In this document: positions 1 to 64,000 of the stretch, piece after piece
Numbering within the stretch: the first letter of the stretch is position 1
How the letters are laid out: each line of letters opens with the position of its first letter
Assembly: GCF_013283835.1 (NCBI RefSeq)
Contig: NZ_CP054052.1
Span: forward strand, 2,294,001 to 2,358,000
DNA length: 64,000 nt
Direction of reading: 5' to 3'
Origin: Poseidonibacter lekithochrous
GTDB lineage: Bacteria > Campylobacterota > Campylobacteria > Campylobacterales > Arcobacteraceae
Position numbers and translations under genes: made by a program
The notes under the pieces: generated by a model
Seen by the model: only the letters and a program-made list of their open reading frames with translations
What the model was told of the DNA's origin: nothing
Databases searched by the model: none

Positions 1-128
1 AGATCAGCAGGAACTCTCATTCTTCTGAATCTATTTCTAAGAGCTAATGCAATAGTTTTTTTAGCATTGTCTTGCCCAATGATATAATCATCTAAGTATT
101 CAACAATCTGCTTTGGTGTTAAATCCAT
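1..128 (-). CDS. hslU: ATP-dependent protease ATPase subunit HslU (N-terminal part)
   Basis: Only the first 42 or so codons are inside the window; the gene runs off the left edge. The translation starts [20 protein letters not shown] and continues with an RNRFRRM segment, the typical start of HslU/ClpX-type AAA+ unfoldases. HslU forms hexameric rings that unfold substrates and feed them to the HslV peptidase in the cytoplasm. The start lies 6 bases after the hslV stop on the same strand, so the two subunits are co-transcribed. The Walker motifs are outside the window, but the adjacent hslV makes the identification firm. Confidence 0.93.
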
Positions 129-134
129 ATTTTA

Positions 135-671
135 TTAATCCTCAATCTTTAATAATTTAATATTTTGATTTGTATAAATACAAAGTTCCCCTGCAATCAT
201 CAGTGATTCTTTTACCACTGCTTCTTCATCTAAATCTGAATGTTTAGCAAGAGCCCTTGCAGCTGAAATAGCAAAGTTACCACCACTACCAATAGAAGCA
301 ATAGCTCCATCTTCTGGTTCAACTACATCACCATTTCCACTTAAGATGAAAATATGATCTTTGTTTAATACAATCATCATAGCTTCTAATCTTCTTAAAA
401 CTTTATCTTTTCTCCACTCTTTTGAAAAAGCAATAACAGCTTTTAATAAGTCACCTTTAGTGCTTTCTAAGTGATTTTCAAACATATCATAAAGATTAAA
501 AGCATCAGCAGTACTTCCCGCAAAACCTGAAAGAATCTGATCTTTGTATAATTTTCTAATTTTAGTTGCATTACCTTTTAAAACTGAATTTCCGAAAGTA
601 ACTTGACCGTCACCTCCAATTACAGCTTTATCTTTACCTTTGTATGCAAGTATCGTTGTTGCGTCAAACAT
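135..671 (-). CDS. hslV: ATP-dependent protease peptidase subunit HslV
   Basis: 178 residues, the usual HslV length. HslV is the proteasome-beta-like threonine peptidase of the HslUV complex. After processing, the N-terminal nucleophile would be a Thr of the [11 protein letters not shown] start (Thr5/Thr6). The following [16 protein letters not shown] block and the [14 protein letters not shown] segment are characteristic. It sits between rplI (3-base gap) and hslU (6-base gap) on the minus strand, forming a tight protein synthesis/quality-control operon. Nothing is missing or unusual. Confidence 0.97.
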
Positions 672-674
672 TAA

Positions 675-1121
675 TTATTCTCCAATGATTACAACAGATA
701 AAGTAGCGTGAATTCCATGACCTAATTTGCAATCAACTTCAAATGTTCCTTCTGCTTTAATTTTTTTCTCTAAAGAAAGGTGTTTTTTATCAAGTTCAAT
801 TGAGAATTGAGAATTTAATGATTCACTAATCTCTTTACTTGTAACTGAACCAATTAAATGTCCATTTGCACCAATTTTATGTTTAATAGTTAATTTTGTA
901 GCATTTAATTTTTCTGATAATTCTTTTGCCGCTGCAATTTCAGCTGCTTCAGTTTCTGCTAATTTTCTTTGTTCTGCTTTATATCTGTTTAATACTTCTG
1001 GTGTTGCATGCTTAGCTAAACCTTTTCCAACTAAAAAGTTTTTTCCGTAACCATCTTTTACTTCTTTTACTTCACCAGTTTTTCCTAAACCTTTAACGTC
1101 TTTAATTAATAAAACTTTCAT
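675..1121 (-). CDS. rplI: 50S ribosomal protein L9 (bL9)
   Basis: 148 residues starting [19 protein letters not shown], the classic bL9 N-terminal domain that binds 23S rRNA. It is followed by the long connecting helix (about residues 40-75, rich in K/E/A) and a C-terminal domain ending in [12 protein letters not shown]. An open frame extends 9 codons further upstream, but the internal ATG at 1121 is chosen because it matches the family start and has a GGAG ribosome site 6 bases before it. First gene of the rplI-hslV-hslU operon. Confidence 0.96.
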
Positions 1122-1198
1122 ATTATCTCCATATAAATAAATAGCCAATATTTTACTATATTTTATATGAAGTGAATATAAATGTGAAAGAAATTATT

Positions 1199-2395
1199 TT
1201 ACTTATAAATTATTTTAAATGTATTATTAGAGTTTTCATAAGAATATTCAAAGATAAAGCCATGTAAATCTAAAACAGATTTAACAATATAAAGTCCTAA
1301 TCCCATCCCATGATTTTTATTGTTTGTTTCATTATGAAAGGGTTTAAAATATTCTTCAATAGGTTTTGAAAGTTTATCTCCCTTTGAGATAAATAATAAA
1401 GAGTTCTCTTCTTGTTTAATAATTATTTTTGAGTCACTTGAGTATTTAAGAGCATTATCAATTAGATTTTTAATTACCATTGCCATTAGTGATAAATCAG
1501 CATTAATTTTTGTATCTTCATTTATAGTCAAATCTATTTTTTCTGAATCTTTATTTATCATTAATAAAATAAAAGCATCATCAAAAATATCAAGCAGAGA
1601 GTGTTTGTGTTTTGTAAGTACATAATTATCACTTAGGACTTGTTCTACTTTTGAAAAATCATTAATCAAAAAATCAAGACGTTCAAAAATTGAAATCATT
1701 CTATCTTTTTGTTTTTCTTCATTTATTAACTCACTAACAATTCTTCCTTTTGCAATTGGCGTTTTTAATTCATGCATAATTGTTCTTAAGAATAATTGTC
1801 TTGAGTTTAAAAGTAAATCAATTTTTTTTACTGCATTATCAAATTCATTTGAGACTTCTGCAATTTCATCTTTTTTATCACTCTTACAATTTATTTGTAA
1901 ATTTCCTTTTGAAAACTCTGTAATATCATTTTTTAGTTTTTTGAGAGGTTGTAAACTTTTGATTAACCATATATAAATTAAAATTAATAAAATTAAAACA
2001 AAAGGGAAAAATACATATAAGTAATTTGTCTTTTTATAATCATGTGTATCTTTAAATAAAATTCTAAAAAAAGGAGTAACCATATGAAAATAATATTCAT
2101 CTTCAAAAAGTATTGTTTCAAAACCTCTTTTAGAAAAAATCATTTCACCTTTAGGAAGAACAATAAATGGTCTTCTTGAAACTTCAAAAGATAAAGTTTC
2201 TAAATATTCAATAACTTCATCTTCTGGTAATCTTTTTTCTTTTAAGTATTTTGAGATTTCTTGATGATAATTTATGATTGGTTTATTCTCTTCTTTTTTA
2301 TCATAATCCAAATAAAATAAAAAAAGAGCTATTAACATTAAAATAGCAATTAGAAATATTAAAGATATTTTTGTTGTTATTGAGTTTAAATTCAT
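1199..2395 (-). CDS. ArsS-like sensor histidine kinase
   Basis: 398-residue membrane histidine kinase. Transmembrane helices lie at about residues 10-29 and 127-146, enclosing a periplasmic sensor of about 95 residues. HAMP-like linker about 147-195; the phospho-accepting His208 is in the motif MHELKTPIAKGRI. The C-terminal ATPase domain has the N box (NLIDNALKYS) and a GLGLYIVKSVLDLHG G box. The H-box wording, including IAKGRI, resembles Campylobacterota ArsS (acid-responsive) kinases. The start overlaps the stop of the upstream regulator gene by 4 bases, so the pair is translationally coupled. The actual stimulus cannot be read from the sequence. Confidence 0.85.
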   Translation of the reverse strand: MNLNSITTKISLIFLIAILMLIALFLFYLDYDKKEENKPIINYHQEISKYLKEKRLPEDEVIEYLETLSFEVSRRPFIVLPKGEMIFSKRGFETILFEDEYYFHMVTPFFRILFKDTHDYKKTNYLYVFFPFVLILLILIYIWLIKSLQPLKKLKNDITEFSKGNLQINCKSDKKDEIAEVSNEFDNAVKKIDLLLNSRQLFLRTIMHELKTPIAKGRIVSELINEEKQKDRMISIFERLDFLINDFSKVEQVLSDNYVLTKHKHSLLDIFDDAFILLMINKDSEKIDLTINEDTKINADLSLMAMVIKNLIDNALKYSSDSKIIIKQEENSLLFISKGDKLSKPIEEYFKPFHNETNNKNHGMGLGLYIVKSVLDLHGFIFEYSYENSNNTFKIIYK

Positions 2396-3057
2396 TGTGA
2401 TAGTTTATATCCTAAACCTCTAATGGAATGTAAGTGTTTTGGATTTTTTGAACTATCTTCAAGTTTACTTCTTAGTCTTCCAATAATTACATTTAGACTT
2501 TTACTATAACTATCACTTAAACTTGTACTTGCATTTACAATTTGTTCTCTTGAAACTATTGCATTTTTATTTTCTAATAAAACTATCATTACTTCATATT
2601 CAGCTTGAGTTAAAATCAATTCTTCTTTTTTGAAAAATATTTTATGTTTTGTTTTATCAAAAATAAAATCACTATTAGCATCTTCTTCTTTATTTATTTT
2701 TTTACTTCGTCTTAACAGACTTTGAATAACAGCATACATTTCTTTTGGATCATAAGGTTTTGGAAGATAATAATCAGCTCCAATTTGTAAACCCATAATC
2801 TTATCACTTACATCAGATCTTGCACTTGAGATTATTATAGGAATATCATATTTTGAAGATATCTCTTTGCATACATCTAGTCCATCCATTCCAGGAAGAG
2901 TTAAATCTAAAATCAATAAATCATAATTAGAAATACCAGCACTTAAACCCAAATAAGGATCTTCATAATTAGTAATTTTAATATTATATTTTTCTAAATA
3001 TTCTCCTAAGAATAAAGAAAATTCTGGATCATCTTCAATCATCAAAATTTCTATCAT
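2392..3057 (-). CDS. OmpR/ArsR-like response regulator
   Basis: 221 residues: receiver domain (about 1-115) with the acidic pair Asp9/Asp10, phospho-acceptor Asp51 (LLILDLTLPGMDG) and conserved Lys in LPKPYD, then an OmpR-type winged-helix DNA-binding domain (about 125-219) ending HSIRGLGYKLSQ. It is the first gene of a two-gene unit with the kinase. Direct GTAAA repeats lie 64-79 bases upstream of its start and recur before the neighbouring DUF1566 gene, consistent with autoregulation. Equivalent to HP0166/ArsR-type regulators by family and by its partner; orthology was not tested. Confidence 0.87.
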   Translation of the reverse strand: MIEILMIEDDPEFSLFLGEYLEKYNIKITNYEDPYLGLSAGISNYDLLILDLTLPGMDGLDVCKEISSKYDIPIIISSARSDVSDKIMGLQIGADYYLPKPYDPKEMYAVIQSLLRRSKKINKEEDANSDFIFDKTKHKIFFKKEELILTQAEYEVMIVLLENKNAIVSREQIVNASTSLSDSYSKSLNVIIGRLRSKLEDSSKNPKHLHSIRGLGYKLSQ

Positions 3058-3110
3058 AAAAATCCTTTGTGTTGTTATTCTAATTCTATTATTTTATTTA
3101 AAACTCAAAA

Positions 3111-3136
3111 TAAATATAAAGTAAATGAAAGTAAAC
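3111..3136 (-). promoter_or_regulatory. Candidate response-regulator direct-repeat site upstream of the regulator gene
   Basis: Read on the plus strand, GTAAA occurs at 3121 and 3131, exactly one 10-bp turn apart, next to TAAATATAAAGTAAAT at 3111-3126. The same 16-mer and further GTAAA repeats lie upstream of the DUF1566 gene (4621-4657). Tandem half-sites spaced 10-11 bp are the usual binding mode of OmpR-family regulators. An AT-rich -10-like element (about 3085-3095) lies closer to the gene. Seen directly: the repeats and spacing. Inferred: binding by the adjacent regulator. Confidence 0.5.
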
Positions 3137-3138
3137 AA

Positions 3139-4575
3139 TTATCTCTTATTTTTTCTAGGTAAAGTTCTTGCTTCATTTGAATCTATAAAACCATCATCAT
3201 TTAAATCATGTCTAGAAAAATTCTCTTGCATTCTTTTTGGAGCTTCTTTATAAGAAATTTTACTATCATTATTTCTATCAAAAAACTTAATAGCTTTCAT
3301 ATTATCATTACCTCTGATAATAGGCACATTTTCATTTAATGCTTTTACAAATGTACGTTTTGTATTAACTTTAGTATAATTATCACTTACACATCTAGCA
3401 AAATTATAAATTCTAACAACATCACCTTGAGGTCCACGCCCCTTAGAAAACTTCATTTTACTTCCACTTTTGGGATCACTTCTTTGTGCACCAGAACCAT
3501 GTACATCTACTAAAGATCTTATATTCAATCTTCTATCATTCATATAACCTAAAGCTCTACCAAAAGATAAATAAACTGCATTAGCTCCTAAATCTTTTCC
3601 ATCTAAATGAGTTGTACTAGACCAATAATATCCATAGTCAATACTGTTATTTTCATTCTTTATTTTTGTACTTTCAAATATATCATTTATACTTGCACTT
3701 GAAGTAGCATTAGGAGATTTTGAGTAATCAACAATGCTTTGTAACTCTTTTGCATTAGGTAATCTCCAAGTACTAATACCAGCATAATTTAAATTCTCAC
3801 AATAAGCTAAAGAGTCTTTCCAATTATAAGGTCCACTATCATTTTTTATCCAAGTAAGAGTTGTTGCTTCATCATAAATAGTACCATTGTTCTTATCAAT
3901 AAACTTATTCTTTCCATACTTAGTATTACCACGAACTAATCTTAAATAATACTTTCCAGGCACTTTAGAATTCACACTATATTTAGGATAACCTTTGATT
4001 CTTCCATCAGCAAAATTAACACCAAAAAAAGTCTTATTTCCATTCATTGTTGTACTAGTGTAATCAGTACTAGTCCAAAATTGAACATCAATATATCTTC
4101 TATCATTAGAGTACTCAAAATCAAAATAATCTGTATTGATATATGGTTTTGCATCACTTGGTACAACATTATTTTTATTTCTTGATGTACCTGTTTTACC
4201 ATTAAAGTCAATTAATGAATATAATTCTTTAACTGTAGGTATTCTCCAATCATTAAAACCACCTATTCTAGCCTCTTTAGCGTATTTTACCGCATCATTA
4301 AAAGAGAGTTTATCTGTATAAGTTTTTTGCCAAATTAAACCAGTTTGTATATCAGTAATAGTACTATTTTTATTATCTTTATATATTACTTTATTGCCAA
4401 TATAAGTAGCATCTTGTCCATAAAAAGCTTCATTGATTTTTGGGCTTTGAATAAAGGTTTTATCATTAAAAAAACTCTTTTGTGAAGTATCCATCACTGT
4501 ATATGTTTGATTTGTATTAGCTAAAGCTAAAATAGAAAAAGTAGAAATGAAAAATGAAGTTTTACTAAGTAGCAT
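3139..4575 (-). CDS. Secreted DUF1566 (Lcl C-terminal-like) protein with EF-hand pair
   Basis: 478 residues with an N-terminal signal peptide (about 1-19, cleavage near LALANTNQ). Two DUF1566-like repeats follow: about 75-215 (TGLIWQKT ... GFNDWRIPTVKELYSLID ... FWTSTDY) and about 230-340 (TTLTWIKND ... STWRLPNAKELQSIVDYS ... YWSSTTH). The C-terminus has two EF-hand loops, Asp433-Glu444 (DRNNDSKISYKE) and Asp457-Glu468 (DLNDDGFIDSNE), which should bind Ca2+. DUF1566 domains occur in surface proteins and adhesins, so an envelope or extracellular location is likely. Upstream it shares direct repeats with the two-component regulator gene that follows on the same strand. The exact function is unknown. 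Confidence 0.8.
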   Translation of the reverse strand: MLLSKTSFFISTFSILALANTNQTYTVMDTSQKSFFNDKTFIQSPKINEAFYGQDATYIGNKVIYKDNKNSTITDIQTGLIWQKTYTDKLSFNDAVKYAKEARIGGFNDWRIPTVKELYSLIDFNGKTGTSRNKNNVVPSDAKPYINTDYFDFEYSNDRRYIDVQFWTSTDYTSTTMNGNKTFFGVNFADGRIKGYPKYSVNSKVPGKYYLRLVRGNTKYGKNKFIDKNNGTIYDEATTLTWIKNDSGPYNWKDSLAYCENLNYAGISTWRLPNAKELQSIVDYSKSPNATSSASINDIFESTKIKNENNSIDYGYYWSSTTHLDGKDLGANAVYLSFGRALGYMNDRRLNIRSLVDVHGSGAQRSDPKSGSKMKFSKGRGPQGDVVRIYNFARCVSDNYTKVNTKRTFVKALNENVPIIRGNDNMKAIKFFDRNNDSKISYKEAPKRMQENFSRHDLNDDGFIDSNEARTLPRKNKR

Positions 4576-4620
4576 ATTGAATCCTTATATTTTATATAAT
4601 TCAATCTTACAGACTAAATT

Positions 4621-4657
4621 TAAATATAAAGTAAATAGTTTGTAAATAAAAGTAAAC
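4621..4657 (-). promoter_or_regulatory. Candidate response-regulator direct-repeat site upstream of the DUF1566 gene
   Basis: On the plus strand GTAAA begins at 4631, 4642 and 4652 (spacings 11 and 10 bp), and TAAATATAAAGTAAAT at 4621-4636 is identical to 3111-3126. The site lies 56-82 bases before the gene start. A TATAAA-type -10 on the minus strand is at about 4592-4600, which would put the repeats just upstream of or over the -35, a position suited to activation by an OmpR-type protein. Confidence 0.5.
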
Positions 4658-4689
4658 CTTGATATAGCAATTAGCTTGCTATATCAAGG
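4657..4689 (-). terminator. Terminator of the recombinase-like gene
   Basis: Perfect 14-bp inverted repeat CCTTGATATAGCAA / TTGCTATATCAAGG with a 5-base loop, overlapping the stop codon of the minus-strand gene. In that direction it is followed by TTTACTTTTATTT, a T-rich tail. This is the strongest simple hairpin in this part of the window. Confidence 0.75.
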
Positions 4690-5312
4690 GTATTAGGCAA
4701 ATTTTCTCTTATGTTCCTTTTTTTAACATAATTATTTAAGCCTATGTGGTTATTGTATCCAAGAAGTTTTGCTATTTTTCTAACAGATAAACCAACTGAA
4801 AGTAACTCTTCAATCTTATCTCTTTGTTTATCAAATTTAGATTTTTGTATAGTTCCTTTAGGTTTTCCTAAACTAGCCCCACTTAGTTTTTTTGCAGTTA
4901 ATGCTTCTTTAGTTCTTAGACTCATAAGATCTTTTTCAAGGTCAATAGTCATAGAAATCACACCTAAAATCATTTGTGTTAACATATCTTTATCATCAAC
5001 TAAATCAAGGTTCTGATTAGATACTAAGATTCTAATTTTATTAGAAAGTAAAAATCTTACAATCTCTAAAATAGTTTCAATAGTTCTACCAAAAACATTC
5101 AAATCAGCAACAATAATTGTTGAATTCTTCTCACAGTTTTTAAGTAATTCTAAAATATTTTTCTCATCACTTGGTGTGTTTATTTCAATCTCAATATTTT
5201 CTAAAATATCAATATTATGTTTTTTAACATAAGAATCTAAACTGTCCTTTTGACTATCTGTATATTTTTCATTATTCTTGTTAACTCTGACATATGTAAA
5301 AATCTTTCCCAT
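4671..5312 (-). CDS. Serine-recombinase-family protein with a degenerate active site (probable DNA-binding regulator)
   Basis: 213 residues with the fold pattern of resolvase/invertase proteins: N-terminal domain (about 3-140), long E helix (about 105-135), a GASLGKPKGT linker, then a helix-turn-helix (about 166-200, LSVGLSVRKIAKLLGYNN). The catalytic Ser of the usual RVS motif is Asn11 (YVRVN); Arg9 is kept. The usual LDRLGR becomes LNVFGR, so the Asp and Arg of that motif are Asn72 and Val73 while Arg76 remains. The Ser/Arg pair expected near residues 45-52 reads NTPSDEK. Strand exchange therefore looks impossible. No other mobile-element gene is nearby. Divergent from the ubiX operon. Confidence 0.8.
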   Translation of the reverse strand: MGKIFTYVRVNKNNEKYTDSQKDSLDSYVKKHNIDILENIEIEINTPSDEKNILELLKNCEKNSTIIVADLNVFGRTIETILEIVRFLLSNKIRILVSNQNLDLVDDKDMLTQMILGVISMTIDLEKDLMSLRTKEALTAKKLSGASLGKPKGTIQKSKFDKQRDKIEELLSVGLSVRKIAKLLGYNNHIGLNNYVKKRNIRENLPNTLDIAS

Positions 5313-5443
5313 ATAATAACCTTTAACATAGAGTATAGTACTTTAAATATATGAAAACATAATGTTTATTTAACTACATTTAAAGTTTATACAAAATGTT
5401 AATAGAAAATAACTTAACTTATTCTTAATTAACAATTAAAAAC

Positions 5444-5483
5444 ATGTGTAAATAGTGAATTTAATAGTTATGTCTTTACACAT
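5444..5483. repeat. 9-bp inverted repeat in the divergent intergenic region
   Basis: ATGTGTAAA at 5444-5452 and its exact complement TTTACACAT at 5475-5483, centres 31 bp apart (about three helical turns). It sits between the divergent recombinase-like gene and the ubiX operon. It could be a paired operator or a hairpin in the ubiX leader. The rest of the 246-base gap is plain AT-rich sequence. Confidence 0.4.
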
Positions 5484-5559
5484 AAGCTTATACAGTTTGA
5501 ATTCAAAGCAATTTTTAGCTATTATCTTTTTACTTATAAAACATTAGAAAGGGTTCTTT

Positions 5560-6114
5560 TTGAAAATTACAGTTGCTATATCAGGGGCAAGTGGAGCTAA
5601 TCTGGGACTAAATTTTGTAAAAAAAATTCCAGAAGATATTGAAGTTTATTTAGTTATTTCAAATAGTGCTAAAACTGCATTAAAATTAGAAAGTGGGATT
5701 TCTGTAAAAAAGCAATTCCAAGATAAAAAAAATGTAACTATTTTAAAAGACTCAAATATTGCAGCGCCTATTGCATCAGGGTCTTTCCCTATTGATAAAA
5801 TGATTGTATTACCTTGTTCAATGAACACTCTTGCAAAATGTTCTGTTGGAATATCAGATTCATTAATCACACGAGCTTTTACAGTAATGCTAAAAGAGAA
5901 TAGAGAGATTATTCTTTGTCCAAGAGAATTGCCTTTAAGTTCTATTGCTCTAGAAAATATGCTTAAACTTTCAAAACTTGGTGTAACTATTGCGCCACCA
6001 GTTTTAGGATATTATTCTGGTCAACAAAGTCTAGAAGATATGGAAAACTTTCTAATTGGAAAATGGTTTGACCTATTAAAAATCAAACACAATTTATATA
6101 AAAGATGGGAATAA
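5560..6114 (+). CDS. ubiX: Flavin prenyltransferase UbiX
   Basis: 184 residues, TTG start preceded by AGAAAGGG. UbiX transfers a dimethylallyl group to FMN to make prenylated FMN, the cofactor of UbiD-type decarboxylases (ubiquinone/menaquinone pathway). Motifs: ISGASGANLG nucleotide loop, APIASGSFPIDKMIVLPCSMNTLAK, and LCPRELPLS in the C-terminal half. First gene of a compact seven-gene unit, ending 3 bases before coaD. Length and motifs are normal. Confidence 0.92.
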   Translation: MKITVAISGASGANLGLNFVKKIPEDIEVYLVISNSAKTALKLESGISVKKQFQDKKNVTILKDSNIAAPIASGSFPIDKMIVLPCSMNTLAKCSVGISDSLITRAFTVMLKENREIILCPRELPLSSIALENMLKLSKLGVTIAPPVLGYYSGQQSLEDMENFLIGKWFDLLKIKHNLYKRWE

Positions 6115-6117
6115 AAA

Positions 6118-6615
6118 ATGCCTAGAAACATACACGATGCTGATAAAGCCTCATACAGAAAAGCTATTTATAGTGGAACTTTTGATCCAATTACAAATGG
6201 ACATCTAGATATTATTAGTCGAGCTGCGAACATATTCGACGAAGTAATAATTGCCGTAGCAAAAAGTGAAAGAAAAGGACCTATGTTCTCTCCTGAAGAT
6301 AGAGTAAAATTCGCTAAAGCTGCAACAAGTCATTTAAAAAATGTAAGAGTTGAAGGATTTGATACTCTACTTGTTGATTTTGCCACAGAACAAGGTGTTA
6401 ATACAATTATTAGAGGATTACGTGCCGTTTCAGATTTCGAATACGAATTACAAATGGGATATGCAAACTCTTCAATTAACGATAAATTAGAGACTTTATA
6501 TCTAATGCCAACATTAGAAAACGCTTTTGTTTCATCAACAATTGTAAGGGAAATCATCAGATTTGATGGTAAATTCCAACATCTTATTCCAAAGGAAGTT
6601 TTAGAATGTATGTAG
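6118..6615 (+). CDS. coaD: Phosphopantetheine adenylyltransferase
   Basis: 165 residues. CoaD makes dephospho-CoA from 4'-phosphopantetheine and ATP, the penultimate CoA step. The nucleotidyltransferase signature is YSGTFDPITNGHLDII (T/HxGH-type), with the GLRAVSDFEYELQM block and C-terminal SSTIVREI. There is a short N-terminal extension (about 12 residues before KAIYSG) compared with most family members; the ATG at 6118 has GATGGGA upstream and follows ubiX closely, so it is kept. Its 3' end overlaps tmk by 10 bases. Confidence 0.95.
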   Translation: MPRNIHDADKASYRKAIYSGTFDPITNGHLDIISRAANIFDEVIIAVAKSERKGPMFSPEDRVKFAKAATSHLKNVRVEGFDTLLVDFATEQGVNTIIRGLRAVSDFEYELQMGYANSSINDKLETLYLMPTLENAFVSSTIVREIIRFDGKFQHLIPKEVLECM

Positions 6616-7175
6616 TAATTGAAGGTATTGATACAGCAGGAAAGTCAACTCAATTAGACTTACTTCAAAAAAAATACTCAGATGCGATCTTTACAAAAGA
6701 GCCAGGTGGAACACAAATCGGTGTAAAACTAAGAGCTATGGCTTTAAATGGTGAAGCAAAATCTGGTATTGCAGAGATGTTTTTATTCTTAGCAGATAGA
6801 GCTGAACATATTGAAGAAGTTGTAATATCAAACGAAGACAAAATGGTTATTTCGGATAGATCAATGGTTTCAGGAATTGCTTATGCTTCAATTTTTGAGT
6901 TAGAAAAAATGATTGAATTAAATCTTTTAGCTACAAATAATGTATTACCAACTCATGCTATTTTACTTGAATTATCAGCAGAAGAGTTAACATATAGATT
7001 ATCTCAAAAAGAGAATGATGCAATTGAATTACGTGGAATTGAATATCTAATGAACATTCAAAATAGAATGAAAGAGACAATAATCAAACTTGGAATTAAT
7101 CATTTATTTGTTGATGCAAGTTTAAAAATAGAAGAAATAGAAATAGAAATAGAGGATTTTTTAAATGGCAAGTAA
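6606..7175 (+). CDS. tmk: Thymidylate kinase
   Basis: 189 residues. Phosphorylates dTMP to dTDP. The P-loop GIDTAGKST is at residues 7-15, the substrate-binding segment is FTKEPGGTQIG, and DRSMVSGIAYA replaces the more common DRY motif, as in other Campylobacterota. Slightly shorter than the roughly 200-210 residues of many Tmk. It overlaps coaD by 10 bases and hisS by 11, indicating translational coupling. Confidence 0.95.
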   Translation: MYVVIEGIDTAGKSTQLDLLQKKYSDAIFTKEPGGTQIGVKLRAMALNGEAKSGIAEMFLFLADRAEHIEEVVISNEDKMVISDRSMVSGIAYASIFELEKMIELNLLATNNVLPTHAILLELSAEELTYRLSQKENDAIELRGIEYLMNIQNRMKETIIKLGINHLFVDASLKIEEIEIEIEDFLNGK

Positions 7176-8472
7176 GGGTAATGTAAAAACAATTCAAAGC
7201 TTAAGAGGTATGAAAGATGTTGTAAATGATGATAGTAAATTATTTACATATTTTGTAGAGAATGCTTCTGCAATTGCAAAAAGATATGGTTTTTCTTATA
7301 TGGAAACACCTATTTTAGAAGAGACTGCTTTATTTAAAAGATCAGTTGGTGAGAGTTCAGATATTGTAAATAAAGAGATGTATAACTTCACTGATAAAGG
7401 TGAAAATGAAGTTTGTTTAAGACCTGAAGGAACTGCTGGTGTTGTTAGACACTTTGTTGAAAAGAAATTAGATAGAGCTGGTGGAACTTTTAGATGGTAT
7501 TACCACGGTCCTATGTTCAGATATGAAAGACCACAAAAAGGTAGATTAAGACAATTCCACCAATTTGGTTGTGAAGTATTTGGACAAGCTTCTGTTTATG
7601 AAGATGCAAATGTAATTATGATGATTAAAGATATTTTAGATTACTTTGAAATTGATTTTACATTAGAAATTAACTCTCTTGGGGATCACACGTGTATGCC
7701 TCAATATAGAGAAAAATTAATTAATCACCTTAATTCTTTTAAAGATGAATTATGTCCTGATTGTCAAAAAAGAATTGAAACAAATCCAATTAGAGTATTA
7801 GATTGTAAAGTTGAAAAATGTAATGAGTTAACAAAAGATGCTCCTATGATTACTGATAATTTATCTGAACAATGTGATGAAGAATTCAACAAACTAAAAG
7901 AAATTTTAGAATACAACGATGTTCCTTATGTGGTAAATAAAACTATGGTTAGAGGATTAGATTATTACTCAAAAACTGCATTTGAATTTATCTCTAATGA
8001 AATTGGAGCACAAAGTACAATTGCTGCTGGTGGAAGATACGATAGACTAGTAGAATTCTTAGGTGGAAGAGAAACTCCTGGTTTTGGATTTGCTTGTGGA
8101 ATTGAAAGATTATTAGAGCTAATTAAAGTTAAAGAATCACAAAAAGAAGAGATAGTTTATATTGGAGCTTTAGATGAATCTTGTCTAAATGCTGTATTAA
8201 AAACTGCAAATGCAAAAAGAAAAACTACAAAAACTTTTATTGAATATACTCCAAGAGGATTTGGAAAACACTTTAAATTAGCAGAAAAAGCAGAAGCAAG
8301 TATTGTTGCATTAATCGGTGAAAAAGAATTAGCCGAAGGAACAATCTATGTTAAAAATATAGAAACAAGAGAAGAAGTAACTATGGACCTTAATATTTTT
8401 TCTTCAAAAACTACTATGATAAATAAAAAAGCATCAAATATAACTGATACATTTCCAAAAATAGAGAAATAG
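7165..8472 (+). CDS. hisS: Histidyl-tRNA synthetase
   Basis: 435 residues, class II synthetase. Seen in order: RGMKDVVNDD at the N-terminus, motif 1 region (GFSYMETPILEETALFKR), motif 2 (FRWYYHGPMFRYERPQKGR followed by FHQFGCEVFG), the histidine-specific blocks VRGLDYYSKTAFEF and GGRYDRLVEFLGG, and motif 3 GFACGIERLL. The C-terminal anticodon-binding domain follows (about 335-425). Part of the ubiX-tauE operon, 2 bases before speA. Confidence 0.96.
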   Translation: MASKGNVKTIQSLRGMKDVVNDDSKLFTYFVENASAIAKRYGFSYMETPILEETALFKRSVGESSDIVNKEMYNFTDKGENEVCLRPEGTAGVVRHFVEKKLDRAGGTFRWYYHGPMFRYERPQKGRLRQFHQFGCEVFGQASVYEDANVIMMIKDILDYFEIDFTLEINSLGDHTCMPQYREKLINHLNSFKDELCPDCQKRIETNPIRVLDCKVEKCNELTKDAPMITDNLSEQCDEEFNKLKEILEYNDVPYVVNKTMVRGLDYYSKTAFEFISNEIGAQSTIAAGGRYDRLVEFLGGRETPGFGFACGIERLLELIKVKESQKEEIVYIGALDESCLNAVLKTANAKRKTTKTFIEYTPRGFGKHFKLAEKAEASIVALIGEKELAEGTIYVKNIETREEVTMDLNIFSSKTTMINKKASNITDTFPKIEK

Positions 8473-8474
8473 TA

Positions 8475-10280
8475 TTGAATAATTACGGTATTGATATTTG
8501 GAGTGATGATAATTTTATCATTGAAGAGGGTTTAGCAAAAGTAAATTTTGCTTCTAAACCATCACTTATTTCTATAGTAAAAGAGATAAGAGAACAAGAT
8601 TTTAAAGGTCCATTACTTTTAAGATTTCCTCATATTACAAATAAGCAAATCACTACTTTATTTGATACATTTAATAATAGTATGAAAGAGTATGATTACA
8701 AAGGAAGCTTCAATGCTGTTTTTCCTTTGAAAGTAAATCAACTACCAAACTTTATACAACCCCTACTTTCATCTGGAAAAAAATTCAATTATGGACTAGA
8801 AGCTGGAAGTAAAGCTGAATTAGTTATTGCCATGACTTACAATAACAAAAATGCTCCTATTACAGTAAATGGATTTAAAGATAAAGAGATGGTTCATCTA
8901 GGATTTATTGCTAAGAGTAAGGGACATGATATTACTCTTATTATTGAAGGATTAAATGAACTTCAAACAATCATAGCAGTTGCTGAAGAGACAAATCTTC
9001 CTTGTCCTAATATTGGTCTTAGAGTAAGATTACATAGTGGGGGAAGTGGTATTTGGGCTAAAAGTGGAGGTATTAATTCTAAATTTGGTCTTACTTCTAC
9101 TGAAATACTTGAAGCTTATGAATTAATAGCAGAAAATAATATGATTGAATATCTTACTATGATTCATTTTCATATTGGTTCAGATATGAATTCTATTAAA
9201 CCTTTAAAAAAGGCATTAAGAGAATCAGGTCACATTTATGCAGAACTTAAAAATCTAGGTGCATCTAGCTTAAACTCTATTAACATAGGTGGAGGTTTAG
9301 CAGTTGAATACTCAGCTTATGAAAGAAGTAGATTCTATTCATTAAGAGAGTTTGCAAGTGATGTAATTTTTACATTAAAAGATATTGCAAAACAAAAAGG
9401 AGTTGAAGAGCCTAATATATTTACAGAATCTGGTAGATATATTTCAGCAGCTTCAACTGTATTAATTACACCAGTATTAGAGCTATTTTCATCAGAATAT
9501 GATTTACAACACCTAAATTTAAAAGAAAAAAATCCACCTTTAATTGAAGAATTAAATGCTCTATTTACTGATATGACAAAACGAACATCCTATGAATATA
9601 TGCATGATGCAATTGATCATATGGAGTCATTACTAACACTATTTGATTTAGGTTATATTGATTTACAAGATAGATCAAATGCGGAAATTTTAACTCATCA
9701 AATTATAAAAAAAGCAATTTCTCAATTAGAAGTTGAAGATTATGAAGAGTTAAAAAAGCTTGATGAAAATATTCAAGAGAAATATCTATTAAACTTTTCT
9801 ATGTTCCAATCACTTCCTGATTACTGGGGAATAGACCAAGAATTTCCAGTAATGCCACTAACGCATCTTGATAAAAAACCAACAAGATCTGCTTCATTAT
9901 GGGATATTACTTGTGATAGTGATGGTGAATTGCCATTTAGTTCTAAAAAGCCTTTATATTTACATGATATAAATCTAAATAAAGAAGAGTACTTTTTAGG
10001 ATTTTTTAATGTGGGAGCTTATCAAGATACATTAGGAATGAAACACAACCTATTCTCTCATCCAACGGAAGTAAATATTGTATTCAAAGATAATGAAGTA
10101 GTTTTAGAAAAAATCTTAGAATCACAAACAATAATCGATATTCTTGACGATATTGATTATGATACTAGAGAAATTAAAGATAAATTAAAAGAAAATTTAG
10201 ATACTAATACGTATAAGATATTAAAAAAATATTTAAATGAAAATAGTTATCTAAAAACTATATGGAGTTACAATGAGTAA
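8475..10280 (+). CDS. speA: Biosynthetic arginine decarboxylase
   Basis: 601 residues, TTG start 2 bases after hisS. SpeA decarboxylates arginine to agmatine in polyamine synthesis. It is a fold III PLP enzyme; the cofactor Lys is in FPLKVNQ (about residue 92), and the GLEAGSKAEL and HFHIGSDMNS motifs and a FTESGRYI segment follow. The C-terminal TCDSDGE and GAYQDTLGMKHNLF blocks are typical. It overlaps cysE by 8 bases. No sign of truncation, though it is somewhat shorter than the roughly 630-residue enzymes. Confidence 0.95.
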   Translation: MNNYGIDIWSDDNFIIEEGLAKVNFASKPSLISIVKEIREQDFKGPLLLRFPHITNKQITTLFDTFNNSMKEYDYKGSFNAVFPLKVNQLPNFIQPLLSSGKKFNYGLEAGSKAELVIAMTYNNKNAPITVNGFKDKEMVHLGFIAKSKGHDITLIIEGLNELQTIIAVAEETNLPCPNIGLRVRLHSGGSGIWAKSGGINSKFGLTSTEILEAYELIAENNMIEYLTMIHFHIGSDMNSIKPLKKALRESGHIYAELKNLGASSLNSINIGGGLAVEYSAYERSRFYSLREFASDVIFTLKDIAKQKGVEEPNIFTESGRYISAASTVLITPVLELFSSEYDLQHLNLKEKNPPLIEELNALFTDMTKRTSYEYMHDAIDHMESLLTLFDLGYIDLQDRSNAEILTHQIIKKAISQLEVEDYEELKKLDENIQEKYLLNFSMFQSLPDYWGIDQEFPVMPLTHLDKKPTRSASLWDITCDSDGELPFSSKKPLYLHDINLNKEEYFLGFFNVGAYQDTLGMKHNLFSHPTEVNIVFKDNEVVLEKILESQTIIDILDDIDYDTREIKDKLKENLDTNTYKILKKYLNENSYLKTIWSYNE

Positions 10281-11058
10281 TGATAAAGTAAAACAAGCAA
10301 ATCAAGAACTAAAAGAAAAGATTTTAAAAGCACAAAAAGAGATTGGTCTTTGGAAACAAATTAAAGAAGATTTTTCAGTTCCTAGATTAAATGACCCTGC
10401 TTTAGATTCAAATTTTGAACTATTTTTTAATTACCCAGGTGTTTGGGCAATAATAAATCATAGAATTTCAAATAGACTTTATAATAAAGGTTGGGTAAAA
10501 CTATCAAGAGCTTATGTTGGTATTGGCTCACTATTTACAAAAACTGATATTCATCCAGCAGCTACTATTGGAAGAAGAGTATTTATCGATCATGCTATTG
10601 GAGTTGTAATTGGGGCAACTGCTATTATTGATGAAGATGTATTAATCTATCAAAATGTAACACTTGGTGGAGTTAGTCTTGATAAAGGTAAACGTCACCC
10701 AACAGTTAGAGCAAATGCAGTAATTGGTAGTGGTGCTAAAGTTTTAGGAAATATTACAATTGGTAAGAACTCAAAAGTTGGAGCAAACTCAGTTGTTGTT
10801 TGTGATGTTCCAAAAAGTTCAACAGCTGTTGGTGTTCCTGCAAAAATTATCAAAAAAGATAATAAAAATTGTAAACTAGCGCACGATGATTTACCAGATA
10901 TTAATAAAGAAATGTTCAAATACTTAATTGAAAGAATTCATGTTTTAGAAACTGCGCTAAAAGAAGAAGATGGAATTGATGTAAGTGACAAAGATAAAAA
11001 ACTTGAAGAAGATTATAATAAATTTATTAATGCAATGAATTCTATTAAAAAGAAATAG
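10273..11058 (+). CDS. cysE: Serine O-acetyltransferase
   Basis: 261 residues. Makes O-acetylserine, the carbon acceptor for cysteine synthesis. An N-terminal helical part is followed by a left-handed beta-helix (about 95-195) with DIHPAATIGRRVFIDHAIGV and the catalytic His region DKGKRHPTVRANAVIGSGAKVLG. The charged helical tail (about 200-261, KEEDGIDVSDKDKK) resembles the EpsC/short CysE type with an extra C-terminal extension. Overlaps speA and is followed 2 bases later by a TauE/SafE exporter, a logical sulfur-metabolism neighbour. Confidence 0.94.
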   Translation: MSNDKVKQANQELKEKILKAQKEIGLWKQIKEDFSVPRLNDPALDSNFELFFNYPGVWAIINHRISNRLYNKGWVKLSRAYVGIGSLFTKTDIHPAATIGRRVFIDHAIGVVIGATAIIDEDVLIYQNVTLGGVSLDKGKRHPTVRANAVIGSGAKVLGNITIGKNSKVGANSVVVCDVPKSSTAVGVPAKIIKKDNKNCKLAHDDLPDINKEMFKYLIERIHVLETALKEEDGIDVSDKDKKLEEDYNKFINAMNSIKKK

Positions 11059-11060
11059 TT

Positions 11061-11795
11061 TTGATTTTTGAACTAGCAGCATTTGGAATTATTACTGGTT
11101 TTTTATCAGGTTTTTTTGGCATTGGTGGAGGAATGATTCTTGTACCAATGTTATTGCTTGCTGGTTTTGTAATGAAACAAGCCATTGCAATATCTATTAT
11201 GCAAATGGTATTCTCTTCTGTTTATGGTTCTTTCCTTAATTCAAAAAAAGTTACAAATGTAATAAAAGATGGATTAATCATAGGAATTGGTGGTTTCGTT
11301 GGAGGTTTACAAAGTGGATTTATTGTCACTAATGTATCCAATGAAACACTACAATATGTTTTTATAGCTATATTAGTATATGCTATTATAAAAATCTTTA
11401 TTTCCCCTGCTCAAAGAGATGAACCAAGTAAAAGTCATAATAAATTTATTCTTTTTCTAATTGGATTTTTTACAGGTATGGTTGCTATGAGTATTGGAGT
11501 TGGTGGCTCTATAATCTTAACACCTATCCTTCTAGGATTTATGAGATATGATCTAAAAGCAGCTACTGCATTAGGTCTATTTTTTGTTATGTTTTCATCA
11601 ATTGCAGGATTTACTTCATTATCTTTAAATGGACATATGATGTATCTTGAAGGTGCAACAGTAGGTATTGCTTCATTAATTGGTGTTTACTTTGGAATAA
11701 AAGTAAAAAATAACGTTCATTCAAACTCATATAAAAAATACATTCTTTTATTAAACTCTATCATATTAATAACTATGATTTACAAAACTTTTTAA
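11061..11795 (+). CDS. TauE/SafE family sulfite/organosulfonate-type exporter
   Basis: 244 residues, TTG start, with seven or eight transmembrane helices and the two TauE/SafE repeats: GFLSGFFGIGGGMILVPMLL near the N-terminus and GMVAMSIGVGGSIILTPILL at about residues 137-157. Family members export sulfite, sulfoacetate and related anions. Last gene of the ubiX operon, beside cysE, so a role linked to sulfur is plausible, but the substrate cannot be told from sequence. Confidence 0.87.
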   Translation: MIFELAAFGIITGFLSGFFGIGGGMILVPMLLLAGFVMKQAIAISIMQMVFSSVYGSFLNSKKVTNVIKDGLIIGIGGFVGGLQSGFIVTNVSNETLQYVFIAILVYAIIKIFISPAQRDEPSKSHNKFILFLIGFFTGMVAMSIGVGGSIILTPILLGFMRYDLKAATALGLFFVMFSSIAGFTSLSLNGHMMYLEGATVGIASLIGVYFGIKVKNNVHSNSYKKYILLLNSIILITMIYKTF

Positions 11796-11886
11796 TTTAT
11801 ATCTAATAATTATTAATTACTTTTATCTTGCAATATATACTTTATTATTGTATTATTTACAATAGGAAATAATATTAAGGTAAAAA

Positions 11887-14091
11887 GTGGACAATAACTT
11901 ATTAGATTTTTTCATGAAGACTTCAAGTGATCTAGTTTATGAAATAAACGTTGAAGATCAAACTATTAACTGGTATAGAGATATTCATACAATATTAAAT
12001 TATAAGCAAAAAATTAATTTAAATAATTTTGAAAACCTTTCAAAACTATTACATAAAAACGATATTAAAAAATTATATAATAAATTAACTACTCCAAATC
12101 AAGAACAAAATCAAATAAGTTTTAGAATTAAAGATGCTTTAGGAAATTATCAAACTTGGAATGATACATATATCAGATATGAAAATAAAATAATTGGTAT
12201 TTGTAAATATGACTCAAAGATAATTTTACAAGAACAAGAAGAAAAAACAGAAAATATTTTAGATAGTACAACTGATTTAATTTTTTATAAAGATTTAGAT
12301 TTAAATTACATGGGATGCAATGAATCTTTTTGTAACTTTGTTGGATTAGATAAAAAAGATATTCTTGGAAAAAATGATTATGAATTATTTGGTGAAAAAC
12401 ATGCAAATAAATTTAGACAAATGGATAATATTATTCTAGAAAAAAAAGTATCTAATACAAATAAAGAATGGGTTACGTATCCTAATTTAGACAAAGTACT
12501 ATTACTAACACAAAAATCACCTTTAATAAATAAAAATAATGAGATCTATGGATTACTTGGAATTTCAAGAGATATCACAAAAGAAATAGATTATAAAAAT
12601 GAAATAAAAGAGAGTAAAAAAAGATATAAAAAACTTTTCCAAGCCAATAAGATTCCAGTACTATTAGTATGTCCTGATAGTGGCGATATTATAAAAGCAA
12701 ACAAAGCAGCTCAAAAGTTTTATGGTTATACAAGTAGTGAAATAAAAAAACTACATATAACTCAAATCAATACTTTATCTTCCCAAGAGATACAAAAAGA
12801 GATGATGTTAGCTAAGAATGAAGAGAGAGATTGTTTTAATTTTAAACATAAAATTAAATCAGGAAAATTAATTGATGTGGAAGTTTATGCAGGACCTATT
12901 AAATTCAAAAACAAGAAAATTTTATACTCTCTAGTATTTGATATTACAAAAAGAAAACAAGCAGAAAAAAAATTAAAACAAGCACATACTATTTATCAAA
13001 ATACTAAAGAAGGTATTTTTATTACAGATTTAAATGGGAAAATTTTATCAGTAAATAAAGCCTTTGAACAAATCACAGGTTATCAAGAAAGTGAAGTAAT
13101 TGATAAAAATTCAAACTTACTAAAATCAGATACTCATTCTAAAAAGTTCTATTCAAGACTATGGAAAACATTAGCAGAGAAAGGTTTATGGGAAGGTGAG
13201 ATTATTAATAAAACTAAAGCAGGTAAAATCTTTCCTCAATGGCTTACTATTAATACTGTTTATGATGAATCCCACCAAGCTGTAAATTATATTGCAGTAT
13301 TTACAGACTTTACAAAACTTAAAGAGCAAGAACAATTATTAAGAGAAAAAGATCAAATAATGTTCCAACAATCTAAAATGGCTTCAATGGGAGAAATGTT
13401 AAGAAACATTGCCCATCAATGGAGACAACCCTTATCAGTTATTACATCTTCAGCTACTGGACTAAAATTAAAAAAAGAGTTTGGAATACTTAATGATGAA
13501 GATTTTAGTGAATTTGCAGATGGTATACTAAAATCTACAAATTATTTATCTGAGACAATTGAAGACTTCTCTAATTATTTTAAAAACAGCAAAAATAAAG
13601 AGTATTTCTTTATTAGTGAAATATTAGATAAAACTACTCAACTTTCAAAAGCAACACTAAAAAATTCTGATATAAAAATTGAAATTGATGTTGAAAATAA
13701 TTATGAAATTTATGGAATAAAAAATGAACTTATTCAAATTTTATTAAACTTAATTAATAATACAAAAGATGCATATAATAATAAACAGCAAGAAGTACAA
13801 TACCTAAAAATATATACAAAAAAATATATGAATAATGTTGTTATTTTTGTAAGAGATATTGCAGGTGGTATTCCTGAAAATATATTAACAAAAGTATTTG
13901 AACCTTATTTCACAACTAAACACCAAAGTCAAGGTACAGGTATTGGATTATATATGTCTAAACAAATTGTTGAAGAGAGATTAAAGGGTGCAATTGATGC
14001 ATATAATATTGAAGAAAAAATTAATGACGAAAAATATAAAGGTATGGAATTTAAAATAACTATTCCAATCTCACAGAGTAAGACGGAATAA
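11887..14091 (+). CDS. Orphan cytosolic PAS-domain sensor histidine kinase
   Basis: 734 residues, GTG start. No signal peptide or membrane helix is visible, so the protein should be soluble. About four PAS modules (about 1-110, 120-235, 245-355, 368-480; the last contains GIFITDLNGKILSVNKAFEQITGY and KSDTHSKKFYSRLWKTL). The H box is NIAHQWRQPL (about residue 510), and the ATPase domain has N and G boxes (NLINNTKDAY, GTGIGLYMSK). The H-box style (MGEMLRNIAHQWRQPL) is common in Campylobacterota. No response regulator is adjacent. It is convergent with the aconitase-like gene. Confidence 0.88.
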   Translation: MDNNLLDFFMKTSSDLVYEINVEDQTINWYRDIHTILNYKQKINLNNFENLSKLLHKNDIKKLYNKLTTPNQEQNQISFRIKDALGNYQTWNDTYIRYENKIIGICKYDSKIILQEQEEKTENILDSTTDLIFYKDLDLNYMGCNESFCNFVGLDKKDILGKNDYELFGEKHANKFRQMDNIILEKKVSNTNKEWVTYPNLDKVLLLTQKSPLINKNNEIYGLLGISRDITKEIDYKNEIKESKKRYKKLFQANKIPVLLVCPDSGDIIKANKAAQKFYGYTSSEIKKLHITQINTLSSQEIQKEMMLAKNEERDCFNFKHKIKSGKLIDVEVYAGPIKFKNKKILYSLVFDITKRKQAEKKLKQAHTIYQNTKEGIFITDLNGKILSVNKAFEQITGYQESEVIDKNSNLLKSDTHSKKFYSRLWKTLAEKGLWEGEIINKTKAGKIFPQWLTINTVYDESHQAVNYIAVFTDFTKLKEQEQLLREKDQIMFQQSKMASMGEMLRNIAHQWRQPLSVITSSATGLKLKKEFGILNDEDFSEFADGILKSTNYLSETIEDFSNYFKNSKNKEYFFISEILDKTTQLSKATLKNSDIKIEIDVENNYEIYGIKNELIQILLNLINNTKDAYNNKQQEVQYLKIYTKKYMNNVVIFVRDIAGGIPENILTKVFEPYFTTKHQSQGTGIGLYMSKQIVEERLKGAIDAYNIEEKINDEKYKGMEFKITIPISQSKTE

Positions 14092-14118
14092 CACAAAGGA
14101 GTTTTACTCCTGTGTTAA
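14089..14118. terminator. Probable bidirectional terminator between kinase and aconitase-like gene
   Basis: AACAC(AA)AGGAG and CTCCTGTGTT form a hairpin with a TTTTA loop and a small bulge between two convergent genes. Both flanks are A/T-rich. It overlaps the 3' end of the minus-strand coding region. Confidence 0.5.
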
Positions 14119-16602
14119 AATACCTTTTAGTAGATAAGATAAAACTCCACCATTTTTATAATACATAATCTCTTCATTAGAATCAAGTGTTGATTGAAGA
14201 GTAATTGTAATTATTTCACTTTCTCTTTTTATCTCTAAATTTATTTTTGAATTAGTAATAATCATATTTGAACGAATTGAAATAATTTCATTTCCTTTTA
14301 GACTTAAAGTATTAATATCATCATCTATAAACTCTAAAGGTAATATTCCCATTTTGATTAAATTTAATTTATGAATAGGATCAAAAGATTTAGCAATAAC
14401 AGCATTAACACCTAAAAGTTTAGTTCCTTTTGCAGCCCAATCTCTTGATTGTCCAACTCCATAATTTTGCCCAGCGAATAACACTAAATTTTTATTTTCA
14501 GATTTCATATTTTGGGCAAATTCAAAAATTGATAGCAGTTCCCCTGTTTCAAAATCTTTAGTATAACCACCCTCTTTAGGTAAAACCATTTTATTACGTA
14601 ATTTTATATTAGATAAAGTTCCTCGCTCAATAATTTCTGCATTACCTCGTCTATTAGCAAAAGTGTTAAACTCATCTGGTTTTAAACCTTTTGATTCTAA
14701 ATAAACAGCAGCAGGTGAGTAAGAAGGAATTTGTCCAAGTGGAGATAAATGTTCTGTAGAAATAGAGTCATCTAATATTGCTAATATTTTTGCATTTTCA
14801 ATATTAATAGATGTAATTTCATCTTTAACAGTAAATTTTGAACCTTGTATATAAGTAGACTCTTCATCCCATTCATAAGTACTTGATTTTTTATATTCAA
14901 TATTTTGCCAGTATTCATTACCCTCAAAAATATTCTTATATAGTTCTGCATAAACAGAAGAATCTAATTCTTCTAATTGATCATTTACCTCAACAATACT
15001 TGGCCAGATATCACTTAAATATATATCTGCCCAAATAGCCTCTTTTGTAATATCAATATTCATATTACCTCGTAAAGAGTAAGCAATAATTAAAGCAGGT
15101 GACAATATCCAATTAGATTTAATTTGTTTATAGTTTATTGAAGAGAAATCATCCTTTCCAAAATTTAAAGAAGAAACATTTAGATTAAATTTTTCTATAT
15201 CTAAAGATACTCTTTCTACCAATTCATCTTGTATATTATTCTCAAAATTAATTTGAAAACCTAATTTTTCAAAATACTGTAATAAATCTAATTTTTCTAA
15301 ATACATTTTGTGAAATGTTGATTGAATGTATAATACTTTTTTTATATTAGAATTAATACTCATACCTAATGCAATAGCCTTTTTAGCTATTAATCCTGCT
15401 TGTACTAATAAACTTAGGTCTGAATTATTTATATTAAAAGAAATAGAAGATAAAACAATATCATTATCTTTTACAAAATTTCCATTTTTAAAAGAGTCTA
15501 ATTTGGAAGGGATATTACAAATAGAAGTTTTATCTTCAACTCTTTTAGGCCCTGAAATAATTGGTCTAACTTTTGATAAATCAAAAGAGACATTTTCATC
15601 GTAAACTAATTCATAAGAAGAGTTATAAATACACTGTTTTTCATAATATGTTTTAATTAAACTTGCATCAACCCCTCTAGTTTTTTCAACAAAAGAGATG
15701 GTATTTTCATCAATTATAAAATATGCACATCTAGCATTATTATCTTTACTTATTTGTGATAAAATAACTCTATCTTCTATAGATATATTTCGTAAAGCAT
15801 CCCCATAAAACTCAATAAACTTATTTTTTAAATCTAAGTCTTTTAGTAAATTATTAAGAGCTAATGAAACATCATTTATACTAACACCTTGAACAAGAGA
15901 ACCACTTATATTTATACCTACAACTTCTGGTAAATTAAAAGTAAGGTTTGAGCCTAAAATTGTAGATTCTACCTCTATATTACCAACTTTAAAACCTATT
16001 ATTCCCAAAGCATTAATCATACTTGAGTGAGAATCCGTTCCTACTATTGATTCAGGGAAAAGATATATCTTATTATCAATATTTTTTGCACTAATCATTG
16101 TAGATAAGTACTCTAAATTCACTTGATTAAAGTTAGTAGAATTAGGAGGAATTACACTAATATTTTTAAAATTATTCTCAGCCCACTTAACAAATTTATA
16201 TCTTTGAGCATTTCGATTTAACTCTTTTTCTGAGCTATCAAAAGAGTTATCAATAACTAAATCAAGCATTAATTGAGGGTTTATTTTTTCAACATCTTCA
16301 TTACTATTTTTTGCCCATTCTCTCATTGAAGCTAAATCAACAAGTGCAGGAATTCCACTAAAGTCTTTCATTATTACTCTAGATGTATAAAAGTCTATTT
16401 GTCTATAATTATTTCTTGAAATAAAGGTATCAATAATAGTATTAAATTCAGAATCTCTTGCATTTCTAAGATTAGATTCTAGTAGTAGTTTTAAAGTAAT
16501 AGGAAGTTTTTTTAAAGCAGGATAGGTATCAAAAACTTTATTTAAATCGTAATAAAAGTAAGTATGCCCTACAAACTCGAAATTATTTATAAATTTATTC
16601 AA
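14104..16602 (-). CDS. Aconitase-family (AcnA-like) protein lacking the Fe-S cluster ligands and catalytic residues
   Basis: 832 residues, TTG start with AAGGA 8 bases upstream. AcnA homology runs end to end: FSGIPALVDLASMREW (81-96), VNLEYL, GTDSHSSMINALGIIGF (189-204), KFIEFYGDALRNISIEDR (261-278), AGLIAKKAIALGM (402-414), NRRGNAEIIERGT, SRDWAAKGTKLLGVNAVIAKSF (719 on). Key positions are lost. The CTNTSN cysteine is Phe389 (SSISFNINNSD), the GYGCTTCIGNSG loop is INFENNIQDE (451-460), and the catalytic Ser of GSGSSRD is Gln718. The His residues of VIDHS and HQVN are Asn119 and Asn159, and NRNFEGR reads GKDDFSS. Only three cysteines exist (292, 324, 362), none at ligand positions. It cannot carry a normal [4Fe-4S] cluster, yet the frame is intact. 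Regulatory or RNA-binding roles are possible (inference). Confidence 0.87.
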   Translation of the reverse strand: MNKFINNFEFVGHTYFYYDLNKVFDTYPALKKLPITLKLLLESNLRNARDSEFNTIIDTFISRNNYRQIDFYTSRVIMKDFSGIPALVDLASMREWAKNSNEDVEKINPQLMLDLVIDNSFDSSEKELNRNAQRYKFVKWAENNFKNISVIPPNSTNFNQVNLEYLSTMISAKNIDNKIYLFPESIVGTDSHSSMINALGIIGFKVGNIEVESTILGSNLTFNLPEVVGINISGSLVQGVSINDVSLALNNLLKDLDLKNKFIEFYGDALRNISIEDRVILSQISKDNNARCAYFIIDENTISFVEKTRGVDASLIKTYYEKQCIYNSSYELVYDENVSFDLSKVRPIISGPKRVEDKTSICNIPSKLDSFKNGNFVKDNDIVLSSISFNINNSDLSLLVQAGLIAKKAIALGMSINSNIKKVLYIQSTFHKMYLEKLDLLQYFEKLGFQINFENNIQDELVERVSLDIEKFNLNVSSLNFGKDDFSSINYKQIKSNWILSPALIIAYSLRGNMNIDITKEAIWADIYLSDIWPSIVEVNDQLEELDSSVYAELYKNIFEGNEYWQNIEYKKSSTYEWDEESTYIQGSKFTVKDEITSINIENAKILAILDDSISTEHLSPLGQIPSYSPAAVYLESKGLKPDEFNTFANRRGNAEIIERGTLSNIKLRNKMVLPKEGGYTKDFETGELLSIFEFAQNMKSENKNLVLFAGQNYGVGQSRDWAAKGTKLLGVNAVIAKSFDPIHKLNLIKMGILPLEFIDDDINTLSLKGNEIISIRSNMIITNSKINLEIKRESEIITITLQSTLDSNEEIMYYKNGGVLSYLLKGILTQE

Positions 16603-16668
16603 ACTATATTCCTTTTATTACTTATTATAAATAATAAAATAGCAAAAGTTTGGTTAATAAATTATTAT

Positions 16669-17385
16669 TTAGCTTATAAATAAATAGTAAGTTAATATAG
16701 CGATTATTATTAAAGCAAAAGCAATAGGAATCAAATAAATATTAACATTTTCGTCTTTTTCATAAAACATTGATTCGACTTCTTCTTTTATATCATCATC
16801 ATACTTAACTATATACTCATAATCACTAGATGTTCCATATGAAAAATAAAGAAAAGATTTATCATCTTTAGAAACTTTAAATACTTCAGTTAGACATAAA
16901 TTACCTTCATCTTTATCAGTAAATTTAAGTTCACTTACCCAAGAGTTTTCTTTTAGTTTTTTTAAAAAATATCTTTTTTCTTTATGTTTTTCTTTATGAT
17001 AACTATCAAAGGTATATTCATTATCAAACTTATGATTTATATATTTATTATTTAAATACTTAGCAGCTTTATTCAAGAATTTTTCTAAGGAGTTCTTATC
17101 CTTTTCATCAAGAAGCAGATATTCTTCTTCTTGTATTACAAGATCATTATCTATACCAATTCCATGAAATAATACATTACAAAGATGATCAATTTCAGGT
17201 CTTACATCATCTTCTGAAAAATTGATACATATATGAGGTTCAGCTTTTATAGTAACTCTTGTACCTTCATTGTTTTTATCATTTACAATTCGATTATTAT
17301 AGAAAAAGTTTTTATCCAAAGCCAAGTATATTTCACTTTGAAACTCATCATCTAAAATCTTTGATTTAAATTCCAACTTCTTCAT
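16669..17385 (-). CDS. Hypothetical protein with C-terminal membrane anchor
   Basis: 238 residues, no family recognised. Acidic and Lys/Asp/Glu-rich soluble part (1-215) with short beta-like segments (TRVTIKAEPHICINF; LCLTEVFKVS), then one strong C-terminal hydrophobic helix (about 216-236, IYLIPIAFALIIIAILTYYL), suggesting a tail-anchored protein with its bulk in the cytoplasm. It lies 11 bases downstream of the next gene (17397-17885) and is probably co-transcribed with it. No catalytic motif is visible. Confidence 0.6.
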   Translation of the reverse strand: MKKLEFKSKILDDEFQSEIYLALDKNFFYNNRIVNDKNNEGTRVTIKAEPHICINFSEDDVRPEIDHLCNVLFHGIGIDNDLVIQEEEYLLLDEKDKNSLEKFLNKAAKYLNNKYINHKFDNEYTFDSYHKEKHKEKRYFLKKLKENSWVSELKFTDKDEGNLCLTEVFKVSKDDKSFLYFSYGTSSDYEYIVKYDDDIKEEVESMFYEKDENVNIYLIPIAFALIIIAILTYYLFIS

Positions 17386-17396
17386 AAAAAACCTTT

Positions 17397-17885
17397 TTAT
17401 CTAAATAGATTATATAAATACAAACAAAGCACAATAAAAACTATCTCTATTAATAAATCAATTATTAATAGTTTATTTTCATTTATTCGAGTAGGAACTG
17501 CAAAGATTCTTTTTAATCCTTTTATATTTTGTTCTTCTAAATGAATTTTTTCATTTACTTCATAACCTCTTGAATTAAGTTTTGAAGTAATAGATAATAT
17601 AATCCAAAGAAAAACAATCATCAAAAATACAGGCCATGTTGCATTTAGATAGCCAATTAAAAAAGCTCCAAATATTGAACATATATAAAATAGTATTATT
17701 GTTTTATAAAAAAATTTATAGTTTCTACGCATATAAAAAAATAGTGAATAACAAGTAAGTATTAATGTACCTGTAACACCAATAGTATAATATGTAGCAT
17801 AGTCAACTATTTTAAAAATAATAATTATTAAAGGTATCATTAATAATAAGGCAAGATACCAAGAAACCTCTTTATTTAGAATCAC
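17397..17885 (-). CDS. Hypothetical four-helix membrane protein
   Basis: 162 residues with hydrophobic helices at about 9-27, 35-52, 60-100 (probably two) and 143-160, and a short basic/acidic loop near 105-140 (KLNSRGYEVNEKIHLEEQN). No recognised family. First gene of a two-gene unit with the tail-anchored protein downstream. The 146-base gap beyond it holds the terminator of the ankyrin/catalase unit. Confidence 0.55.
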   Translation of the reverse strand: MILNKEVSWYLALLLMIPLIIIIFKIVDYATYYTIGVTGTLILTCYSLFFYMRRNYKFFYKTIILFYICSIFGAFLIGYLNATWPVFLMIVFLWIILSITSKLNSRGYEVNEKIHLEEQNIKGLKRIFAVPTRINENKLLIIDLLIEIVFIVLCLYLYNLFR

Positions 17886-17984
17886 ATTAAAGCCTATATA
17901 AATTATGTCTTTACATTATATTTGTTTTTTTATTAAAAAATAATACAAAATAAATTTTTAAACTATTATATTTATACTTTAACC

Positions 17985-18014
17985 AAAAAACCTAAGCTAA
18001 AAGCTTAGTTTTTG
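17985..18014 (-). terminator. Terminator of the catalase-ankyrin unit
   Basis: CTAAGC-TAAAA-GCTTAG hairpin flanked by A5/T5 on both sides. On the minus strand it is followed by GGTTTTTTGG, so it can end transcription coming from the ankyrin gene 18-47 bases upstream. Confidence 0.65.
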
Positions 18015-18031
18015 TATATAATTTAATATAT

Positions 18032-18511
18032 TTATTTATCTGATTTTAGAGATTTTATAAATAAAATTATTGAAGATAAAAAAGAATAAATCTTTTTTGG
18101 TTTTTTCTTTGTAAGATATAAAACAATATCTTCATGACCAAATAAAGAAGCAAAAGTTACAGGAGTAGCTCCTAAGCCATTATCTTCATATTTATTTGCA
18201 CCATTCTCAACTAATAATTTTACAATATTCAAATATCCTTTAAAACAAACACCAGCTAAGGGTGTCTGTCCTCTATCATTTTTTTTATCTACTAAGGCAC
18301 CATTTTTTATTAAAAAAGAGACCATTTCTTCTTGTCGATGATAAGAAGCCAACATTATTAAGCTATTACCTTTATTATCAGATAAATCAATACTCAATCC
18401 AGCTTCTATCATTCGTGATAATTCAATTACATTCCCAACTCTTGCAAAATCAAGTGCCATTAATTGTAATTGCTCATATCTTTTCTCTTCATCTTGTGTA
18501 ATTGAAATCAT
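18032..18511 (-). CDS. Ankyrin-repeat protein beside catalase (Cj1386-like)
   Basis: 159 residues with about three ankyrin repeats: NKGNSLIMLASYHRQEEMVSFLIKNGA-type repeats spanning residues 45-145 (DRGQTPLAGVCFKGYLNIVKLL; GLGATPVTFASLFGHEDIVLYL). It begins 10 bases after katA on the same strand. In Campylobacter jejuni the small ankyrin protein Cj1386, encoded next to katA, is reported to help haem reach catalase. The same arrangement here suggests the same job. No signal peptide. Confidence 0.82.
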   Translation of the reverse strand: MISITQDEEKRYEQLQLMALDFARVGNVIELSRMIEAGLSIDLSDNKGNSLIMLASYHRQEEMVSFLIKNGALVDKKNDRGQTPLAGVCFKGYLNIVKLLVENGANKYEDNGLGATPVTFASLFGHEDIVLYLTKKKPKKIYSFLSSIILFIKSLKSDK

Positions 18512-18521
18512 AATTTATCCT

Positions 18522-19949
18522 TTACTTATCTAAAGCTTTTTTAACTCCATTTGAATAATCAACAGATACTTTCTCAAAATGAGCTAATTGTCTTTGAATA
18601 ATTTCACTTGGAACTCCGTGCATTGATTCTGCAATATTGTTGAACAACTGTTCTTTTTGATATTCGCTCATTAAATTAAATAAATCTCTTACTTGTGAAT
18701 AGTTATCATTGTTTATATTATGATCATATCTATTGGCATTCCCACTTATTTCTAAACTTGGTTCAGAATAAGAAGCATCTTGTACTGCACCATCAAAACT
18801 ATTTGGCTCATAATAAGCATTTGTAACTTCTTTTTCTTCATAATTCATAGATCCAGCTGTATGATATGTATTTACTTCTACAATTGGTCTATTAACAGGT
18901 AATGATTCATAGTGAGTCCCTACTCTATATCTATGTGCATCAGGATAAGATAGAATTCTTGCTTGTAACATCTTATCAGGTGAAAAAGAAATACCAGGAA
19001 CAATATTTGATGGAGAAAATGACGATTGTTCAATCTCATTAAAATAGTTCTTTGGATTTTCATTTAGTGTCATAACCCCAACATCTATCATTGGATAATC
19101 ACTATGAGGCCATACCTTTGTTAAATCAAAAGGATTAAAAGAAGCATTATTTGCTTGGCTTTCATTCATGATTTGGATTTGAAAATCCCATTGTGGGTAG
19201 TTTTTGTTTTCAATATTTTCAAATAAATCTCTTTGATTACTCTCTCTATCACTAGCAATTACTTTTGAGGCTGCTTCATTAGTCAAAGTTTTTATACCTT
19301 GTTTTGTTTTGAAATGGAATTTAACCCAAAATCTTTCATTTTCATTATTGATTAAACTATAAGTATGTGAACCATAACCATTTATATGTCTATAACTTTT
19401 AGGAATTCCTCTATCAGACATTAAAATAGTAACTTGATGTAAAGACTCTGGACTTAAAGACCAAAAATCCCAAGCAGCTGTATTTGATCTTAAATTACTT
19501 TGAGGGTGTCTTTTTTGAGTATGAATAAAATCAGGGAATTTTTGAGGATCTCGAACAAAAAATACAGGAGTGTTATTTCCAACTAAATCCCAATTTCCTT
19601 CTTTTGTATAAAACTTCAAGGCAAAACCTCGCACATCTCGTTCAGCATCTGCAGCACCTGATTCTCCTGCTACTGTTGAGAATCTAAGTAAAAGTCGAGT
19701 CTTTTCACCTTTTTGTAAAACATTAGCTTTTGTAAAAGCAGAAATATCATGAGTTATTTCTAATTCTCCAAAAGCACCACTTCCTTTAGCATGTACAACT
19801 CTCTCAGGTATACGTTCTCTATTTTGATGAGCAAGTTTTTCAATTAATTGATAATCTTGCATTAAAACAGGACCTCTCTCCCCTGCTGTTATTGAGTTTT
19901 GGTTATCACTTATTGGATTACCAGCTGTTGTAGTCATAGTTTTTTTCAT
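18522..19949 (-). CDS. katA: Monofunctional haem catalase (KatA type)
   Basis: 475 residues, small-subunit clade 3 catalase. Distal His53 in [16 protein letters not shown], catalytic Asn in [15 protein letters not shown], and proximal Tyr in [14 protein letters not shown]. It splits hydrogen peroxide to water and oxygen. The start at 19949 is preceded by AAAGGA 8 bases away. First gene of a unit with the ankyrin protein and divergent from uvrA. No signal peptide, so cytoplasmic. The C-terminus is normal for the family. Confidence 0.96.
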
Positions 19950-19984
19950 TCTTTTTTCCTTTGGATAATTTTTTTCCTTAAATA

Positions 19985-20005
19985 AAGTTTATTATAGATA
20001 AACTT
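19985..20005 (-). promoter_or_regulatory. Inverted repeat upstream of katA (candidate peroxide-regulator site)
   Basis: AAGTTTAT-TATAG-ATAAACTT, a perfect 8-bp palindrome 36 bases upstream of the katA start. AT-rich palindromes of this size are typical of Fur/PerR-family operators, and katA is PerR-controlled in Campylobacter jejuni. The match to a PerR box is only approximate, so this is a suggestion. Confidence 0.35.
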
Positions 20006-20097
20006 AGTTAGTACTTAAAATTATCCTAGGAAAATAATTATCCTTTAATATTTCATAGATTATTGATTTTTTTAATCAACTATTACCTAATCTATCC

Positions 20098-20103
20098 TAT
20101 AAT
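20098..20103 (+). promoter_or_regulatory. -10 element for uvrA
   Basis: Perfect TATAAT 32 bases before the uvrA start, which puts transcription start near 20110 and leaves a leader of about 25 bases containing AAAGGCAGAG. No good -35 is visible, as is usual for housekeeping promoters in Campylobacterota. Confidence 0.55.
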
Positions 20104-20135
20104 AGACGCTTCAAAAATTAAAGGCAGAGATAAAG

Positions 20136-22949
20136 ATGCAAGATACTATTAAAATATTTAATGCTAAAGAAAACAATTTAAAAAATATTAATTTAGAAAT
20201 ACCAAAAAACAAGCTTATTGTTTTTACTGGACTTTCAGGTTCTGGTAAATCAACATTAGCTTTTGATACACTTTATGCGGAAGGTCAAAGACGATATATT
20301 GAGTCATTATCGGCTTATGCTAGACAGTTCTTAGATAAAGTAGGGAAACCAGATGTTGAAAGAATTGAAGGACTAACACCTGCAATTGCAATTGATCAGA
20401 AAACAACATCTAAAAATCCAAGATCAACAGTAGGAACAATCACAGAAGTTTATGATTATTTTAGACTTTTATATGCAAGAGTTGGAAAACAACATTGTCA
20501 TCAATGTGGAGATCCAATTTCACAAATGAGTGCTTCTGATATTATTGATCAAGTACTAAAACTTCCTGAAAACTCTAAGATAGTAATTACTGCACCTCTT
20601 ATTAATAGGAAAAAAGGTACTTTTGCTGATTTACTAGAATCTCTAAGAGGAAAAGGTTATGTAAGAGCCATGATTGATGGAGTTATGGCTAGACTTGATG
20701 AAGAAATTGAGCTTGAAAAAAATAAAATGCATACAATCAAAGTTGTAATTGATAGGGTTGTAGTAAAAGCTGAAAGTAAAGAAAGAATTGCACAAGATGT
20801 TGAAAAAGGTCTAAAAGAGAGTTTTGGGGAACTTGAAATAGAAGTTCTAAATCACGAAGCTGTAGGAGTTGAAAAACATATTCATTACTCTGAACATATG
20901 GCATGTTTTAATTGTAAAATCTCTTTTGAACCTTTAGAGCCTTTATCATTCTCATTTAACTCACCAAAAGGTGCTTGTTCATCTTGTGATGGTTTAGGTA
21001 TTAGATACGCATTAGATATGAAAAAAGTAGTAAATGATGAACTACCTTTAGAAGATGGAGCTATTAGAATTATCTATGGTTTCAATAAAGGTTTCTATTT
21101 TAAAATGTTAATTGCTTATTGTGAAGCTGCCGAAATTGACGTTACTATTCCATTTAAAGAACTTCCAGAACACCAAAGAAAAGCTGTATTACATGGTGGA
21201 ATTGAAGAAGCTAAATTTGAATGGAAAAGACATAAACTTACTAGAAAATGGGAAGGAATTGTTAAATTAGCTTATGACATGATCAAAGATGAAAAAGACA
21301 TGGCTGAGTTTATGACAGAGAAAACTTGTGATTCTTGTAATGGTAATAGATTAAAACCCTCTTCTCAAAGTGTATTCGTTGCAGGAAAAACTATTAGTGA
21401 AGTTATCAATAAACCAATTGAAGATGCTCATGCCTTTTTCCAAGATGAGAAAAACTTTGAATATTTTAGTGAAAAATATCAAATGATTTCAGCTCCAATT
21501 TTAAAAGAGATTAAAGAGAGAATATTCTTCTTAAATGATGTAGGACTTGGTTATATTACTTTAGGTAGAGATGCTAGAACAATTTCAGGTGGAGAAGCTC
21601 AAAGAATTAGAGTTGCATCACAAATTGGTTCAGGTCTTACGGGTGTTATGTACGTACTTGATGAACCTTCAATTGGTTTACATGAAAGAGATACATCTAA
21701 ACTTATTAAAACACTTAAAGCCTTACAAGAAAAAGGTAATACTGTAATTGTAGTTGAACATGATAAAGAGACTATTGAAGCTGCTGATTATATTGTAGAT
21801 ATTGGTCCAAATGCTGGTAAATATGGTGGAGAAGTTGTATTCAATGGAACACTTAAACAAATGAATAAAGCCAAGACTTTAACAGCTCAATATATGACTG
21901 GTAAGAAAAAGATTGATTACCAATACAATAGACCTCAAGAAGAGTTTATTGAAATTAAAAATGTAACTATTAATAATATTAAAGACTTAGATGTAAAAAT
22001 TCCTCTTAAAAACCTTTGTGCAATTACAGGAGTTTCAGGTTCTGGTAAATCATCTTTAATTTTACAAACTTTATTACCAGTTGCAAAAGAGTTATTAAAC
22101 CATGCAAGAAAAGTAAAAAAAGTTGATGGTGTAGAAATCGAAGGTTTAGACGTACTTGATAAAGTAATTTACTTAGACCAATCACCTATTGGAAGAACTC
22201 CAAGATCTAACCCTGCAACATATACAGGATTAATGGATGAACTAAGAGGTCTGTTTGCTAAAACAAAAGAAGCAGAAATCAGAGGTTATAAAATTGGTAG
22301 ATTCTCATTTAACGTAAAAGGCGGTAGATGTGAAAAATGTCAAGGAGAAGGTGAAATCAAAATTGAGATGCACTTCTTACCAGATATTATGGTTAAATGT
22401 GACGACTGTTTAGGTCAAAGATATAACACACAAACTTTAGAGATTTACTACAAAGGTAAAAATATATCTGATGTATTAAATATGAGTGTAGATGAAGCAT
22501 TAGAATTCTTTATAAAAGTACCAAAAATTCATGCCAAACTAAAAACACTTTCTGATGTTGGTTTAGGTTATATTACTCTTGGTCAAAATGCAGTAACACT
22601 ATCAGGTGGAGAAGCTCAGAGAATTAAACTATCTAAAGAGTTAAGTAAAAAAGATACTGGAAATACTCTTTATGTATTAGATGAACCAACAACTGGGCTT
22701 CACTTTGCTGATGTTGATAGACTTACAAAAGTATTACATCACTTAGTTGATTTAGGAAATTCAGTATTAGTAATTGAACATAATCTTGATGTAGTTAAAA
22801 ACTCAGACTGGGTAATTGATATGGGTCCTGAAGGTGGAAATAAAGGTGGGTTATTAGTTGATGAAGGTACACCAAAACACTTAGCAGCAAATCATAAAAA
22901 ATCTGGTTCTTACACTGGATACTATTTAGATAAAGAGTTCCAAAACTAA
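20136..22949 (+). CDS. uvrA: Excinuclease ABC subunit A
   Basis: 937 residues, the standard length. Damage-recognition ATPase of nucleotide excision repair. Two ABC modules: Walker A GLSGSGKST (about 32-40) and GVSGSGKSS (about 635-643); signature sequences TISGGEAQR and TLSGGEAQR; Walker B VLDEPSIGLH and VLDEPTTGLH. Zinc-binding CxxC pairs occur in the first half (CHQCGD, CFNC/CSSC) and the second (CEKCQG/CDDCLG). The stop overlaps the following DUF309 gene by one base. Confidence 0.98.
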   Translation: MQDTIKIFNAKENNLKNINLEIPKNKLIVFTGLSGSGKSTLAFDTLYAEGQRRYIESLSAYARQFLDKVGKPDVERIEGLTPAIAIDQKTTSKNPRSTVGTITEVYDYFRLLYARVGKQHCHQCGDPISQMSASDIIDQVLKLPENSKIVITAPLINRKKGTFADLLESLRGKGYVRAMIDGVMARLDEEIELEKNKMHTIKVVIDRVVVKAESKERIAQDVEKGLKESFGELEIEVLNHEAVGVEKHIHYSEHMACFNCKISFEPLEPLSFSFNSPKGACSSCDGLGIRYALDMKKVVNDELPLEDGAIRIIYGFNKGFYFKMLIAYCEAAEIDVTIPFKELPEHQRKAVLHGGIEEAKFEWKRHKLTRKWEGIVKLAYDMIKDEKDMAEFMTEKTCDSCNGNRLKPSSQSVFVAGKTISEVINKPIEDAHAFFQDEKNFEYFSEKYQMISAPILKEIKERIFFLNDVGLGYITLGRDARTISGGEAQRIRVASQIGSGLTGVMYVLDEPSIGLHERDTSKLIKTLKALQEKGNTVIVVEHDKETIEAADYIVDIGPNAGKYGGEVVFNGTLKQMNKAKTLTAQYMTGKKKIDYQYNRPQEEFIEIKNVTINNIKDLDVKIPLKNLCAITGVSGSGKSSLILQTLLPVAKELLNHARKVKKVDGVEIEGLDVLDKVIYLDQSPIGRTPRSNPATYTGLMDELRGLFAKTKEAEIRGYKIGRFSFNVKGGRCEKCQGEGEIKIEMHFLPDIMVKCDDCLGQRYNTQTLEIYYKGKNISDVLNMSVDEALEFFIKVPKIHAKLKTLSDVGLGYITLGQNAVTLSGGEAQRIKLSKELSKKDTGNTLYVLDEPTTGLHFADVDRLTKVLHHLVDLGNSVLVIEHNLDVVKNSDWVIDMGPEGGNKGGLLVDEGTPKHLAANHKKSGSYTGYYLDKEFQN

Positions 22950-23299
22950 TGAAAATAGATTATTCAATATTCAATCAAGAAACAGCAATAGATAGATTTA
23001 TCTTTGCTGTAGAAAATAAATATTATGTGGAAGCACATGAATTACTAGAAGATGATTGGAATGAATTTAAAAGACAAGGTCAAAGAGAAAAAGCTTTAGT
23101 TCTAAAAGGTTTAATTAATGGAGCAACAGCTCTTGCTTTATATCATATAAAGAAAAAACCTCATGGACACAAAAAAGTTTGGCCTGCTTTTGAAAAGTAC
23201 ATTCCCCTACTTGATGAAGTAGAGTTAGATCAAAAAGAGAAATTCTACAAAGCCAAAGAATTATTAATAGAACTAAATAACAAATTGATTACAGAGTAA
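22949..23299 (+). CDS. DUF309 domain protein
   Basis: 116 residues. The helical sequence has the DUF309 pattern: YYVEAHELLEDDWNEFKRQGQ, then LKGLINGATALALYHIKKKPHGHKK. The conserved HE and W residues and the LKGLI stretch are present. Function unknown; family members are small all-helical proteins. Its ATG shares the last base of the uvrA stop (TAATG), so it is translated together with uvrA. Confidence 0.8.
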   Translation: MKIDYSIFNQETAIDRFIFAVENKYYVEAHELLEDDWNEFKRQGQREKALVLKGLINGATALALYHIKKKPHGHKKVWPAFEKYIPLLDEVELDQKEKFYKAKELLIELNNKLITE

Positions 23300-23368
23300 A
23301 CAAGCATAAAATTTAAATAACTAAAAAAATGATATAATTATTAGTAATAACTTAAAAAGGTTTTACTA

Positions 23369-24730
23369 ATGATTATAAAAAAAATTCTTTTAATTACACT
23401 ATTTATCTTTTCTTATTTAAATGCAGATATAAATCTTACAGCAAAAGAAGAAGCCTTTCTTCGAAATACAAACATTAATGCCATAAGTACAGCAACTTGG
23501 GCACCTCTAAATATGTATAATGACAAAAAACAATTATCAGGAATCTGTATAGATTTTTGGGAACTGCTGAAGAAAAAAGCCAATATAAAATCACAAACAA
23601 TTATTGCAAAAGATTGGCATACTGTTTTATCAAATATTGAAAATAAAAGTGCTGACATTACTTTTGGTACCTCTTTTGATTCAAAAAAACTATCTTATGC
23701 AAATTTCACTACTTCATATATCTCTTTTCCAATTGCTTTTGCAACTTTACATGATGAAAGATTTATTCCTAATGCTAGTTACTTAGAAGGTAAAACCGTA
23801 GCAGTTGGAGAAAACTATAGTTCTCATATAATTATGAAAAAGAACTTCCCTAAAATAAACTTTGTACCAGTTAAAAATACAGAAGAAGCACTAAAACTAT
23901 TAAGTGCCGAAAAAGTGGATGCAGTAATAGATATATTACCTGTAATTGCTCATTTGATTTCCCATAAAGGCTATTATAATTTAAAAATCTCGGGAACAAG
24001 TAAATATGAGGTAAGTATGACATTTATGATAAGAAAAGATTACAAAGAATTAAAAAGTATTTTAGATAAATATATTATACAAATTACATCAATGGAAAAA
24101 GAAGCCATTATCAAAGAGTGGTTAACTGTAAAATTTGATAAAAGAATTATTGATTATAAATATATATTTCAAGCTTTAATACTTATTTTTATAATAGTTC
24201 TTTTTTATACCTTCAAAAAAATGGATTTAAAAAAATATAATGAAAAAATAGAAAAACTATCAAAAATTGATTCTTTAACAAATCTAAATAATAGACAAGC
24301 AATTGATTCAAAACTTACAAAACTAAAAGGAAAAAGGTTTTCTTTAGTTTTAATAGATATTGATCACTTTAAAGAAATCAATGATATTTATGGACATAAA
24401 AGTGGAGATGAAGTTTTAATAGAGTTTGCAAATATTCTAAAAATAAATCTAAAAAAGAATCAAGATATTGGAAGATGGGGAGGAGAAGAATTTTTATTAA
24501 TATATGAAGGTCAAACAGAATCACAAGCTGCTATTATTGCCAATGATTTAAAATATATAATTGAAAACCATGATTTTAAAATAAGAAAAGTTACTGCTTC
24601 TTTTGGTATTAGTGAAGCTAATAAAGATAGTGATATAAAAAATGTATTAGCAAATGCAGATAATGCTTTGTATAAAGCTAAGGAGAGAGGAAGAAATCAA
24701 GTAATAATTTCTTCTAACTTGATTTCCTAA
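23369..24730 (+). CDS. Periplasmic-sensor diguanylate cyclase (SBP family 3 + GGDEF)
   Basis: 453 residues: signal peptide (1-19, ending YLNADIN), a periplasmic amino-acid-type solute-binding domain (about 25-250, ATWAPLNMY ... GICIDFWELLKKK ... SADITFGTSF ... VDAVIDILPV), one membrane helix (about 266-284), then a GGDEF domain (about 290-450) with LVLIDIDHFKEINDIYGHKSGDEVL and active-site GGEEF in GRWGGEEFLLIY. It probably makes c-di-GMP in response to a periplasmic ligand. No RxxD inhibitory site is obvious. The 3' end overlaps the convergent gene by 4 bases. Confidence 0.9.
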   Translation: MIIKKILLITLFIFSYLNADINLTAKEEAFLRNTNINAISTATWAPLNMYNDKKQLSGICIDFWELLKKKANIKSQTIIAKDWHTVLSNIENKSADITFGTSFDSKKLSYANFTTSYISFPIAFATLHDERFIPNASYLEGKTVAVGENYSSHIIMKKNFPKINFVPVKNTEEALKLLSAEKVDAVIDILPVIAHLISHKGYYNLKISGTSKYEVSMTFMIRKDYKELKSILDKYIIQITSMEKEAIIKEWLTVKFDKRIIDYKYIFQALILIFIIVLFYTFKKMDLKKYNEKIEKLSKIDSLTNLNNRQAIDSKLTKLKGKRFSLVLIDIDHFKEINDIYGHKSGDEVLIEFANILKINLKKNQDIGRWGGEEFLLIYEGQTESQAAIIANDLKYIIENHDFKIRKVTASFGISEANKDSDIKNVLANADNALYKAKERGRNQVIISSNLIS

Positions 24731-25080
24731 GAAGCACTATTTAAATTCATTAGGTATGATTTTAACTTCATCATATCTTCTGTAGGATACTGGTTTTCAG
24801 AACTTCCTCTTTGAGCTCTTACAAAAAAATCTTGAGATGAATTGTTAAACCCAAAATTTGTATTAGTAAGTGTTAATTCATAAGTGTTTGCAGAACTATT
24901 TAATTCTGCTTTTTTAACTTCAGAACTTTTGTCAGCTTTTAAAAACTCTTCTTGCTGAACTTCTTGTAATTGATTTCGTTCACTAAGTTTTGAAGTTTCA
25001 CTAGATGAATGCACTTGTTCTACTTCTATAGCTTTAGCGTCAATATATTGATCAAGCTTAGGTATTAGTCCAAATTCCAT
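24727..25080 (-). CDS. Small unknown protein with very strong expression signals
   Basis: 117 residues, starting MEFGLIPKLDQYIDAK. The longer open frame is rejected because the ATG at 25080 has a consensus AGGAGG 3 bases upstream and the promoter overlaps the extra codons. A low-complexity polar middle (about 20-68: Ser/Glu/Gln/Lys) joins a folded-looking C-terminal part (ELTLTNTNFGFNNSSQDFFVRAQRG-type, 70-97, then PTEDMMKLKSYLMNL). No signal peptide or membrane helix. Not recognised. Confidence 0.7.
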   Translation of the reverse strand: MEFGLIPKLDQYIDAKAIEVEQVHSSSETSKLSERNQLQEVQQEEFLKADKSSEVKKAELNSSANTYELTLTNTNFGFNNSSQDFFVRAQRGSSENQYPTEDMMKLKSYLMNLNSAS

Positions 25081-25113
25081 TACATCCTCCTTCAAATGAA
25101 ACTTTATAATAAT

Positions 25114-25143
25114 ATTATACACGATTTCTATTGTTTTTGTCAA
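25114..25143 (-). promoter_or_regulatory. Consensus sigma-70 promoter for the small unknown gene
   Basis: On the minus strand: TTGACA (25143-25138), an 18-base spacer, TATAAT (25119-25114). Both hexamers match consensus exactly. Predicted transcription start near 25107, giving a 27-base leader with AGGAGG. Few promoters in this genome stretch have a -35 this good. Confidence 0.75.
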
Positions 25144-25159
25144 AATGTTAAGTTTATTT

Positions 25160-25168
25160 TGCTATTAT
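25160..25168 (+). promoter_or_regulatory. Extended -10 element for the leader/CNNM/carbonic anhydrase operon
   Basis: TGCTATTAT matches the extended -10 pattern TGnTATAAT with one change. Transcription would start near 25175, about 27 bases before the leader TTG at 25202. Confidence 0.4.
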
Positions 25169-25201
25169 TAGTTACTATTTATTTATTCAAAGGAGTCTTT
25201 A

Positions 25202-25261
25202 TTGGAAGATAATTCCCAGAGGTGCAATTTTATTACGAGTGAGCACAAATGGAAATCTTAG
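25202..25261 (+). CDS. Possible 19-residue leader peptide overlapping the CNNM gene
   Basis: TTG start with AAAGGAG 6 bases upstream, then 19 codons encoding MEDNSQRCNFITSEHKWKS and a TAG stop at 25259-25261, 12 bases inside the CNNM gene whose ATG is at 25249 in another frame. The CNNM ATG itself has only a weak GAGTGAG site. Ribosomes finishing the leader could restart at the ATG, as in translational coupling or attenuation. The evidence is the ribosome site and geometry only. Confidence 0.45.
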   Translation: MEDNSQRCNFITSEHKWKS

Positions 25262-26295
25262 TCTTACTATTTTTCGCTGTTGTAGGAGTTTCATTCCTAT
25301 GTTCTATTTTAGAATCTATCTTACTATCTACTAATGTATCGTATATTGCTGTCCTTGAGAAGAAAAACCCAACTGCTGGTAAACTTCTTAAAAAACTAAA
25401 AGGTGATATTGATATCTCTATAGCATCTATTCTTATTTTAAACACTATTGCAAATACACTTGGAGCAACTGCCATTGGGGTACAAGCACAAAATGTATTC
25501 GGTGGTGATAAAACACTTGTTATGATTACTTCAATTGTTTTAACTTTTTTGATTTTATTTTTTGCCGAAATTATTCCTAAAACAATCGGTGCAGTTTACT
25601 GGAAGCAACTAGCTCCAATTGCAGGAAGAATTATCAAAATATTTATTTTCATTACATACCCTCTTATTATAATCACACAATTTGTGACTAAAAAAATTGG
25701 TTCAGATAATAATGATTCAATATCAAGAGAAGAGTTAATTCACTCTACTTTATTAAGTGAAGAAGAAGGAATTATTGGAGATTTAGAATCAGATATTATA
25801 GAAAATACTTTAACTCTGAATAATATGAAAATCAAGGATATTTTAACTCCTAGATCTGTTGTTTACGCTATTGACAAAAGAAATTCAATAAAAGATATTA
25901 TTGAAGACAAAAGAACTTTTAAATTCTCAAGAGTTCCTATTTATGATGGAAGCATTGACAATATTGTTGGTTTAGTTTTAACAAAAAAACTATTCAAACA
26001 AGCACTTATTGACAAAGACGTTACAATAGAATCTATTATGAAACCAGTTATTTCATTAAATGAAAATATTCCTGTATCAAAAGCATTAAATATGTTTATT
26101 CAAAAGAAAGAACACATGTTTATAGTGGCTGATTCATATGATCAAACAGAAGGTATTGTTACATTAGAAGATTGTATTGAAACACTTCTTGGATTAGAAA
26201 TCATGGATGAATCCGATACAACTCCGGATATGAGAAGACTTGCTTTAAATAAAATGAAAGCAAAAAGAAAAGAAAAGGAGAGAGAAAGTAAATGA
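25249..26295 (+). CDS. CNNM/CorC (HlyC)-family membrane protein
   Basis: 348 residues. N-terminal CNNM/DUF21 transmembrane domain (about 1-150, three or four helices; SFLCSILESILLSTN, FFAEIIPKTIGAVYWKQLAP), then a CBS-pair domain (about 190-325; ILTPRSVVYAID, FSRVPIYDGSIDNIVGLVLTK, GIVTLEDCIETLLG). The family is linked to Mg2+/divalent or Na+-coupled ion transport. A second copy is at 60748-61803. The stop overlaps the carbonic anhydrase start by 4 bases. Confidence 0.88.
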   Translation: MEILVLLFFAVVGVSFLCSILESILLSTNVSYIAVLEKKNPTAGKLLKKLKGDIDISIASILILNTIANTLGATAIGVQAQNVFGGDKTLVMITSIVLTFLILFFAEIIPKTIGAVYWKQLAPIAGRIIKIFIFITYPLIIITQFVTKKIGSDNNDSISREELIHSTLLSEEEGIIGDLESDIIENTLTLNNMKIKDILTPRSVVYAIDKRNSIKDIIEDKRTFKFSRVPIYDGSIDNIVGLVLTKKLFKQALIDKDVTIESIMKPVISLNENIPVSKALNMFIQKKEHMFIVADSYDQTEGIVTLEDCIETLLGLEIMDESDTTPDMRRLALNKMKAKRKEKERESK

Positions 26296-27038
26296 GTTTT
26301 AAAAACACGATAATTAGTATTTTTGTAGTATTTGTACTAGCGTTAATGATTGCAGATGGTGAACCTGAGCCAATGGCACACTGGTCTTATGAAGGTGAAG
26401 AGGGTCCAAAAAACTGGTCTGAACTTGATGAGAGATATTCTATGTGTATTGAAGGGTCAAATCAATCACCAATTAATATCACTAATACAATCGAAGCAAA
26501 ACTTTTACCTTTAGAATTAGAAGATAATTCAAAGGGAACTACTTTTATTAATAATGGACATACTGTACAAGTAAACTTTGCAGGTGGAAGTACATTAACA
26601 CTAGATGGTAAAACATATAGTTTAAAACAAGCTCATTTCCATACACCAAGTGAAAATATAATTGAAGGTAAATCTTACCCAATGGAAGCACATTTAGTTC
26701 ATGCAAGTGGATCAAGTTTAGCAGTAATTGGTGTAATGTTTGAAGTTTCAAATGATAACACTGTATTAAATAAAATCTTAAGAAATTTACCTGAAAATGA
26801 AGGTGATTCAAATGAACTTAAATCACTTGTTTCTGGATATGAATTATTACCTGAAATCAAAGATTACTACAGATTTAATGGTTCTTTAACTACTCCACCT
26901 TGTTCTGAAGGTGTTAAATGGGTTGTGTTAAAAACTCCTGTACAAATATCTGAAAGTCAATTAAAAGACTTTACTTCTGTTATGCCTGAAAATAACAGAC
27001 CAGTTCAAGAAATTAACGCAAGAACTATCTTACACTAA
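26292..27038 (+). CDS. Periplasmic alpha-carbonic anhydrase
   Basis: 248 residues with an N-terminal signal/hydrophobic segment (about 5-21). Zinc ligands His115, His117 (QAHFHTPSEN) and His134 (EAHLVHASG) are all present; QSPINI and GSLTTPPCSEGVKW are signature blocks, and Cys52 with the Cys of PPCSEG can form the usual disulfide. It interconverts CO2 and bicarbonate outside the cytoplasm. In Helicobacter the periplasmic alpha enzyme supports acid acclimation. The ATGA overlap with the CNNM gene shows one operon; a terminator follows. Confidence 0.95.
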   Translation: MSFKNTIISIFVVFVLALMIADGEPEPMAHWSYEGEEGPKNWSELDERYSMCIEGSNQSPINITNTIEAKLLPLELEDNSKGTTFINNGHTVQVNFAGGSTLTLDGKTYSLKQAHFHTPSENIIEGKSYPMEAHLVHASGSSLAVIGVMFEVSNDNTVLNKILRNLPENEGDSNELKSLVSGYELLPEIKDYYRFNGSLTTPPCSEGVKWVVLKTPVQISESQLKDFTSVMPENNRPVQEINARTILH

Positions 27039-27060
27039 TTTCTTAAAACAGCTACGTATA

Positions 27061-27094
27061 AAAGAGAGTGTCATTTGACATTCTCTTTTTTTTT
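27061..27094 (+). terminator. Terminator of the CNNM/carbonic anhydrase operon
   Basis: AGAGAGTGTC-ATTT-GACATTCTCT stem (one G-U pair) followed by a run of T residues to 27094. A textbook intrinsic terminator 22 bases after the carbonic anhydrase stop. Confidence 0.88.
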
Positions 27095-27129
27095 ATATAA
27101 ACTTCATAAAAATATTTTAAAGAGACCTA

Positions 27130-27621
27130 ATGAAAAATTTAAATGAGTTTATACAAGATTTCCAAAGTTTAACACTAAGCACAAATGACAAACAAAACAA
27201 TCCTTTTTCTTCTTATGCACCTTTTGTAAAAGATAATAATCATTACTATGTATTTATTTCCGATATGGCAAAACATACTCATAATCTAAGAGAAAATAAA
27301 AACTGTAGTCTTTTCTTTATTGAAGATGAGAAAGAGTGTTCAAATATATTTGCAAGAAAAAGAGCAATGATACAATGTGAAAGTATTGAGTTTGAAAAAG
27401 AGACAAATGAAGAATCAAATATTTTAGAATTATTTGAAAATAAATTTGATAAAAAAATGGTAGATATGTTAAAAGCAATGAAAGACTTTCATATCTTTCA
27501 ATTTAAGCCATTTTATGGTGAAGCAACGTTTGGCTTTGGTAAAGCATATAATCTTGGAGGAGAAGGCTTTAGTGACTTCGTTGAGAGAGAAAACACTGGT
27601 TCTGGACATGGTCATAAATAA
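27130..27621 (+). CDS. HugZ-like haem-utilisation/pyridoxamine-phosphate-oxidase-fold protein
   Basis: 163 residues with a split-barrel flavin/haem-binding fold: SYAPFVKDNNHYYVFISDMAKHTHNL, RENKNCSLFFIEDE, ARKRAMIQ, then FKPFYGEATFGFGKAYNLGGEGF. The GSGHGHK tail resembles the His-bearing C-terminal segment of HugZ haem oxygenase from Helicobacter. It is shorter than HugZ (about 250 residues) because the N-terminal extra domain is absent. Likely role: binding or degrading haem for iron. It faces the Fur-box-bearing genes downstream. Confidence 0.8.
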   Translation: MKNLNEFIQDFQSLTLSTNDKQNNPFSSYAPFVKDNNHYYVFISDMAKHTHNLRENKNCSLFFIEDEKECSNIFARKRAMIQCESIEFEKETNEESNILELFENKFDKKMVDMLKAMKDFHIFQFKPFYGEATFGFGKAYNLGGEGFSDFVERENTGSGHGHK

Positions 27622-27646
27622 AAGTAGTTAAATACTACTTTTATTT
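27616..27646. terminator. Bidirectional terminator between HugZ-like and DoxX-like genes
   Basis: Perfect 13-bp inverted repeat AAATAAAAGTAGT / ACTACTTTTATTT with a 5-base loop, spanning the two convergent stop codons. Confidence 0.75.
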
Positions 27647-28053
27647 AATAATCTCTTCTCATTTTCTACTTTTAATATTAGAATTCCAACTAATATAAAT
27701 ACAATATTCTTAACTATATATTGTCCTACAATTGTAAAAGCATAAGGTGCTTTTGTAAAACTAAGTTCTGGAAAAATAAATAGAGGTAAGAAAGTCAAAA
27801 CCATATGAATTAAAAATAGTATAGTAATATATCGTGTATATACTCCAAGAATAAAACCAATTCCAACAAGAACTTCCCATAAAGCTAATAATTTAATTGA
27901 AATTTCTGATGATATTAATCCATTAAACATCCAATTAATTGTATTAATTGCTAAATCTTCTGCAGGACTTAACTCTGGGAAAAACTTCAACATTCCGTAC
28001 CATAAGAATATTATTCCCAAAGAAATTCTCAATAAGCTTATTATATTTTTCAA
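27628..28053 (-). CDS. DoxX-like small membrane protein
   Basis: 141 residues, four transmembrane helices (about 5-20, 48-70, 73-95, 105-127). SLGIIFLWYGMLKFFPELSPAE and LLALWEVLVGIGFILGVYTRY are typical of DoxX/DUF417-type proteins. The biochemical role of the family is uncertain; some members are redox or quinone-linked. A Fur-box-like palindrome lies 22 bases upstream of its start, suggesting iron control. Confidence 0.7.
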   Translation of the reverse strand: MKNIISLLRISLGIIFLWYGMLKFFPELSPAEDLAINTINWMFNGLISSEISIKLLALWEVLVGIGFILGVYTRYITILFLIHMVLTFLPLFIFPELSFTKAPYAFTIVGQYIVKNIVFILVGILILKVENEKRLLNKSSI

Positions 28054-28075
28054 AACAACTCCAGTCTATTAATTT

Positions 28076-28090
28076 TGATAATTATAATCA
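28076..28090 (-). promoter_or_regulatory. Fur-box-like palindrome upstream of the DoxX-like gene
   Basis: TGATAATTATAATCA matches the 7-1-7 Fur consensus TGATAATnATTATCA at 13 of 14 defined bases. It sits 22 bases before the start codon. Confidence 0.6.
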
Positions 28091-28170
28091 AATAAGAATA
28101 AAACTTTTATATAAATAAACTCTTTTTTCTTGCTAATTTATGAATAGGAGTTAATACAATATTTAATTAT

Positions 28171-28776
28171 TTAGCCTTTAATAACTATCTTAAACTTATC
28201 AATTAAAAACTCAATTTTTAAATCGTAAGCTAAGCTTAGCGCACTATTTCCTAAGTCATCTTCATGGTTAATTAAAGCCCCATTATTAATAAGATAATCA
28301 ATACTTTGCAACTTATTATATAAAACTGCATAGATTAATGGTGTTGATTTTACACTGTCAAACTCATTAATATCTAAACCACAATTTTTCAAACACTTAA
28401 TCATTTTTACATCATTTTTGTAAACCGCATAATTTATCGCAGATAAACTATCTGTTACATTTCTATTAATACCAAGTTCAATTAGTTTTCTAATAACTTT
28501 AAACTTACGATTATATATCGCCCAAAAAAGTGCATTTCTTCCATTATCATCTCTTACATTCAAATTTAGTCCAAGAGATAGTAATTGCTCTATTTTGTCA
28601 TCTAAACCTAAAGATACTGCTTCAAATAATAAATTCCAACCACTTTTATTTGAATGATTAATATCTGCACCATTTAACAGTAATAGTTCAAAAGTACTTT
28701 TATTATCTAAGTTAAAAAATAATTCACTTGATAGTATTTCACTAAAAGACCTATTAATTATAATATTATTTGACAT
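28171..28776 (-). CDS. Ankyrin-repeat protein under a Fur-like site
   Basis: 201 residues, about five ankyrin repeats from residue 25 to 190 (NKSGWNLLFEAVSLGLDDKIEQLLSLG-type; DNGRNALFWAIYNRKFKVIRKLIELG; KSTPLIYAVLYNKLQSIDYLI; LGNSALSLAYDL). No signal peptide or enzymatic domain, so probably a cytoplasmic partner-binding protein. A near-consensus Fur box lies 24 bases upstream. Possibly an iron- or haem-handling adaptor by analogy with the catalase-linked ankyrin protein, but that is speculation. Confidence 0.78.
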   Translation of the reverse strand: MSNNIIINRSFSEILSSELFFNLDNKSTFELLLLNGADINHSNKSGWNLLFEAVSLGLDDKIEQLLSLGLNLNVRDDNGRNALFWAIYNRKFKVIRKLIELGINRNVTDSLSAINYAVYKNDVKMIKCLKNCGLDINEFDSVKSTPLIYAVLYNKLQSIDYLINNGALINHEDDLGNSALSLAYDLKIEFLIDKFKIVIKG

Positions 28777-28800
28777 TTCTTCTCCCTCAATATTTAATAT

Positions 28801-28815
28801 TGATAATTGTTATCA
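28801..28815 (-). promoter_or_regulatory. Fur-box-like palindrome upstream of the ankyrin gene
   Basis: TGATAATTGTTATCA, 13 of 14 defined positions of the 7-1-7 Fur consensus, with perfect TGATAA/TTATCA arms. It lies 24 bases upstream of the ankyrin start. Confidence 0.65.
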
Positions 28816-28867
28816 TAATAAAGTTATTCTTAATTGTTGGTTAAGTGAGTAAAGCAGACTAGAAAAT

Positions 28868-29983
28868 CTAATCTACTTTTTTACTAGAAGGTGTAAATAT
28901 TCTTCCATCTCCTGATATTAAAATGGCTAAGCCTTTAGTATTTTCAAATTGTGAAAGTATAATTAAAAGAATCATCATTAAAGGAACAGATAAAAACATT
29001 CCAATTGTTCCCCACATAGCACCCCAAATTACTAATGATAAAATTACAACAAATTGAGATATATTTAATTTATTTCCCATAAGCCTTGGATAAAGTATAT
29101 TTCCAATTACAAACTGGATTAAAGCAAGTGTAGATAATAAGAATACTACTTGAGTTAAATCTGTAAATTGAACTAGTGCAAAAGCTACTGGTACTAAAAC
29201 AGCTATTATACTTCCAATAGTAGGAATAAAGTTTAATATAAAAGCAATAAATCCCCAAAGAATTGCACCTTGTAATCCAAACATTTCACAAATTATATAT
29301 GTTAAAAATCCTGTAAACATACTAATGATTGTTGTAATAGATAAATACATTCTAATTGTATGAGAAATTGAAGATAATACTTCTTTTGCTTTTGATCTTG
29401 TATCATAGTTTTTAAATAAAGCATTGATTTTTGCATTAAAGAATCTTTGATCAATTAACAAAAAAAGTACATAAAGTAGAATTTGCATAATATTACTAAC
29501 AATTGAGCTAAAAGCTGAAATCACTTTATTAATTAAAGAAGCAATACTAAACTGTTCAAACAACTTCTCTAAACGTATTGCTATATCAAAACCAGTTTTA
29601 TTTGATAACTGTTCTATTAATACATTAAATTTATCATCTAATTGTGCAATAGTAGAACTAAGCTCAACCATTGATGAAGCAATAAAACTACCAATTTGAA
29701 GCATTGACACTACAATTACTATTAAAGATAAAGGAATAGCTATTAAATCCCCTATTTTAGAATCTAAATAAGGCAATTTTTTAATTTGATTTGCCAATGC
29801 ATTAATTAAAAACCAAATTAAAATTGCTATTGCTATTGGAGTTAATATATTGTTTAGTGTAGAAAGTGAATAAACCATAATGAACATAAATGCAAGGAAA
29901 TAAAATGCTGATGCAAAGTTTGTATTATAAAGTCTAGGTTGGGAGTTATCGTTTGTTACTATATTTTGTTTTAAGTGATCCAA
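28868..29983 (-). CDS. AI-2E family permease
   Basis: 371 residues with seven or eight membrane helices in the AI-2E (YdiK/PerM/TqsA) arrangement: an N-terminal pair, a central amphipathic segment (about 110-165), then the C-terminal core with GAILWGFIAFILNFIPTIGSIIAVLVP and GNILYPRLMGNKLNISQFVVILSLVIWG. Members export quorum signals, Na+/H+ or other solutes; the substrate here is unknown. A weaker Fur-like element precedes the gene. Confidence 0.85.
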   Translation of the reverse strand: MDHLKQNIVTNDNSQPRLYNTNFASAFYFLAFMFIMVYSLSTLNNILTPIAIAILIWFLINALANQIKKLPYLDSKIGDLIAIPLSLIVIVVSMLQIGSFIASSMVELSSTIAQLDDKFNVLIEQLSNKTGFDIAIRLEKLFEQFSIASLINKVISAFSSIVSNIMQILLYVLFLLIDQRFFNAKINALFKNYDTRSKAKEVLSSISHTIRMYLSITTIISMFTGFLTYIICEMFGLQGAILWGFIAFILNFIPTIGSIIAVLVPVAFALVQFTDLTQVVFLLSTLALIQFVIGNILYPRLMGNKLNISQFVVILSLVIWGAMWGTIGMFLSVPLMMILLIILSQFENTKGLAILISGDGRIFTPSSKKVD

Positions 29984-30005
29984 GTGTTTACCTTTTAAAT
30001 TATTA

Positions 30006-30019
30006 TGATAATAATATCA
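30006..30019 (-). promoter_or_regulatory. Weak Fur-like element upstream of the AI-2E permease
   Basis: TGATAATAATATCA resembles the Fur palindrome but lacks the central base and has one mismatch; another GATAAT follows at 30020-30025. The distance to the start (22 bases) matches the two better boxes downstream. Confidence 0.3.
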
Positions 30020-30037
30020 GATAATATATTTAAAAGA

Positions 30038-30691
30038 CTAAAGTTTGTTATTTTCTAAGAATTTTGTATCTACATGTTTTTCTAAATCTGTTTTTAACAT
30101 CTCTTCAATTTTTTTATCAATTAAATCAAATGTTTTAGATTCAGTATTAGTAGTAATAATTGGTTTTTCTCTGTTAAAGATTTTTTGAGCTTCTTCATAA
30201 CCTCTTTTTAAACCTCTTTTTGTTTCTTCTAAAGCATCTACATCATTACCAGTAATTTTTTCTACATACTTAGCAATTCTTTTTGCAGTTTCATCTTCAG
30301 CAAAAAAAGAGTCTTTTTTTAATAAATCTTTAGCTTCTTTTTTATCAAGTTTTGATAACTCTTTACCTTCATAACCTATTGATTCTAAAGTTAAATCATC
30401 ACCGAATTTTTTACCTTCAAAAAAACCTGAATAATCTGAATTTCCATTTGCAATATGAGATACTACATGTTGAGCATTTGCATTTGCTTGTGAAAATTGA
30501 GCAGTTTTTTTATTTAGAAAGTTTTGGATATTGTCATTTGAGATATGTAAACTAACTGCTGAAAAGTTAAGTTTTGTCTCTTCTGTTTTTTCAACTAATT
30601 GTGTTTTATCTAAGTCATTAGATGTTTCACTTGGTTGATTTGTAGTGACATTGTTAAGATATAGATTATTTTGCTCTATAACCAAATTCAT
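30038..30691 (-). CDS. DUF5610-like protein (annotated elsewhere as 'hydrogenase-4 component G')
   Basis: 217 residues, soluble, no signal peptide. Polar N-terminal third; the C-terminal part SFFAEDETAKRIAKYVEKITGNDVDALEETKRGLKRGYEEAQKIF (117-165 region) then FDLIDKKIEEML has the pattern of DUF5610 proteins: a switch-like xFF, then a helix pair ending GFKEAEK. These are widespread in Gammaproteobacteria and Campylobacterota with unknown function; the hydrogenase name is a misleading legacy label. No hydrogenase genes are nearby. Confidence 0.6.
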   Translation of the reverse strand: MNLVIEQNNLYLNNVTTNQPSETSNDLDKTQLVEKTEETKLNFSAVSLHISNDNIQNFLNKKTAQFSQANANAQHVVSHIANGNSDYSGFFEGKKFGDDLTLESIGYEGKELSKLDKKEAKDLLKKDSFFAEDETAKRIAKYVEKITGNDVDALEETKRGLKRGYEEAQKIFNREKPIITTNTESKTFDLIDKKIEEMLKTDLEKHVDTKFLENNKL

Positions 30692-30811
30692 TATGTATCC
30701 TTTAATATATACTTATTATACTTTTACAATTCTTATTTTTTTCTTAAAGTGAAACATTTTGTATAAGAGTAGCCATTAAATGGTAGTTTATAATAAATAT
30801 CTAAAGATATA

Positions 30812-31399
30812 TTATTTTCTGTTTTTTCCTAAAAAAGTATCGATTTCTTCTCTCATAGTATTCATATAACCTTTTGAACTTGTATATAAATAAAAGGCTG
30901 ATTGAACCATAAAGAAATAGAAAGCATTTGTATATCCAATATATACAAAAATTATATCTGCAATAAAAAAACAAATAAAAGCATATCCTCTTACCACATG
31001 ATTATGGCTAGATAAAATAAAACTTCCAAAAATTGCAATGGAAGCAGCAATTAAATCAATAATTAAAACAGTGAAATCAATATCTCCCATATTAGGAAGG
31101 ATTTGTGAGATTAAAATAGAAATATATATTGTTAATGAAAAAGTCATTAGAACAACATCTCTTTTTCTATTCATTGTTAGTCGGTAAATACCTAAAATAG
31201 CAGTTACAAAGAAAAGTATCATTTGTATAATTACAGGAACTTTTCCGTTTAAAGTAAAGAATGTTAATAAAGCAAGGTTTGATATAAAGAAACTTACAAA
31301 TCCCCAATATAAAGGTCTTGTATTCTCTTTTGTACTTAGTGATGTTAAGTACGCACCCATAATAGAAAAAATTGCACCAAGGGCTTCAAGTATTATCAT
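30812..31399 (-). CDS. YgjV-like inner membrane protein
   Basis: 195 residues, six or seven helices (MIILEALGAIFSIMGAYLTSLS start; then about 30-48, 57-72, 83-100, 110-128, 134-160). The pattern resembles YgjV/PnuC-like small transport proteins. Substrate unknown. It stands alone between two divergent or unrelated genes; the 120-base gap downstream shows nothing clear. Confidence 0.55.
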   Translation of the reverse strand: MIILEALGAIFSIMGAYLTSLSTKENTRPLYWGFVSFFISNLALLTFFTLNGKVPVIIQMILFFVTAILGIYRLTMNRKRDVVLMTFSLTIYISILISQILPNMGDIDFTVLIIDLIAASIAIFGSFILSSHNHVVRGYAFICFFIADIIFVYIGYTNAFYFFMVQSAFYLYTSSKGYMNTMREEIDTFLGKNRK

Positions 31400-31508
31400 T
31401 ATTATCCAAACTTATTAAATTTATGCAATTATAGTGAATTTAACCAAATTTTCAATAAATATAATGTGTATTTAACTATAATTTCAAAAAATCAAAAAAG
31501 AAGTATTA

Positions 31509-32171
31509 TTGGAAGAATTAGATAGTAGAGAAAATTGTTATGTTTGTTATAGACCAGTTAGCGCATGTGTATGTAAACACATTACTCAAACTGTAAAAAC
31601 AAATACTAAGTTTGTAATATTAATGCACCCAAAAGAGTTTAGAAAAACTAAAAATGGAACAGGTCATATAACTAGAAATTCATTAACAAATAGTGAGATT
31701 TTAATTGGTATAGATTTTACTAATAATAAAAGAGTAAATGAACTAATTAATGGAGGAGATTATGAACCTTACTTACTTTATCCCCATGAAAATAGTATTA
31801 AGCTAAATACAGAAGCTCTACCTTCAAATAAAAAACCAGTAATCTTTATATTAGACTCTACATGGGCTTGTTCTAAAAAAATGCTTAGAACCAGTAAAAA
31901 TTTGCAAGACTTAAAAAAGATTAGTTTTTTAAATAATAACTCTTCACAATTTAAAATAAAAACCCAACCTAATCAATACTGTTTATCTACAATTGAATCA
32001 ACATTATGTGTATTAGAGCAACTAAATAGATTAGAAGTTGAAAACATTAAAACAGACTCTCTTAATAGTTTTTTAAATCCTTTTGAGAAAATGGTTGATT
32101 ATCAACTTAAGTGTATTAAAGAAGAGAATGGATTCGTAAGATATAAGCGTCCTTATAAAAAAACTGTTTAA
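31509..32171 (+). CDS. DTW-domain protein (tRNA-uridine aminocarboxypropyltransferase family)
   Basis: 220 residues, TTG start. Zinc-binding Cys block CYVCYRPVSACVC at residues 9-21, then LMHPKEFRKTKNGTGHIT (SAM-binding part of the SPOUT-like fold), LLYPHENS and the DTW-type motif ILDSTWACSKKM (D-S-T-W). In Escherichia coli the DTW proteins TapT (YfiP) and its homologue make acp3U in tRNA. All family elements are present and the length is normal. Confidence 0.87.
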   Translation: MEELDSRENCYVCYRPVSACVCKHITQTVKTNTKFVILMHPKEFRKTKNGTGHITRNSLTNSEILIGIDFTNNKRVNELINGGDYEPYLLYPHENSIKLNTEALPSNKKPVIFILDSTWACSKKMLRTSKNLQDLKKISFLNNNSSQFKIKTQPNQYCLSTIESTLCVLEQLNRLEVENIKTDSLNSFLNPFEKMVDYQLKCIKEENGFVRYKRPYKKTV

Positions 32172-32306
32172 AAAAGCTTATATTTACTCCTTTAAACTTA
32201 AAAGTAATGTAATTGATTTGAAACAATATAATTTCTAAAGGTATTTTTTCACTTTTTTGAATATAATATTAAAAACTAAGATAAATACTATTATTTGGAG
32301 TATAGA

Positions 32307-34166
32307 ATGAAATTTTTATTATTTATATTTGTTTTTCTATTCCTAAATACTCTATCTTTTGCAAACACACAATTGACAGATAAAAAAATTCTAACAGAAA
32401 AACAAATACTAGAAGAAGATAGTTTTGAAAAAAGAAGTAATGACTATATTAAAAAACTTTTAAGATCAAGAAAAGCCCCTCTATTTTTCTTAACAAGAAA
32501 AAACCTAAAAAAATACTACAAAACTTTTGATTACCAATTAATTTGGACAAATGAAGATGGAGTTAAAGATATTGCTATTAAGTTATTAGACAGTATCAAA
32601 AATGACCCTGTACTTAAACCACATTCTAAAGAAGCATTTAGATTAAATAAAATTATTAGAGAACTAAACTCTCTTAATACCTCACCAGAGAGATTTATTG
32701 AGAGTATGGCTAAAATTGATTTTATGTTAACAGGTGTTTATAATAGATATATGTGGTTTCTTTCAAGAGGTTATATTGATTGGAAAAAGTTTAAAAATGA
32801 GTTAAGTCTTATAAAAGTAAAAGAAGAGATTAATGGTGGTTGGGAAAAGTACAGTGTTAGAAAAAACCATAAAAAACTTCTTTTAAAAGCTATTATGCAA
32901 AATGATTTAGATTTAGCTTTTAATGAAGTAAACTTTACTTATCCACAAGCAAAAGAGTTATCACATAAAATCCTTGATTATGAAGTAATTGCTCAGAATG
33001 GTGGCTATACAAAGCTACCAAGAACTAAAGCTTTAAAACTTGGTAAGATATCTCCAACTATTAAAATACTAAGACAAAGATTAGTTGAGAGTAATGATTT
33101 AGAAAGTAATAATTGTGATATTGACTCAATGCCCCAAGCACAAGAATATAGTGATACTCAAGAAGTAAGGTTAGTGACACAAGGCTCTGATATTATTGAA
33201 AATGACTGTTTTGAGTTATTTGATGAGAGTGTAAAAAATGCAGTTATATCTTTCCAAAAAAGACATGGTATAGAAGCAGATGGTATTGTGGGTCCAAGTA
33301 CTCGAAAATATCTAAATATTCCAGTTGAAAATAAAATCACTCAAATGAGATTAAACCTAGAGAGAATGAGATGGATGCCTAGAGATTTAGGTGAAAAATT
33401 CTTAGTTGTTAATATCCCTGAATATAAACTAAAAATGTATGATGAGGAAAAAGTAAAATTAGATATGAGAATAGTTGTTGGGAAAAGAAAACACCCTACT
33501 CCTGTATTTTCTCATAAAATGTCATTTATTGTAATTAACCCTTATTGGAAAATTCCCAATAGTATTGTTACAAAAGAGATTATTCCAAAAATGCTTAAAG
33601 AACCTGATTATTTAACAAAAACAGGAATTAATGTACATCAAACATGGGATATCAATTCTGATATTTTAGACTCAAATAGTGTTAATTGGAGTTTATATAT
33701 TAAAGAAAAAACAACAGCTGAACCAGGTGATATAAAAGAAAATCAAACAATTGCAGTAGAGAAAAAACTACCTATTTACAGATTTATTCAAGTACCAAGT
33801 AATACAAACCCTCTAGGAAGAATTAAGTTTATGTTTCCTAATAGATATTCAGTTTATTTACATGATAGCCCAGCAAAACATATATTTGAATACGACAAAA
33901 GAGCGTATTCTCATGGTTGTGTAAGACTTGCGCAACCAAAGAAATTACTTGAAGCAATTGCATCTAGCGATATAAATGTGGATTACACTGAAGCCAATAA
34001 GTTTTTAGAAGAGATTGACAAAACTCAAATTCAATTAGATAAAAAAATTCCAGTGCACATGGTTTATTTAACATCGTGGATTGATGAAAAAGGTATTGTT
34101 CATTTTAGAGATGATATTTATAAATATGATAAAATTCAAAAAGAGTTGTTATATAAAACAAATTAA
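32307..34166 (+). CDS. Periplasmic L,D-transpeptidase (YcbB/LdtD-like)
   Basis: 619 residues from the ATG at 32307, which has TGGAG upstream; a TTG 12 bases earlier is less likely. Signal peptide (1-20, ends LSFA). A helical N-terminal domain is followed by a peptidoglycan-binding domain (about 300-345, ISFQKRHGIEADGIVGPSTRKYL) and a YkuD catalytic domain with HDSPAKHIFEYDKRAYSHGCVRL; the Cys of SHGC is the nucleophile. It forms 3-3 crosslinks or attaches proteins to peptidoglycan. In helical Campylobacterota relatives, peptidoglycan trimming shapes the cell. Confidence 0.92.
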   Translation: MKFLLFIFVFLFLNTLSFANTQLTDKKILTEKQILEEDSFEKRSNDYIKKLLRSRKAPLFFLTRKNLKKYYKTFDYQLIWTNEDGVKDIAIKLLDSIKNDPVLKPHSKEAFRLNKIIRELNSLNTSPERFIESMAKIDFMLTGVYNRYMWFLSRGYIDWKKFKNELSLIKVKEEINGGWEKYSVRKNHKKLLLKAIMQNDLDLAFNEVNFTYPQAKELSHKILDYEVIAQNGGYTKLPRTKALKLGKISPTIKILRQRLVESNDLESNNCDIDSMPQAQEYSDTQEVRLVTQGSDIIENDCFELFDESVKNAVISFQKRHGIEADGIVGPSTRKYLNIPVENKITQMRLNLERMRWMPRDLGEKFLVVNIPEYKLKMYDEEKVKLDMRIVVGKRKHPTPVFSHKMSFIVINPYWKIPNSIVTKEIIPKMLKEPDYLTKTGINVHQTWDINSDILDSNSVNWSLYIKEKTTAEPGDIKENQTIAVEKKLPIYRFIQVPSNTNPLGRIKFMFPNRYSVYLHDSPAKHIFEYDKRAYSHGCVRLAQPKKLLEAIASSDINVDYTEANKFLEEIDKTQIQLDKKIPVHMVYLTSWIDEKGIVHFRDDIYKYDKIQKELLYKTN

Positions 34167-34196
34167 TTTAATCAAAGGTTTTAGCCTTTGATTAAA
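34167..34196. terminator. Bidirectional terminator after the L,D-transpeptidase
   Basis: Perfect 12-bp inverted repeat TTTAATCAAAGG / CCTTTGATTAAA with a 6-base loop, lying across the end of the convergent minus-strand gene. Confidence 0.78.
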
Positions 34197-35320
34197 TATA
34201 ATTTATCTTTAACGTAGTTAATACTTTTTACTTGTAGTTGGTGAGTTGGATTTAAAACTTTCATAAAGAATCTAACTTCGGCATTTGTAAAACCATCTAA
34301 TTCTTTATCTTTCATAGAAACTTCATCATTATCTTGAAGTCTTAATCTTTTTAGTTTTCCATTTGTTTCTTTTGCGTAATAAACTACATCTAGCTCTGTT
34401 TGATTTACTTTTTCGATAGTTACAATAATTCTATCTGTTCTAACTTTTAGATTAAAAGTTGGGCATAAGAACATAAAATCTTTCGTTTCGATATAACCAA
34501 TATACAATTTTGTATAAATATCAAAATATAAACCAAGTTTCTTAGAAGAGAAAAACTTTAAATCAACATCAAATTTTTCATGAGATCTTGATTTTGTTAA
34601 AATCCATTCAAGTGTTGGGAAATATTGGAATTTTTTATATCTTACTTTTAAAGCTTCTATAAACTTCTTATGAACAGGTGACTTTAAAGTTTTTAAATTC
34701 TTTTTTGTTTTTTTTGCAAAAATGATTTTTTTAATTAAATCTTCATTATCTAAATCTTTTGTAACCCAAACTGTAGCATATTCAGGAAAGTTTCTAATTC
34801 CAATAGCTCCATCTGTTAAAATTATTAAAGCTCTAATTATAAGCGTTGGGAAAATCATTTTTAAAAGGGCATATTTTTTTGCAAGACGTTTATTTAAACT
34901 AGAAGTTTTTTTAGATGTACTCATTTCTACAAAATAAATTGAATCTTTTGTAAAAAATAAAGCATCAAACTCACTAATATCTTTATATGCAGATTTATAT
35001 ACAATTTGAGAACTTCTATCAATTAGTAGTCCACTTTTAATATATAGGTTCTCTTTATCTTGATAAGGACCTTTTACTACAAACCTAGTGATTTCTTCAT
35101 CTTGTGAAGCATATTGTAAAAGTAGTTCATAAACAACATTTTCATAAACCTCACCTCTAAAACTACTATAAGCAGATATATATGATGGATCTTCAGTTGA
35201 AATGTTATTTCTAAAAAGTGCTCTTAGACTTTTACTATCATAAGAGTAATGGAAAAGATTTTCTTTTATATCGTCGATATTAAGATTTTTGATTTTGTCT
35301 GTTATTTTAAATTGATGCAA
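34181..35320 (-). CDS. Unknown protein with a possible PD-(D/E)XK-like N-terminal domain
   Basis: 379 residues, soluble, no signal peptide. The N-terminal half has a conserved-looking nuclease-fold pattern: RGEVYENVVYELLLQYA (about 53-69), SEFDALFFTKDSIYFVEMSTSKK (about 115-137), where the D...E-x-S spacing is close to D-(n)-E-x-K. Lys replaces neither Ser exactly, so activity is doubtful. The C-terminal half is beta-rich (ELDVVYYAKETNGKLKRL). No methyltransferase or helicase is beside it, so restriction is not suggested. Not recognised by name. Confidence 0.55.
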   Translation of the reverse strand: MHQFKITDKIKNLNIDDIKENLFHYSYDSKSLRALFRNNISTEDPSYISAYSSFRGEVYENVVYELLLQYASQDEEITRFVVKGPYQDKENLYIKSGLLIDRSSQIVYKSAYKDISEFDALFFTKDSIYFVEMSTSKKTSSLNKRLAKKYALLKMIFPTLIIRALIILTDGAIGIRNFPEYATVWVTKDLDNEDLIKKIIFAKKTKKNLKTLKSPVHKKFIEALKVRYKKFQYFPTLEWILTKSRSHEKFDVDLKFFSSKKLGLYFDIYTKLYIGYIETKDFMFLCPTFNLKVRTDRIIVTIEKVNQTELDVVYYAKETNGKLKRLRLQDNDEVSMKDKELDGFTNAEVRFFMKVLNPTHQLQVKSINYVKDKLYLIKG

Positions 35321-35487
35321 TTTTCTAAGTATAAATACTTTATCCCTTTATAAGTTGAAGAATTATATCTAAATAAATATTAATTGCAAAAAAATATTTA
35401 TTTTTAAAAGTAAAGAAAAAAAGATTATTTTTTATTTCTTATTTTAAACTTTATGCTACAATAAAAAATTATTAAATAGAGGCTAAT

Positions 35488-37485
35488 ATGAATGACAAAA
35501 AATTAAATGAAATTTTATTTATATCTAAAACACTGAATGTACTATATGTAAGTCTAAAAAAAGATGATAATGATTCTCTGTTGTCTTATTTAAAAGAAAA
35601 ATTCAAAAAAGTTATTTGTTCTACAGATGGGGATGAAGCTATTGATATATTTCAAAATAACAAAATATCTGTTGTAATTACAGATATTGAAATAAATTCA
35701 CTAAATGGTTTTGAACTTATTGAAAATATTTTAAATATAAATAAAAACATTTTAACAATTATATATACTCAACTTCAAAATCATGAATATTTCCTAAAAA
35801 CTATTGAACTAGGAATAGATGGTTACTTATTAAAGCCTTTTAAAGAAGAAGATTTAAAAAAGATTCTATTTAAATCAATTGAAAAATGTAAAGTTAAACA
35901 AGAAAATAAAAAAATAAAGAAAAACTTCGACTTACTAACACAATACCAAGAACTAGTGGATAAAAGCACAATTATTTCCAAAACAAATTCAAAAGGTGTT
36001 ATTACTTATGTAAATGAGAACTTCTGCAAGGTTTCAGAATATACAAAAGATGAACTATTAGGAAAAAATCATAATATTGTAAAACATCCAGATAATACTA
36101 AAGAGTTATTTTCAGACCTATGGAATACTATCAAAAATGAAAGAGAAGAGTGGCACGGTATTATTAAAAACTTAACAAAATCAGGGAAACCTTATTATGT
36201 TAAAACTACAATCAAACCAATTATGGATTCAAAAAACAATATTATTGAATACATTAGTGCCAGAAGTAATGTTAGTGCAATTATGAGTGATAAAAAACAT
36301 CTTATTGATAAAATAGATGAAAATAACTTATCTTTACTTGTACTTATTCAAATTGAAGAATTTGATATGTTAGATAAATTTTATAATATAGAAACAATTA
36401 ATAAAATAGAAAAAATCTTCGGTTACAATATTTTATCTTGTTTACCAAGTGGCTTTATTTTTGAAGATGTATACAATATTGGAAATGGTAGATTTGCTTT
36501 ATTAACAGACTTCTTTACATATTCAAGATCAGAGCAAAACATTAATGAGTATCTTAAAAAGTTTGTTCAAAATGTAAAAGAATCAGCCTTTGAAATTGAT
36601 GATATTGAATATGACTTTAATGTAGTTATTAGTTACTCTTTTGGAAAAGAACATTTATTTGAAGACGCGAAATGTGGTCTTGAAGATGCCATTGAAGAAA
36701 AAGGTCTTATCAAATATGCAAATGATTTATCAATTAAAGAACATATAGAAGCTAAGAAAAATATTGAAGTTATGAAGATGGTAAAAATAGCTTTAGATAA
36801 CTATAAAATCGTTTCATATTTTCAACCAATTATTAATAACCAAACAAAAGAAATAGAAAAATACGAATCTTTAGTTCGATTAGTTGATGAAAAAGGAAAG
36901 GTTTTATCTCCTTTTATGTTCTTAGATGTATCTAAAAAAGGTAGTTACTACACAAAAATTACCCATAGAGTATTAGAAAACTCTTTTAAAATGTTAAGTT
37001 ATATCTCAACGGAATTATCAATTAACCTATCTTCTTTAGATATTGAAAGAGAAGATACAAGAGAAATGTTATATGAACTTCTAGAAGATAACAAAGAAGA
37101 TAATCATAGAATTATTTTTGAGTTACTTGAAGATGAAAATGTAAAAGACTTTGAAGTAATTAAAACTTTCATTAAAAAAGTCAAAAAAATGGGTGTTCAA
37201 ATAGCTATTGATGACTTTGGTTCTGGGTACTCAAACTTTGAGAGACTATTAAATTTTGAACCTGATATTCTTAAAATAGATGGAACACTAGTAAAAAATA
37301 TAGTTGATAATAAATATAGTAGAAACGTTGTTGAAACAATAGTCTCTTTTGCTCAAAAACAAAATATTGTTACAATAGCAGAGTTTGTAGAGAATGAAGA
37401 GATTTTTAATATTCTTAATGATTTAGGAGTTGACTACTCACAAGGTTACTATTTTGGTAAACCAGAGAATATAACTATTAAATAA
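35488..37485 (+). CDS. Response regulator-PAS-degenerate GGDEF-EAL phosphodiesterase
   Basis: 665 residues: receiver domain (1-130, phospho-acceptor Asp66 in VVITDIEINSLNG, Lys in LLKPFK), PAS (about 155-270, GVITYVNENFCKVSEYTKDELLGKNHNIVKH), GGDEF fold (about 280-425) whose active site reads GNGRF, so no cyclase activity is expected, and EAL (about 430-660) with ESLVRL, NLSSLD, FELLE, IDDFGSGYSN, LKIDG and AEFVE. The metal and base residues needed for c-di-GMP breakdown are there. Cytoplasmic. Probably a phosphorylation- and PAS-gated phosphodiesterase. Confidence 0.9.
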   Translation: MNDKKLNEILFISKTLNVLYVSLKKDDNDSLLSYLKEKFKKVICSTDGDEAIDIFQNNKISVVITDIEINSLNGFELIENILNINKNILTIIYTQLQNHEYFLKTIELGIDGYLLKPFKEEDLKKILFKSIEKCKVKQENKKIKKNFDLLTQYQELVDKSTIISKTNSKGVITYVNENFCKVSEYTKDELLGKNHNIVKHPDNTKELFSDLWNTIKNEREEWHGIIKNLTKSGKPYYVKTTIKPIMDSKNNIIEYISARSNVSAIMSDKKHLIDKIDENNLSLLVLIQIEEFDMLDKFYNIETINKIEKIFGYNILSCLPSGFIFEDVYNIGNGRFALLTDFFTYSRSEQNINEYLKKFVQNVKESAFEIDDIEYDFNVVISYSFGKEHLFEDAKCGLEDAIEEKGLIKYANDLSIKEHIEAKKNIEVMKMVKIALDNYKIVSYFQPIINNQTKEIEKYESLVRLVDEKGKVLSPFMFLDVSKKGSYYTKITHRVLENSFKMLSYISTELSINLSSLDIEREDTREMLYELLEDNKEDNHRIIFELLEDENVKDFEVIKTFIKKVKKMGVQIAIDDFGSGYSNFERLLNFEPDILKIDGTLVKNIVDNKYSRNVVETIVSFAQKQNIVTIAEFVENEEIFNILNDLGVDYSQGYYFGKPENITIK

Positions 37486-37499
37486 GATAAAGAGAAAAT

Positions 37500-38189
37500 A
37501 TGTCAAAAAATATACTAATAACAGGGTGTAGTTCAGGATTAGGACTAGCTCTTGCAAAATTTTATTTAGAAAAAGGTTTTAATGTTTATGGAATAAGCAG
37601 AAGTAAACCAGATATTACAAATGAAAATTTCTACTTTAAAAGTTTTGATTTATCAAAAATCAAAGAGATAAAGACACACTTAAAAGATTTTATACAAAAT
37701 ATAAAAAGTATTGAAAATGTATATTTAAATGCAGGAATGTTAGGAGAAATAAAATCATCTTTTGATTTATCAATTGATGAGTTAAATGAAGTATATGAAC
37801 TAAACGTATATGCAAATAAAGAACTTCTTGATATTTTATCTTCAATAGAAGTATCAAAAGTTGTAGCTATATCATCTGGGGCTTCTCACAACGGCTCAAA
37901 AGGATGGGGTTCATACTCTTTATCAAAAGCTGGGGTTAATATGCTTATAAACCTTTATTCAACTGAAATGCTTAATACAAGATTATATGCAATAGCTCCA
38001 GGAGTTATTGAAACACCAATGACTGATTATATTCGATTTGAAATAGATGATGATATTTATACTTCTGCAAAAAAATTAAAAGAAGGTCATATTCAAACTG
38101 CTAAAGAAGCAGCAAAAAGATTACATGAGGCTTTAGAGAAAAGCCAAGATATCAAAAGTGGTTCTTTCTTTGATGTAAGAGATATATAA
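37500..38189 (+). CDS. Short-chain dehydrogenase/reductase
   Basis: 229 residues. Rossmann motif TGCSSGLGLALAKFY (TGxxxGxG, about 8-22), NAG (LNAGMLGEI), catalytic Ser in SSGASHNGSKGWGSYSLSKAG with the Tyr-x-x-x-Lys (YSLSK), and PGVIETPMTDY. NAD(P)-dependent oxidoreductase of unknown substrate. It starts 14 bases after the EAL protein and may be co-transcribed. Confidence 0.88.
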   Translation: MSKNILITGCSSGLGLALAKFYLEKGFNVYGISRSKPDITNENFYFKSFDLSKIKEIKTHLKDFIQNIKSIENVYLNAGMLGEIKSSFDLSIDELNEVYELNVYANKELLDILSSIEVSKVVAISSGASHNGSKGWGSYSLSKAGVNMLINLYSTEMLNTRLYAIAPGVIETPMTDYIRFEIDDDIYTSAKKLKEGHIQTAKEAAKRLHEALEKSQDIKSGSFFDVRDI

Positions 38190-38209
38190 AAGGAAATTCC
38201 TTTTATATA
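38183..38209. terminator. Hairpin between SDR and haemoglobin genes
   Basis: Perfect 11-bp repeat TATATAAAAGG / CCTTTTATATA with loop AAATT across two convergent gene ends. The flanking T tract is short, so strength is uncertain. Confidence 0.5.
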
Positions 38210-38580
38210 CCTAGGTTTCTCATAAAATTACTTGCAATAATTGAACTTTTTTCTTTAAACTTCATTGCAATATCTTCTGTAAATATTTTATCAACTGATT
38301 CAAAAAATAGTTTTATCCATGTTTCGAAAGCTTCCCTATCTAATCCACTCATTTGAGCATGTGGAGGAAAAGGAAAACCTCTATAATCCCCTGAACCTGT
38401 AACTAATGTAGTCCAAAAGTCAGTTAGTAAATCCATATGAGTTTCCCAAGTCTGAGACTTCATATCAGGCCCTAAATGCTCAATAAAAAAAGGAGCTAAT
38501 TTCTCATCTTTTAATACTCTTGTATAAAATGTTATTACTAATTTGTTAATATTTTTTTTATCTAATTGGTTTGTTTGCAC
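38203..38580 (-). CDS. Group III truncated haemoglobin (Ctb-like)
   Basis: 125 residues. Pattern of group III truncated globins: LVITFYTRVLKDEKLAPFFIEHLG, W in SQTWETHMDLLTDFWTTLVTG, proximal His74 in FPPHAQMSGLDREAFETW. Ctb of Campylobacter jejuni, of this group, modulates oxygen and NO responses under microaerobic conditions. It stands alone with a short leader and is probably soluble and cytoplasmic. Confidence 0.9.
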   Translation of the reverse strand: MQTNQLDKKNINKLVITFYTRVLKDEKLAPFFIEHLGPDMKSQTWETHMDLLTDFWTTLVTGSGDYRGFPFPPHAQMSGLDREAFETWIKLFFESVDKIFTEDIAMKFKEKSSIIASNFMRNLGI

Positions 38581-38649
38581 CTATAATTCCTTAAATTTTT
38601 TGTAATATATTTAAATATTTGTAGTTTTTAATTGATTTAAATCAAGAAA

Positions 38650-39357
38650 TCAAAGTAAAGCTTCTCCCATCATTCCAATAATAAAACCTAAATTTACTCC
38701 AATTGCTATATATCTACTGCTTTTTAATCGTAAAGAAGGAGCTATATCTTGGAAAATCAAATACAATATTCCACCACTTGCAAAAAGCATTAAACATGAT
38801 GTTATTTCTATTTTATCATCTAAAAACATATATCCTAAAGATGAAAAAATCACACCAATAAAACTAAGAGCAAATAAAATCACTAAAGATTTCTTTTTAG
38901 ATATTTTACTTTTTCTAAGTTCTAAATATGAGTTAAAAGATTCAGGTAAATTCTGTAAAGCAATAAATAAAGCTAATAAAATTCCTACCTTATGGTCATA
39001 TACAAATAATGCTCCTAAAGCAATAGATTCAGGAATAAAGTCTAAAAGCATTGCTAAAACTTGTGGTATTTTTGCACTATTCTTTTCTATGAAAGCATCC
39101 AAATAATAAAAAGTAATAGCTCCTAGTAAAAATACAAATACACTAGTAAAAAGTGAGACATTATGCATTCCTTTTGGTATTAATACAAAAGAAACAGCTG
39201 CAAGCATTATTCCTGTACCAAAAGCTACTAAAAAATGAATGATTTTTTCTTTTAATATTTTATTGTGTAAATGCTCTTCAAAATAAGCAGAGCTAAGACC
39301 ACCTATAAAAACAGTAATACCTGCGAAAAAAGAAAAGATGAGAACTTCTAAAAGCAT
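38650..39357 (-). CDS. ZIP-family metal transporter
   Basis: 235 residues, about eight helices. Metal-binding motifs in helices 4 and 5: DFIPESIALGALF and QNLPESFNSYLE (the usual HxxPE pattern with His replaced by Asp/Gln-Asn neighbours but P-E kept). The family imports zinc and related metals. The loop between helices 3 and 4 is short and lacks a His-rich stretch. It lies downstream of the OFA transporter gene on the same strand, separated by a hairpin. Confidence 0.82.
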   Translation of the reverse strand: MLLEVLIFSFFAGITVFIGGLSSAYFEEHLHNKILKEKIIHFLVAFGTGIMLAAVSFVLIPKGMHNVSLFTSVFVFLLGAITFYYLDAFIEKNSAKIPQVLAMLLDFIPESIALGALFVYDHKVGILLALFIALQNLPESFNSYLELRKSKISKKKSLVILFALSFIGVIFSSLGYMFLDDKIEITSCLMLFASGGILYLIFQDIAPSLRLKSSRYIAIGVNLGFIIGMMGEALL

Positions 39358-39366
39358 GAGAGAGAA

Positions 39367-39407
39367 ACCCTATAAATATAATATTTTTATATATTATACC
39401 ATAGGGT
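39367..39407 (-). terminator. Hairpin between OFA transporter and ZIP gene
   Basis: Nested inverted repeats: ACCCTAT/ATAGGGT outside and TATAATAT/ATATTATA inside, 41 bases in all. On the minus strand it follows the OFA gene, so a terminator or leader element for the ZIP gene is likely. There is no long T run. Confidence 0.4.
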
Positions 39408-39412
39408 CAATT

Positions 39413-40654
39413 TTATTTTTGTTTGTTTTTTTGAATTGTTTTAATATTAACTAACATTAAAATTGAGATAACTAAGGCTAAAACAAAGAATCCAGCAAAT
39501 ACATAAAGTGTTTGAGAATATGAACCAGTAGCATCTTTTACCATTGAGATAATAAGAGGTCCAACAAGTCCAGCAGCAGCCCATGCTGTTAAAATATAAC
39601 CATGAATAGCACCAAGCTCTTTAGTTCCAAAAATATCACCTATATAAGCTGGAATTGAAGCAAATCCACCCCCATAACAAGACATAATAAAGAATAGTAC
39701 TACTTGGAATACAACAACTTCTGTAACAGAAGGTAAAATATAAAATGCAATTGCTTGAGTTAAAAAGAAAATGATATATACAACTGGTCTAGTTAAATAA
39801 TCACTTAATGAAGCCCAGAATATTCTTCCTGCACCATTAAATATTCCCATTAATCCAACAGCAGCTGCTGCTGCGATTGCTGAAATACCAAGTACTTCTT
39901 GAAGTAGTGGAGATGCAACACCAATAATAGCAATACCACAAGTTACATTGATAAATAACATTAACCATAAACCATAAAATCTAGGTGTTTTAACCGCTTC
40001 ATTTAAACCTAAAGATGATAAATCTTCTTTTAATTTCTTCTTACCTTCTTTGATTTTTTTCTTGAATTTCTTAGGTAAATACCCCTCTTCTGGTTTTTGT
40101 AAATAAAGTGCTGATGCGAACATTACTACAAAATATAAAGCTCCTAAAATAAAGAATGTTCCAGAAATTCCTACTTTTTCAATTAAGATTTTAATTGTTG
40201 GTCCCCATACGGCAGATGCAAAACCAAATCCCATAATTGCTAAACCTGTAGCCATTCCTCTTTTATCAGGAAACCACTTAACTAATGTAGATACAGGAGA
40301 TATGTACCCTATTCCTAATCCACATCCACCTAATACTCCATAAAAGAAGTATAAAAGCATTTTTGATTCCATCATTATTGCTAATCCAGATCCAGCTGTT
40401 CCTAACCCAAACAGTGAAGCTGCAATAATCGCTGATACTCTAGGACCATTTCTTTCAACAAATTTTCCCATTAGTGCTGCTGATAATCCTAAGAAAAAGA
40501 TTGCAATACTAAAAGCAATTGTTACATCTGTTAAAGTCCAAGACATTTGTTCTTGAATTGGTTTTACATATACACTCCATGCGTATACAGAACCAATACA
40601 GATGTGAACTCCTACAGCACTTAATGCCATAAGCCACCTATTTTTTTCTACCAT
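39413..40654 (-). CDS. OFA-family major facilitator transporter
   Basis: 413 residues with 12 predicted helices and a Lys-rich central loop (about 196-215, KKFKKKIKEGKKKLKED). N-terminal pattern HICIGSVYAWSVYVKPIQEQ and GGCGLGIGYISPVSTLVKWFPDKRGMATG are hallmarks of the oxalate/formate antiporter (OFA) branch. Members carry carboxylates such as formate, oxalate, lactate or pyruvate; the substrate here is unknown. Single gene. Confidence 0.87.
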   Translation of the reverse strand: MVEKNRWLMALSAVGVHICIGSVYAWSVYVKPIQEQMSWTLTDVTIAFSIAIFFLGLSAALMGKFVERNGPRVSAIIAASLFGLGTAGSGLAIMMESKMLLYFFYGVLGGCGLGIGYISPVSTLVKWFPDKRGMATGLAIMGFGFASAVWGPTIKILIEKVGISGTFFILGALYFVVMFASALYLQKPEEGYLPKKFKKKIKEGKKKLKEDLSSLGLNEAVKTPRFYGLWLMLFINVTCGIAIIGVASPLLQEVLGISAIAAAAAVGLMGIFNGAGRIFWASLSDYLTRPVVYIIFFLTQAIAFYILPSVTEVVVFQVVLFFIMSCYGGGFASIPAYIGDIFGTKELGAIHGYILTAWAAAGLVGPLIISMVKDATGSYSQTLYVFAGFFVLALVISILMLVNIKTIQKNKQK

Positions 40655-40816
40655 TTTATTTCCCCGTAAATTAAATTATACGAATTCTATTGAAAACTTA
40701 TTGAGAGTACATTAAAACGGTCAAAAAAACTTTCCTTAAATTAAAAATTTTACATTTTTTATTAAACAAACACTGAATAATGCTTTAGTTATAATAACAA
40801 TAAAAAAGGACTCATT

Positions 40817-41776
40817 ATGTCAATAGCAATTATGTGTTCAGGTGGTGATTCATGTGGTATGAATCCAGCTATAAAGTCCTTTGTAGATTATGTATATGAA
40901 AAAAGATTAACTCCATATTTTATTTATGAAGGTTTTGAAGGTTTAATAAATAATAAAATTAAAAAAGCAAGACATAAAGATGTTGCAGGAATTATGCATA
41001 GGGGCGGAACTATAATAAAAACTTCAAGGTCAAATAGATTTTACAAAAAAGAATTTAGAGATATTGCCTATAAAAATTTACAAGCACATAATATTGATAA
41101 GATTGTTATGTTAGGAGGTAATGGTTCTTTCCAAGGACTTAATACTTTTGCTAATGAGTTTGATATCTCTTTTGTAGGAGTTCCTACAACTATTGATAAT
41201 GATATTTATGGAAGTGATTATTGCTTAGGAGTTGATACTGCTTTAAATGTAATTACAAATGCTTTAGATGATATAAGAGATACCTCTTCATCTTTTAAAA
41301 GAGCTTTTGTAGTTGAAACAATGGGAAGAAATTGTGGCTATTTAGCAATGGTTTCTGCAATAACAAGTGGAGCTGAAATTTGTGCAACACCAGAAGTAGA
41401 AATAAATCTTAAAAGTTTAGAAAAAAGACTTAAACATGAACTTAATAACGGTAGAGACTATATATTAGCTATTAGTGCAGAAGGTTCAAATAGAACAGAA
41501 GAAATAGCTAAATGGCTTAAAGAAAAAGTAGGAATAGAAACAAGAATAATAGTCTTAGGACATATTCAAAGAGGTGGTAATCCTACTGTATTTGAGCGAT
41601 TAATGGCAAATGAGTTTGTTACATTAGCAGTTGATAAACTACTAGAAGAAAAAGCTAAACTAGCAATAGTATATAAAAATTCTGAGTTTGAGTTTATAGA
41701 TATTAAAGAAACAGTAAGTAAATCACAAGTGATAAATAAAAAAATATTAAAACAATTAGAAAAAATGATTAAATAA
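40817..41776 (+). CDS. pfkA: 6-phosphofructokinase (PfkA family, altered ATP-site residues)
   Basis: 319 residues, the usual length of bacterial PfkA. SGGDSCGMNPAI (usual GGDAPGMN), GIMHRGGTIIKTSR, PTTIDNDI with the catalytic Asp127, VETMGRNCG, and GHIQRGGNP are present. Two changes near the phosphoryl donor: GGDGS is GGNGS (Asn102 for the Mg-binding Asp) and position 124 is Thr (Gly in ATP-type, Lys in pyrophosphate-type enzymes). Phosphofructokinase is missing from many Campylobacterota, so its presence matters for glycolysis. Activity and donor are uncertain. Confidence 0.85.
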   Translation: MSIAIMCSGGDSCGMNPAIKSFVDYVYEKRLTPYFIYEGFEGLINNKIKKARHKDVAGIMHRGGTIIKTSRSNRFYKKEFRDIAYKNLQAHNIDKIVMLGGNGSFQGLNTFANEFDISFVGVPTTIDNDIYGSDYCLGVDTALNVITNALDDIRDTSSSFKRAFVVETMGRNCGYLAMVSAITSGAEICATPEVEINLKSLEKRLKHELNNGRDYILAISAEGSNRTEEIAKWLKEKVGIETRIIVLGHIQRGGNPTVFERLMANEFVTLAVDKLLEEKAKLAIVYKNSEFEFIDIKETVSKSQVINKKILKQLEKMIK

Positions 41777-41800
41777 AGAAGAAAAAATCTTCTTTATTTT
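41771..41800. terminator. Bidirectional terminator between pfkA and sstT
   Basis: Perfect 11-bp AAATAAAGAAG / CTTCTTTATTT hairpin with a 7-base A-rich loop, spanning the convergent stop codons and flanked by T runs. Confidence 0.78.
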
Positions 41801-42996
41801 GATGAACAAGCTGCTGTAAAAACAACATCCGTAGATGAGTTTAATGCAGTTTCCAATGAATCTTGAACAACTCCGATTACAAATCCAATAGCTACAACTT
41901 GAAGTGCTATATCATTTGAGATTCCAAATAATGAACAAGCTAAAGGAATAAGTAATAATGATCCCCCAGCAACTCCTGAAGCCCCACACGCAGCTAATGC
42001 TGAAATAACACTTAGTAATAAAGCCGTACCAATATCAACAGGAATACCTAAAGTATTAACAGTTGCTAGTGTTAAAATAGTAATAGTAACAGCAGCACCT
42101 GCCATATTAGTAGTAGCTCCTAGAGGAATAGATACAGAATATGTGTTTTCATCTAAATCTAATTTTTTACATAAGTTAAGATTTACAGGAATATTTGCAG
42201 CTGAACTTCTTGTGAAGAATGCTGTAATACCACTCTCTTTAATACAAGTTAATACTAAAGGAAAAGGATTAGATTTTGTTTTAATAAACACAATAATTGG
42301 GTTTACAACAAAAGCTATAAATAACATAGTTCCTACTAAAACTGCAAGTAATTTTCCATAACTTAATAAAGCAGAAAAACCAGTTTGTGCAATTGTATTA
42401 GCAACTAATCCAAAAATACCAAATGGAGCTAATCGAATAATAAACTTTACAATCTTTGTAATACCTGTTGATACATCAAAGAATACATTTTTTGTTTCAT
42501 TACTACTATAATGCATTGCAACACCAAGTGCAATAGCCCATACTAAAATACCTATAAAATTGCCTGTTTGTAGGGCATTAATAGGATTATCAACCATATT
42601 AAATAGTACACCTTTTAATACAGTAATTACACTATCAGGTGGAGCTAAATTTGTATTAGCAGCATCAATTAATACTAAGCTTGTTGGAAATAGGAAACTT
42701 GCTAGAACAGCAACTAATGCCGCTAAAAAAGTTCCAATTAAATAAAGTGTAATGATTGGTTTAATTTTTGTTTCAACACCAATTTGTTTTGTAGCAATGG
42801 CTGTTGATACTAAAACAAAAACTAAAATAGGAGCAATTGCTTTTAACGCCCCAACAAAAAGTGATCCTAAAATAGAAACTGTACTAGCTAATTCTTTTGA
42901 AAAAAAACCAACTAAAATACCTAAAACAATACCCACAATGATTTGTAATACTAGGTTTCCATTTGCATACTTGTAAAGAAGACTATTCTCTTTCAT
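41794..42996 (-). CDS. sstT: Serine/threonine:sodium symporter SstT
   Basis: 400 residues. Dicarboxylate/amino acid:cation symporter fold with eight helices and two hairpins. KANGN-like start ([18 protein letters not shown]), the serine-rich hairpin [31 protein letters not shown] and a second hairpin [27 protein letters not shown] are diagnostic of SstT. Imports serine and threonine. Serine is a preferred carbon source for many Campylobacterota. Confidence 0.93.
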
Positions 42997-43150
42997 ACTT
43001 ATCCTATTGGTAAATTTAAAACTCCTTAATTTTACAGAGGAGTTTAAAAAATTAAGTATATCAAAAGAATACTATTAAAAACTAATTTTGTGAGACTTTT
43101 ATATATATAATATACACTTTTGTAACAACTATATTGAATAATAATGTAGT

Positions 43151-44071
43151 TTATACAATATTATTCTTCATGAAAACTAGGTTTTTTAAAGTTTTTTCAT
43201 CATTATTAGTAGGGAAAGTATCCAAGTTTTCTAATCTTTTCTCAAATACAAATTCAGGAGCATTTTCTTTAAAAATATTTTTTATAAAATTGCTATCTAA
43301 CTCAGGAGCATTTAGACATGATAAAACTATACAATCATCATTTGCTAAATCTTTTAGTTTTTTTATAATCTTTTCATAATCTTTAGTTGCAGCGAAACTT
43401 CCTCTTTGAAAAGAAGGTGGATCAATAATTATAATATCATAAGGTCCCCCTTTTTTAATTCTCGACCAAGATTTTAATATATTATAAGGCATAAATTGTA
43501 CTTTTTTTGTATCATGATTATTAAGATGGTGGTTTGCTCTACCTTGAGTTAATGCCCCTTTTGCCATATCTACATTTACTACTTTTTTAGCCCCACCTTC
43601 AATTGCTACAATTGAAAAAGCACAAGTATAAGAGAATAAATTTAAAACATTTTTATCTTTTGAAATACTTCTTATATATTCTCTTCCAGCCTTCATATCT
43701 GGGAAAATACCTATATTTTTATTTGAAAATGCAATATGATATTTCAGCTCATTTTCTATGGCTATATTTTGCTCAGACAAAACACCCTCTAATACTTCAC
43801 AAGGTGCTTTATCAATATATCTTCTTTGTAAAACTAAAGAATTAAAACCATGATTTTCATATATTTCTTTACAAATAGAAATAATACTTTTTTCTTTAGA
43901 CTCATCTACCTCATCAAAAAAACATACATATAATACTTTATCTATAGAATCAATTGTTAGAAAATTATAATCATCATAAAAGTTACCTCTACCATGAAAT
44001 AGTCTTTTAAACTCAAAGTTTTTATTTTCTAAGTTATTCTCAATAATCTCTTTTAATTGAGATACTTCCAT
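43151..44071 (-). CDS. RlmI/RlmK-type 23S rRNA cytosine-guanine methyltransferase-like protein
   Basis: 306 residues, class I SAM methyltransferase. SAM site NLFSYTCAFSIVAIEGGA (about 141-158), VVNVDMAKGAL, and catalytic motif IIIDPPSFQRG. This DPPSF motif belongs to RNA base methyltransferases of the RlmI/RlmKL branch. An N-terminal RNA-binding region precedes (1-110), but no PUA domain is evident. Precise target unknown. It starts on the base next to the greB stop. Confidence 0.78.
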   Translation of the reverse strand: MEVSQLKEIIENNLENKNFEFKRLFHGRGNFYDDYNFLTIDSIDKVLYVCFFDEVDESKEKSIISICKEIYENHGFNSLVLQRRYIDKAPCEVLEGVLSEQNIAIENELKYHIAFSNKNIGIFPDMKAGREYIRSISKDKNVLNLFSYTCAFSIVAIEGGAKKVVNVDMAKGALTQGRANHHLNNHDTKKVQFMPYNILKSWSRIKKGGPYDIIIIDPPSFQRGSFAATKDYEKIIKKLKDLANDDCIVLSCLNAPELDSNFIKNIFKENAPEFVFEKRLENLDTFPTNNDEKTLKNLVFMKNNIV

Positions 44072-44566
44072 TTATTCTGCCTTCTTAAAAATATATTTTT
44101 TTATACTTAATACTTCATATTCAAAAATATTATCATTTATTCTAAATTCAAATTCCGCACCCTGCTCTTTACCTAAAAGAGTCTTTCCTAAAGGAGATTT
44201 ATTTGATATTTTATTTTCGCTTGGTTTTGTTTCATAAGTTCCAACAATAATAAAACTTTTGACTTCATCACTATTTATATCTAATAGTTCTACAATTGAG
44301 CCAAAATTTACTTTTATGTGTGGGATTTCATAGGTATTAATTACTTGTGCAGTTTTTATAATCTTATCTAAAAAACGTAATCTTTTATCTATATTTCTAA
44401 TCTGTTCTTTAGCTGAGATATACTCTGCATTTTCACTTCTATCCCCTAGTTGAGCGGCGATTTCTTTTTCTTTCACCCAATAAGGTTTTTCTTTTTCTAG
44501 TAAGTTTTTAAACTCTTTTACAAAAGTAAAATAGCCCTGTTCTGTAATTAATTCTTTTTTTTGCAT
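44072..44566 (-). CDS. greB: Transcription elongation factor GreB
   Basis: 164 residues. The coiled-coil tip has the acidic GDRSENAEY motif (the Asp and Glu reach the RNA polymerase active site), and the helix NIDKRLRFLDKIIKTAQVI is characteristic of GreB rather than GreA. The C-terminal domain is a FKBP-like beta domain (SPLGKTLLGKEQGAEFEFR). It rescues backtracked polymerase by stimulating RNA cleavage. Directly upstream of the rRNA methyltransferase gene. Confidence 0.88.
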   Translation of the reverse strand: MQKKELITEQGYFTFVKEFKNLLEKEKPYWVKEKEIAAQLGDRSENAEYISAKEQIRNIDKRLRFLDKIIKTAQVINTYEIPHIKVNFGSIVELLDINSDEVKSFIIVGTYETKPSENKISNKSPLGKTLLGKEQGAEFEFRINDNIFEYEVLSIKKYIFKKAE

Positions 44567-44717
44567 TTAAAATTATATTAAAATATTAAAAAAAGCTTCT
44601 GAAATAGAGTTATATTATTTGTTATATGTACAATTCTAAAAAAAAAGTGTAAAATAATAAAAAAGTGTGCTTAAATATTTCTTATCTCTAATAATTTTAT
44701 TTTTATAAGGAGTTAGT

Positions 44718-47078
44718 ATGAATAAGACAATTCCGCATCTTATTACAATAATTATACTAATCCTAATACAAAACCTCTATGCAAAACATCCTATAGAAAA
44801 CAATAACTTAAAAAATATAACTTTACAGTTACAGTGGAAACATCAATTTCAATTTGCAGGTTATTATATAGCAAAAGAGAAAGGCTATTACAAAGATATA
44901 GGACTAGATGTTAATATCAAAGAATACACTTATAACAAAGATATAGTACAAGATGTTCTAAATAAAAAAGCCCATTATGCAGTTGGTAGATCTTCTTTAG
45001 TAATTAATAAAGCGAAGGGGGATAAAATCACCTTACTTGCAGCTATCTTCCAATCTTCAGCTGATGTTTTAATTGCTTTAAAAAATTCTAATATTTCTTC
45101 TTTAAAAGATTTGAAAAATAAAAGAATAATGATTACAGGTAATGCTCAAAATGACCTTATATATTTGAGTATGTTATTCTCAAATAATTTATCTATTGAA
45201 GATTTAATTATACAAAAACACTCTTTTGATATTGAAGATTTAGTTAATAAGAATACCGATTTAATGGCATCTTATATTTCAAATGAACCTTATCGATTAA
45301 AAAAAGAGTATGGCTTAGACAGTATTGTATTTGCACCAAAAGATTATGGTTTTGATTTTTATGGAGATATTTTATTTACACATGAAGATAGAATAAAAAG
45401 TAATACAAATGAAGTAATGAAATTCAAAAAAGCATCATTAAAAGGATGGAAATATGCTTTTGCAAATATAGAAGAAACTATTAATTTAATACAAGAAAAA
45501 TATAATACTCAGAATAAATCTAAAGAGGCTTTACAATACGAAGCCATAGAGTTACAAAAACTTGCATATTATAATACTAAAGAACTAGGTTTGTTAGATG
45601 TAAATAAAATTGAGCGAATCTATGATGCTTATAAATTAATGGGAATTGCAAAAGAACAAATTGACTTTAAAAGTTTTATTTTTGATGATACTCAAATGAA
45701 CTCAATGTTCACAAAAAAAGAAAAAGCTTTTCTAAAAAGAAAAAAAATACTAAGACTTTGTATTGACCCAAATTGGATGCCCTTTGAAATGTTCACAGAT
45801 GATGGGAAATATATTGGTTTATCTTCTGAGTACTTTAAACTATTTTCAGAACAATTAAAAATACCAATTAAAGCAATTAGAACTAATAATTGGAGTGAAA
45901 CATTAGATTTTATGAAAAAAAGAAAATGTGATATTTTATCTCTTGCAATGGAAACACCAAATAGAAAACAATATATGGACTTTACTTCTGTATATATGCA
46001 AATGCCACTAGTTTTAGCTACAAAATTAAATGTAACCTTTGTAGATAATTTCAAGCAATTAAAAAACAAAAAAATAGGTATTGTTAAAGACTACGCTTAT
46101 GCAGAATTAATTAAAAACAAATTTCCGTATATAAATATTGTTGAGGCAAAAAATACAAAAGATGGTCTTACAAAAGTAGTAAATGAAGAAATATTTGCTT
46201 TTATAGGTGCAGTTGCAGATATTAGTTATTTCACCCAAAAAGATTTTATTGGTGAAGTTAAAATATCTGGGAAATTCAAAGAGAATTTAAACTTAAGTAT
46301 TGCAGTAAGAAATGATGAAACTATACTATTATCAATATTTAATAAACTTATTAGAAATCTAGAAGATGACTTCAAAAATAAAATTACAAATAAATATATG
46401 GCAATTAAATATGATCCAAAAGTTAATCACTCCTTATTATGGAAAAGTTCTCTTATTTTTGTAATCATCATACTAATTACATTTTATTGGACCTACACAA
46501 TAAGAAAAGAGAAACAAAAAGCAGAACTTTTATTAATAAAATTAGAATTTGCGAGAAATCAACTAAAAGAGAAAAATAAAGAGTTAAAACATATTGCAAG
46601 AACCGATAAATTGACAGAACTTTATAATAGAGTTAAACTAGATGATGCCCTAATCAAAGAGTTAAGTAGAGCAAATAGATATAACCACTCTTTAGGAATT
46701 ATTTTAATAGATATTGATAATTTTAAACAAGTTAATGATACTTATGGTCACTTAGTAGGAGATATGGTATTAATAGACCTAGCAAAAATATTAAAAGAGT
46801 ATACAAGGGATATTGATATTGCAGGAAGATGGGGAGGAGAAGAGTTTATGATAATTTGTCCAGAAACAAATATTAAAGGAACAAATAAACTAGCTCACCT
46901 ATTAAAAGATAAAATTGAATCCTTTGACTTTCCAGAAGCTAGAAATATAACTGCTAGTTTTGGTATTTCACAATTTAGAATAAAAGACACACCTGATGAT
47001 TTAATACTTAAAGCAGATGAAGCCTTATATAAAGCGAAAAGTGCAGGAAGAAACTGTGTAAGAGGATATACTAATTAA
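44718..47078 (+). CDS. Dual periplasmic-sensor diguanylate cyclase (NMT1/THI5 + SBP3 + GGDEF)
   Basis: 786 residues with AAGGAG at the start. Signal peptide (1-22), an NMT1/THI5-like binding domain (about 32-260, LQLQWKHQFQFAGYYIAKEKG), a second, family 3-type binding domain (about 345-580, LRLCIDPNWMPFEMFTDDG ... CDILSLAMETPNR), a membrane helix (about 578-598), a coiled linker and a GGDEF domain (about 625-785) with active site GRWGGEEFMIIC. Two ligand-binding modules on one cyclase point to pyrimidine/thiamine-like plus amino-acid-like sensing. Its end overlaps the convergent kinase by 4 bases. Confidence 0.9.
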   Translation: MNKTIPHLITIIILILIQNLYAKHPIENNNLKNITLQLQWKHQFQFAGYYIAKEKGYYKDIGLDVNIKEYTYNKDIVQDVLNKKAHYAVGRSSLVINKAKGDKITLLAAIFQSSADVLIALKNSNISSLKDLKNKRIMITGNAQNDLIYLSMLFSNNLSIEDLIIQKHSFDIEDLVNKNTDLMASYISNEPYRLKKEYGLDSIVFAPKDYGFDFYGDILFTHEDRIKSNTNEVMKFKKASLKGWKYAFANIEETINLIQEKYNTQNKSKEALQYEAIELQKLAYYNTKELGLLDVNKIERIYDAYKLMGIAKEQIDFKSFIFDDTQMNSMFTKKEKAFLKRKKILRLCIDPNWMPFEMFTDDGKYIGLSSEYFKLFSEQLKIPIKAIRTNNWSETLDFMKKRKCDILSLAMETPNRKQYMDFTSVYMQMPLVLATKLNVTFVDNFKQLKNKKIGIVKDYAYAELIKNKFPYINIVEAKNTKDGLTKVVNEEIFAFIGAVADISYFTQKDFIGEVKISGKFKENLNLSIAVRNDETILLSIFNKLIRNLEDDFKNKITNKYMAIKYDPKVNHSLLWKSSLIFVIIILITFYWTYTIRKEKQKAELLLIKLEFARNQLKEKNKELKHIARTDKLTELYNRVKLDDALIKELSRANRYNHSLGIILIDIDNFKQVNDTYGHLVGDMVLIDLAKILKEYTRDIDIAGRWGGEEFMIICPETNIKGTNKLAHLLKDKIESFDFPEARNITASFGISQFRIKDTPDDLILKADEALYKAKSAGRNCVRGYTN

Positions 47079-49303
47079 TTTTTAATTGGTAAATCCACAT
47101 AAAAACAAGCTCCCCCATTGCTATTATAAACACCAATAACTCCATTAAAATGTTTATTAACAATTGTTTTACACATATATAATCCTAAACCTGTACCTGA
47201 CTTTTCATCTTTTGTAGAAAAATAAGGATCAAAGATTTTATCAATAATTGATTCTTTAACTCCACCTGCATTATCAGTAAAACTCGTACGTAAAGTATTA
47301 TGAATACGATAAATTCGAACTTTTATTTCTTTTTGCTCAATATTTTTAGAAACTAAAGCTTCTTTAGCATTTTTAATTATATTAATAAACACTTGCAATA
47401 ACTCCCTTGAGTGTACTTCAATACAAGATTCATCTTCCACACAGATTGTTAAAACAATATTATTATTCTCTAAAGATTTAAGCATAATTTTTAAAGTCTC
47501 ATCAATTATATCTTTTGGTTTTACTATCTCTTTTTCTTTATTAGGTTTAAAAAAGTTCCTAAAGTCTTCAATAGTTTGAGATAGATATTTTGTTTGATCT
47601 AATATAGATTCGGTATTTTCTTTCAGTTCATCATTTTCAACCATATCAAGCTCTATATCTGCTAAAGTATTATTTGCAGCCATTGAAATAACAGAGATTG
47701 GTTGTCTCCATTGATGTGCAATCATAGAAATCATCTCACCCATTGCTGCGTGTCTTGATTGAGCTATCATCATCTCTTCTTTATCTTTTAACTCTTCTTT
47801 TAAATATACTTCTTTTGTAATCTCTTGTTTTACTGCTAGATAGTTTATTATTTCATTTTTATCATCTAAAATTGGAGTAATAATAGCAGACTCCCAAAAC
47901 TCATTACCTTCTTTATCAATATTCTTAAAAGTACCTCTCCAAGTTTTTTTTGCAAGAAGAGTATCCCATATAATATTATATTCAATAGGTGAAGTTAATT
48001 TTGATTTTAATATTCTTGGATTCTGTCCTATTGCTTCTTTATAAGTAAATCCAGTTACAGCAGAGAAATGAGGATTTACATACTCTATATTTCCTTCTAT
48101 ATTTGTAATCACTATAGAGATTGGAGAATGGTCAATTGCTACTTTTAATTTAAGTAACTCATGTTCAAGTTCTTGTTGTTTAGTAATATTAGTATGAAAA
48201 CCAACCATTCTTAAAGCTTTTCCATTTTTATCAAAAATAGTTTTACCCTTATCTAATATCCATTGCCATGAGCCATCTTTATGTTTTAACCTATGTATAT
48301 TCTCATATAACTCTGTTTTTCCCTCATGGTTATCTTTAATATCTCTTATGGTTTTTTCTTTATCATCAGGATGAACTCTGTCCTCCCAAGATTTAAAATC
48401 ATTTTCTAATTCATTATCTTTAAAACCTAATAACTCTTTCCAGATAGGTGAAAAATAAACTTCATTGCTCTGTAAATCCCAATCCCATAACCCAAGCTTT
48501 GAACCACTTACCGCATAATCATATCTATCATATAAAATTTTATATTTATCTTTTAACTCTTTTAAATGTTTTTGGTTTTTATAAATACTATTTATTACTA
48601 AAATACCTATAACAAAAATCACTAGAGAGAAGATAATAATTAGAAGTATTTGTTTTGTATATTCTCCATCTAAACTCTCCCAATTCTCTTCATATAAATC
48701 CATAGGAATTGATACACTAATTCCACCTCGAACTTCACCTTCTTTATAACCTTGAATTGAATGACAATTTAAACAAGATTTTTCAACTATTAACTTACCC
48801 ATAAAATTAAGCATATTATTCTGTTTATCTTCTTGAGTAAAGTAGTTATCGTATGTATGTTCTTCAAAATACTTTAAAGCCTCTTTTTCAAAAGCATTAG
48901 CTTTATTATCAGGATTCAAAGGTTTTAAACTTGTAATTTTATATTTATAATCACTTTTTGCATTCATCATTTCTGAGAGTTGTCTAGTCATCCAAGCTGG
49001 ATTTATTTTTACTAATAGTTCATTATCTTTAGTATATAAATGGTTATTTGTAAGATACTTGTTAGGCTTTAATCCACTTTGGGACTTAACATATATTCCA
49101 CCGAATTTAGAGTTCCAAGCTCTAAAAATCTTAAGATTTTCAAAGTGTGTTTTAGCTTCATTGTAGATAGTTTTATTAAATAATTCTTTATTTGATTCAT
49201 ATATTTTATTTTTATTATTTAATACTGTATATGCCATATAAAAAACAATTACAGACAAAAACAAATATGCAATATTTCTAAGTAGTTTTAAATCCATTTT
49301 CAC
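47075..49303 (-). CDS. Sensor histidine kinase with periplasmic c-type haem domain (Tll0287-like)
   Basis: 742 residues: membrane helix (about 10-27), a DUF3365/Tll0287-like periplasmic domain (31-215) with a haem c site C177-x-x-C-H181 (VEKSCLNCHSIQGY) and RGGISVSIPM, a second helix (218-238), two PAS domains (about 262-375 and 385-500), H box MIAHQWRQPI (about 530) and ATPase domain ending in GTGLGLYMCKTIV. It probably senses redox state, oxygen or NO outside the membrane. Transcribed just after the receiver/PilZ-like protein, its likely partner (2-base gap). Confidence 0.9.
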   Translation of the reverse strand: MKMDLKLLRNIAYLFLSVIVFYMAYTVLNNKNKIYESNKELFNKTIYNEAKTHFENLKIFRAWNSKFGGIYVKSQSGLKPNKYLTNNHLYTKDNELLVKINPAWMTRQLSEMMNAKSDYKYKITSLKPLNPDNKANAFEKEALKYFEEHTYDNYFTQEDKQNNMLNFMGKLIVEKSCLNCHSIQGYKEGEVRGGISVSIPMDLYEENWESLDGEYTKQILLIIIFSLVIFVIGILVINSIYKNQKHLKELKDKYKILYDRYDYAVSGSKLGLWDWDLQSNEVYFSPIWKELLGFKDNELENDFKSWEDRVHPDDKEKTIRDIKDNHEGKTELYENIHRLKHKDGSWQWILDKGKTIFDKNGKALRMVGFHTNITKQQELEHELLKLKVAIDHSPISIVITNIEGNIEYVNPHFSAVTGFTYKEAIGQNPRILKSKLTSPIEYNIIWDTLLAKKTWRGTFKNIDKEGNEFWESAIITPILDDKNEIINYLAVKQEITKEVYLKEELKDKEEMMIAQSRHAAMGEMISMIAHQWRQPISVISMAANNTLADIELDMVENDELKENTESILDQTKYLSQTIEDFRNFFKPNKEKEIVKPKDIIDETLKIMLKSLENNNIVLTICVEDESCIEVHSRELLQVFINIIKNAKEALVSKNIEQKEIKVRIYRIHNTLRTSFTDNAGGVKESIIDKIFDPYFSTKDEKSGTGLGLYMCKTIVNKHFNGVIGVYNSNGGACFYVDLPIKN

Positions 49304-49305
49304 AC

Positions 49306-50445
49306 CTATGAGTATTGATATTTTGTTTTAAATTCATCCACTAATTCTAATTCTCTTTTATAAATATACTTTTGCAGAGAGTTTTCAGTTTCTTCATTTC
49401 CTTTAATTAATAAAACAACTTTATAAGTATCTTCATCTAAGTCTTCAATTTTATATACTCTAGATTCTAAATTTACATAATCAACACTATGTTCCTTTTC
49501 ATTCTTTGAGAAGATTATTAGAAGGTTAATAACATCATGTTTTTCTAAATGAAGATTATCTTTACTAATTTCTAAAAGTATCTCTTTTGTAGAGATTCCA
49601 TTTATATGAGTTTCAATTCTTTCGTCTTTACCCTGAATAACAAAAGCTTTTAGTTTATCATTTGGTTCTAGTACAATTCCTGTTCTATCTTTAAATTCAG
49701 GATGAAATAATTTCTCTTTTTTAAGAACTACTTCATAATCTTCTAAATTAAAAGAGATTAAAGAACATGAGATATCTTCACTTACTAAGGATGAGTCTAA
49801 AATCGCACTATGTTCATGTTTTATTGCTAACAGTTGAAGATGTGTTGTTCTAAGAGTAATTTTATCTTCATCTATATTTAGTATTTTTCCACTATTAATT
49901 ATTGGCACACCTTTATAGTGATTAATAATATCAATTTTCATACTATTCTCAAAAAGAAAAGTTAAAATATCATTATCTCCTAAATCAGGAGAAGTGATTT
50001 CATTCTTTTTAAACTCTTCTAATTCAAACTCTTTTCTTTTAATATTCGATAGTACTTTTAAAAATACTGTTATCATTTTTACCGCATTTACAGGTTTAGC
50101 AATAAAATCACTTACCCCTATATGAAAAGACTTCATTAAAGTTTCAGTATCTGAATGAGCTGATAAGATTACAATTTCTACATCTGGATTTATTTTTTTT
50201 ATTTCTCGAATCATTTCGTGACCCGTCATTTTAGGCATTGTAAGATCTGTTAACACTAGGTCAGGTCTATTTTTTTTATATAGTTCAAGTCCTTCTTGTC
50301 CATCTGAGGCTACAATTACTTCTTTAAACAATTTACTTAAAAACTTAACTACTTGTTTTTGTAAAGCTTGGCTATCTTCTACAAATAAAATAGTGTAATT
50401 TTGAGCTATTTCTTTTAATTTGACTATACTTTCCATACTATCCAT
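49306..50445 (-). CDS. Response regulator with C-terminal PilZ-like/unknown domains
   Basis: 379 residues. Receiver domain (about 15-130) with Glu23/Asp24, phospho-acceptor Asp67 (LVLTDLTMPKMTG) and Lys in IAKPVN. The remainder (150-379) is beta-rich with two similar halves resembling PilZ or YcgR N-terminal folds (FENSMKIDIINHYKGVPIINSGKIL ... ISCSLISFNLEDYEVVLKKEKLFHP). It has no DNA-binding domain. Middle gene of a HDOD-regulator-kinase unit. The PilZ assignment is tentative, as the RxxxR motif is not clear. Confidence 0.78.
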   Translation of the reverse strand: MDSMESIVKLKEIAQNYTILFVEDSQALQKQVVKFLSKLFKEVIVASDGQEGLELYKKNRPDLVLTDLTMPKMTGHEMIREIKKINPDVEIVILSAHSDTETLMKSFHIGVSDFIAKPVNAVKMITVFLKVLSNIKRKEFELEEFKKNEITSPDLGDNDILTFLFENSMKIDIINHYKGVPIINSGKILNIDEDKITLRTTHLQLLAIKHEHSAILDSSLVSEDISCSLISFNLEDYEVVLKKEKLFHPEFKDRTGIVLEPNDKLKAFVIQGKDERIETHINGISTKEILLEISKDNLHLEKHDVINLLIIFSKNEKEHSVDYVNLESRVYKIEDLDEDTYKVVLLIKGNEETENSLQKYIYKRELELVDEFKTKYQYS

Positions 50446-50453
50446 AATAAATC

Positions 50454-51299
50454 CTAAGAATTTTTATAATTAATAGATAATCTATCAATTATATTTTTTA
50501 ATTTTTCAAAATCCAAATCGTAATCTTTTGCTTTTAATAAAGCTAATTGAATACTATCACTTGACATTGGACGCGTGAAGGAACAAAGAGTATTTATAAC
50601 ACTTAATACAGCAACTGCTTTTTTATTAGAAGTACTTAAATATGGATTTCCCATATAAAAAATCATATCTAAATTCTTTTGATCAAAACCCCAATCTTTT
50701 AGAACCATTGAACTTAGTTCACATGAGCTAATACCTACAAAATCTCGCTCAACTTTTGAAACATCACTATTTCTATAAATAGCTTTAAATTTATTGATTT
50801 TATTTTCTTGTTTTAAATAAGATGAAATAATAAACTTTCCAATATTATGTAAAAAAATAGGAATAATTAAATCTTCTTTTAAATCAGCATCACTTTCATC
50901 AAGCCAATCTAACATCACTTTAAAAGAGAGTTCATTTACTAAGTTAAATTTATAATAAGTTATATCATAAGCATCTAAGTCAAACTTCAATGTATTATTT
51001 ACAATCTCACTTATACAAACAGCAATAGTAAAATTCATACCATATAAACTAATAGCTTGTCCTGGTGTATCAATAGTATTCGTAAAACCAAAGAATTTTG
51101 AATTTGCAAGATGCAATATTCTTGAAGTTAAAATAGGATCTCTGTGAATTAACTCTAATAGTTTTTTTGTATCATAATTTTCACTTGATTTTAAATTTAA
51201 AAGCAAAGTTACAATATCTGGTAGAATTGGTAGTTTTTTTAAGTTTTCTTCTAATATTAACATAGCGTTATACTTTATTATTTCTTTATATAATAGCAT
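50454..51299 (-). CDS. HDOD-domain protein
   Basis: 281 residues. The HDOD pattern starts ENLKKLPILPDIVTLLLNLKSSENYDTKKLLELIHRDPILTSRILHLANS, with GMNFTIAVCISEIVNN and FLHNIGKFIISSYL. HDOD proteins bind partners in signalling and cell-cycle control rather than hydrolysing nucleotides. The start may instead be the ATG 12 codons later; no clear ribosome site marks either. It begins the three-gene signalling unit and lies divergent from the oxidoreductase gene. Confidence 0.85.
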   Translation of the reverse strand: MLLYKEIIKYNAMLILEENLKKLPILPDIVTLLLNLKSSENYDTKKLLELIHRDPILTSRILHLANSKFFGFTNTIDTPGQAISLYGMNFTIAVCISEIVNNTLKFDLDAYDITYYKFNLVNELSFKVMLDWLDESDADLKEDLIIPIFLHNIGKFIISSYLKQENKINKFKAIYRNSDVSKVERDFVGISSCELSSMVLKDWGFDQKNLDMIFYMGNPYLSTSNKKAVAVLSVINTLCSFTRPMSSDSIQLALLKAKDYDLDFEKLKNIIDRLSINYKNS

Positions 51300-51425
51300 T
51301 ATTTTTCAATTAATAAATTTAATATGTGCATAAAATAAAAGATAAAATTGATTATTTAAGTTTTAATTACACAAAAAGTAAATAAATTTTACTTATAATA
51401 TATAAAATCCTAAAAAAGAGATGAT

Positions 51426-52793
51426 ATGAAAAATTATGATTTAATAGTAATTGGAGCAGGTAGAGCTGCCAATTTAGCAGTAAAAGCAGGGAAACTAGGA
51501 AAAAAAGTAGCTATCATAGAAAAATCTAAATTAGGTGGAACATGCCCAAATAGAGGCTGTGTCCCATCAAAATTAATCATAGGTTATGCTCATGTAGCAA
51601 GAGCTATCAAAGAATCAGAAAGACATTTTATTGATTCAACAATAAACAATATAGATATTAATAAAATATTTGAAGAAACAAACAACTACGTTTCAAAAAT
51701 TGATCCAAGATATGAAAGTAGATTTAATGAAAATGTAACAGTATATAGAGGAAGTGCAAGTTTTATCTCCGATAAAGTAATAGAAGTTAATGATGAAAGA
51801 TTAAGTGCTGACAATATATTAATAGCAACTGGAACTAGACCAATTAAACCTGCACATGAAAAAGCTTGGAGCAGTGATGATATATTTCCTTTCAAAAAAG
51901 AGATACCAAAATCAATAACAATAGTAGGTTCTGGATTTATTGCTTGTGAATTAGCAAACTTCTTTGATGCAGTGGGAATAAAAACAAAACTAATTGCTAG
52001 AGGAGATAAACTTCTTAGTGCCGAAGATAAAGATATAAGTGAGATTTTTAAAGAAGAGTTTACAAAAAATGTAGATGTATCATTTAATACAACAATAAAA
52101 GATATTAAACATGAAAACAATGAATTTGACTTAGTATTAGAAAATAAAGATGGAACAAAAGTAAGCCATAAAAGTGAAGCTTTATTATATGCCACAGGAA
52201 GAGTCTCAAACGCTGATTTATTAAACCTTGAAAATACAAATATTAAAACAAATGAAAGAGGATTTATTAAAAGAAATGAATTCTTTGAAACATCAGTTAG
52301 TGGAGTTTATGTTACAGGAGATGCAAGTGGAGAAAATATGCTTCAACACGCAGCAGCTTATGAAGTAAACTATCTTGGAAAGATTTTATATGAAAATGAG
52401 CCAAGTCCTTTAAAATTCAAATATATGCCACATGCAGTATTCTCAGATCCAGAAGTTGCTAGTGTTGGAATAACTGAGCAAAAAGCACAAGAAAGCGGAA
52501 TTAACTATGTTGCCTCAACAACTAATTGGTTAGCAAGTGCAAAAGCTATGTCAACAAGACTTGATTATCCAAGAACTAAATTTATTATAAATCCTAATAC
52601 TTATGAGATTTTAGGATGTCATTTAATTGGACCTGAAAGCTCAACTATGATGCATCAAATTTTAAGTGTAATGCATATAGAAAATGATATTAGACATTTA
52701 AAAGATATGTTATATATCCACCCTGCTTTAAGTGAAGCTATCTTACCAGCAGCAGTTCAAGCAGTAATTGAAGTGGAAAAATATAACAACTAA
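51426..52793 (+). CDS. Class I pyridine-nucleotide disulfide oxidoreductase (mycothione/mercuric reductase-like)
   Basis: 455 residues. FAD site IGAGRAANLAVKAG: the usual GxGxxG third Gly is Ala. Redox-active pair Cys-x4-Cys in GGTCPNRGCVPSKL (about 43-50), NAD(P) site IVGSGFIACELANFF, GDASGEN, and the C-terminal His-Pro-Ala-Leu-Ser-Glu interface (YIHPALSEA) typical of dimeric family members. Most similar in style to mycothione and mercuric reductases; the thiol substrate is unknown. It overlaps the convergent LysE gene by 4 bases. Confidence 0.87.
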   Translation: MKNYDLIVIGAGRAANLAVKAGKLGKKVAIIEKSKLGGTCPNRGCVPSKLIIGYAHVARAIKESERHFIDSTINNIDINKIFEETNNYVSKIDPRYESRFNENVTVYRGSASFISDKVIEVNDERLSADNILIATGTRPIKPAHEKAWSSDDIFPFKKEIPKSITIVGSGFIACELANFFDAVGIKTKLIARGDKLLSAEDKDISEIFKEEFTKNVDVSFNTTIKDIKHENNEFDLVLENKDGTKVSHKSEALLYATGRVSNADLLNLENTNIKTNERGFIKRNEFFETSVSGVYVTGDASGENMLQHAAAYEVNYLGKILYENEPSPLKFKYMPHAVFSDPEVASVGITEQKAQESGINYVASTTNWLASAKAMSTRLDYPRTKFIINPNTYEILGCHLIGPESSTMMHQILSVMHIENDIRHLKDMLYIHPALSEAILPAAVQAVIEVEKYNN

Positions 52794-53398
52794 TATTTTG
52801 TATAAAAATTTGTTATTATTATTGAAAGGGCAGAAAAAATAAGGATACTTCCCATAAGTATATTAAAACCTTGCAATCGTTTATTTGTACTAAAAAAACG
52901 TGTTGCTTTTTGCCCTAAGACACCCCAAAAAGATAAAGACATATAACATACAAAAAAATAAATACATACAAAAACAATCAAAGCTGTTTTACTTTGGGAA
53001 AACATTGAAACACCTGAGATTGACGCTATCCAAGCTTTCGGATTAAGCCATTGTAATAAAAAACCTTCATGGAACTTAAGATATTTCAAATCTTCATCTT
53101 TGACTTCCAAAGAAGCTTTTGAGTTTGCAATTTTATATCCCATATAACAAATAAATAAAGCACCAAAAATTTCTAAAATTAAAAAAACATCTGTATATTG
53201 TTCATATATTGAAGATAAACCAAGTGCAATTAGTATTAAAAGTAATGTAAATCCTATAGTTGCCCCAGAAATAAATGAGAAAGTTTTTGTAAAGCCATGA
53301 TTAATACCTGAAGTTACAATCATAATATTTACAGGTCCTGGGGTTATTGACATAGCAAGAGAAAAAGAAAACATTGCTAAAAAAATAGTTTGTGACAT
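52790..53398 (-). CDS. LysE-family exporter (copy 1)
   Basis: 202 residues, five or six helices. N-terminal signature ITPGPVNIMIVTSGINHGFTKT, a central Lys-rich loop, and FLLQWLNPKAWIASISG are diagnostic of LysE/RhtB exporters of amino acids or derivatives. It lies 48 bases after an AraC-family gene on the same strand, an arrangement repeated at 58.7-60.3 kb with a different pair. The exported compound is unknown. Confidence 0.87.
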   Translation of the reverse strand: MSQTIFLAMFSFSLAMSITPGPVNIMIVTSGINHGFTKTFSFISGATIGFTLLLILIALGLSSIYEQYTDVFLILEIFGALFICYMGYKIANSKASLEVKDEDLKYLKFHEGFLLQWLNPKAWIASISGVSMFSQSKTALIVFVCIYFFVCYMSLSFWGVLGQKATRFFSTNKRLQGFNILMGSILIFSALSIIITNFYTKY

Positions 53399-53446
53399 AA
53401 AAATCCTTTATATTAAAAAATAAGTATAAAGAATTTAAAAAAATAT

Positions 53447-54256
53447 TTATTGTAAAAAATTGAGTTTATAATCTTTTGGTGTTACTGCAACGATTTTTAA
53501 AAAGTTTTTATGAAAATGACTTTGATCAAAAAATCCACATTCTAAGGCTGTATCAACTATTGAAAACCCCTCTTGTAACAACTCTTTTGATTTGTTTATT
53601 TTCCTATTAAGTAAATAAGCTCTTGGGGTTAAATTCATCTGAGATTTAAAAAGCCTTATAATATAAAAACTATTTAATTCAAATTTATTAGCTAACTCTT
53701 CTAATGTAATATTTTCTTTATAATTAGTATCCAAATAGTTAATTATTTTCTCAAACTTTTCATCATAAATTTTCAATCTTGAATCTTCTAAAAAAAGAGC
53801 AAAGAATTTAAGAAAGAAACCAATTACAACATCTTCTTTATCACAAGAATCATGTTCTTCAAAAAGATAGGCACATAAAGTTGTATATTCAAGATAAAAC
53901 TCTTCATTATCTATGAAATAACTTGGTATTTCAATGAAAGTATTAACATCTTTATTAATTAGTTTTTGAATATTCATACACCAATTTACATCTAAATAAA
54001 GCATATAATACTCATTAAGTTCCTCACTACATGAATTACAAGAGTGAACTGCTTTAGGGTTTATGATACTTAAACCATTTTCTTTTAATATATACTCTTT
54101 TCCACTATTAAAATACTTGCTAATTCCTTTTTTATTAACACCTAAAGAAAAAGTATCATGGAAATGTTTTTTATAATGAAGATTAGAATTCGAGTGTCTT
54201 AATTCTAAAAAAGGTAAGTTTTCATCTTTAAAGATTTTAGTAAATGTTTTTTGCAT
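53447..54256 (-). CDS. AraC-family regulator next to LysE (copy 1)
   Basis: 269 residues: cupin-like N-terminal sensor (about 10-165; HYKKHFHDTFSLGV, SIINPKAVHSC), then AraC helix-turn-helix pair (about 170-265; ITLEELANKFELNSFYIIRLFKSQMN, TALECGFFDQSHFHKNFLKIVAVTPKDYK). The likely target is the adjacent LysE gene. Strongly resembles the regulator at 59459-60274 in its C-terminus (TALECGFFDQSH). Confidence 0.86.
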   Translation of the reverse strand: MQKTFTKIFKDENLPFLELRHSNSNLHYKKHFHDTFSLGVNKKGISKYFNSGKEYILKENGLSIINPKAVHSCNSCSEELNEYYMLYLDVNWCMNIQKLINKDVNTFIEIPSYFIDNEEFYLEYTTLCAYLFEEHDSCDKEDVVIGFFLKFFALFLEDSRLKIYDEKFEKIINYLDTNYKENITLEELANKFELNSFYIIRLFKSQMNLTPRAYLLNRKINKSKELLQEGFSIVDTALECGFFDQSHFHKNFLKIVAVTPKDYKLNFLQ

Positions 54257-54288
54257 TTTTTAGTATAACATACTTAGTTTACAATTAT

Positions 54289-54314
54289 AAATAAAGAGTT
54301 AAAACTCTTTATTT
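54289..54314 (-). terminator. Terminator after the AraC/GyrI-like gene
   Basis: AAATAAAGAGT / ACTCTTTATTT, a perfect 11-bp hairpin with a 4-base loop just downstream of the minus-strand stop codon at 54313. Confidence 0.72.
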
Positions 54315-55158
54315 ATGAAATTGGAATATGAATTAGTGTTTTTAGATTTTCTGGTTTTGTACGTCTTGGATCTCGATTTAGATACTCTTCAAAAAATGGT
54401 GTGTTTCTTAGAGTTATTTCATTTTCCAGTATCCATGAAGTAATTTGTTCGTAAGTTTTTGTTAAATTTTCATAAGGTCCTATATGTAAAAACTGGGCAT
54501 ATTTTCCACCTTTTATAATATTAGGAACGACTTCCCCTTCAGGTTTTACGCTTTTATCATCCCAAGTAATACACATATCAAATCTGATTTTATTTTCATC
54601 TGTAACTTTTGGATCATCATGTGCAATTCCAAAACATCTAGCTTCTTTGCCCATTAAGTTCTTTTTGAATTTAATTTTTTGTGTATATGCAAATTTCATT
54701 AAAACTTCTGCAACTTTAGGTGCAGTCTCTACATAAGCCCCTACTCCTCTAACACTTAAAACTTCAATATCATCAAACTCTATATATTTCGCTTCTAACA
54801 TAACTTCACCTTTTTTTTCTTTTACTTTCAAAGCAAAATCCCTAGGACTTACTCCAAAATGTTTTTTGAAAGCTTTTGAAAAAGAGGCATTAGTTTCATA
54901 ACCATGTTCAAGTGCAATATCTGTAATTTTCTTTTTTGATTTAAAAGACTTTGCGGAATTCTGCAGTCTTACCATTCTTATATAATCAGCAAGACTTTGC
55001 CCAATGATGTGTTTGAATATTCGATGAAAATGATATTTTGAAAAACTTGCAACCTTTGCTAAATCTTCTAGACTTAACTCTTCATTACAATTTTCTTCAA
55101 TATAAAATATCACCTTATAAACATTTTGTATGTATTCATCTTTTGTTGTTTTCTTCAT
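54313..55158 (-). CDS. AraC-type regulator with GyrI-like effector domain
   Basis: 281 residues. N-terminal AraC DNA-binding domain (about 8-112; LSLEDLAKVASFSKYHFHRIFKHIIGQS, ITDIALEHGYETNASFSKAFKKHFGVSPRDF), then a GyrI-like small-molecule-binding domain (about 125-281; VLSVRGVGAYVETAPKVAEVL, GGKYAQFLHIGPYENLTKTYEQ). This order matches Rob/SoxS-type multidrug-response regulators. The ligand is unknown. Confidence 0.9.
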   Translation of the reverse strand: MKKTTKDEYIQNVYKVIFYIEENCNEELSLEDLAKVASFSKYHFHRIFKHIIGQSLADYIRMVRLQNSAKSFKSKKKITDIALEHGYETNASFSKAFKKHFGVSPRDFALKVKEKKGEVMLEAKYIEFDDIEVLSVRGVGAYVETAPKVAEVLMKFAYTQKIKFKKNLMGKEARCFGIAHDDPKVTDENKIRFDMCITWDDKSVKPEGEVVPNIIKGGKYAQFLHIGPYENLTKTYEQITSWILENEITLRNTPFFEEYLNRDPRRTKPENLKTLIHIPIS

Positions 55159-55207
55159 AATACCTCTTTTAGCTTGGTGAAATTATAAGATATATACAAA
55201 AGTAAAA

Positions 55208-55687
55208 CTACTCCATACTTGCTATATTTAAATACTCTCGTAAAGCTCTTCGTGAAGCCTTATCTACTCTTGAGAAGATTTTATCGATATCATCTTTTTC
55301 GCTAGATTTTTTATGACCTTTTACTTTGATAAATTCACACTTATTCTTATCTATTACTTCATAGAACTCTTTATATAGAATCTGATTTTTTACTTCTTTA
55401 TTTGTACTTGTTTTATAATTGTTTTTTTCTAATTTCTCTCTTCTATTTAATAAGCTAAAGATATTTTGACAATCTGTATATACTTCAAAATTATTAAAGT
55501 CAACTAATTCTTTTACAGCCCATAAAAATGTTTGTAATTCTAATTTAGTAGAGGATGTATCTTCGAATTGTTTTGTATAAATTTTTGATTCACTTTTAAA
55601 GTCATCTTCATAGTATAAAAAAGCAGCTATACCTATCTTACTTTGGGGGTTTACACTTGAGTCACAAAATAGTTTTATTTTTTTCAT
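55208..55687 (-). CDS. RNase H-like protein
   Basis: 159 residues. The RNase HI fold is suggested by Asp9 (LFCDSSVN), Glu50 (TKLELQTFLWAVKEL), Asp72 (VYTDCQNIF), His125 (VKGHKKSSE) and Asp142 (SRVDKASRRAL), the four carboxylates and the His at suitable spacing. Sequence is far from housekeeping RNase HI, so it may be a specialised RNA/DNA-hybrid nuclease. Single gene, no partner nearby. Confidence 0.72.
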   Translation of the reverse strand: MKKIKLFCDSSVNPQSKIGIAAFLYYEDDFKSESKIYTKQFEDTSSTKLELQTFLWAVKELVDFNNFEVYTDCQNIFSLLNRREKLEKNNYKTSTNKEVKNQILYKEFYEVIDKNKCEFIKVKGHKKSSEKDDIDKIFSRVDKASRRALREYLNIASME

Positions 55688-55787
55688 AAAAGATTATACC
55701 ATAGCTAAGTAATATAACTATTATTGATAAATGTCATGTTAATAAATTTTATTTTTATATATACTTCAAAAAACATAAGGACAGAAA

Positions 55788-56948
55788 ATGAAAGCTTTTT
55801 TATTTATACTTTTTATCTTAGTAAACTCTTATGCTCAAGAGTTTGTAAAAAGTAATACATGTAAAGGGTGTCACCCTACTATTTACGCAGAGTTTTATAA
55901 TTCATCACACAGAAAAGCTTCTACATTTGAAGATAAGATTCATAATGCTGTTTGGAATTTACATCCTTTAAAAGAAAAAGGTACTTATTCATGTGCAAAA
56001 TGTCATACCCCAACAGATTTAAAATTATTAAATAAGTTAAAAGAAAAAAAAGAAGCACTTCCTGTTAAAAATGAAGTACAAACACAAGAAGCAATTTCAT
56101 GTGCTTATTGTCATAGTATTAAAGACATAAAAAAACATAGCAAGATGAATGAAAATATCGTAACTTTAAAAGATAAGGTATTTTATTCAGCAAATGAAAA
56201 TAATAGAGATTTAAAAAATAAAGAGTTCAAAGATGAAATTACTCTTTTTGGAATGATGAAGAAAAAATCTGGTTCACCATTCCATAAAATTGATTACTCA
56301 AATAAAAACTTCTATACTGGAAAAATGTGTATGGGTTGTCACTCTCATTTACAAAATGACAATAACTTTGATTTATGTAGAGTTGATGAAAAAGGAGCAC
56401 AAGATGAAGAAACAAATTGTATTACTTGTCATATGCCAAAAGTTAAAGGTAGCTCAACTAGTATAAAAATTACTGATACACATAGATTCCATGGTTTTGC
56501 AGGTGCTTCAAAGAATCAAGATTTATTGGCTAAATATATAAAAATCAAGTTTAAACAGAAAAAAGAGTTCTTTGAAATATCAATTAAAAATGAAGCTAGT
56601 CATAATCTGTTTTTACAACCATTAAGACTTGCAGTTTTAAAAGTTAATGTTTTAAGAGATACAAAAACTATCAAACAAGAAAATAAAACTTTTGCAAGAA
56701 TCATAGGAAAAGATGGCAAACCCACTATGCCTTGGTTAGCTAATAGTGAAATTAAAAATAATATGATAAAAGCAAATGAAAGAAGAGTTATTAAATATGA
56801 TTTTAAACTTCAAGAGAATGATAAAGTAGAAGTAGTATTTGGATATTTCAAAGTTAATCCAAAAATGTTAAAAAAACTAAAACTTGAAAATGATGAAGAG
56901 AGTACAAAGTTTAATATCTTAAAAAGTGAATTCTTTCACTCAAAATAA
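55788..56948 (+). CDS. Periplasmic pentahaem cytochrome c
   Basis: 386 residues with signal peptide (1-16) and five CxxCH haem sites: C25 (CKGCH), C69 (CAKCH), C105 (CAYCH), C181 (CMGCH), C211 (CITCH). The C-terminal half (about 240-386) is haem-free and beta-rich (ASHNLFLQPLRLAVLKVNVL). The nearest comparison is to multihaem cytochromes of electron-transfer or reductase chains, but no named enzyme is evident. Followed 11 bases later by a Tat-exported ferredoxin, so they likely form one periplasmic electron-transfer unit. Confidence 0.85.
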   Translation: MKAFLFILFILVNSYAQEFVKSNTCKGCHPTIYAEFYNSSHRKASTFEDKIHNAVWNLHPLKEKGTYSCAKCHTPTDLKLLNKLKEKKEALPVKNEVQTQEAISCAYCHSIKDIKKHSKMNENIVTLKDKVFYSANENNRDLKNKEFKDEITLFGMMKKKSGSPFHKIDYSNKNFYTGKMCMGCHSHLQNDNNFDLCRVDEKGAQDEETNCITCHMPKVKGSSTSIKITDTHRFHGFAGASKNQDLLAKYIKIKFKQKKEFFEISIKNEASHNLFLQPLRLAVLKVNVLRDTKTIKQENKTFARIIGKDGKPTMPWLANSEIKNNMIKANERRVIKYDFKLQENDKVEVVFGYFKVNPKMLKKLKLENDEESTKFNILKSEFFHSK

Positions 56949-56959
56949 AAAGTAAAAAT

Positions 56960-57697
56960 ATGGCAGAAAAACTAAAATTAGATAGAAGAGAATTTATCCA
57001 AAAATCCACTTTAGGAATTTTGGGTTTATTAACAGCATCAGGGGTGGCACTAGCCCCACACTTGAATGCTCAGGAAAGTAGATTAAGACCTCCTGGGGCA
57101 CAAAATGAAAAGGACTTTTTATCTTTGTGTATTAAGTGTGGGCAATGTGCCCAAGTTTGTCCTTATCATAGTATAGAACTAGCTGATATCTTTAAAGGAC
57201 ATGGAATTGGAACACCATATATTGATTCACTACAAAGAGCTTGTTATTTATGTACAGCACTTCCATGTGTATTAGCATGTCCAACAGATGCACTAAGTCA
57301 CGATACAGAGAAACCAGAAGATGTAAAAATGGGTATTGCAGTATTTAAATTCTCAAACAAATGTATTGGAGTTAGTACTGAAGAAGTTACAAGAGAGGAT
57401 ATAGATAGGATTTATACTCATCCTCATACTAATAAACTAGAAAATGAAGTATTAGAAAAACTAGAAGAGTATGAAGATAAGCAGTGTACAATTTGTGCAG
57501 ATATGTGTCCTTATCCAAACTCTATATTAGCTATTGAAATGGTAGATGATAACTCAAACAATGGTAAAAAACCAAAAATTAACTCTTCATGTGTAGGCTG
57601 TGGTGTTTGTGCTGAGTTATGTCCCTCTGCTGCTATTGTAATTGAGCCAAGACTTTCATACGAGGATTATTATAAAAAAGGGAAAAGAAACAATTAA
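56960..57697 (+). CDS. Tat-exported four-cluster ferredoxin (NapG-like)
   Basis: 245 residues. Twin-arginine signal DRREFIQKSTLGILGLL (8-24). Four Cys groups for [4Fe-4S]: CIKCGQCAQVCP, CYLCTALPCVLACP, CTICADMCPYP, CVGCGVCAELCP. This matches NapG/MauM-type periplasmic ferredoxins that pass electrons from the quinone pool. Here the partner is the pentahaem cytochrome rather than nitrate reductase; no napA is nearby. Confidence 0.88.
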   Translation: MAEKLKLDRREFIQKSTLGILGLLTASGVALAPHLNAQESRLRPPGAQNEKDFLSLCIKCGQCAQVCPYHSIELADIFKGHGIGTPYIDSLQRACYLCTALPCVLACPTDALSHDTEKPEDVKMGIAVFKFSNKCIGVSTEEVTREDIDRIYTHPHTNKLENEVLEKLEEYEDKQCTICADMCPYPNSILAIEMVDDNSNNGKKPKINSSCVGCGVCAELCPSAAIVIEPRLSYEDYYKKGKRNN

Positions 57698-57744
57698 GAT
57701 TTGATTAGTATCATTGTTTTTATAAAAATATAAAGGCACTATAT

Positions 57745-58443
57745 ATGAACTTTCCAGAGTTAATACACGGAAAATTAATAAAAAGATACAAACGTTTTTT
57801 AGCAGATATTATTTTAGATGATGGACAAGAAATTACAGCACATGTACCAAATACAGGTGCGATGACTTCTTGTATTGAAGAGAATTGTTCAGTTTGGGTG
57901 AGTTTTCATGATAATCCAAAAAGAAAACTAAAATATACTCTAGAGTTAACACAAATGAACGAGCAGCTTATTTGTACAAATACAGGAGTAGCTAATAAAA
58001 TAGCTATTGAAGCTGTTAAAAATGAACATATAAAAGAACTGCTAGATTTTAAAAATATAAAACCAGAACAAAAATATGGACAAAATAGTCGAATTGATAT
58101 TTTATTATCAAACGATGAAGATGAAAAGAAGTGTTATGTTGAAGTTAAAAGTGTGAGTTTAAGAATTGAAGATGAACTTGCTTTTCCAGATTCAGTAACA
58201 GAAAGAGGAACTAAACATTTAGAAGAGCTAATGAATATTGTTCAAGAAGGACATAGAGCAGTAATGCTTTATGTAATCCAAAGAACAGATGATGCAAAAT
58301 TTAGAATTGCCAATGAAATTGATCCTAAATATTATGAAACATTCAAAAAAGCTATAGAAAATGGTGTTGAGATTTTGGTATATCAATCAGATATAAACCT
58401 AGAGAGTATAAGTATACAAAAGAATCATAACTTTAAGATATAA
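57745..58443 (+). CDS. sfsA: SfsA (sugar fermentation stimulation protein homologue)
   Basis: 232 residues, standard SfsA length. HVPNTGAMTSCIEENC, VEVKSVSLRIEDELAFPDSVTERGTKHLEELM and MLYVIQRTD are conserved SfsA blocks with nuclease-fold character (the E-x-K of VEVKS). It is proposed to bind nucleic acid; the biological role is unclear. Possibly in the same transcript as the ferredoxin (47-base gap). Confidence 0.92.
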   Translation: MNFPELIHGKLIKRYKRFLADIILDDGQEITAHVPNTGAMTSCIEENCSVWVSFHDNPKRKLKYTLELTQMNEQLICTNTGVANKIAIEAVKNEHIKELLDFKNIKPEQKYGQNSRIDILLSNDEDEKKCYVEVKSVSLRIEDELAFPDSVTERGTKHLEELMNIVQEGHRAVMLYVIQRTDDAKFRIANEIDPKYYETFKKAIENGVEILVYQSDINLESISIQKNHNFKI

Positions 58444-58541
58444 GTAATTCAAATATTCATTATAGTTATAAGTTTTTGTTATTAATAACTAGATAAGTTA
58501 AATAAGTTATAATTATACTATTAAAATTTGAGGAAGTTATA

Positions 58542-58736
58542 ATGAATACATTTGATAAGATAAGAGCTTTTTGTAGACCATTTAGAATTGTTTTAGGATT
58601 AGTATTAATTGCAGTTGGATTTTTCTTAAGTAATCCATGGTTTTATTTAGGTGTAATTCCATTAATTGCAGGACTTGCAGATTTTTGTCCTTTATGTCTG
58701 ATTACAAAAAAGTGTACCATTAAAGAAAAAAAATAA
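58542..58736 (+). CDS. DUF2892-type small membrane protein
   Basis: 64 residues with two helices (about 15-31 and 33-48) and Cys residues at the end (ADFCPLCLITKKC). GLVLIAVGFFLSNPWFYLGVIPLIAGLADFCPL is the family pattern (DUF2892, also found fused to rhodanese). Function unknown. The terminator that follows overlaps the end of the next convergent gene. Confidence 0.8.
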   Translation: MNTFDKIRAFCRPFRIVLGLVLIAVGFFLSNPWFYLGVIPLIAGLADFCPLCLITKKCTIKEKK

Positions 58737-58741
58737 ATTAA

Positions 58742-58768
58742 AAAAGGTTAGAAAATCTCTAACCTTTT
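58742..58768. terminator. Bidirectional terminator between DUF2892 and LysE genes
   Basis: AAAAGGTTAGA-AAATC-TCTAACCTTTT, a perfect 11-bp stem across two convergent stops and flanked by A/T runs. Confidence 0.8.
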
Positions 58769-59374
58769 AAATAATTCATTATCTAATATAAACATAAAAC
58801 CTACAATAAAAAGAGAAATACTAAATAAAACATTCTGAACTTTTCTATTTTTTAGAAATAATTTGAATATATATGTACTAAATATAATCCAAATTAGATG
58901 ACAAGTTATATTTAAAATTGACAACATTCCTATTAACAATAAAATCATCATAGTATTACTCTCTAAAATATCACTAGAAGAAAATAATGAAAACATCAAT
59001 GTTATTAATATCCAACCTTTTACATTAAATATTTGAATCATTACACCCTCTAAAAATCCTAAATTTTTCTCTTCTTTTATATTTGAAGATATAGTATTTC
59101 TTAGAAATTTAAATGCTAAAAAAAATAGATATAAAGCCCCAAATAATTGAAGAGTATTTAATAATATAGGATTATCTTCAATAATTTTGCCCAAACCAAA
59201 ACCTATTATAATTGATTTTATAAGCATAACTAAATCAACACCTACCAATAAAGGTAAGGATTTTTTAATTCCATTATTTAATCCAGATGCTGCAAAGACA
59301 ATATTAGCAGGTCCTGGACTTATCACTAAAGGAAACATTACAAAAAACCATGATGAGAAAAAACTACTTGACAT
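58748..59374 (-). CDS. LysE-family exporter (copy 2)
   Basis: 208 residues, LysE/RhtB fold: VISPGPANIVFAASGLNNGIKKSLPLLVG near the start and FLEGVMIQIFNVKGWILITLM in the middle. It differs from copy 1 in that the conserved NPK of the usual LNPK is NVK. Downstream of an AraC gene on the same strand, like copy 1. Exports an unknown amino-acid-like compound. Confidence 0.83.
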   Translation of the reverse strand: MSSSFFSSWFFVMFPLVISPGPANIVFAASGLNNGIKKSLPLLVGVDLVMLIKSIIIGFGLGKIIEDNPILLNTLQLFGALYLFFLAFKFLRNTISSNIKEEKNLGFLEGVMIQIFNVKGWILITLMFSLFSSSDILESNTMMILLLIGMLSILNITCHLIWIIFSTYIFKLFLKNRKVQNVLFSISLFIVGFMFILDNELFKRLEIF

Positions 59375-59458
59375 AAAAACTCCTTATTTAATAGAAGAAG
59401 TATAGTTTTTTAGATTATATTTGTCTTGTATATAATTGAATTATTTTTAAGTGAGATT

Positions 59459-60274
59459 TTATGAAAATAAAGAGTTTTGATATAAACCAGGAGTTAATCC
59501 ATAAATAGATTTAAAATTTCTACTCATGTGACTTTGATCAAAAAACCCACATTCTAAGGCAGTATTAGTAATGTCTAAGCCTTTCTCTAAATGCTCTTTT
59601 GATTTTTTAATTTTAAGTAATATCAAAAATTGATGAGGAGTTATACCAAACTGAACTTTGAAGTTTCTAATAATTTGATACTTATCTCTTTTTACTAATA
59701 TACTTAATTCATCCAAAGTAATATTCTCTTTGTAATTATCAAATAAGTAGTCTTTAATTCTATTATTAATAGCAAAATCTTTATATTTTTTGGGAGAGTG
59801 AAACTTTATATTACTATATTTTGAAAAAAGACTTGTTATTGAACTTATTAGTAAAGAGTCGCGTTTTAAAGTGAACTGCTCTTCTTCTAGAGAAATATGT
59901 AATTGTAAAAGAGAGTTAAATAATAAACTATCATCAAGTTTTGGATTTGTAAGAGATGGTAGAGTATGTATATTTTGTTCAGATAGTACTTCCTTTATTA
60001 GTTGAGTATCTAAATAAAACATTCTATAAGTCCATCCATGTTTAGAACCTGAAAAACCTGTATGTACTTCTCCTGGGTTTATAGCAACTATATTATTTTG
60101 AGGTATATGTATTTTGGAACCATTAAAATCAAGTCCTTCTACACCTTTTTGTATAAGACCTATAGCATATTCATCATGCCAATGTTTTGAGTACGAGAAT
60201 TTTTTGAAAGAAGCGCTCAATAGCTCAATATTGTTGTATTCTTTATTTTTCCAGATTTTTGCGTACTCAGACAT
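59459..60274 (-). CDS. AraC-family regulator next to LysE (copy 2)
   Basis: 271 residues: N-terminal cupin-like sensor (about 12-160; SYSKHWHDEYAIGLIQKGVEGL, NIVAINPGEVHTGFSG) and C-terminal AraC domain (about 175-268; ITLDELSILVKRDKYQIIRNFKVQFGI, TALECGFFDQSHMSRNFKSIYGLTP). Same gene order and shared TALECGFFDQSH block as the other module. Likely controls the neighbouring exporter. Confidence 0.85.
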   Translation of the reverse strand: MSEYAKIWKNKEYNNIELLSASFKKFSYSKHWHDEYAIGLIQKGVEGLDFNGSKIHIPQNNIVAINPGEVHTGFSGSKHGWTYRMFYLDTQLIKEVLSEQNIHTLPSLTNPKLDDSLLFNSLLQLHISLEEEQFTLKRDSLLISSITSLFSKYSNIKFHSPKKYKDFAINNRIKDYLFDNYKENITLDELSILVKRDKYQIIRNFKVQFGITPHQFLILLKIKKSKEHLEKGLDITNTALECGFFDQSHMSRNFKSIYGLTPGLYQNSLFS

Positions 60275-60350
60275 AGATATTTATTCCTTTCTATATTTAT
60301 AAGTATAACTTAAAAGAAAAAATCTAGTCTAGTACAAAATTGCAAATATA

Positions 60351-60638
60351 TTAGTTTAATTCAACTCCACATTTCTCACAGCTAGTTCTAAACCAACCAC
60401 GTCCTGGAAATTTTCCACACTTAGGGCATTTCCATAAAAAGAAAACAAAACCTAAATATATAATAAATCCAGCAATTGAAGCATTTAGCCAAGTATCTTT
60501 AGTTAGACCAAACATTTCGTCTAGTTCTTTCACAGTTATTACAATACTTGGAGTTAATAGTATAAAAAATAATGCAGCAGTAATCTTCGCATTTCTAATT
60601 ACTATTGCAAATTGTTTTTTTACATCGTCATTTTTCAT
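60351..60638 (-). CDS. Small membrane protein with zinc-ribbon tail
   Basis: 95 residues. Two hydrophobic helices (about 19-33 and 52-68), then a Cys pair set CPKCGKFPGRGWFRTSCEKCG (70-91), a compact zinc ribbon facing the cytoplasm. No family recognised by name. It stands alone with no obvious regulatory element. Confidence 0.65.
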   Translation of the reverse strand: MKNDDVKKQFAIVIRNAKITAALFFILLTPSIVITVKELDEMFGLTKDTWLNASIAGFIIYLGFVFFLWKCPKCGKFPGRGWFRTSCEKCGVELN

Positions 60639-60747
60639 TTATATCCCTTCTCTAAAGTGGATAATTGTATCTACTTAATGTTTTATTGTCAAAATAAAAT
60701 AAAATAATGTTAATATTACAAAACTATAAATTTAAGGTCTTTTATAA

Positions 60748-61803
60748 ATGCTAATGCTAACTTATTTTCTAATTGCGGTTGGAGTCTCTTTTATATGTTC
60801 AATTCTAGAAGCAGTACTACTATCAATTACTTCTGCTCATATTGAAATAACAAAAAACAAAAATGAATCCCTTGGGGGTTTAATGCAAAAACAAAAAGAA
60901 GATATTGACTTCTCAATTGCTTCTATTCTAACTTTGAATACATTTGCTCATACACTTGGAGCGGCGGGTGTTGGTGCAGAAGCCGTTAAAATATTCGGAG
61001 AAGAGTATATGTTTTATATCTCAGCTGTTTTAACAATGCTTATTTTAGTATTCTCAGAAATTATTCCAAAAACACTTGGAGCATATTATTGGCAAAACTT
61101 AAGTGGTGTATGTACAAGAACTATTAAATTCTTAGTATTCATCACCTACCCTCTTTTAATTGTAATGAATAGAATTACAAAATTAATTACACCAAAAGAA
61201 AAAAGAAGCACAATTACAAAAGAAGAAATTACAGCCGCTGCTACTATTGCACAAGAAAGTGGAGTAATAAAAAATAAAGATAGTGATATTATTGAAAACT
61301 TACTAAACCTTGAAGATATAAAAGTAAAAGACATTCATACTCCAAGAAGTGTAATGGTAAGTTTTAGCAAAGATGAACTACTAGATAGCTTTGATGATAT
61401 AAACAAAAAACTTAATTACGACAAACTAAAAGAGTACTCAAGAATTCCAATTTATGATGATAATATTGATAATATTGTAGGGCTTATCTTTTCAAAAGAG
61501 TATTTTCATGAATACATATGTAATAAACATAAAAATAAAGAAGAGATCATAAAACCCATATTTAAAGTAAATGAGAATATTCCTATCTCTAAACTATTAG
61601 ATATCTTTCTTTCAAGAAAAGAGCAACTATTTATTGTTGAAGATAACTATGGGCAAACAGAAGGTGTAGTAACACTTGAAGATGCAATAGAAACACTTCT
61701 AGGTATAGAGATAGTTGACGAGCATGATAAAAATATAGATATGAGAGAACTTGCAAAGACTAGAATGAAACTTGTAAGAAATAAACTAATAAAAAAAGTA
61801 TAA
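60748..61803 (+). CDS. CNNM/CorC-family membrane protein (paralogue)
   Basis: 351 residues, clearly a duplicate of the protein at 25249: SFICSILEAVLLSI, VFSEIIPKTLGAYYWQNLSG, then CBS domains (HTPRSVMVSF, SRIPIYDDNIDNIVGLIFSK, GQTEGVVTLEDAIETLLGIEIVDEHD). It lacks a carbonic anhydrase partner. The two copies may differ in ion or conditions of use. Confidence 0.87.
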   Translation: MLMLTYFLIAVGVSFICSILEAVLLSITSAHIEITKNKNESLGGLMQKQKEDIDFSIASILTLNTFAHTLGAAGVGAEAVKIFGEEYMFYISAVLTMLILVFSEIIPKTLGAYYWQNLSGVCTRTIKFLVFITYPLLIVMNRITKLITPKEKRSTITKEEITAAATIAQESGVIKNKDSDIIENLLNLEDIKVKDIHTPRSVMVSFSKDELLDSFDDINKKLNYDKLKEYSRIPIYDDNIDNIVGLIFSKEYFHEYICNKHKNKEEIIKPIFKVNENIPISKLLDIFLSRKEQLFIVEDNYGQTEGVVTLEDAIETLLGIEIVDEHDKNIDMRELAKTRMKLVRNKLIKKV

Positions 61804-61822
61804 AACTCTTTTTTCACTTTCT

Positions 61823-61853
61823 ATAATAGCTTTTAAAACATAAAAGCTATTAT
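61823..61853 (+). terminator. Terminator of the CNNM paralogue
   Basis: Perfect 13-bp repeat ATAATAGCTTTTA / TAAAAGCTATTAT with loop AAACA, 20 bases after the stop. There is only a weak T tail, so efficiency is uncertain. Confidence 0.55.
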
Positions 61854-62130
61854 TATCTAACCTAAAAATAATATATTAATTACATTAAATTGTAAAAATT
61901 ACAATAATTCTCTAACTTTTCCTAAGATATTGACACTTTTTTTACATTTTTACTAAAATTTATAAATTTATATTAATTCCCTTAGCTACCAAAACATCAC
62001 ATACGATTAATGATATTCATACTCAATATGAAAGCCTATTCACCACTATGCTATGTTAATGCTATGCTTGAAGCTTACAATTACATTAACTAATATATTA
62101 GTATACCAGTAAGACGAAAAGGAATTTACT
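61854..62130 (+). promoter_or_regulatory. 277-base intergenic region before the GntR regulator
   Basis: Contains TTGACA (61930-61935), an 18-base spacer and TAAAAT (61954-61959), a plausible promoter; transcription from it would give a leader of about 165 bases. Closer to the gene lie the palindromes TAATATATTA and GTATAC (62091-62106), possible GntR-family operator sequence, and AAAAGGA before the start. A 21-codon open frame (62028-62093) has no ribosome site. No tRNA, CRISPR or clear riboswitch is visible. Confidence 0.4.
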
Positions 62131-62772
62131 ATGCCAGTTAGTAAAAAAGAACAAGTATATAAAGATTTACAAGAAAAGATTATTACACAAGAATTAGCTT
62201 GTGGAACAAGATTAAACGAAAAAGAATTAATGGATGAGTATGGTATTGGAAGAACTCCTTTACGAGATATTCTTATGAAATTAAAGATTGAATGTTTAAT
62301 AGAGACTATCCCTCAGTCGGGTACTTTCGTAAAAGAGTTAGATAAGACAGAAATTCGAGAAACTCTTGAAATGAGAATACCATTAGAAGTACTAGCAGCT
62401 GGTTTTATTCCTTTTCGTATTACTAAAGAGCAACTAGATGAAATTCATTATAGATTGTTCAATGTAAGACGAAATCTTGATAAGTTGACAATAACTGAGT
62501 TTAAAAATGAGACAGATAAGGTACATAACCTTTATTATGAATCAGTTGGAAATAAGAAGTTAGCGGAAAACTTAAAACAGTTACATAATATCTCTGCGAG
62601 AGCTTGGTTCTCTAAGGGATACAAAATGAGAGCTACTCTTGACACTCTTGACGACTGGCAAAAAAGAATTGAGATGGTTGAGAATAAAGAGATTGAGAAA
62701 CTACAAGAAGAAGTTAGAGAGCATGTAATTAATTTTGCAAACTCTTTAGGTTTAGAAGACATGTTGTATTAA
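62131..62772 (+). CDS. GntR-family regulator (FCD type)
   Basis: 213 residues: N-terminal winged helix (about 6-72, LQEKIITQELACGTRLNEKELMDEYGIGRTPLRDILMKL), C-terminal helical FCD-like ligand domain (about 80-205). It stands just upstream of a racemase-family gene and a TAXI-TRAP binding protein, so it probably controls uptake or use of an amino-acid-like or carboxylate compound. Confidence 0.88.
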   Translation: MPVSKKEQVYKDLQEKIITQELACGTRLNEKELMDEYGIGRTPLRDILMKLKIECLIETIPQSGTFVKELDKTEIRETLEMRIPLEVLAAGFIPFRITKEQLDEIHYRLFNVRRNLDKLTITEFKNETDKVHNLYYESVGNKKLAENLKQLHNISARAWFSKGYKMRATLDTLDDWQKRIEMVENKEIEKLQEEVREHVINFANSLGLEDMLY

Positions 62773-62800
62773 TTATATTAGGAAAAGAAAAAGGATTGAA

Positions 62801-63532
62801 ATGAAAACTAAAGGTGGAAAGAATATTTATGGTGCAAGTGTAGGAATGCTTATGCTTGAAACAAAATTTCCAAGAATCCCTGGTGATATTGGAAATGCAA
62901 ACACATGGCCATTTCACATGCATTTTGAACCAGTTACAGGTTCTAGTGTTAATAAAGTTGTTAGATTTAAAGCTGAAGGTACATTAGATGAATTCATCAA
63001 GATGGGTAAAAGATTAATCGCAAAAGGTGTAGATGCAATTGCAACTAACTGTGGTTTCTTAATTATTTTTCAAGAAGAATTAACTGAAGCACTTGGTGTT
63101 CCAGTATTTTCATCAGCATTAATTCAACACAATTTAATTCAGCAAACATTACCAAAAAGTAAAGTTCCTGGAATTTTAACTTTCTCTAAAGAGAGTTTAA
63201 CTTCTGAGTACTTAGAAGCTGCAAATATTCCACTTGATACACCAGTTGTAGGAATGGAAAACATTGGAGCAAAAGAGTTTTATACAGGAATCTTAGAAGA
63301 TTTAGATGAAATGGATTTTGATCTTTGTAGAGAAGAGATGATTGAAGCTGCATTAAAATTACAAAGAGAAAACCCAAATGTAGGTGCAATTTTATGTGAG
63401 TGTACGAATATGCCTCCATATGCAGAAGATATTTATAAAGCAACTGGATTACCAGTTTATAATATTTATACAGGTGTTACATGGTTCCAACAATCAGTAA
63501 GACCAAGAAGATTTGATATAAAAGATTTTTAG
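62801..63532 (+). CDS. Aspartate/glutamate/hydantoin racemase-family protein
   Basis: 243 residues. Pattern of the Asp/Glu racemase superfamily with the two catalytic-type Cys residues in ATNCGFLII and LCECTNMPPYAED, and VFSSALIQHNLI. The N-terminus (GGKNIYGASVGMLML) binds the substrate carboxylate in relatives. It lies between a GntR regulator and a TAXI-TRAP binding protein, so it likely acts on the imported compound. Substrate unknown. Confidence 0.82.
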   Translation: MKTKGGKNIYGASVGMLMLETKFPRIPGDIGNANTWPFHMHFEPVTGSSVNKVVRFKAEGTLDEFIKMGKRLIAKGVDAIATNCGFLIIFQEELTEALGVPVFSSALIQHNLIQQTLPKSKVPGILTFSKESLTSEYLEAANIPLDTPVVGMENIGAKEFYTGILEDLDEMDFDLCREEMIEAALKLQRENPNVGAILCECTNMPPYAEDIYKATGLPVYNIYTGVTWFQQSVRPRRFDIKDF

Positions 63533-63566
63533 TAGATTAAGAGTTTAAAGTGAGTTTATACTAGGC

Positions 63567-63596
63567 ATTATCCCTATGCGGCAACATAGAGATAAT
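63567..63596 (+). promoter_or_regulatory. Intercistronic hairpin between racemase and TAXI-TRAP genes
   Basis: ATTATC-C-CTATG / CATAG-A-GATAAT with loop CGGCAA and one C-A mismatch. It has no T run directly after it, so it is more like an mRNA-stability or partial-termination element that raises the downstream binding-protein level, as is common in transport operons. Confidence 0.45.
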
Positions 63597-63651
63597 AATT
63601 TTCACAAATTTGTTATTCGATAATAAATTTAAATTATTAAGGAAAAAAGTT

Positions 63652-64000
63652 ATGAAAAAGTTTAATTGTATAGTAGCAGGTATTTGTTTAAGTGCTTCTT
63701 TAGCGTCAGCAGAAACTATTGAGTGGTCAGCAGGTTCATTAGGTGGTGGTTGGTACACAATGTCAGCAGGTATTGCTAAAATCATTACTAGTGAAAACCC
63801 AGATATTAAGATCAAAGTAGTTCCAGGTGGAGGTACAGCAAACCCATCTAAAATTCAAAAAAACAGAAGTCAAATTGCAATGGGACTTGATACAGTATCT
63901 TACCTAGCAGTAAATGCAAAAGGTATGTACGGTAAAAAACATGACAAAGTTTCTTTAATCGGACAAGGATTATCTGATCAAATCTTACATGTAGTTAGAT
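63652..64000 (+). CDS. TAXI-family TRAP transporter solute-binding protein (N-terminal part)
   Basis: The gene runs off the right edge; 116 codons are visible. ATG preceded by TAAGGAAAAAAGT. Signal peptide about 1-20 (ending LASA), then ETIEWSAGSLGGGWYTMSAG and a GGGTANPSKIQ block, the TAXI pattern. It delivers a periplasmic substrate to TRAP membrane subunits that should lie beyond the window. Same strand as the racemase and GntR genes. Confidence 0.9.
   Translation, partial: MKKFNCIVAGICLSASLASAETIEWSAGSLGGGWYTMSAGIAKIITSENPDIKIKVVPGGGTANPSKIQKNRSQIAMGLDTVSYLAVNAKGMYGKKHDKVSLIGQGLSDQILHVVR

Follow-up and report, generated by a model that had tools for sequence, protein, structure and literature searches.

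Resolvases bound at res repress their own transcription. Such proteins may act without cutting DNA, as is seen in Tn3 resolvase, where catalytically inactive S10A subunits support recombination if they occupy the accessory sites II and III (PMC9943657); an architectural function is thus open to a resolvase that has lost catalysis. The closest intact relatives of the gene described here are the TnpR resolvases of Tn3-family transposons (sampled from Legionella, Rickettsia, Paracaedibacter, Methyloglobulus and others), which share 42-46% identity with its product overall and about 72% in the DNA-binding part, and which also have in common with it the fold, the length, TGTATAA/TTATACA half-sites upstream and divergent orientation relative to the neighboring gene. 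However, TnpR combines a complete active site with a crossover palindrome and, in most cases, a divergent transposase; the Arcobacteraceae gene described here lacks all three and is instead a fixed core gene. DNA invertases of the Gin/Hin/Mpi type have the same small serine recombinase architecture, whereas the Arcobacteraceae protein lacks the catalytic serine and is nearer in sequence to Tn3-type resolvases.

A likeness of another kind is provided by TldR, a derivative of TnpB: here, too, a mobile-element enzyme has lost catalysis and kept DNA recognition, although TldR is an unrelated, RNA-guided protein with shown targets. TldR is named an RNA-guided transcription factor in one report (PMC13418256). 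The literature searched yielded no serine resolvase that persists without its chemistry as a conserved core gene, and in the pertinent passages of a 2022 review on recruited mobile-element genes, serine recombinases figure solely as invertases that are active or in switches based on integration and excision (PMC8987985).

The gene analyzed here is best explained, with a probability of roughly 0.7, as a domesticated, catalytically dead Tn3-type TnpR, which now serves as an autoregulated DNA-binding core protein. What was observed is that catalytic residues are lost, that the gene is vertically inherited, that its domains differ in conservation, that the crossover site is missing and that an array of boxes is conserved; dimerization, binding to these boxes, repression and a second target are putative.

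The gene, its predicted fold and its locus

The gene occupies positions 4671..5312 (minus strand) of the window, a stretch of 64,000 nucleotides from Poseidonibacter lekithochrous, and encodes a protein of 213 amino acids from an ATG start codon, identified by its open reading frame, the Pfam domain Resolvase (E 1.1e-16; HTH_38 matches weakly) and its orthologues. In the fold model (mean pLDDT 86, pTM 0.59), the catalytic domain is followed by a long E helix at residues 110-143 and, at the C-terminus, by an HTH with helices at residues 161-172, 177-184 and 189-198, in line with the claim of an earlier note on this DNA that E helix and HTH are retained. The best PDB matches to the model are the Tn3 and gamma-delta resolvases, with the Tn3 resolvase-site III complex on top (18% identity, TM about 0.44-0.51). 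By sequence, Gin is the sole molecule matched in the PDB, and the match to NCBIfam Mpi stays below threshold (93.7 bits vs. a cut-off of 272). Pfam, the model and the PDB matches agree on the fold of a resolvase, including the E helix and the HTH at the C-terminus.

Matches were found in 99 of 104 Arcobacteraceae genomes, and all are strong (E 4e-41 or better) except for one in genome G028; four of the 98 strong orthologues belong to the divergent genus g6 (42-44% identity). The best matches beyond Arcobacteraceae, at the order level, reach 30-37% identity. At all 79 loci with a readable intergenic region the gene is divergent from ubiX, in the window a ubiX-like flavoprotein gene (5560..6114, plus strand; assigned by Pfam Flavoprotein and synteny), which stands first before coaD, tmk and hisS. 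On the opposite side, syntenic loci usually carry rplI-hslV. In the window, a histidine kinase/response regulator pair and a Lcl_C/EF-hand protein (1199-4575) are located between the gene and rplI; these genes are missing at most syntenic loci and form a variable insertion beside the fixed junction. The exceptions to the locus are g6 and two g7 loci, L110 and L132, and several further loci stop at a contig edge. In the two g6 loci read, the gene lies beside an aroE-like or a SIR2-like gene (named from sequence); the four g6 genomes have kept the protein outside the syntenic locus, and the strict form of the box described below was not found upstream of their genes. As the earlier note had observed for the surroundings of the gene, no transposon or phage genes flank it in the window, and a scan with marker genes gave the same result for the syntenic loci. 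In the tree, all Arcobacteraceae members fall on one side of a branch with 100/99 support and the intact enzymes on the other, with the placement of g6 unsure because of its long branch. As judged by synteny and phylogeny, the gene is a single-copy core gene of Arcobacteraceae, vertically inherited at a fixed locus.

Conservation is unevenly distributed between the domains. Mean pairwise identity within Arcobacteraceae is about 58-59% for residues 1-124 and 88.9% for residues 133-199, which comprise the arm and the HTH (4716..4916, minus strand; delimited by the family identity of about 89% and the model helices). Between Arcobacteraceae and Tn3-type relatives the corresponding values are 26.5% and 71.7%. 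Identity to the window protein over residues 125-199 averages 91.9%, compared with 88.9% for HslV and 70-79% for other neighbors. In Poseidonibacter and a close relative, dN/dS is about 0.11 in the catalytic part and 0.06 in the DNA-binding part, and purifying selection thus acts on both domains, more strongly on the latter. Such selection, vertical inheritance at a fixed locus and a DNA-recognition part that is better conserved than the enzyme part are all as expected of a domesticated gene.

Active site and intact relatives

Residues were compared with 56 intact recombinases (25 of the Tn3 type, 31 from Campylobacterota) and counted in 84 distinct orthologue sequences. The earlier note had proposed that the nucleophilic serine is replaced by Asn11, that the other catalytic Ser/Arg pair is gone, and that the LDRLGR motif, here LNVFGR, has lost its Asp and an Arg. 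The first proposal holds in the comparison: S10 corresponds to Asn11 (codon at 5280..5282, minus strand, placed by alignment), while all 56 intact enzymes have Ser, and position 11 is Asn in 78 orthologues, Ile in three and Ser in three. Likewise, S39 is aligned with Asn45 and R45 with Lys51 (Arg in 56/56 intact enzymes and mostly Lys among the orthologues), the latter in a gapped region, where the alignment is less certain. Within LNVFGR (residues 71-76; 5085..5102, minus strand, by alignment), R68 has become Val73 (Arg in 56/56 intact enzymes, Val in 82/84 orthologues), whereas R71 is retained as Arg76; since the nearest intact relatives read LSRLGR, with Ser in place of Asp, the change from Arg to Val is the only clear catalytic loss in this motif, and the supposed loss of Asp does not stand. 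R119 has been replaced by Lys127 (Arg in 55/56 intact enzymes, Lys in 84/84 orthologues), while R8 and R125 persist as Arg9 and Arg133. R8, R68 and R71 are arginines for which contacts with the scissile phosphate have been reported or proposed (PMC4499144). The losses are not due to chance, because they are common to the orthologue group and dN/dS is low. The alignment thus confirms that the catalytic serine of an active small serine recombinase is missing and its arginine set incomplete, and both changes named in the earlier note, Asn11 and that in LNVFGR, are kept among the orthologues.

That the protein still recombines DNA through an unusual active site is therefore very improbable. The retained arginines R8, R71 and R125 speak for such activity, as do the three sequences with Ser11 and four divergent ones with Ser at the aligned place. 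However, the equivalents of R68 and R119 are missing in 84/84 orthologues and the serine in 81/84, the Arcobacteraceae intergenic regions lack the crossover site (see below), and no intact active site was found among the aligned Arcobacteraceae orthologues; homologues with the intact set, which would have contradicted the note, were found only outside the Arcobacteraceae clade. Because the three Ser11 sequences form a single nested clade and still carry Val73 and Lys127, they look like reversions or drift rather than intact enzymes. Just as improbable are mixed complexes in which the protein would act on an active serine recombinase as its regulatory partner: some Arcobacteraceae genomes do contain active relatives, but no second match to the protein was found in its own Poseidonibacter genome, and the gene is conserved regardless.

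A domesticated TnpR is further suggested by the surroundings of the intact relatives. Many of the nearest ones (L288-L318) are divergent from a long open reading frame, which, where it is about 1000 amino acids long, encodes a Tn3 transposase in 6/6 scanned cases; two shorter divergent frames encode other transposases with an integrase core. Eight records of relatives are on plasmids, four of them typed as conjugative. The divergent gene in Arcobacteraceae is ubiX, in contrast to the Tn3 tnpA of the intact relatives, which argues against a mobile-element context. The sequence AACGnnCGTT or a one-base variant, presumed to be the crossover palindrome, lies upstream of 25/26 intact relatives, commonly flanked by TGTATA and TATACA, and was found in 0/79 Arcobacteraceae intergenic regions. 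Upstream of intact relatives, the TGTATAA box described below is in excess as well (Fisher 6e-7, with loci that are not independent). The Campylobacterota recombinases with 30-37% identity were also considered as the source of the site and rejected, as the box is not enriched upstream of them. Intact recombinases occur in several Campylobacterota families (L140, L150-L153), and where their flanks were read, a similar conserved reading frame is located immediately downstream.

Operator-like boxes at the gene's own promoter

An array of TGTATAA/TTATACA half-sites spans the -10 region and the 5' leader of the gene. In the window, it comprises three candidate boxes, supported by footprint and PWM scan: box 3, AACATAGAGTATAG, in the leader near the start codon (5325..5338, plus strand); box 1, AACATAATGTTTAT, further up in the leader (5356..5369, plus strand); and box 2, which reads TAACATTTTGTATAA on the strand of the gene (5387..5401, minus strand), has the strict Poseidonibacter form and overlaps the presumed -10 of the gene's promoter, TATAAA (5386-5391). 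Across Arcobacteraceae, box 2 hardly varies, and 75/79 intergenic regions have a recognizable copy. With the box-2 matrix, further boxes are detected toward the gene, with a mean best score of 4.3 (shuffles: -5.2, sd 5.3), and cluster about 31 and 62 bp from box 2, i.e., at one and two spacings, where boxes 1 and 3 lie in the window. Dyads of the form TGTATAA...TTATACA with a total length of 31 bp were found in 33/79 promoters vs. 1.8 expected. Owing to the relatedness of the loci, p-values in these comparisons exaggerate independence. In the window, the dyad TGTTTA-N19-TATACA (5363..5393), put forward on the basis of this excess and its sequence, is a candidate resolvase dimer site. Dyads of 29-31 bp are in excess in Arcobacteraceae promoters and those of 33 and 30 bp upstream of intact relatives; since lengths of 21 and 44 bp are in excess likewise, the dyad geometry is not unique.

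Part of the conservation of box 2 may reflect a promoter signal, given its overlap with a presumed extended -10; the nearby presumed ubiX promoter, TTGAAT...TATTAT (5497..5525, plus strand; a conserved block whose assignment is tentative), about 100 bp past box 2, is conserved too. The -10 was rejected as the sole explanation of box 2, since two more boxes, 1 and 3, are located downstream of it, and the ubiX-proximal promoter sequence is little enriched for the box. The latter also bears on a rather unlikely alternative, in which the protein would use the shared intergenic region mainly to control the divergent ubiX-coaD-tmk-hisS operon. While the invariable adjacency to ubiX at the readable loci would fit such control, the boxes cluster on the recombinase side, with about 120 to 210 bp between them and the presumed start point of ubiX, and at L110 and L132, where ubiX is absent, the box stays with the gene. 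Just before the presumed ubiX -35, the palindrome-like TATGTnTTnACACATA and a copy of TTATACA are present (5468-5501), in Poseidonibacter only.

A role as a DNA-binding protein is well supported by these comparisons, because the DNA-binding part is the more conserved one and the gene's own promoter contains an operator-like array that is itself conserved; from this, a function as transcriptional regulator is inferred. The suggestion in the earlier note that a recombinase was converted into a DNA-binding protein gains support on the same grounds. With the cutting site lost and the DNA-gripping part almost unchanged, the protein is thus most likely a DNA-binding regulator that controls itself. 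In the proposed scenario, the TnpR of a Tn3-type transposon would have entered the chromosome before Arcobacteraceae diversified, and would then have lost its strand-cleavage chemistry and stayed as a single-copy core gene. Dimers are most likely still formed through the retained catalytic fold and the E helix, and arm and HTH would bind TGTATAA half-sites that pair up into dyads about 30 bp long. On a presumably res-derived array, which starts at the -10 and almost reaches the start codon, the bound protein would act as an autorepressor of its own transcription.

Candidate targets and implications

The strict box occurs 12 times in ten Poseidonibacter genomes, ten times at the resolvase promoter, and an exact 18-mer searched in 104 genomes likewise occurs mainly there. 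Few strong sites per genome speak against an architectural protein, whose bound dimers would bridge or loop DNA via the resolvase interfaces, with transcription as a side effect. This reading is fairly unlikely, although several points speak for it: the best structural match is an accessory complex (Tn3 resolvase-site III), accessory sites work with catalytically inactive subunits (PMC9943657), and the boxes repeat about every three helical turns; however, a second array to bridge to was not found. Somewhat more doubtful is the domestication of a whole res-type assembly, in which the retained dimer-dimer contacts would link the array to a few other promoters, for instance that of the 138-aa protein described next, as a switch that does not cut.

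The protein would probably control a few other promoters as well, and the best candidate is that of a gene for an uncharacterized 138-aa protein, present in 53/104 Arcobacteraceae genomes. One of the two strict boxes outside the resolvase promoter (G008) lies upstream of its orthologue, as does one exact match in another genus (G039). The box is overrepresented in the promoters of this gene (14/30 at p<0.05); without g10, the box is found in 56% of them vs. 13% of ubiX-proximal sequences, a figure that serves as a lead, since the omission of g10 was chosen post hoc, after the data had been seen. This promoter is therefore a suggestive second candidate target on sequence grounds.

Searches for a larger set of targets gave little. 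A large regulon was rejected, as boxes with one mismatch show no excess in the gene's own genome (85 vs. 110 in the control). Paired boxes in the same or inverted orientation gave few matches in Poseidonibacter, chiefly at the resolvase promoter, and a wider dyad, TGTATAW-N15-18-WTATACA, was weakly enriched (23 vs. 15 control sites). The only recurrent intergenic family of this wider dyad is a 32-bp TGTATA/TATACA site beside a gene for a 62-aa protein in several Poseidonibacter genomes (L377, L378, L382 and L385, near 1501). In the gene's own genome, two copies of TATACAAAATGAAA, with a distance of 34 bp, are located downstream of a gene that resembles ribonucleotide reductase (L179, 1501-1550).

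If a domesticated TnpR is the correct reading, the protein would provide a natural dead resolvase, in which binding and synapsis can be studied apart from cutting. Moreover, it would represent an unrecognized regulator in nearly all Arcobacteraceae, which is likely annotated as a "recombinase".
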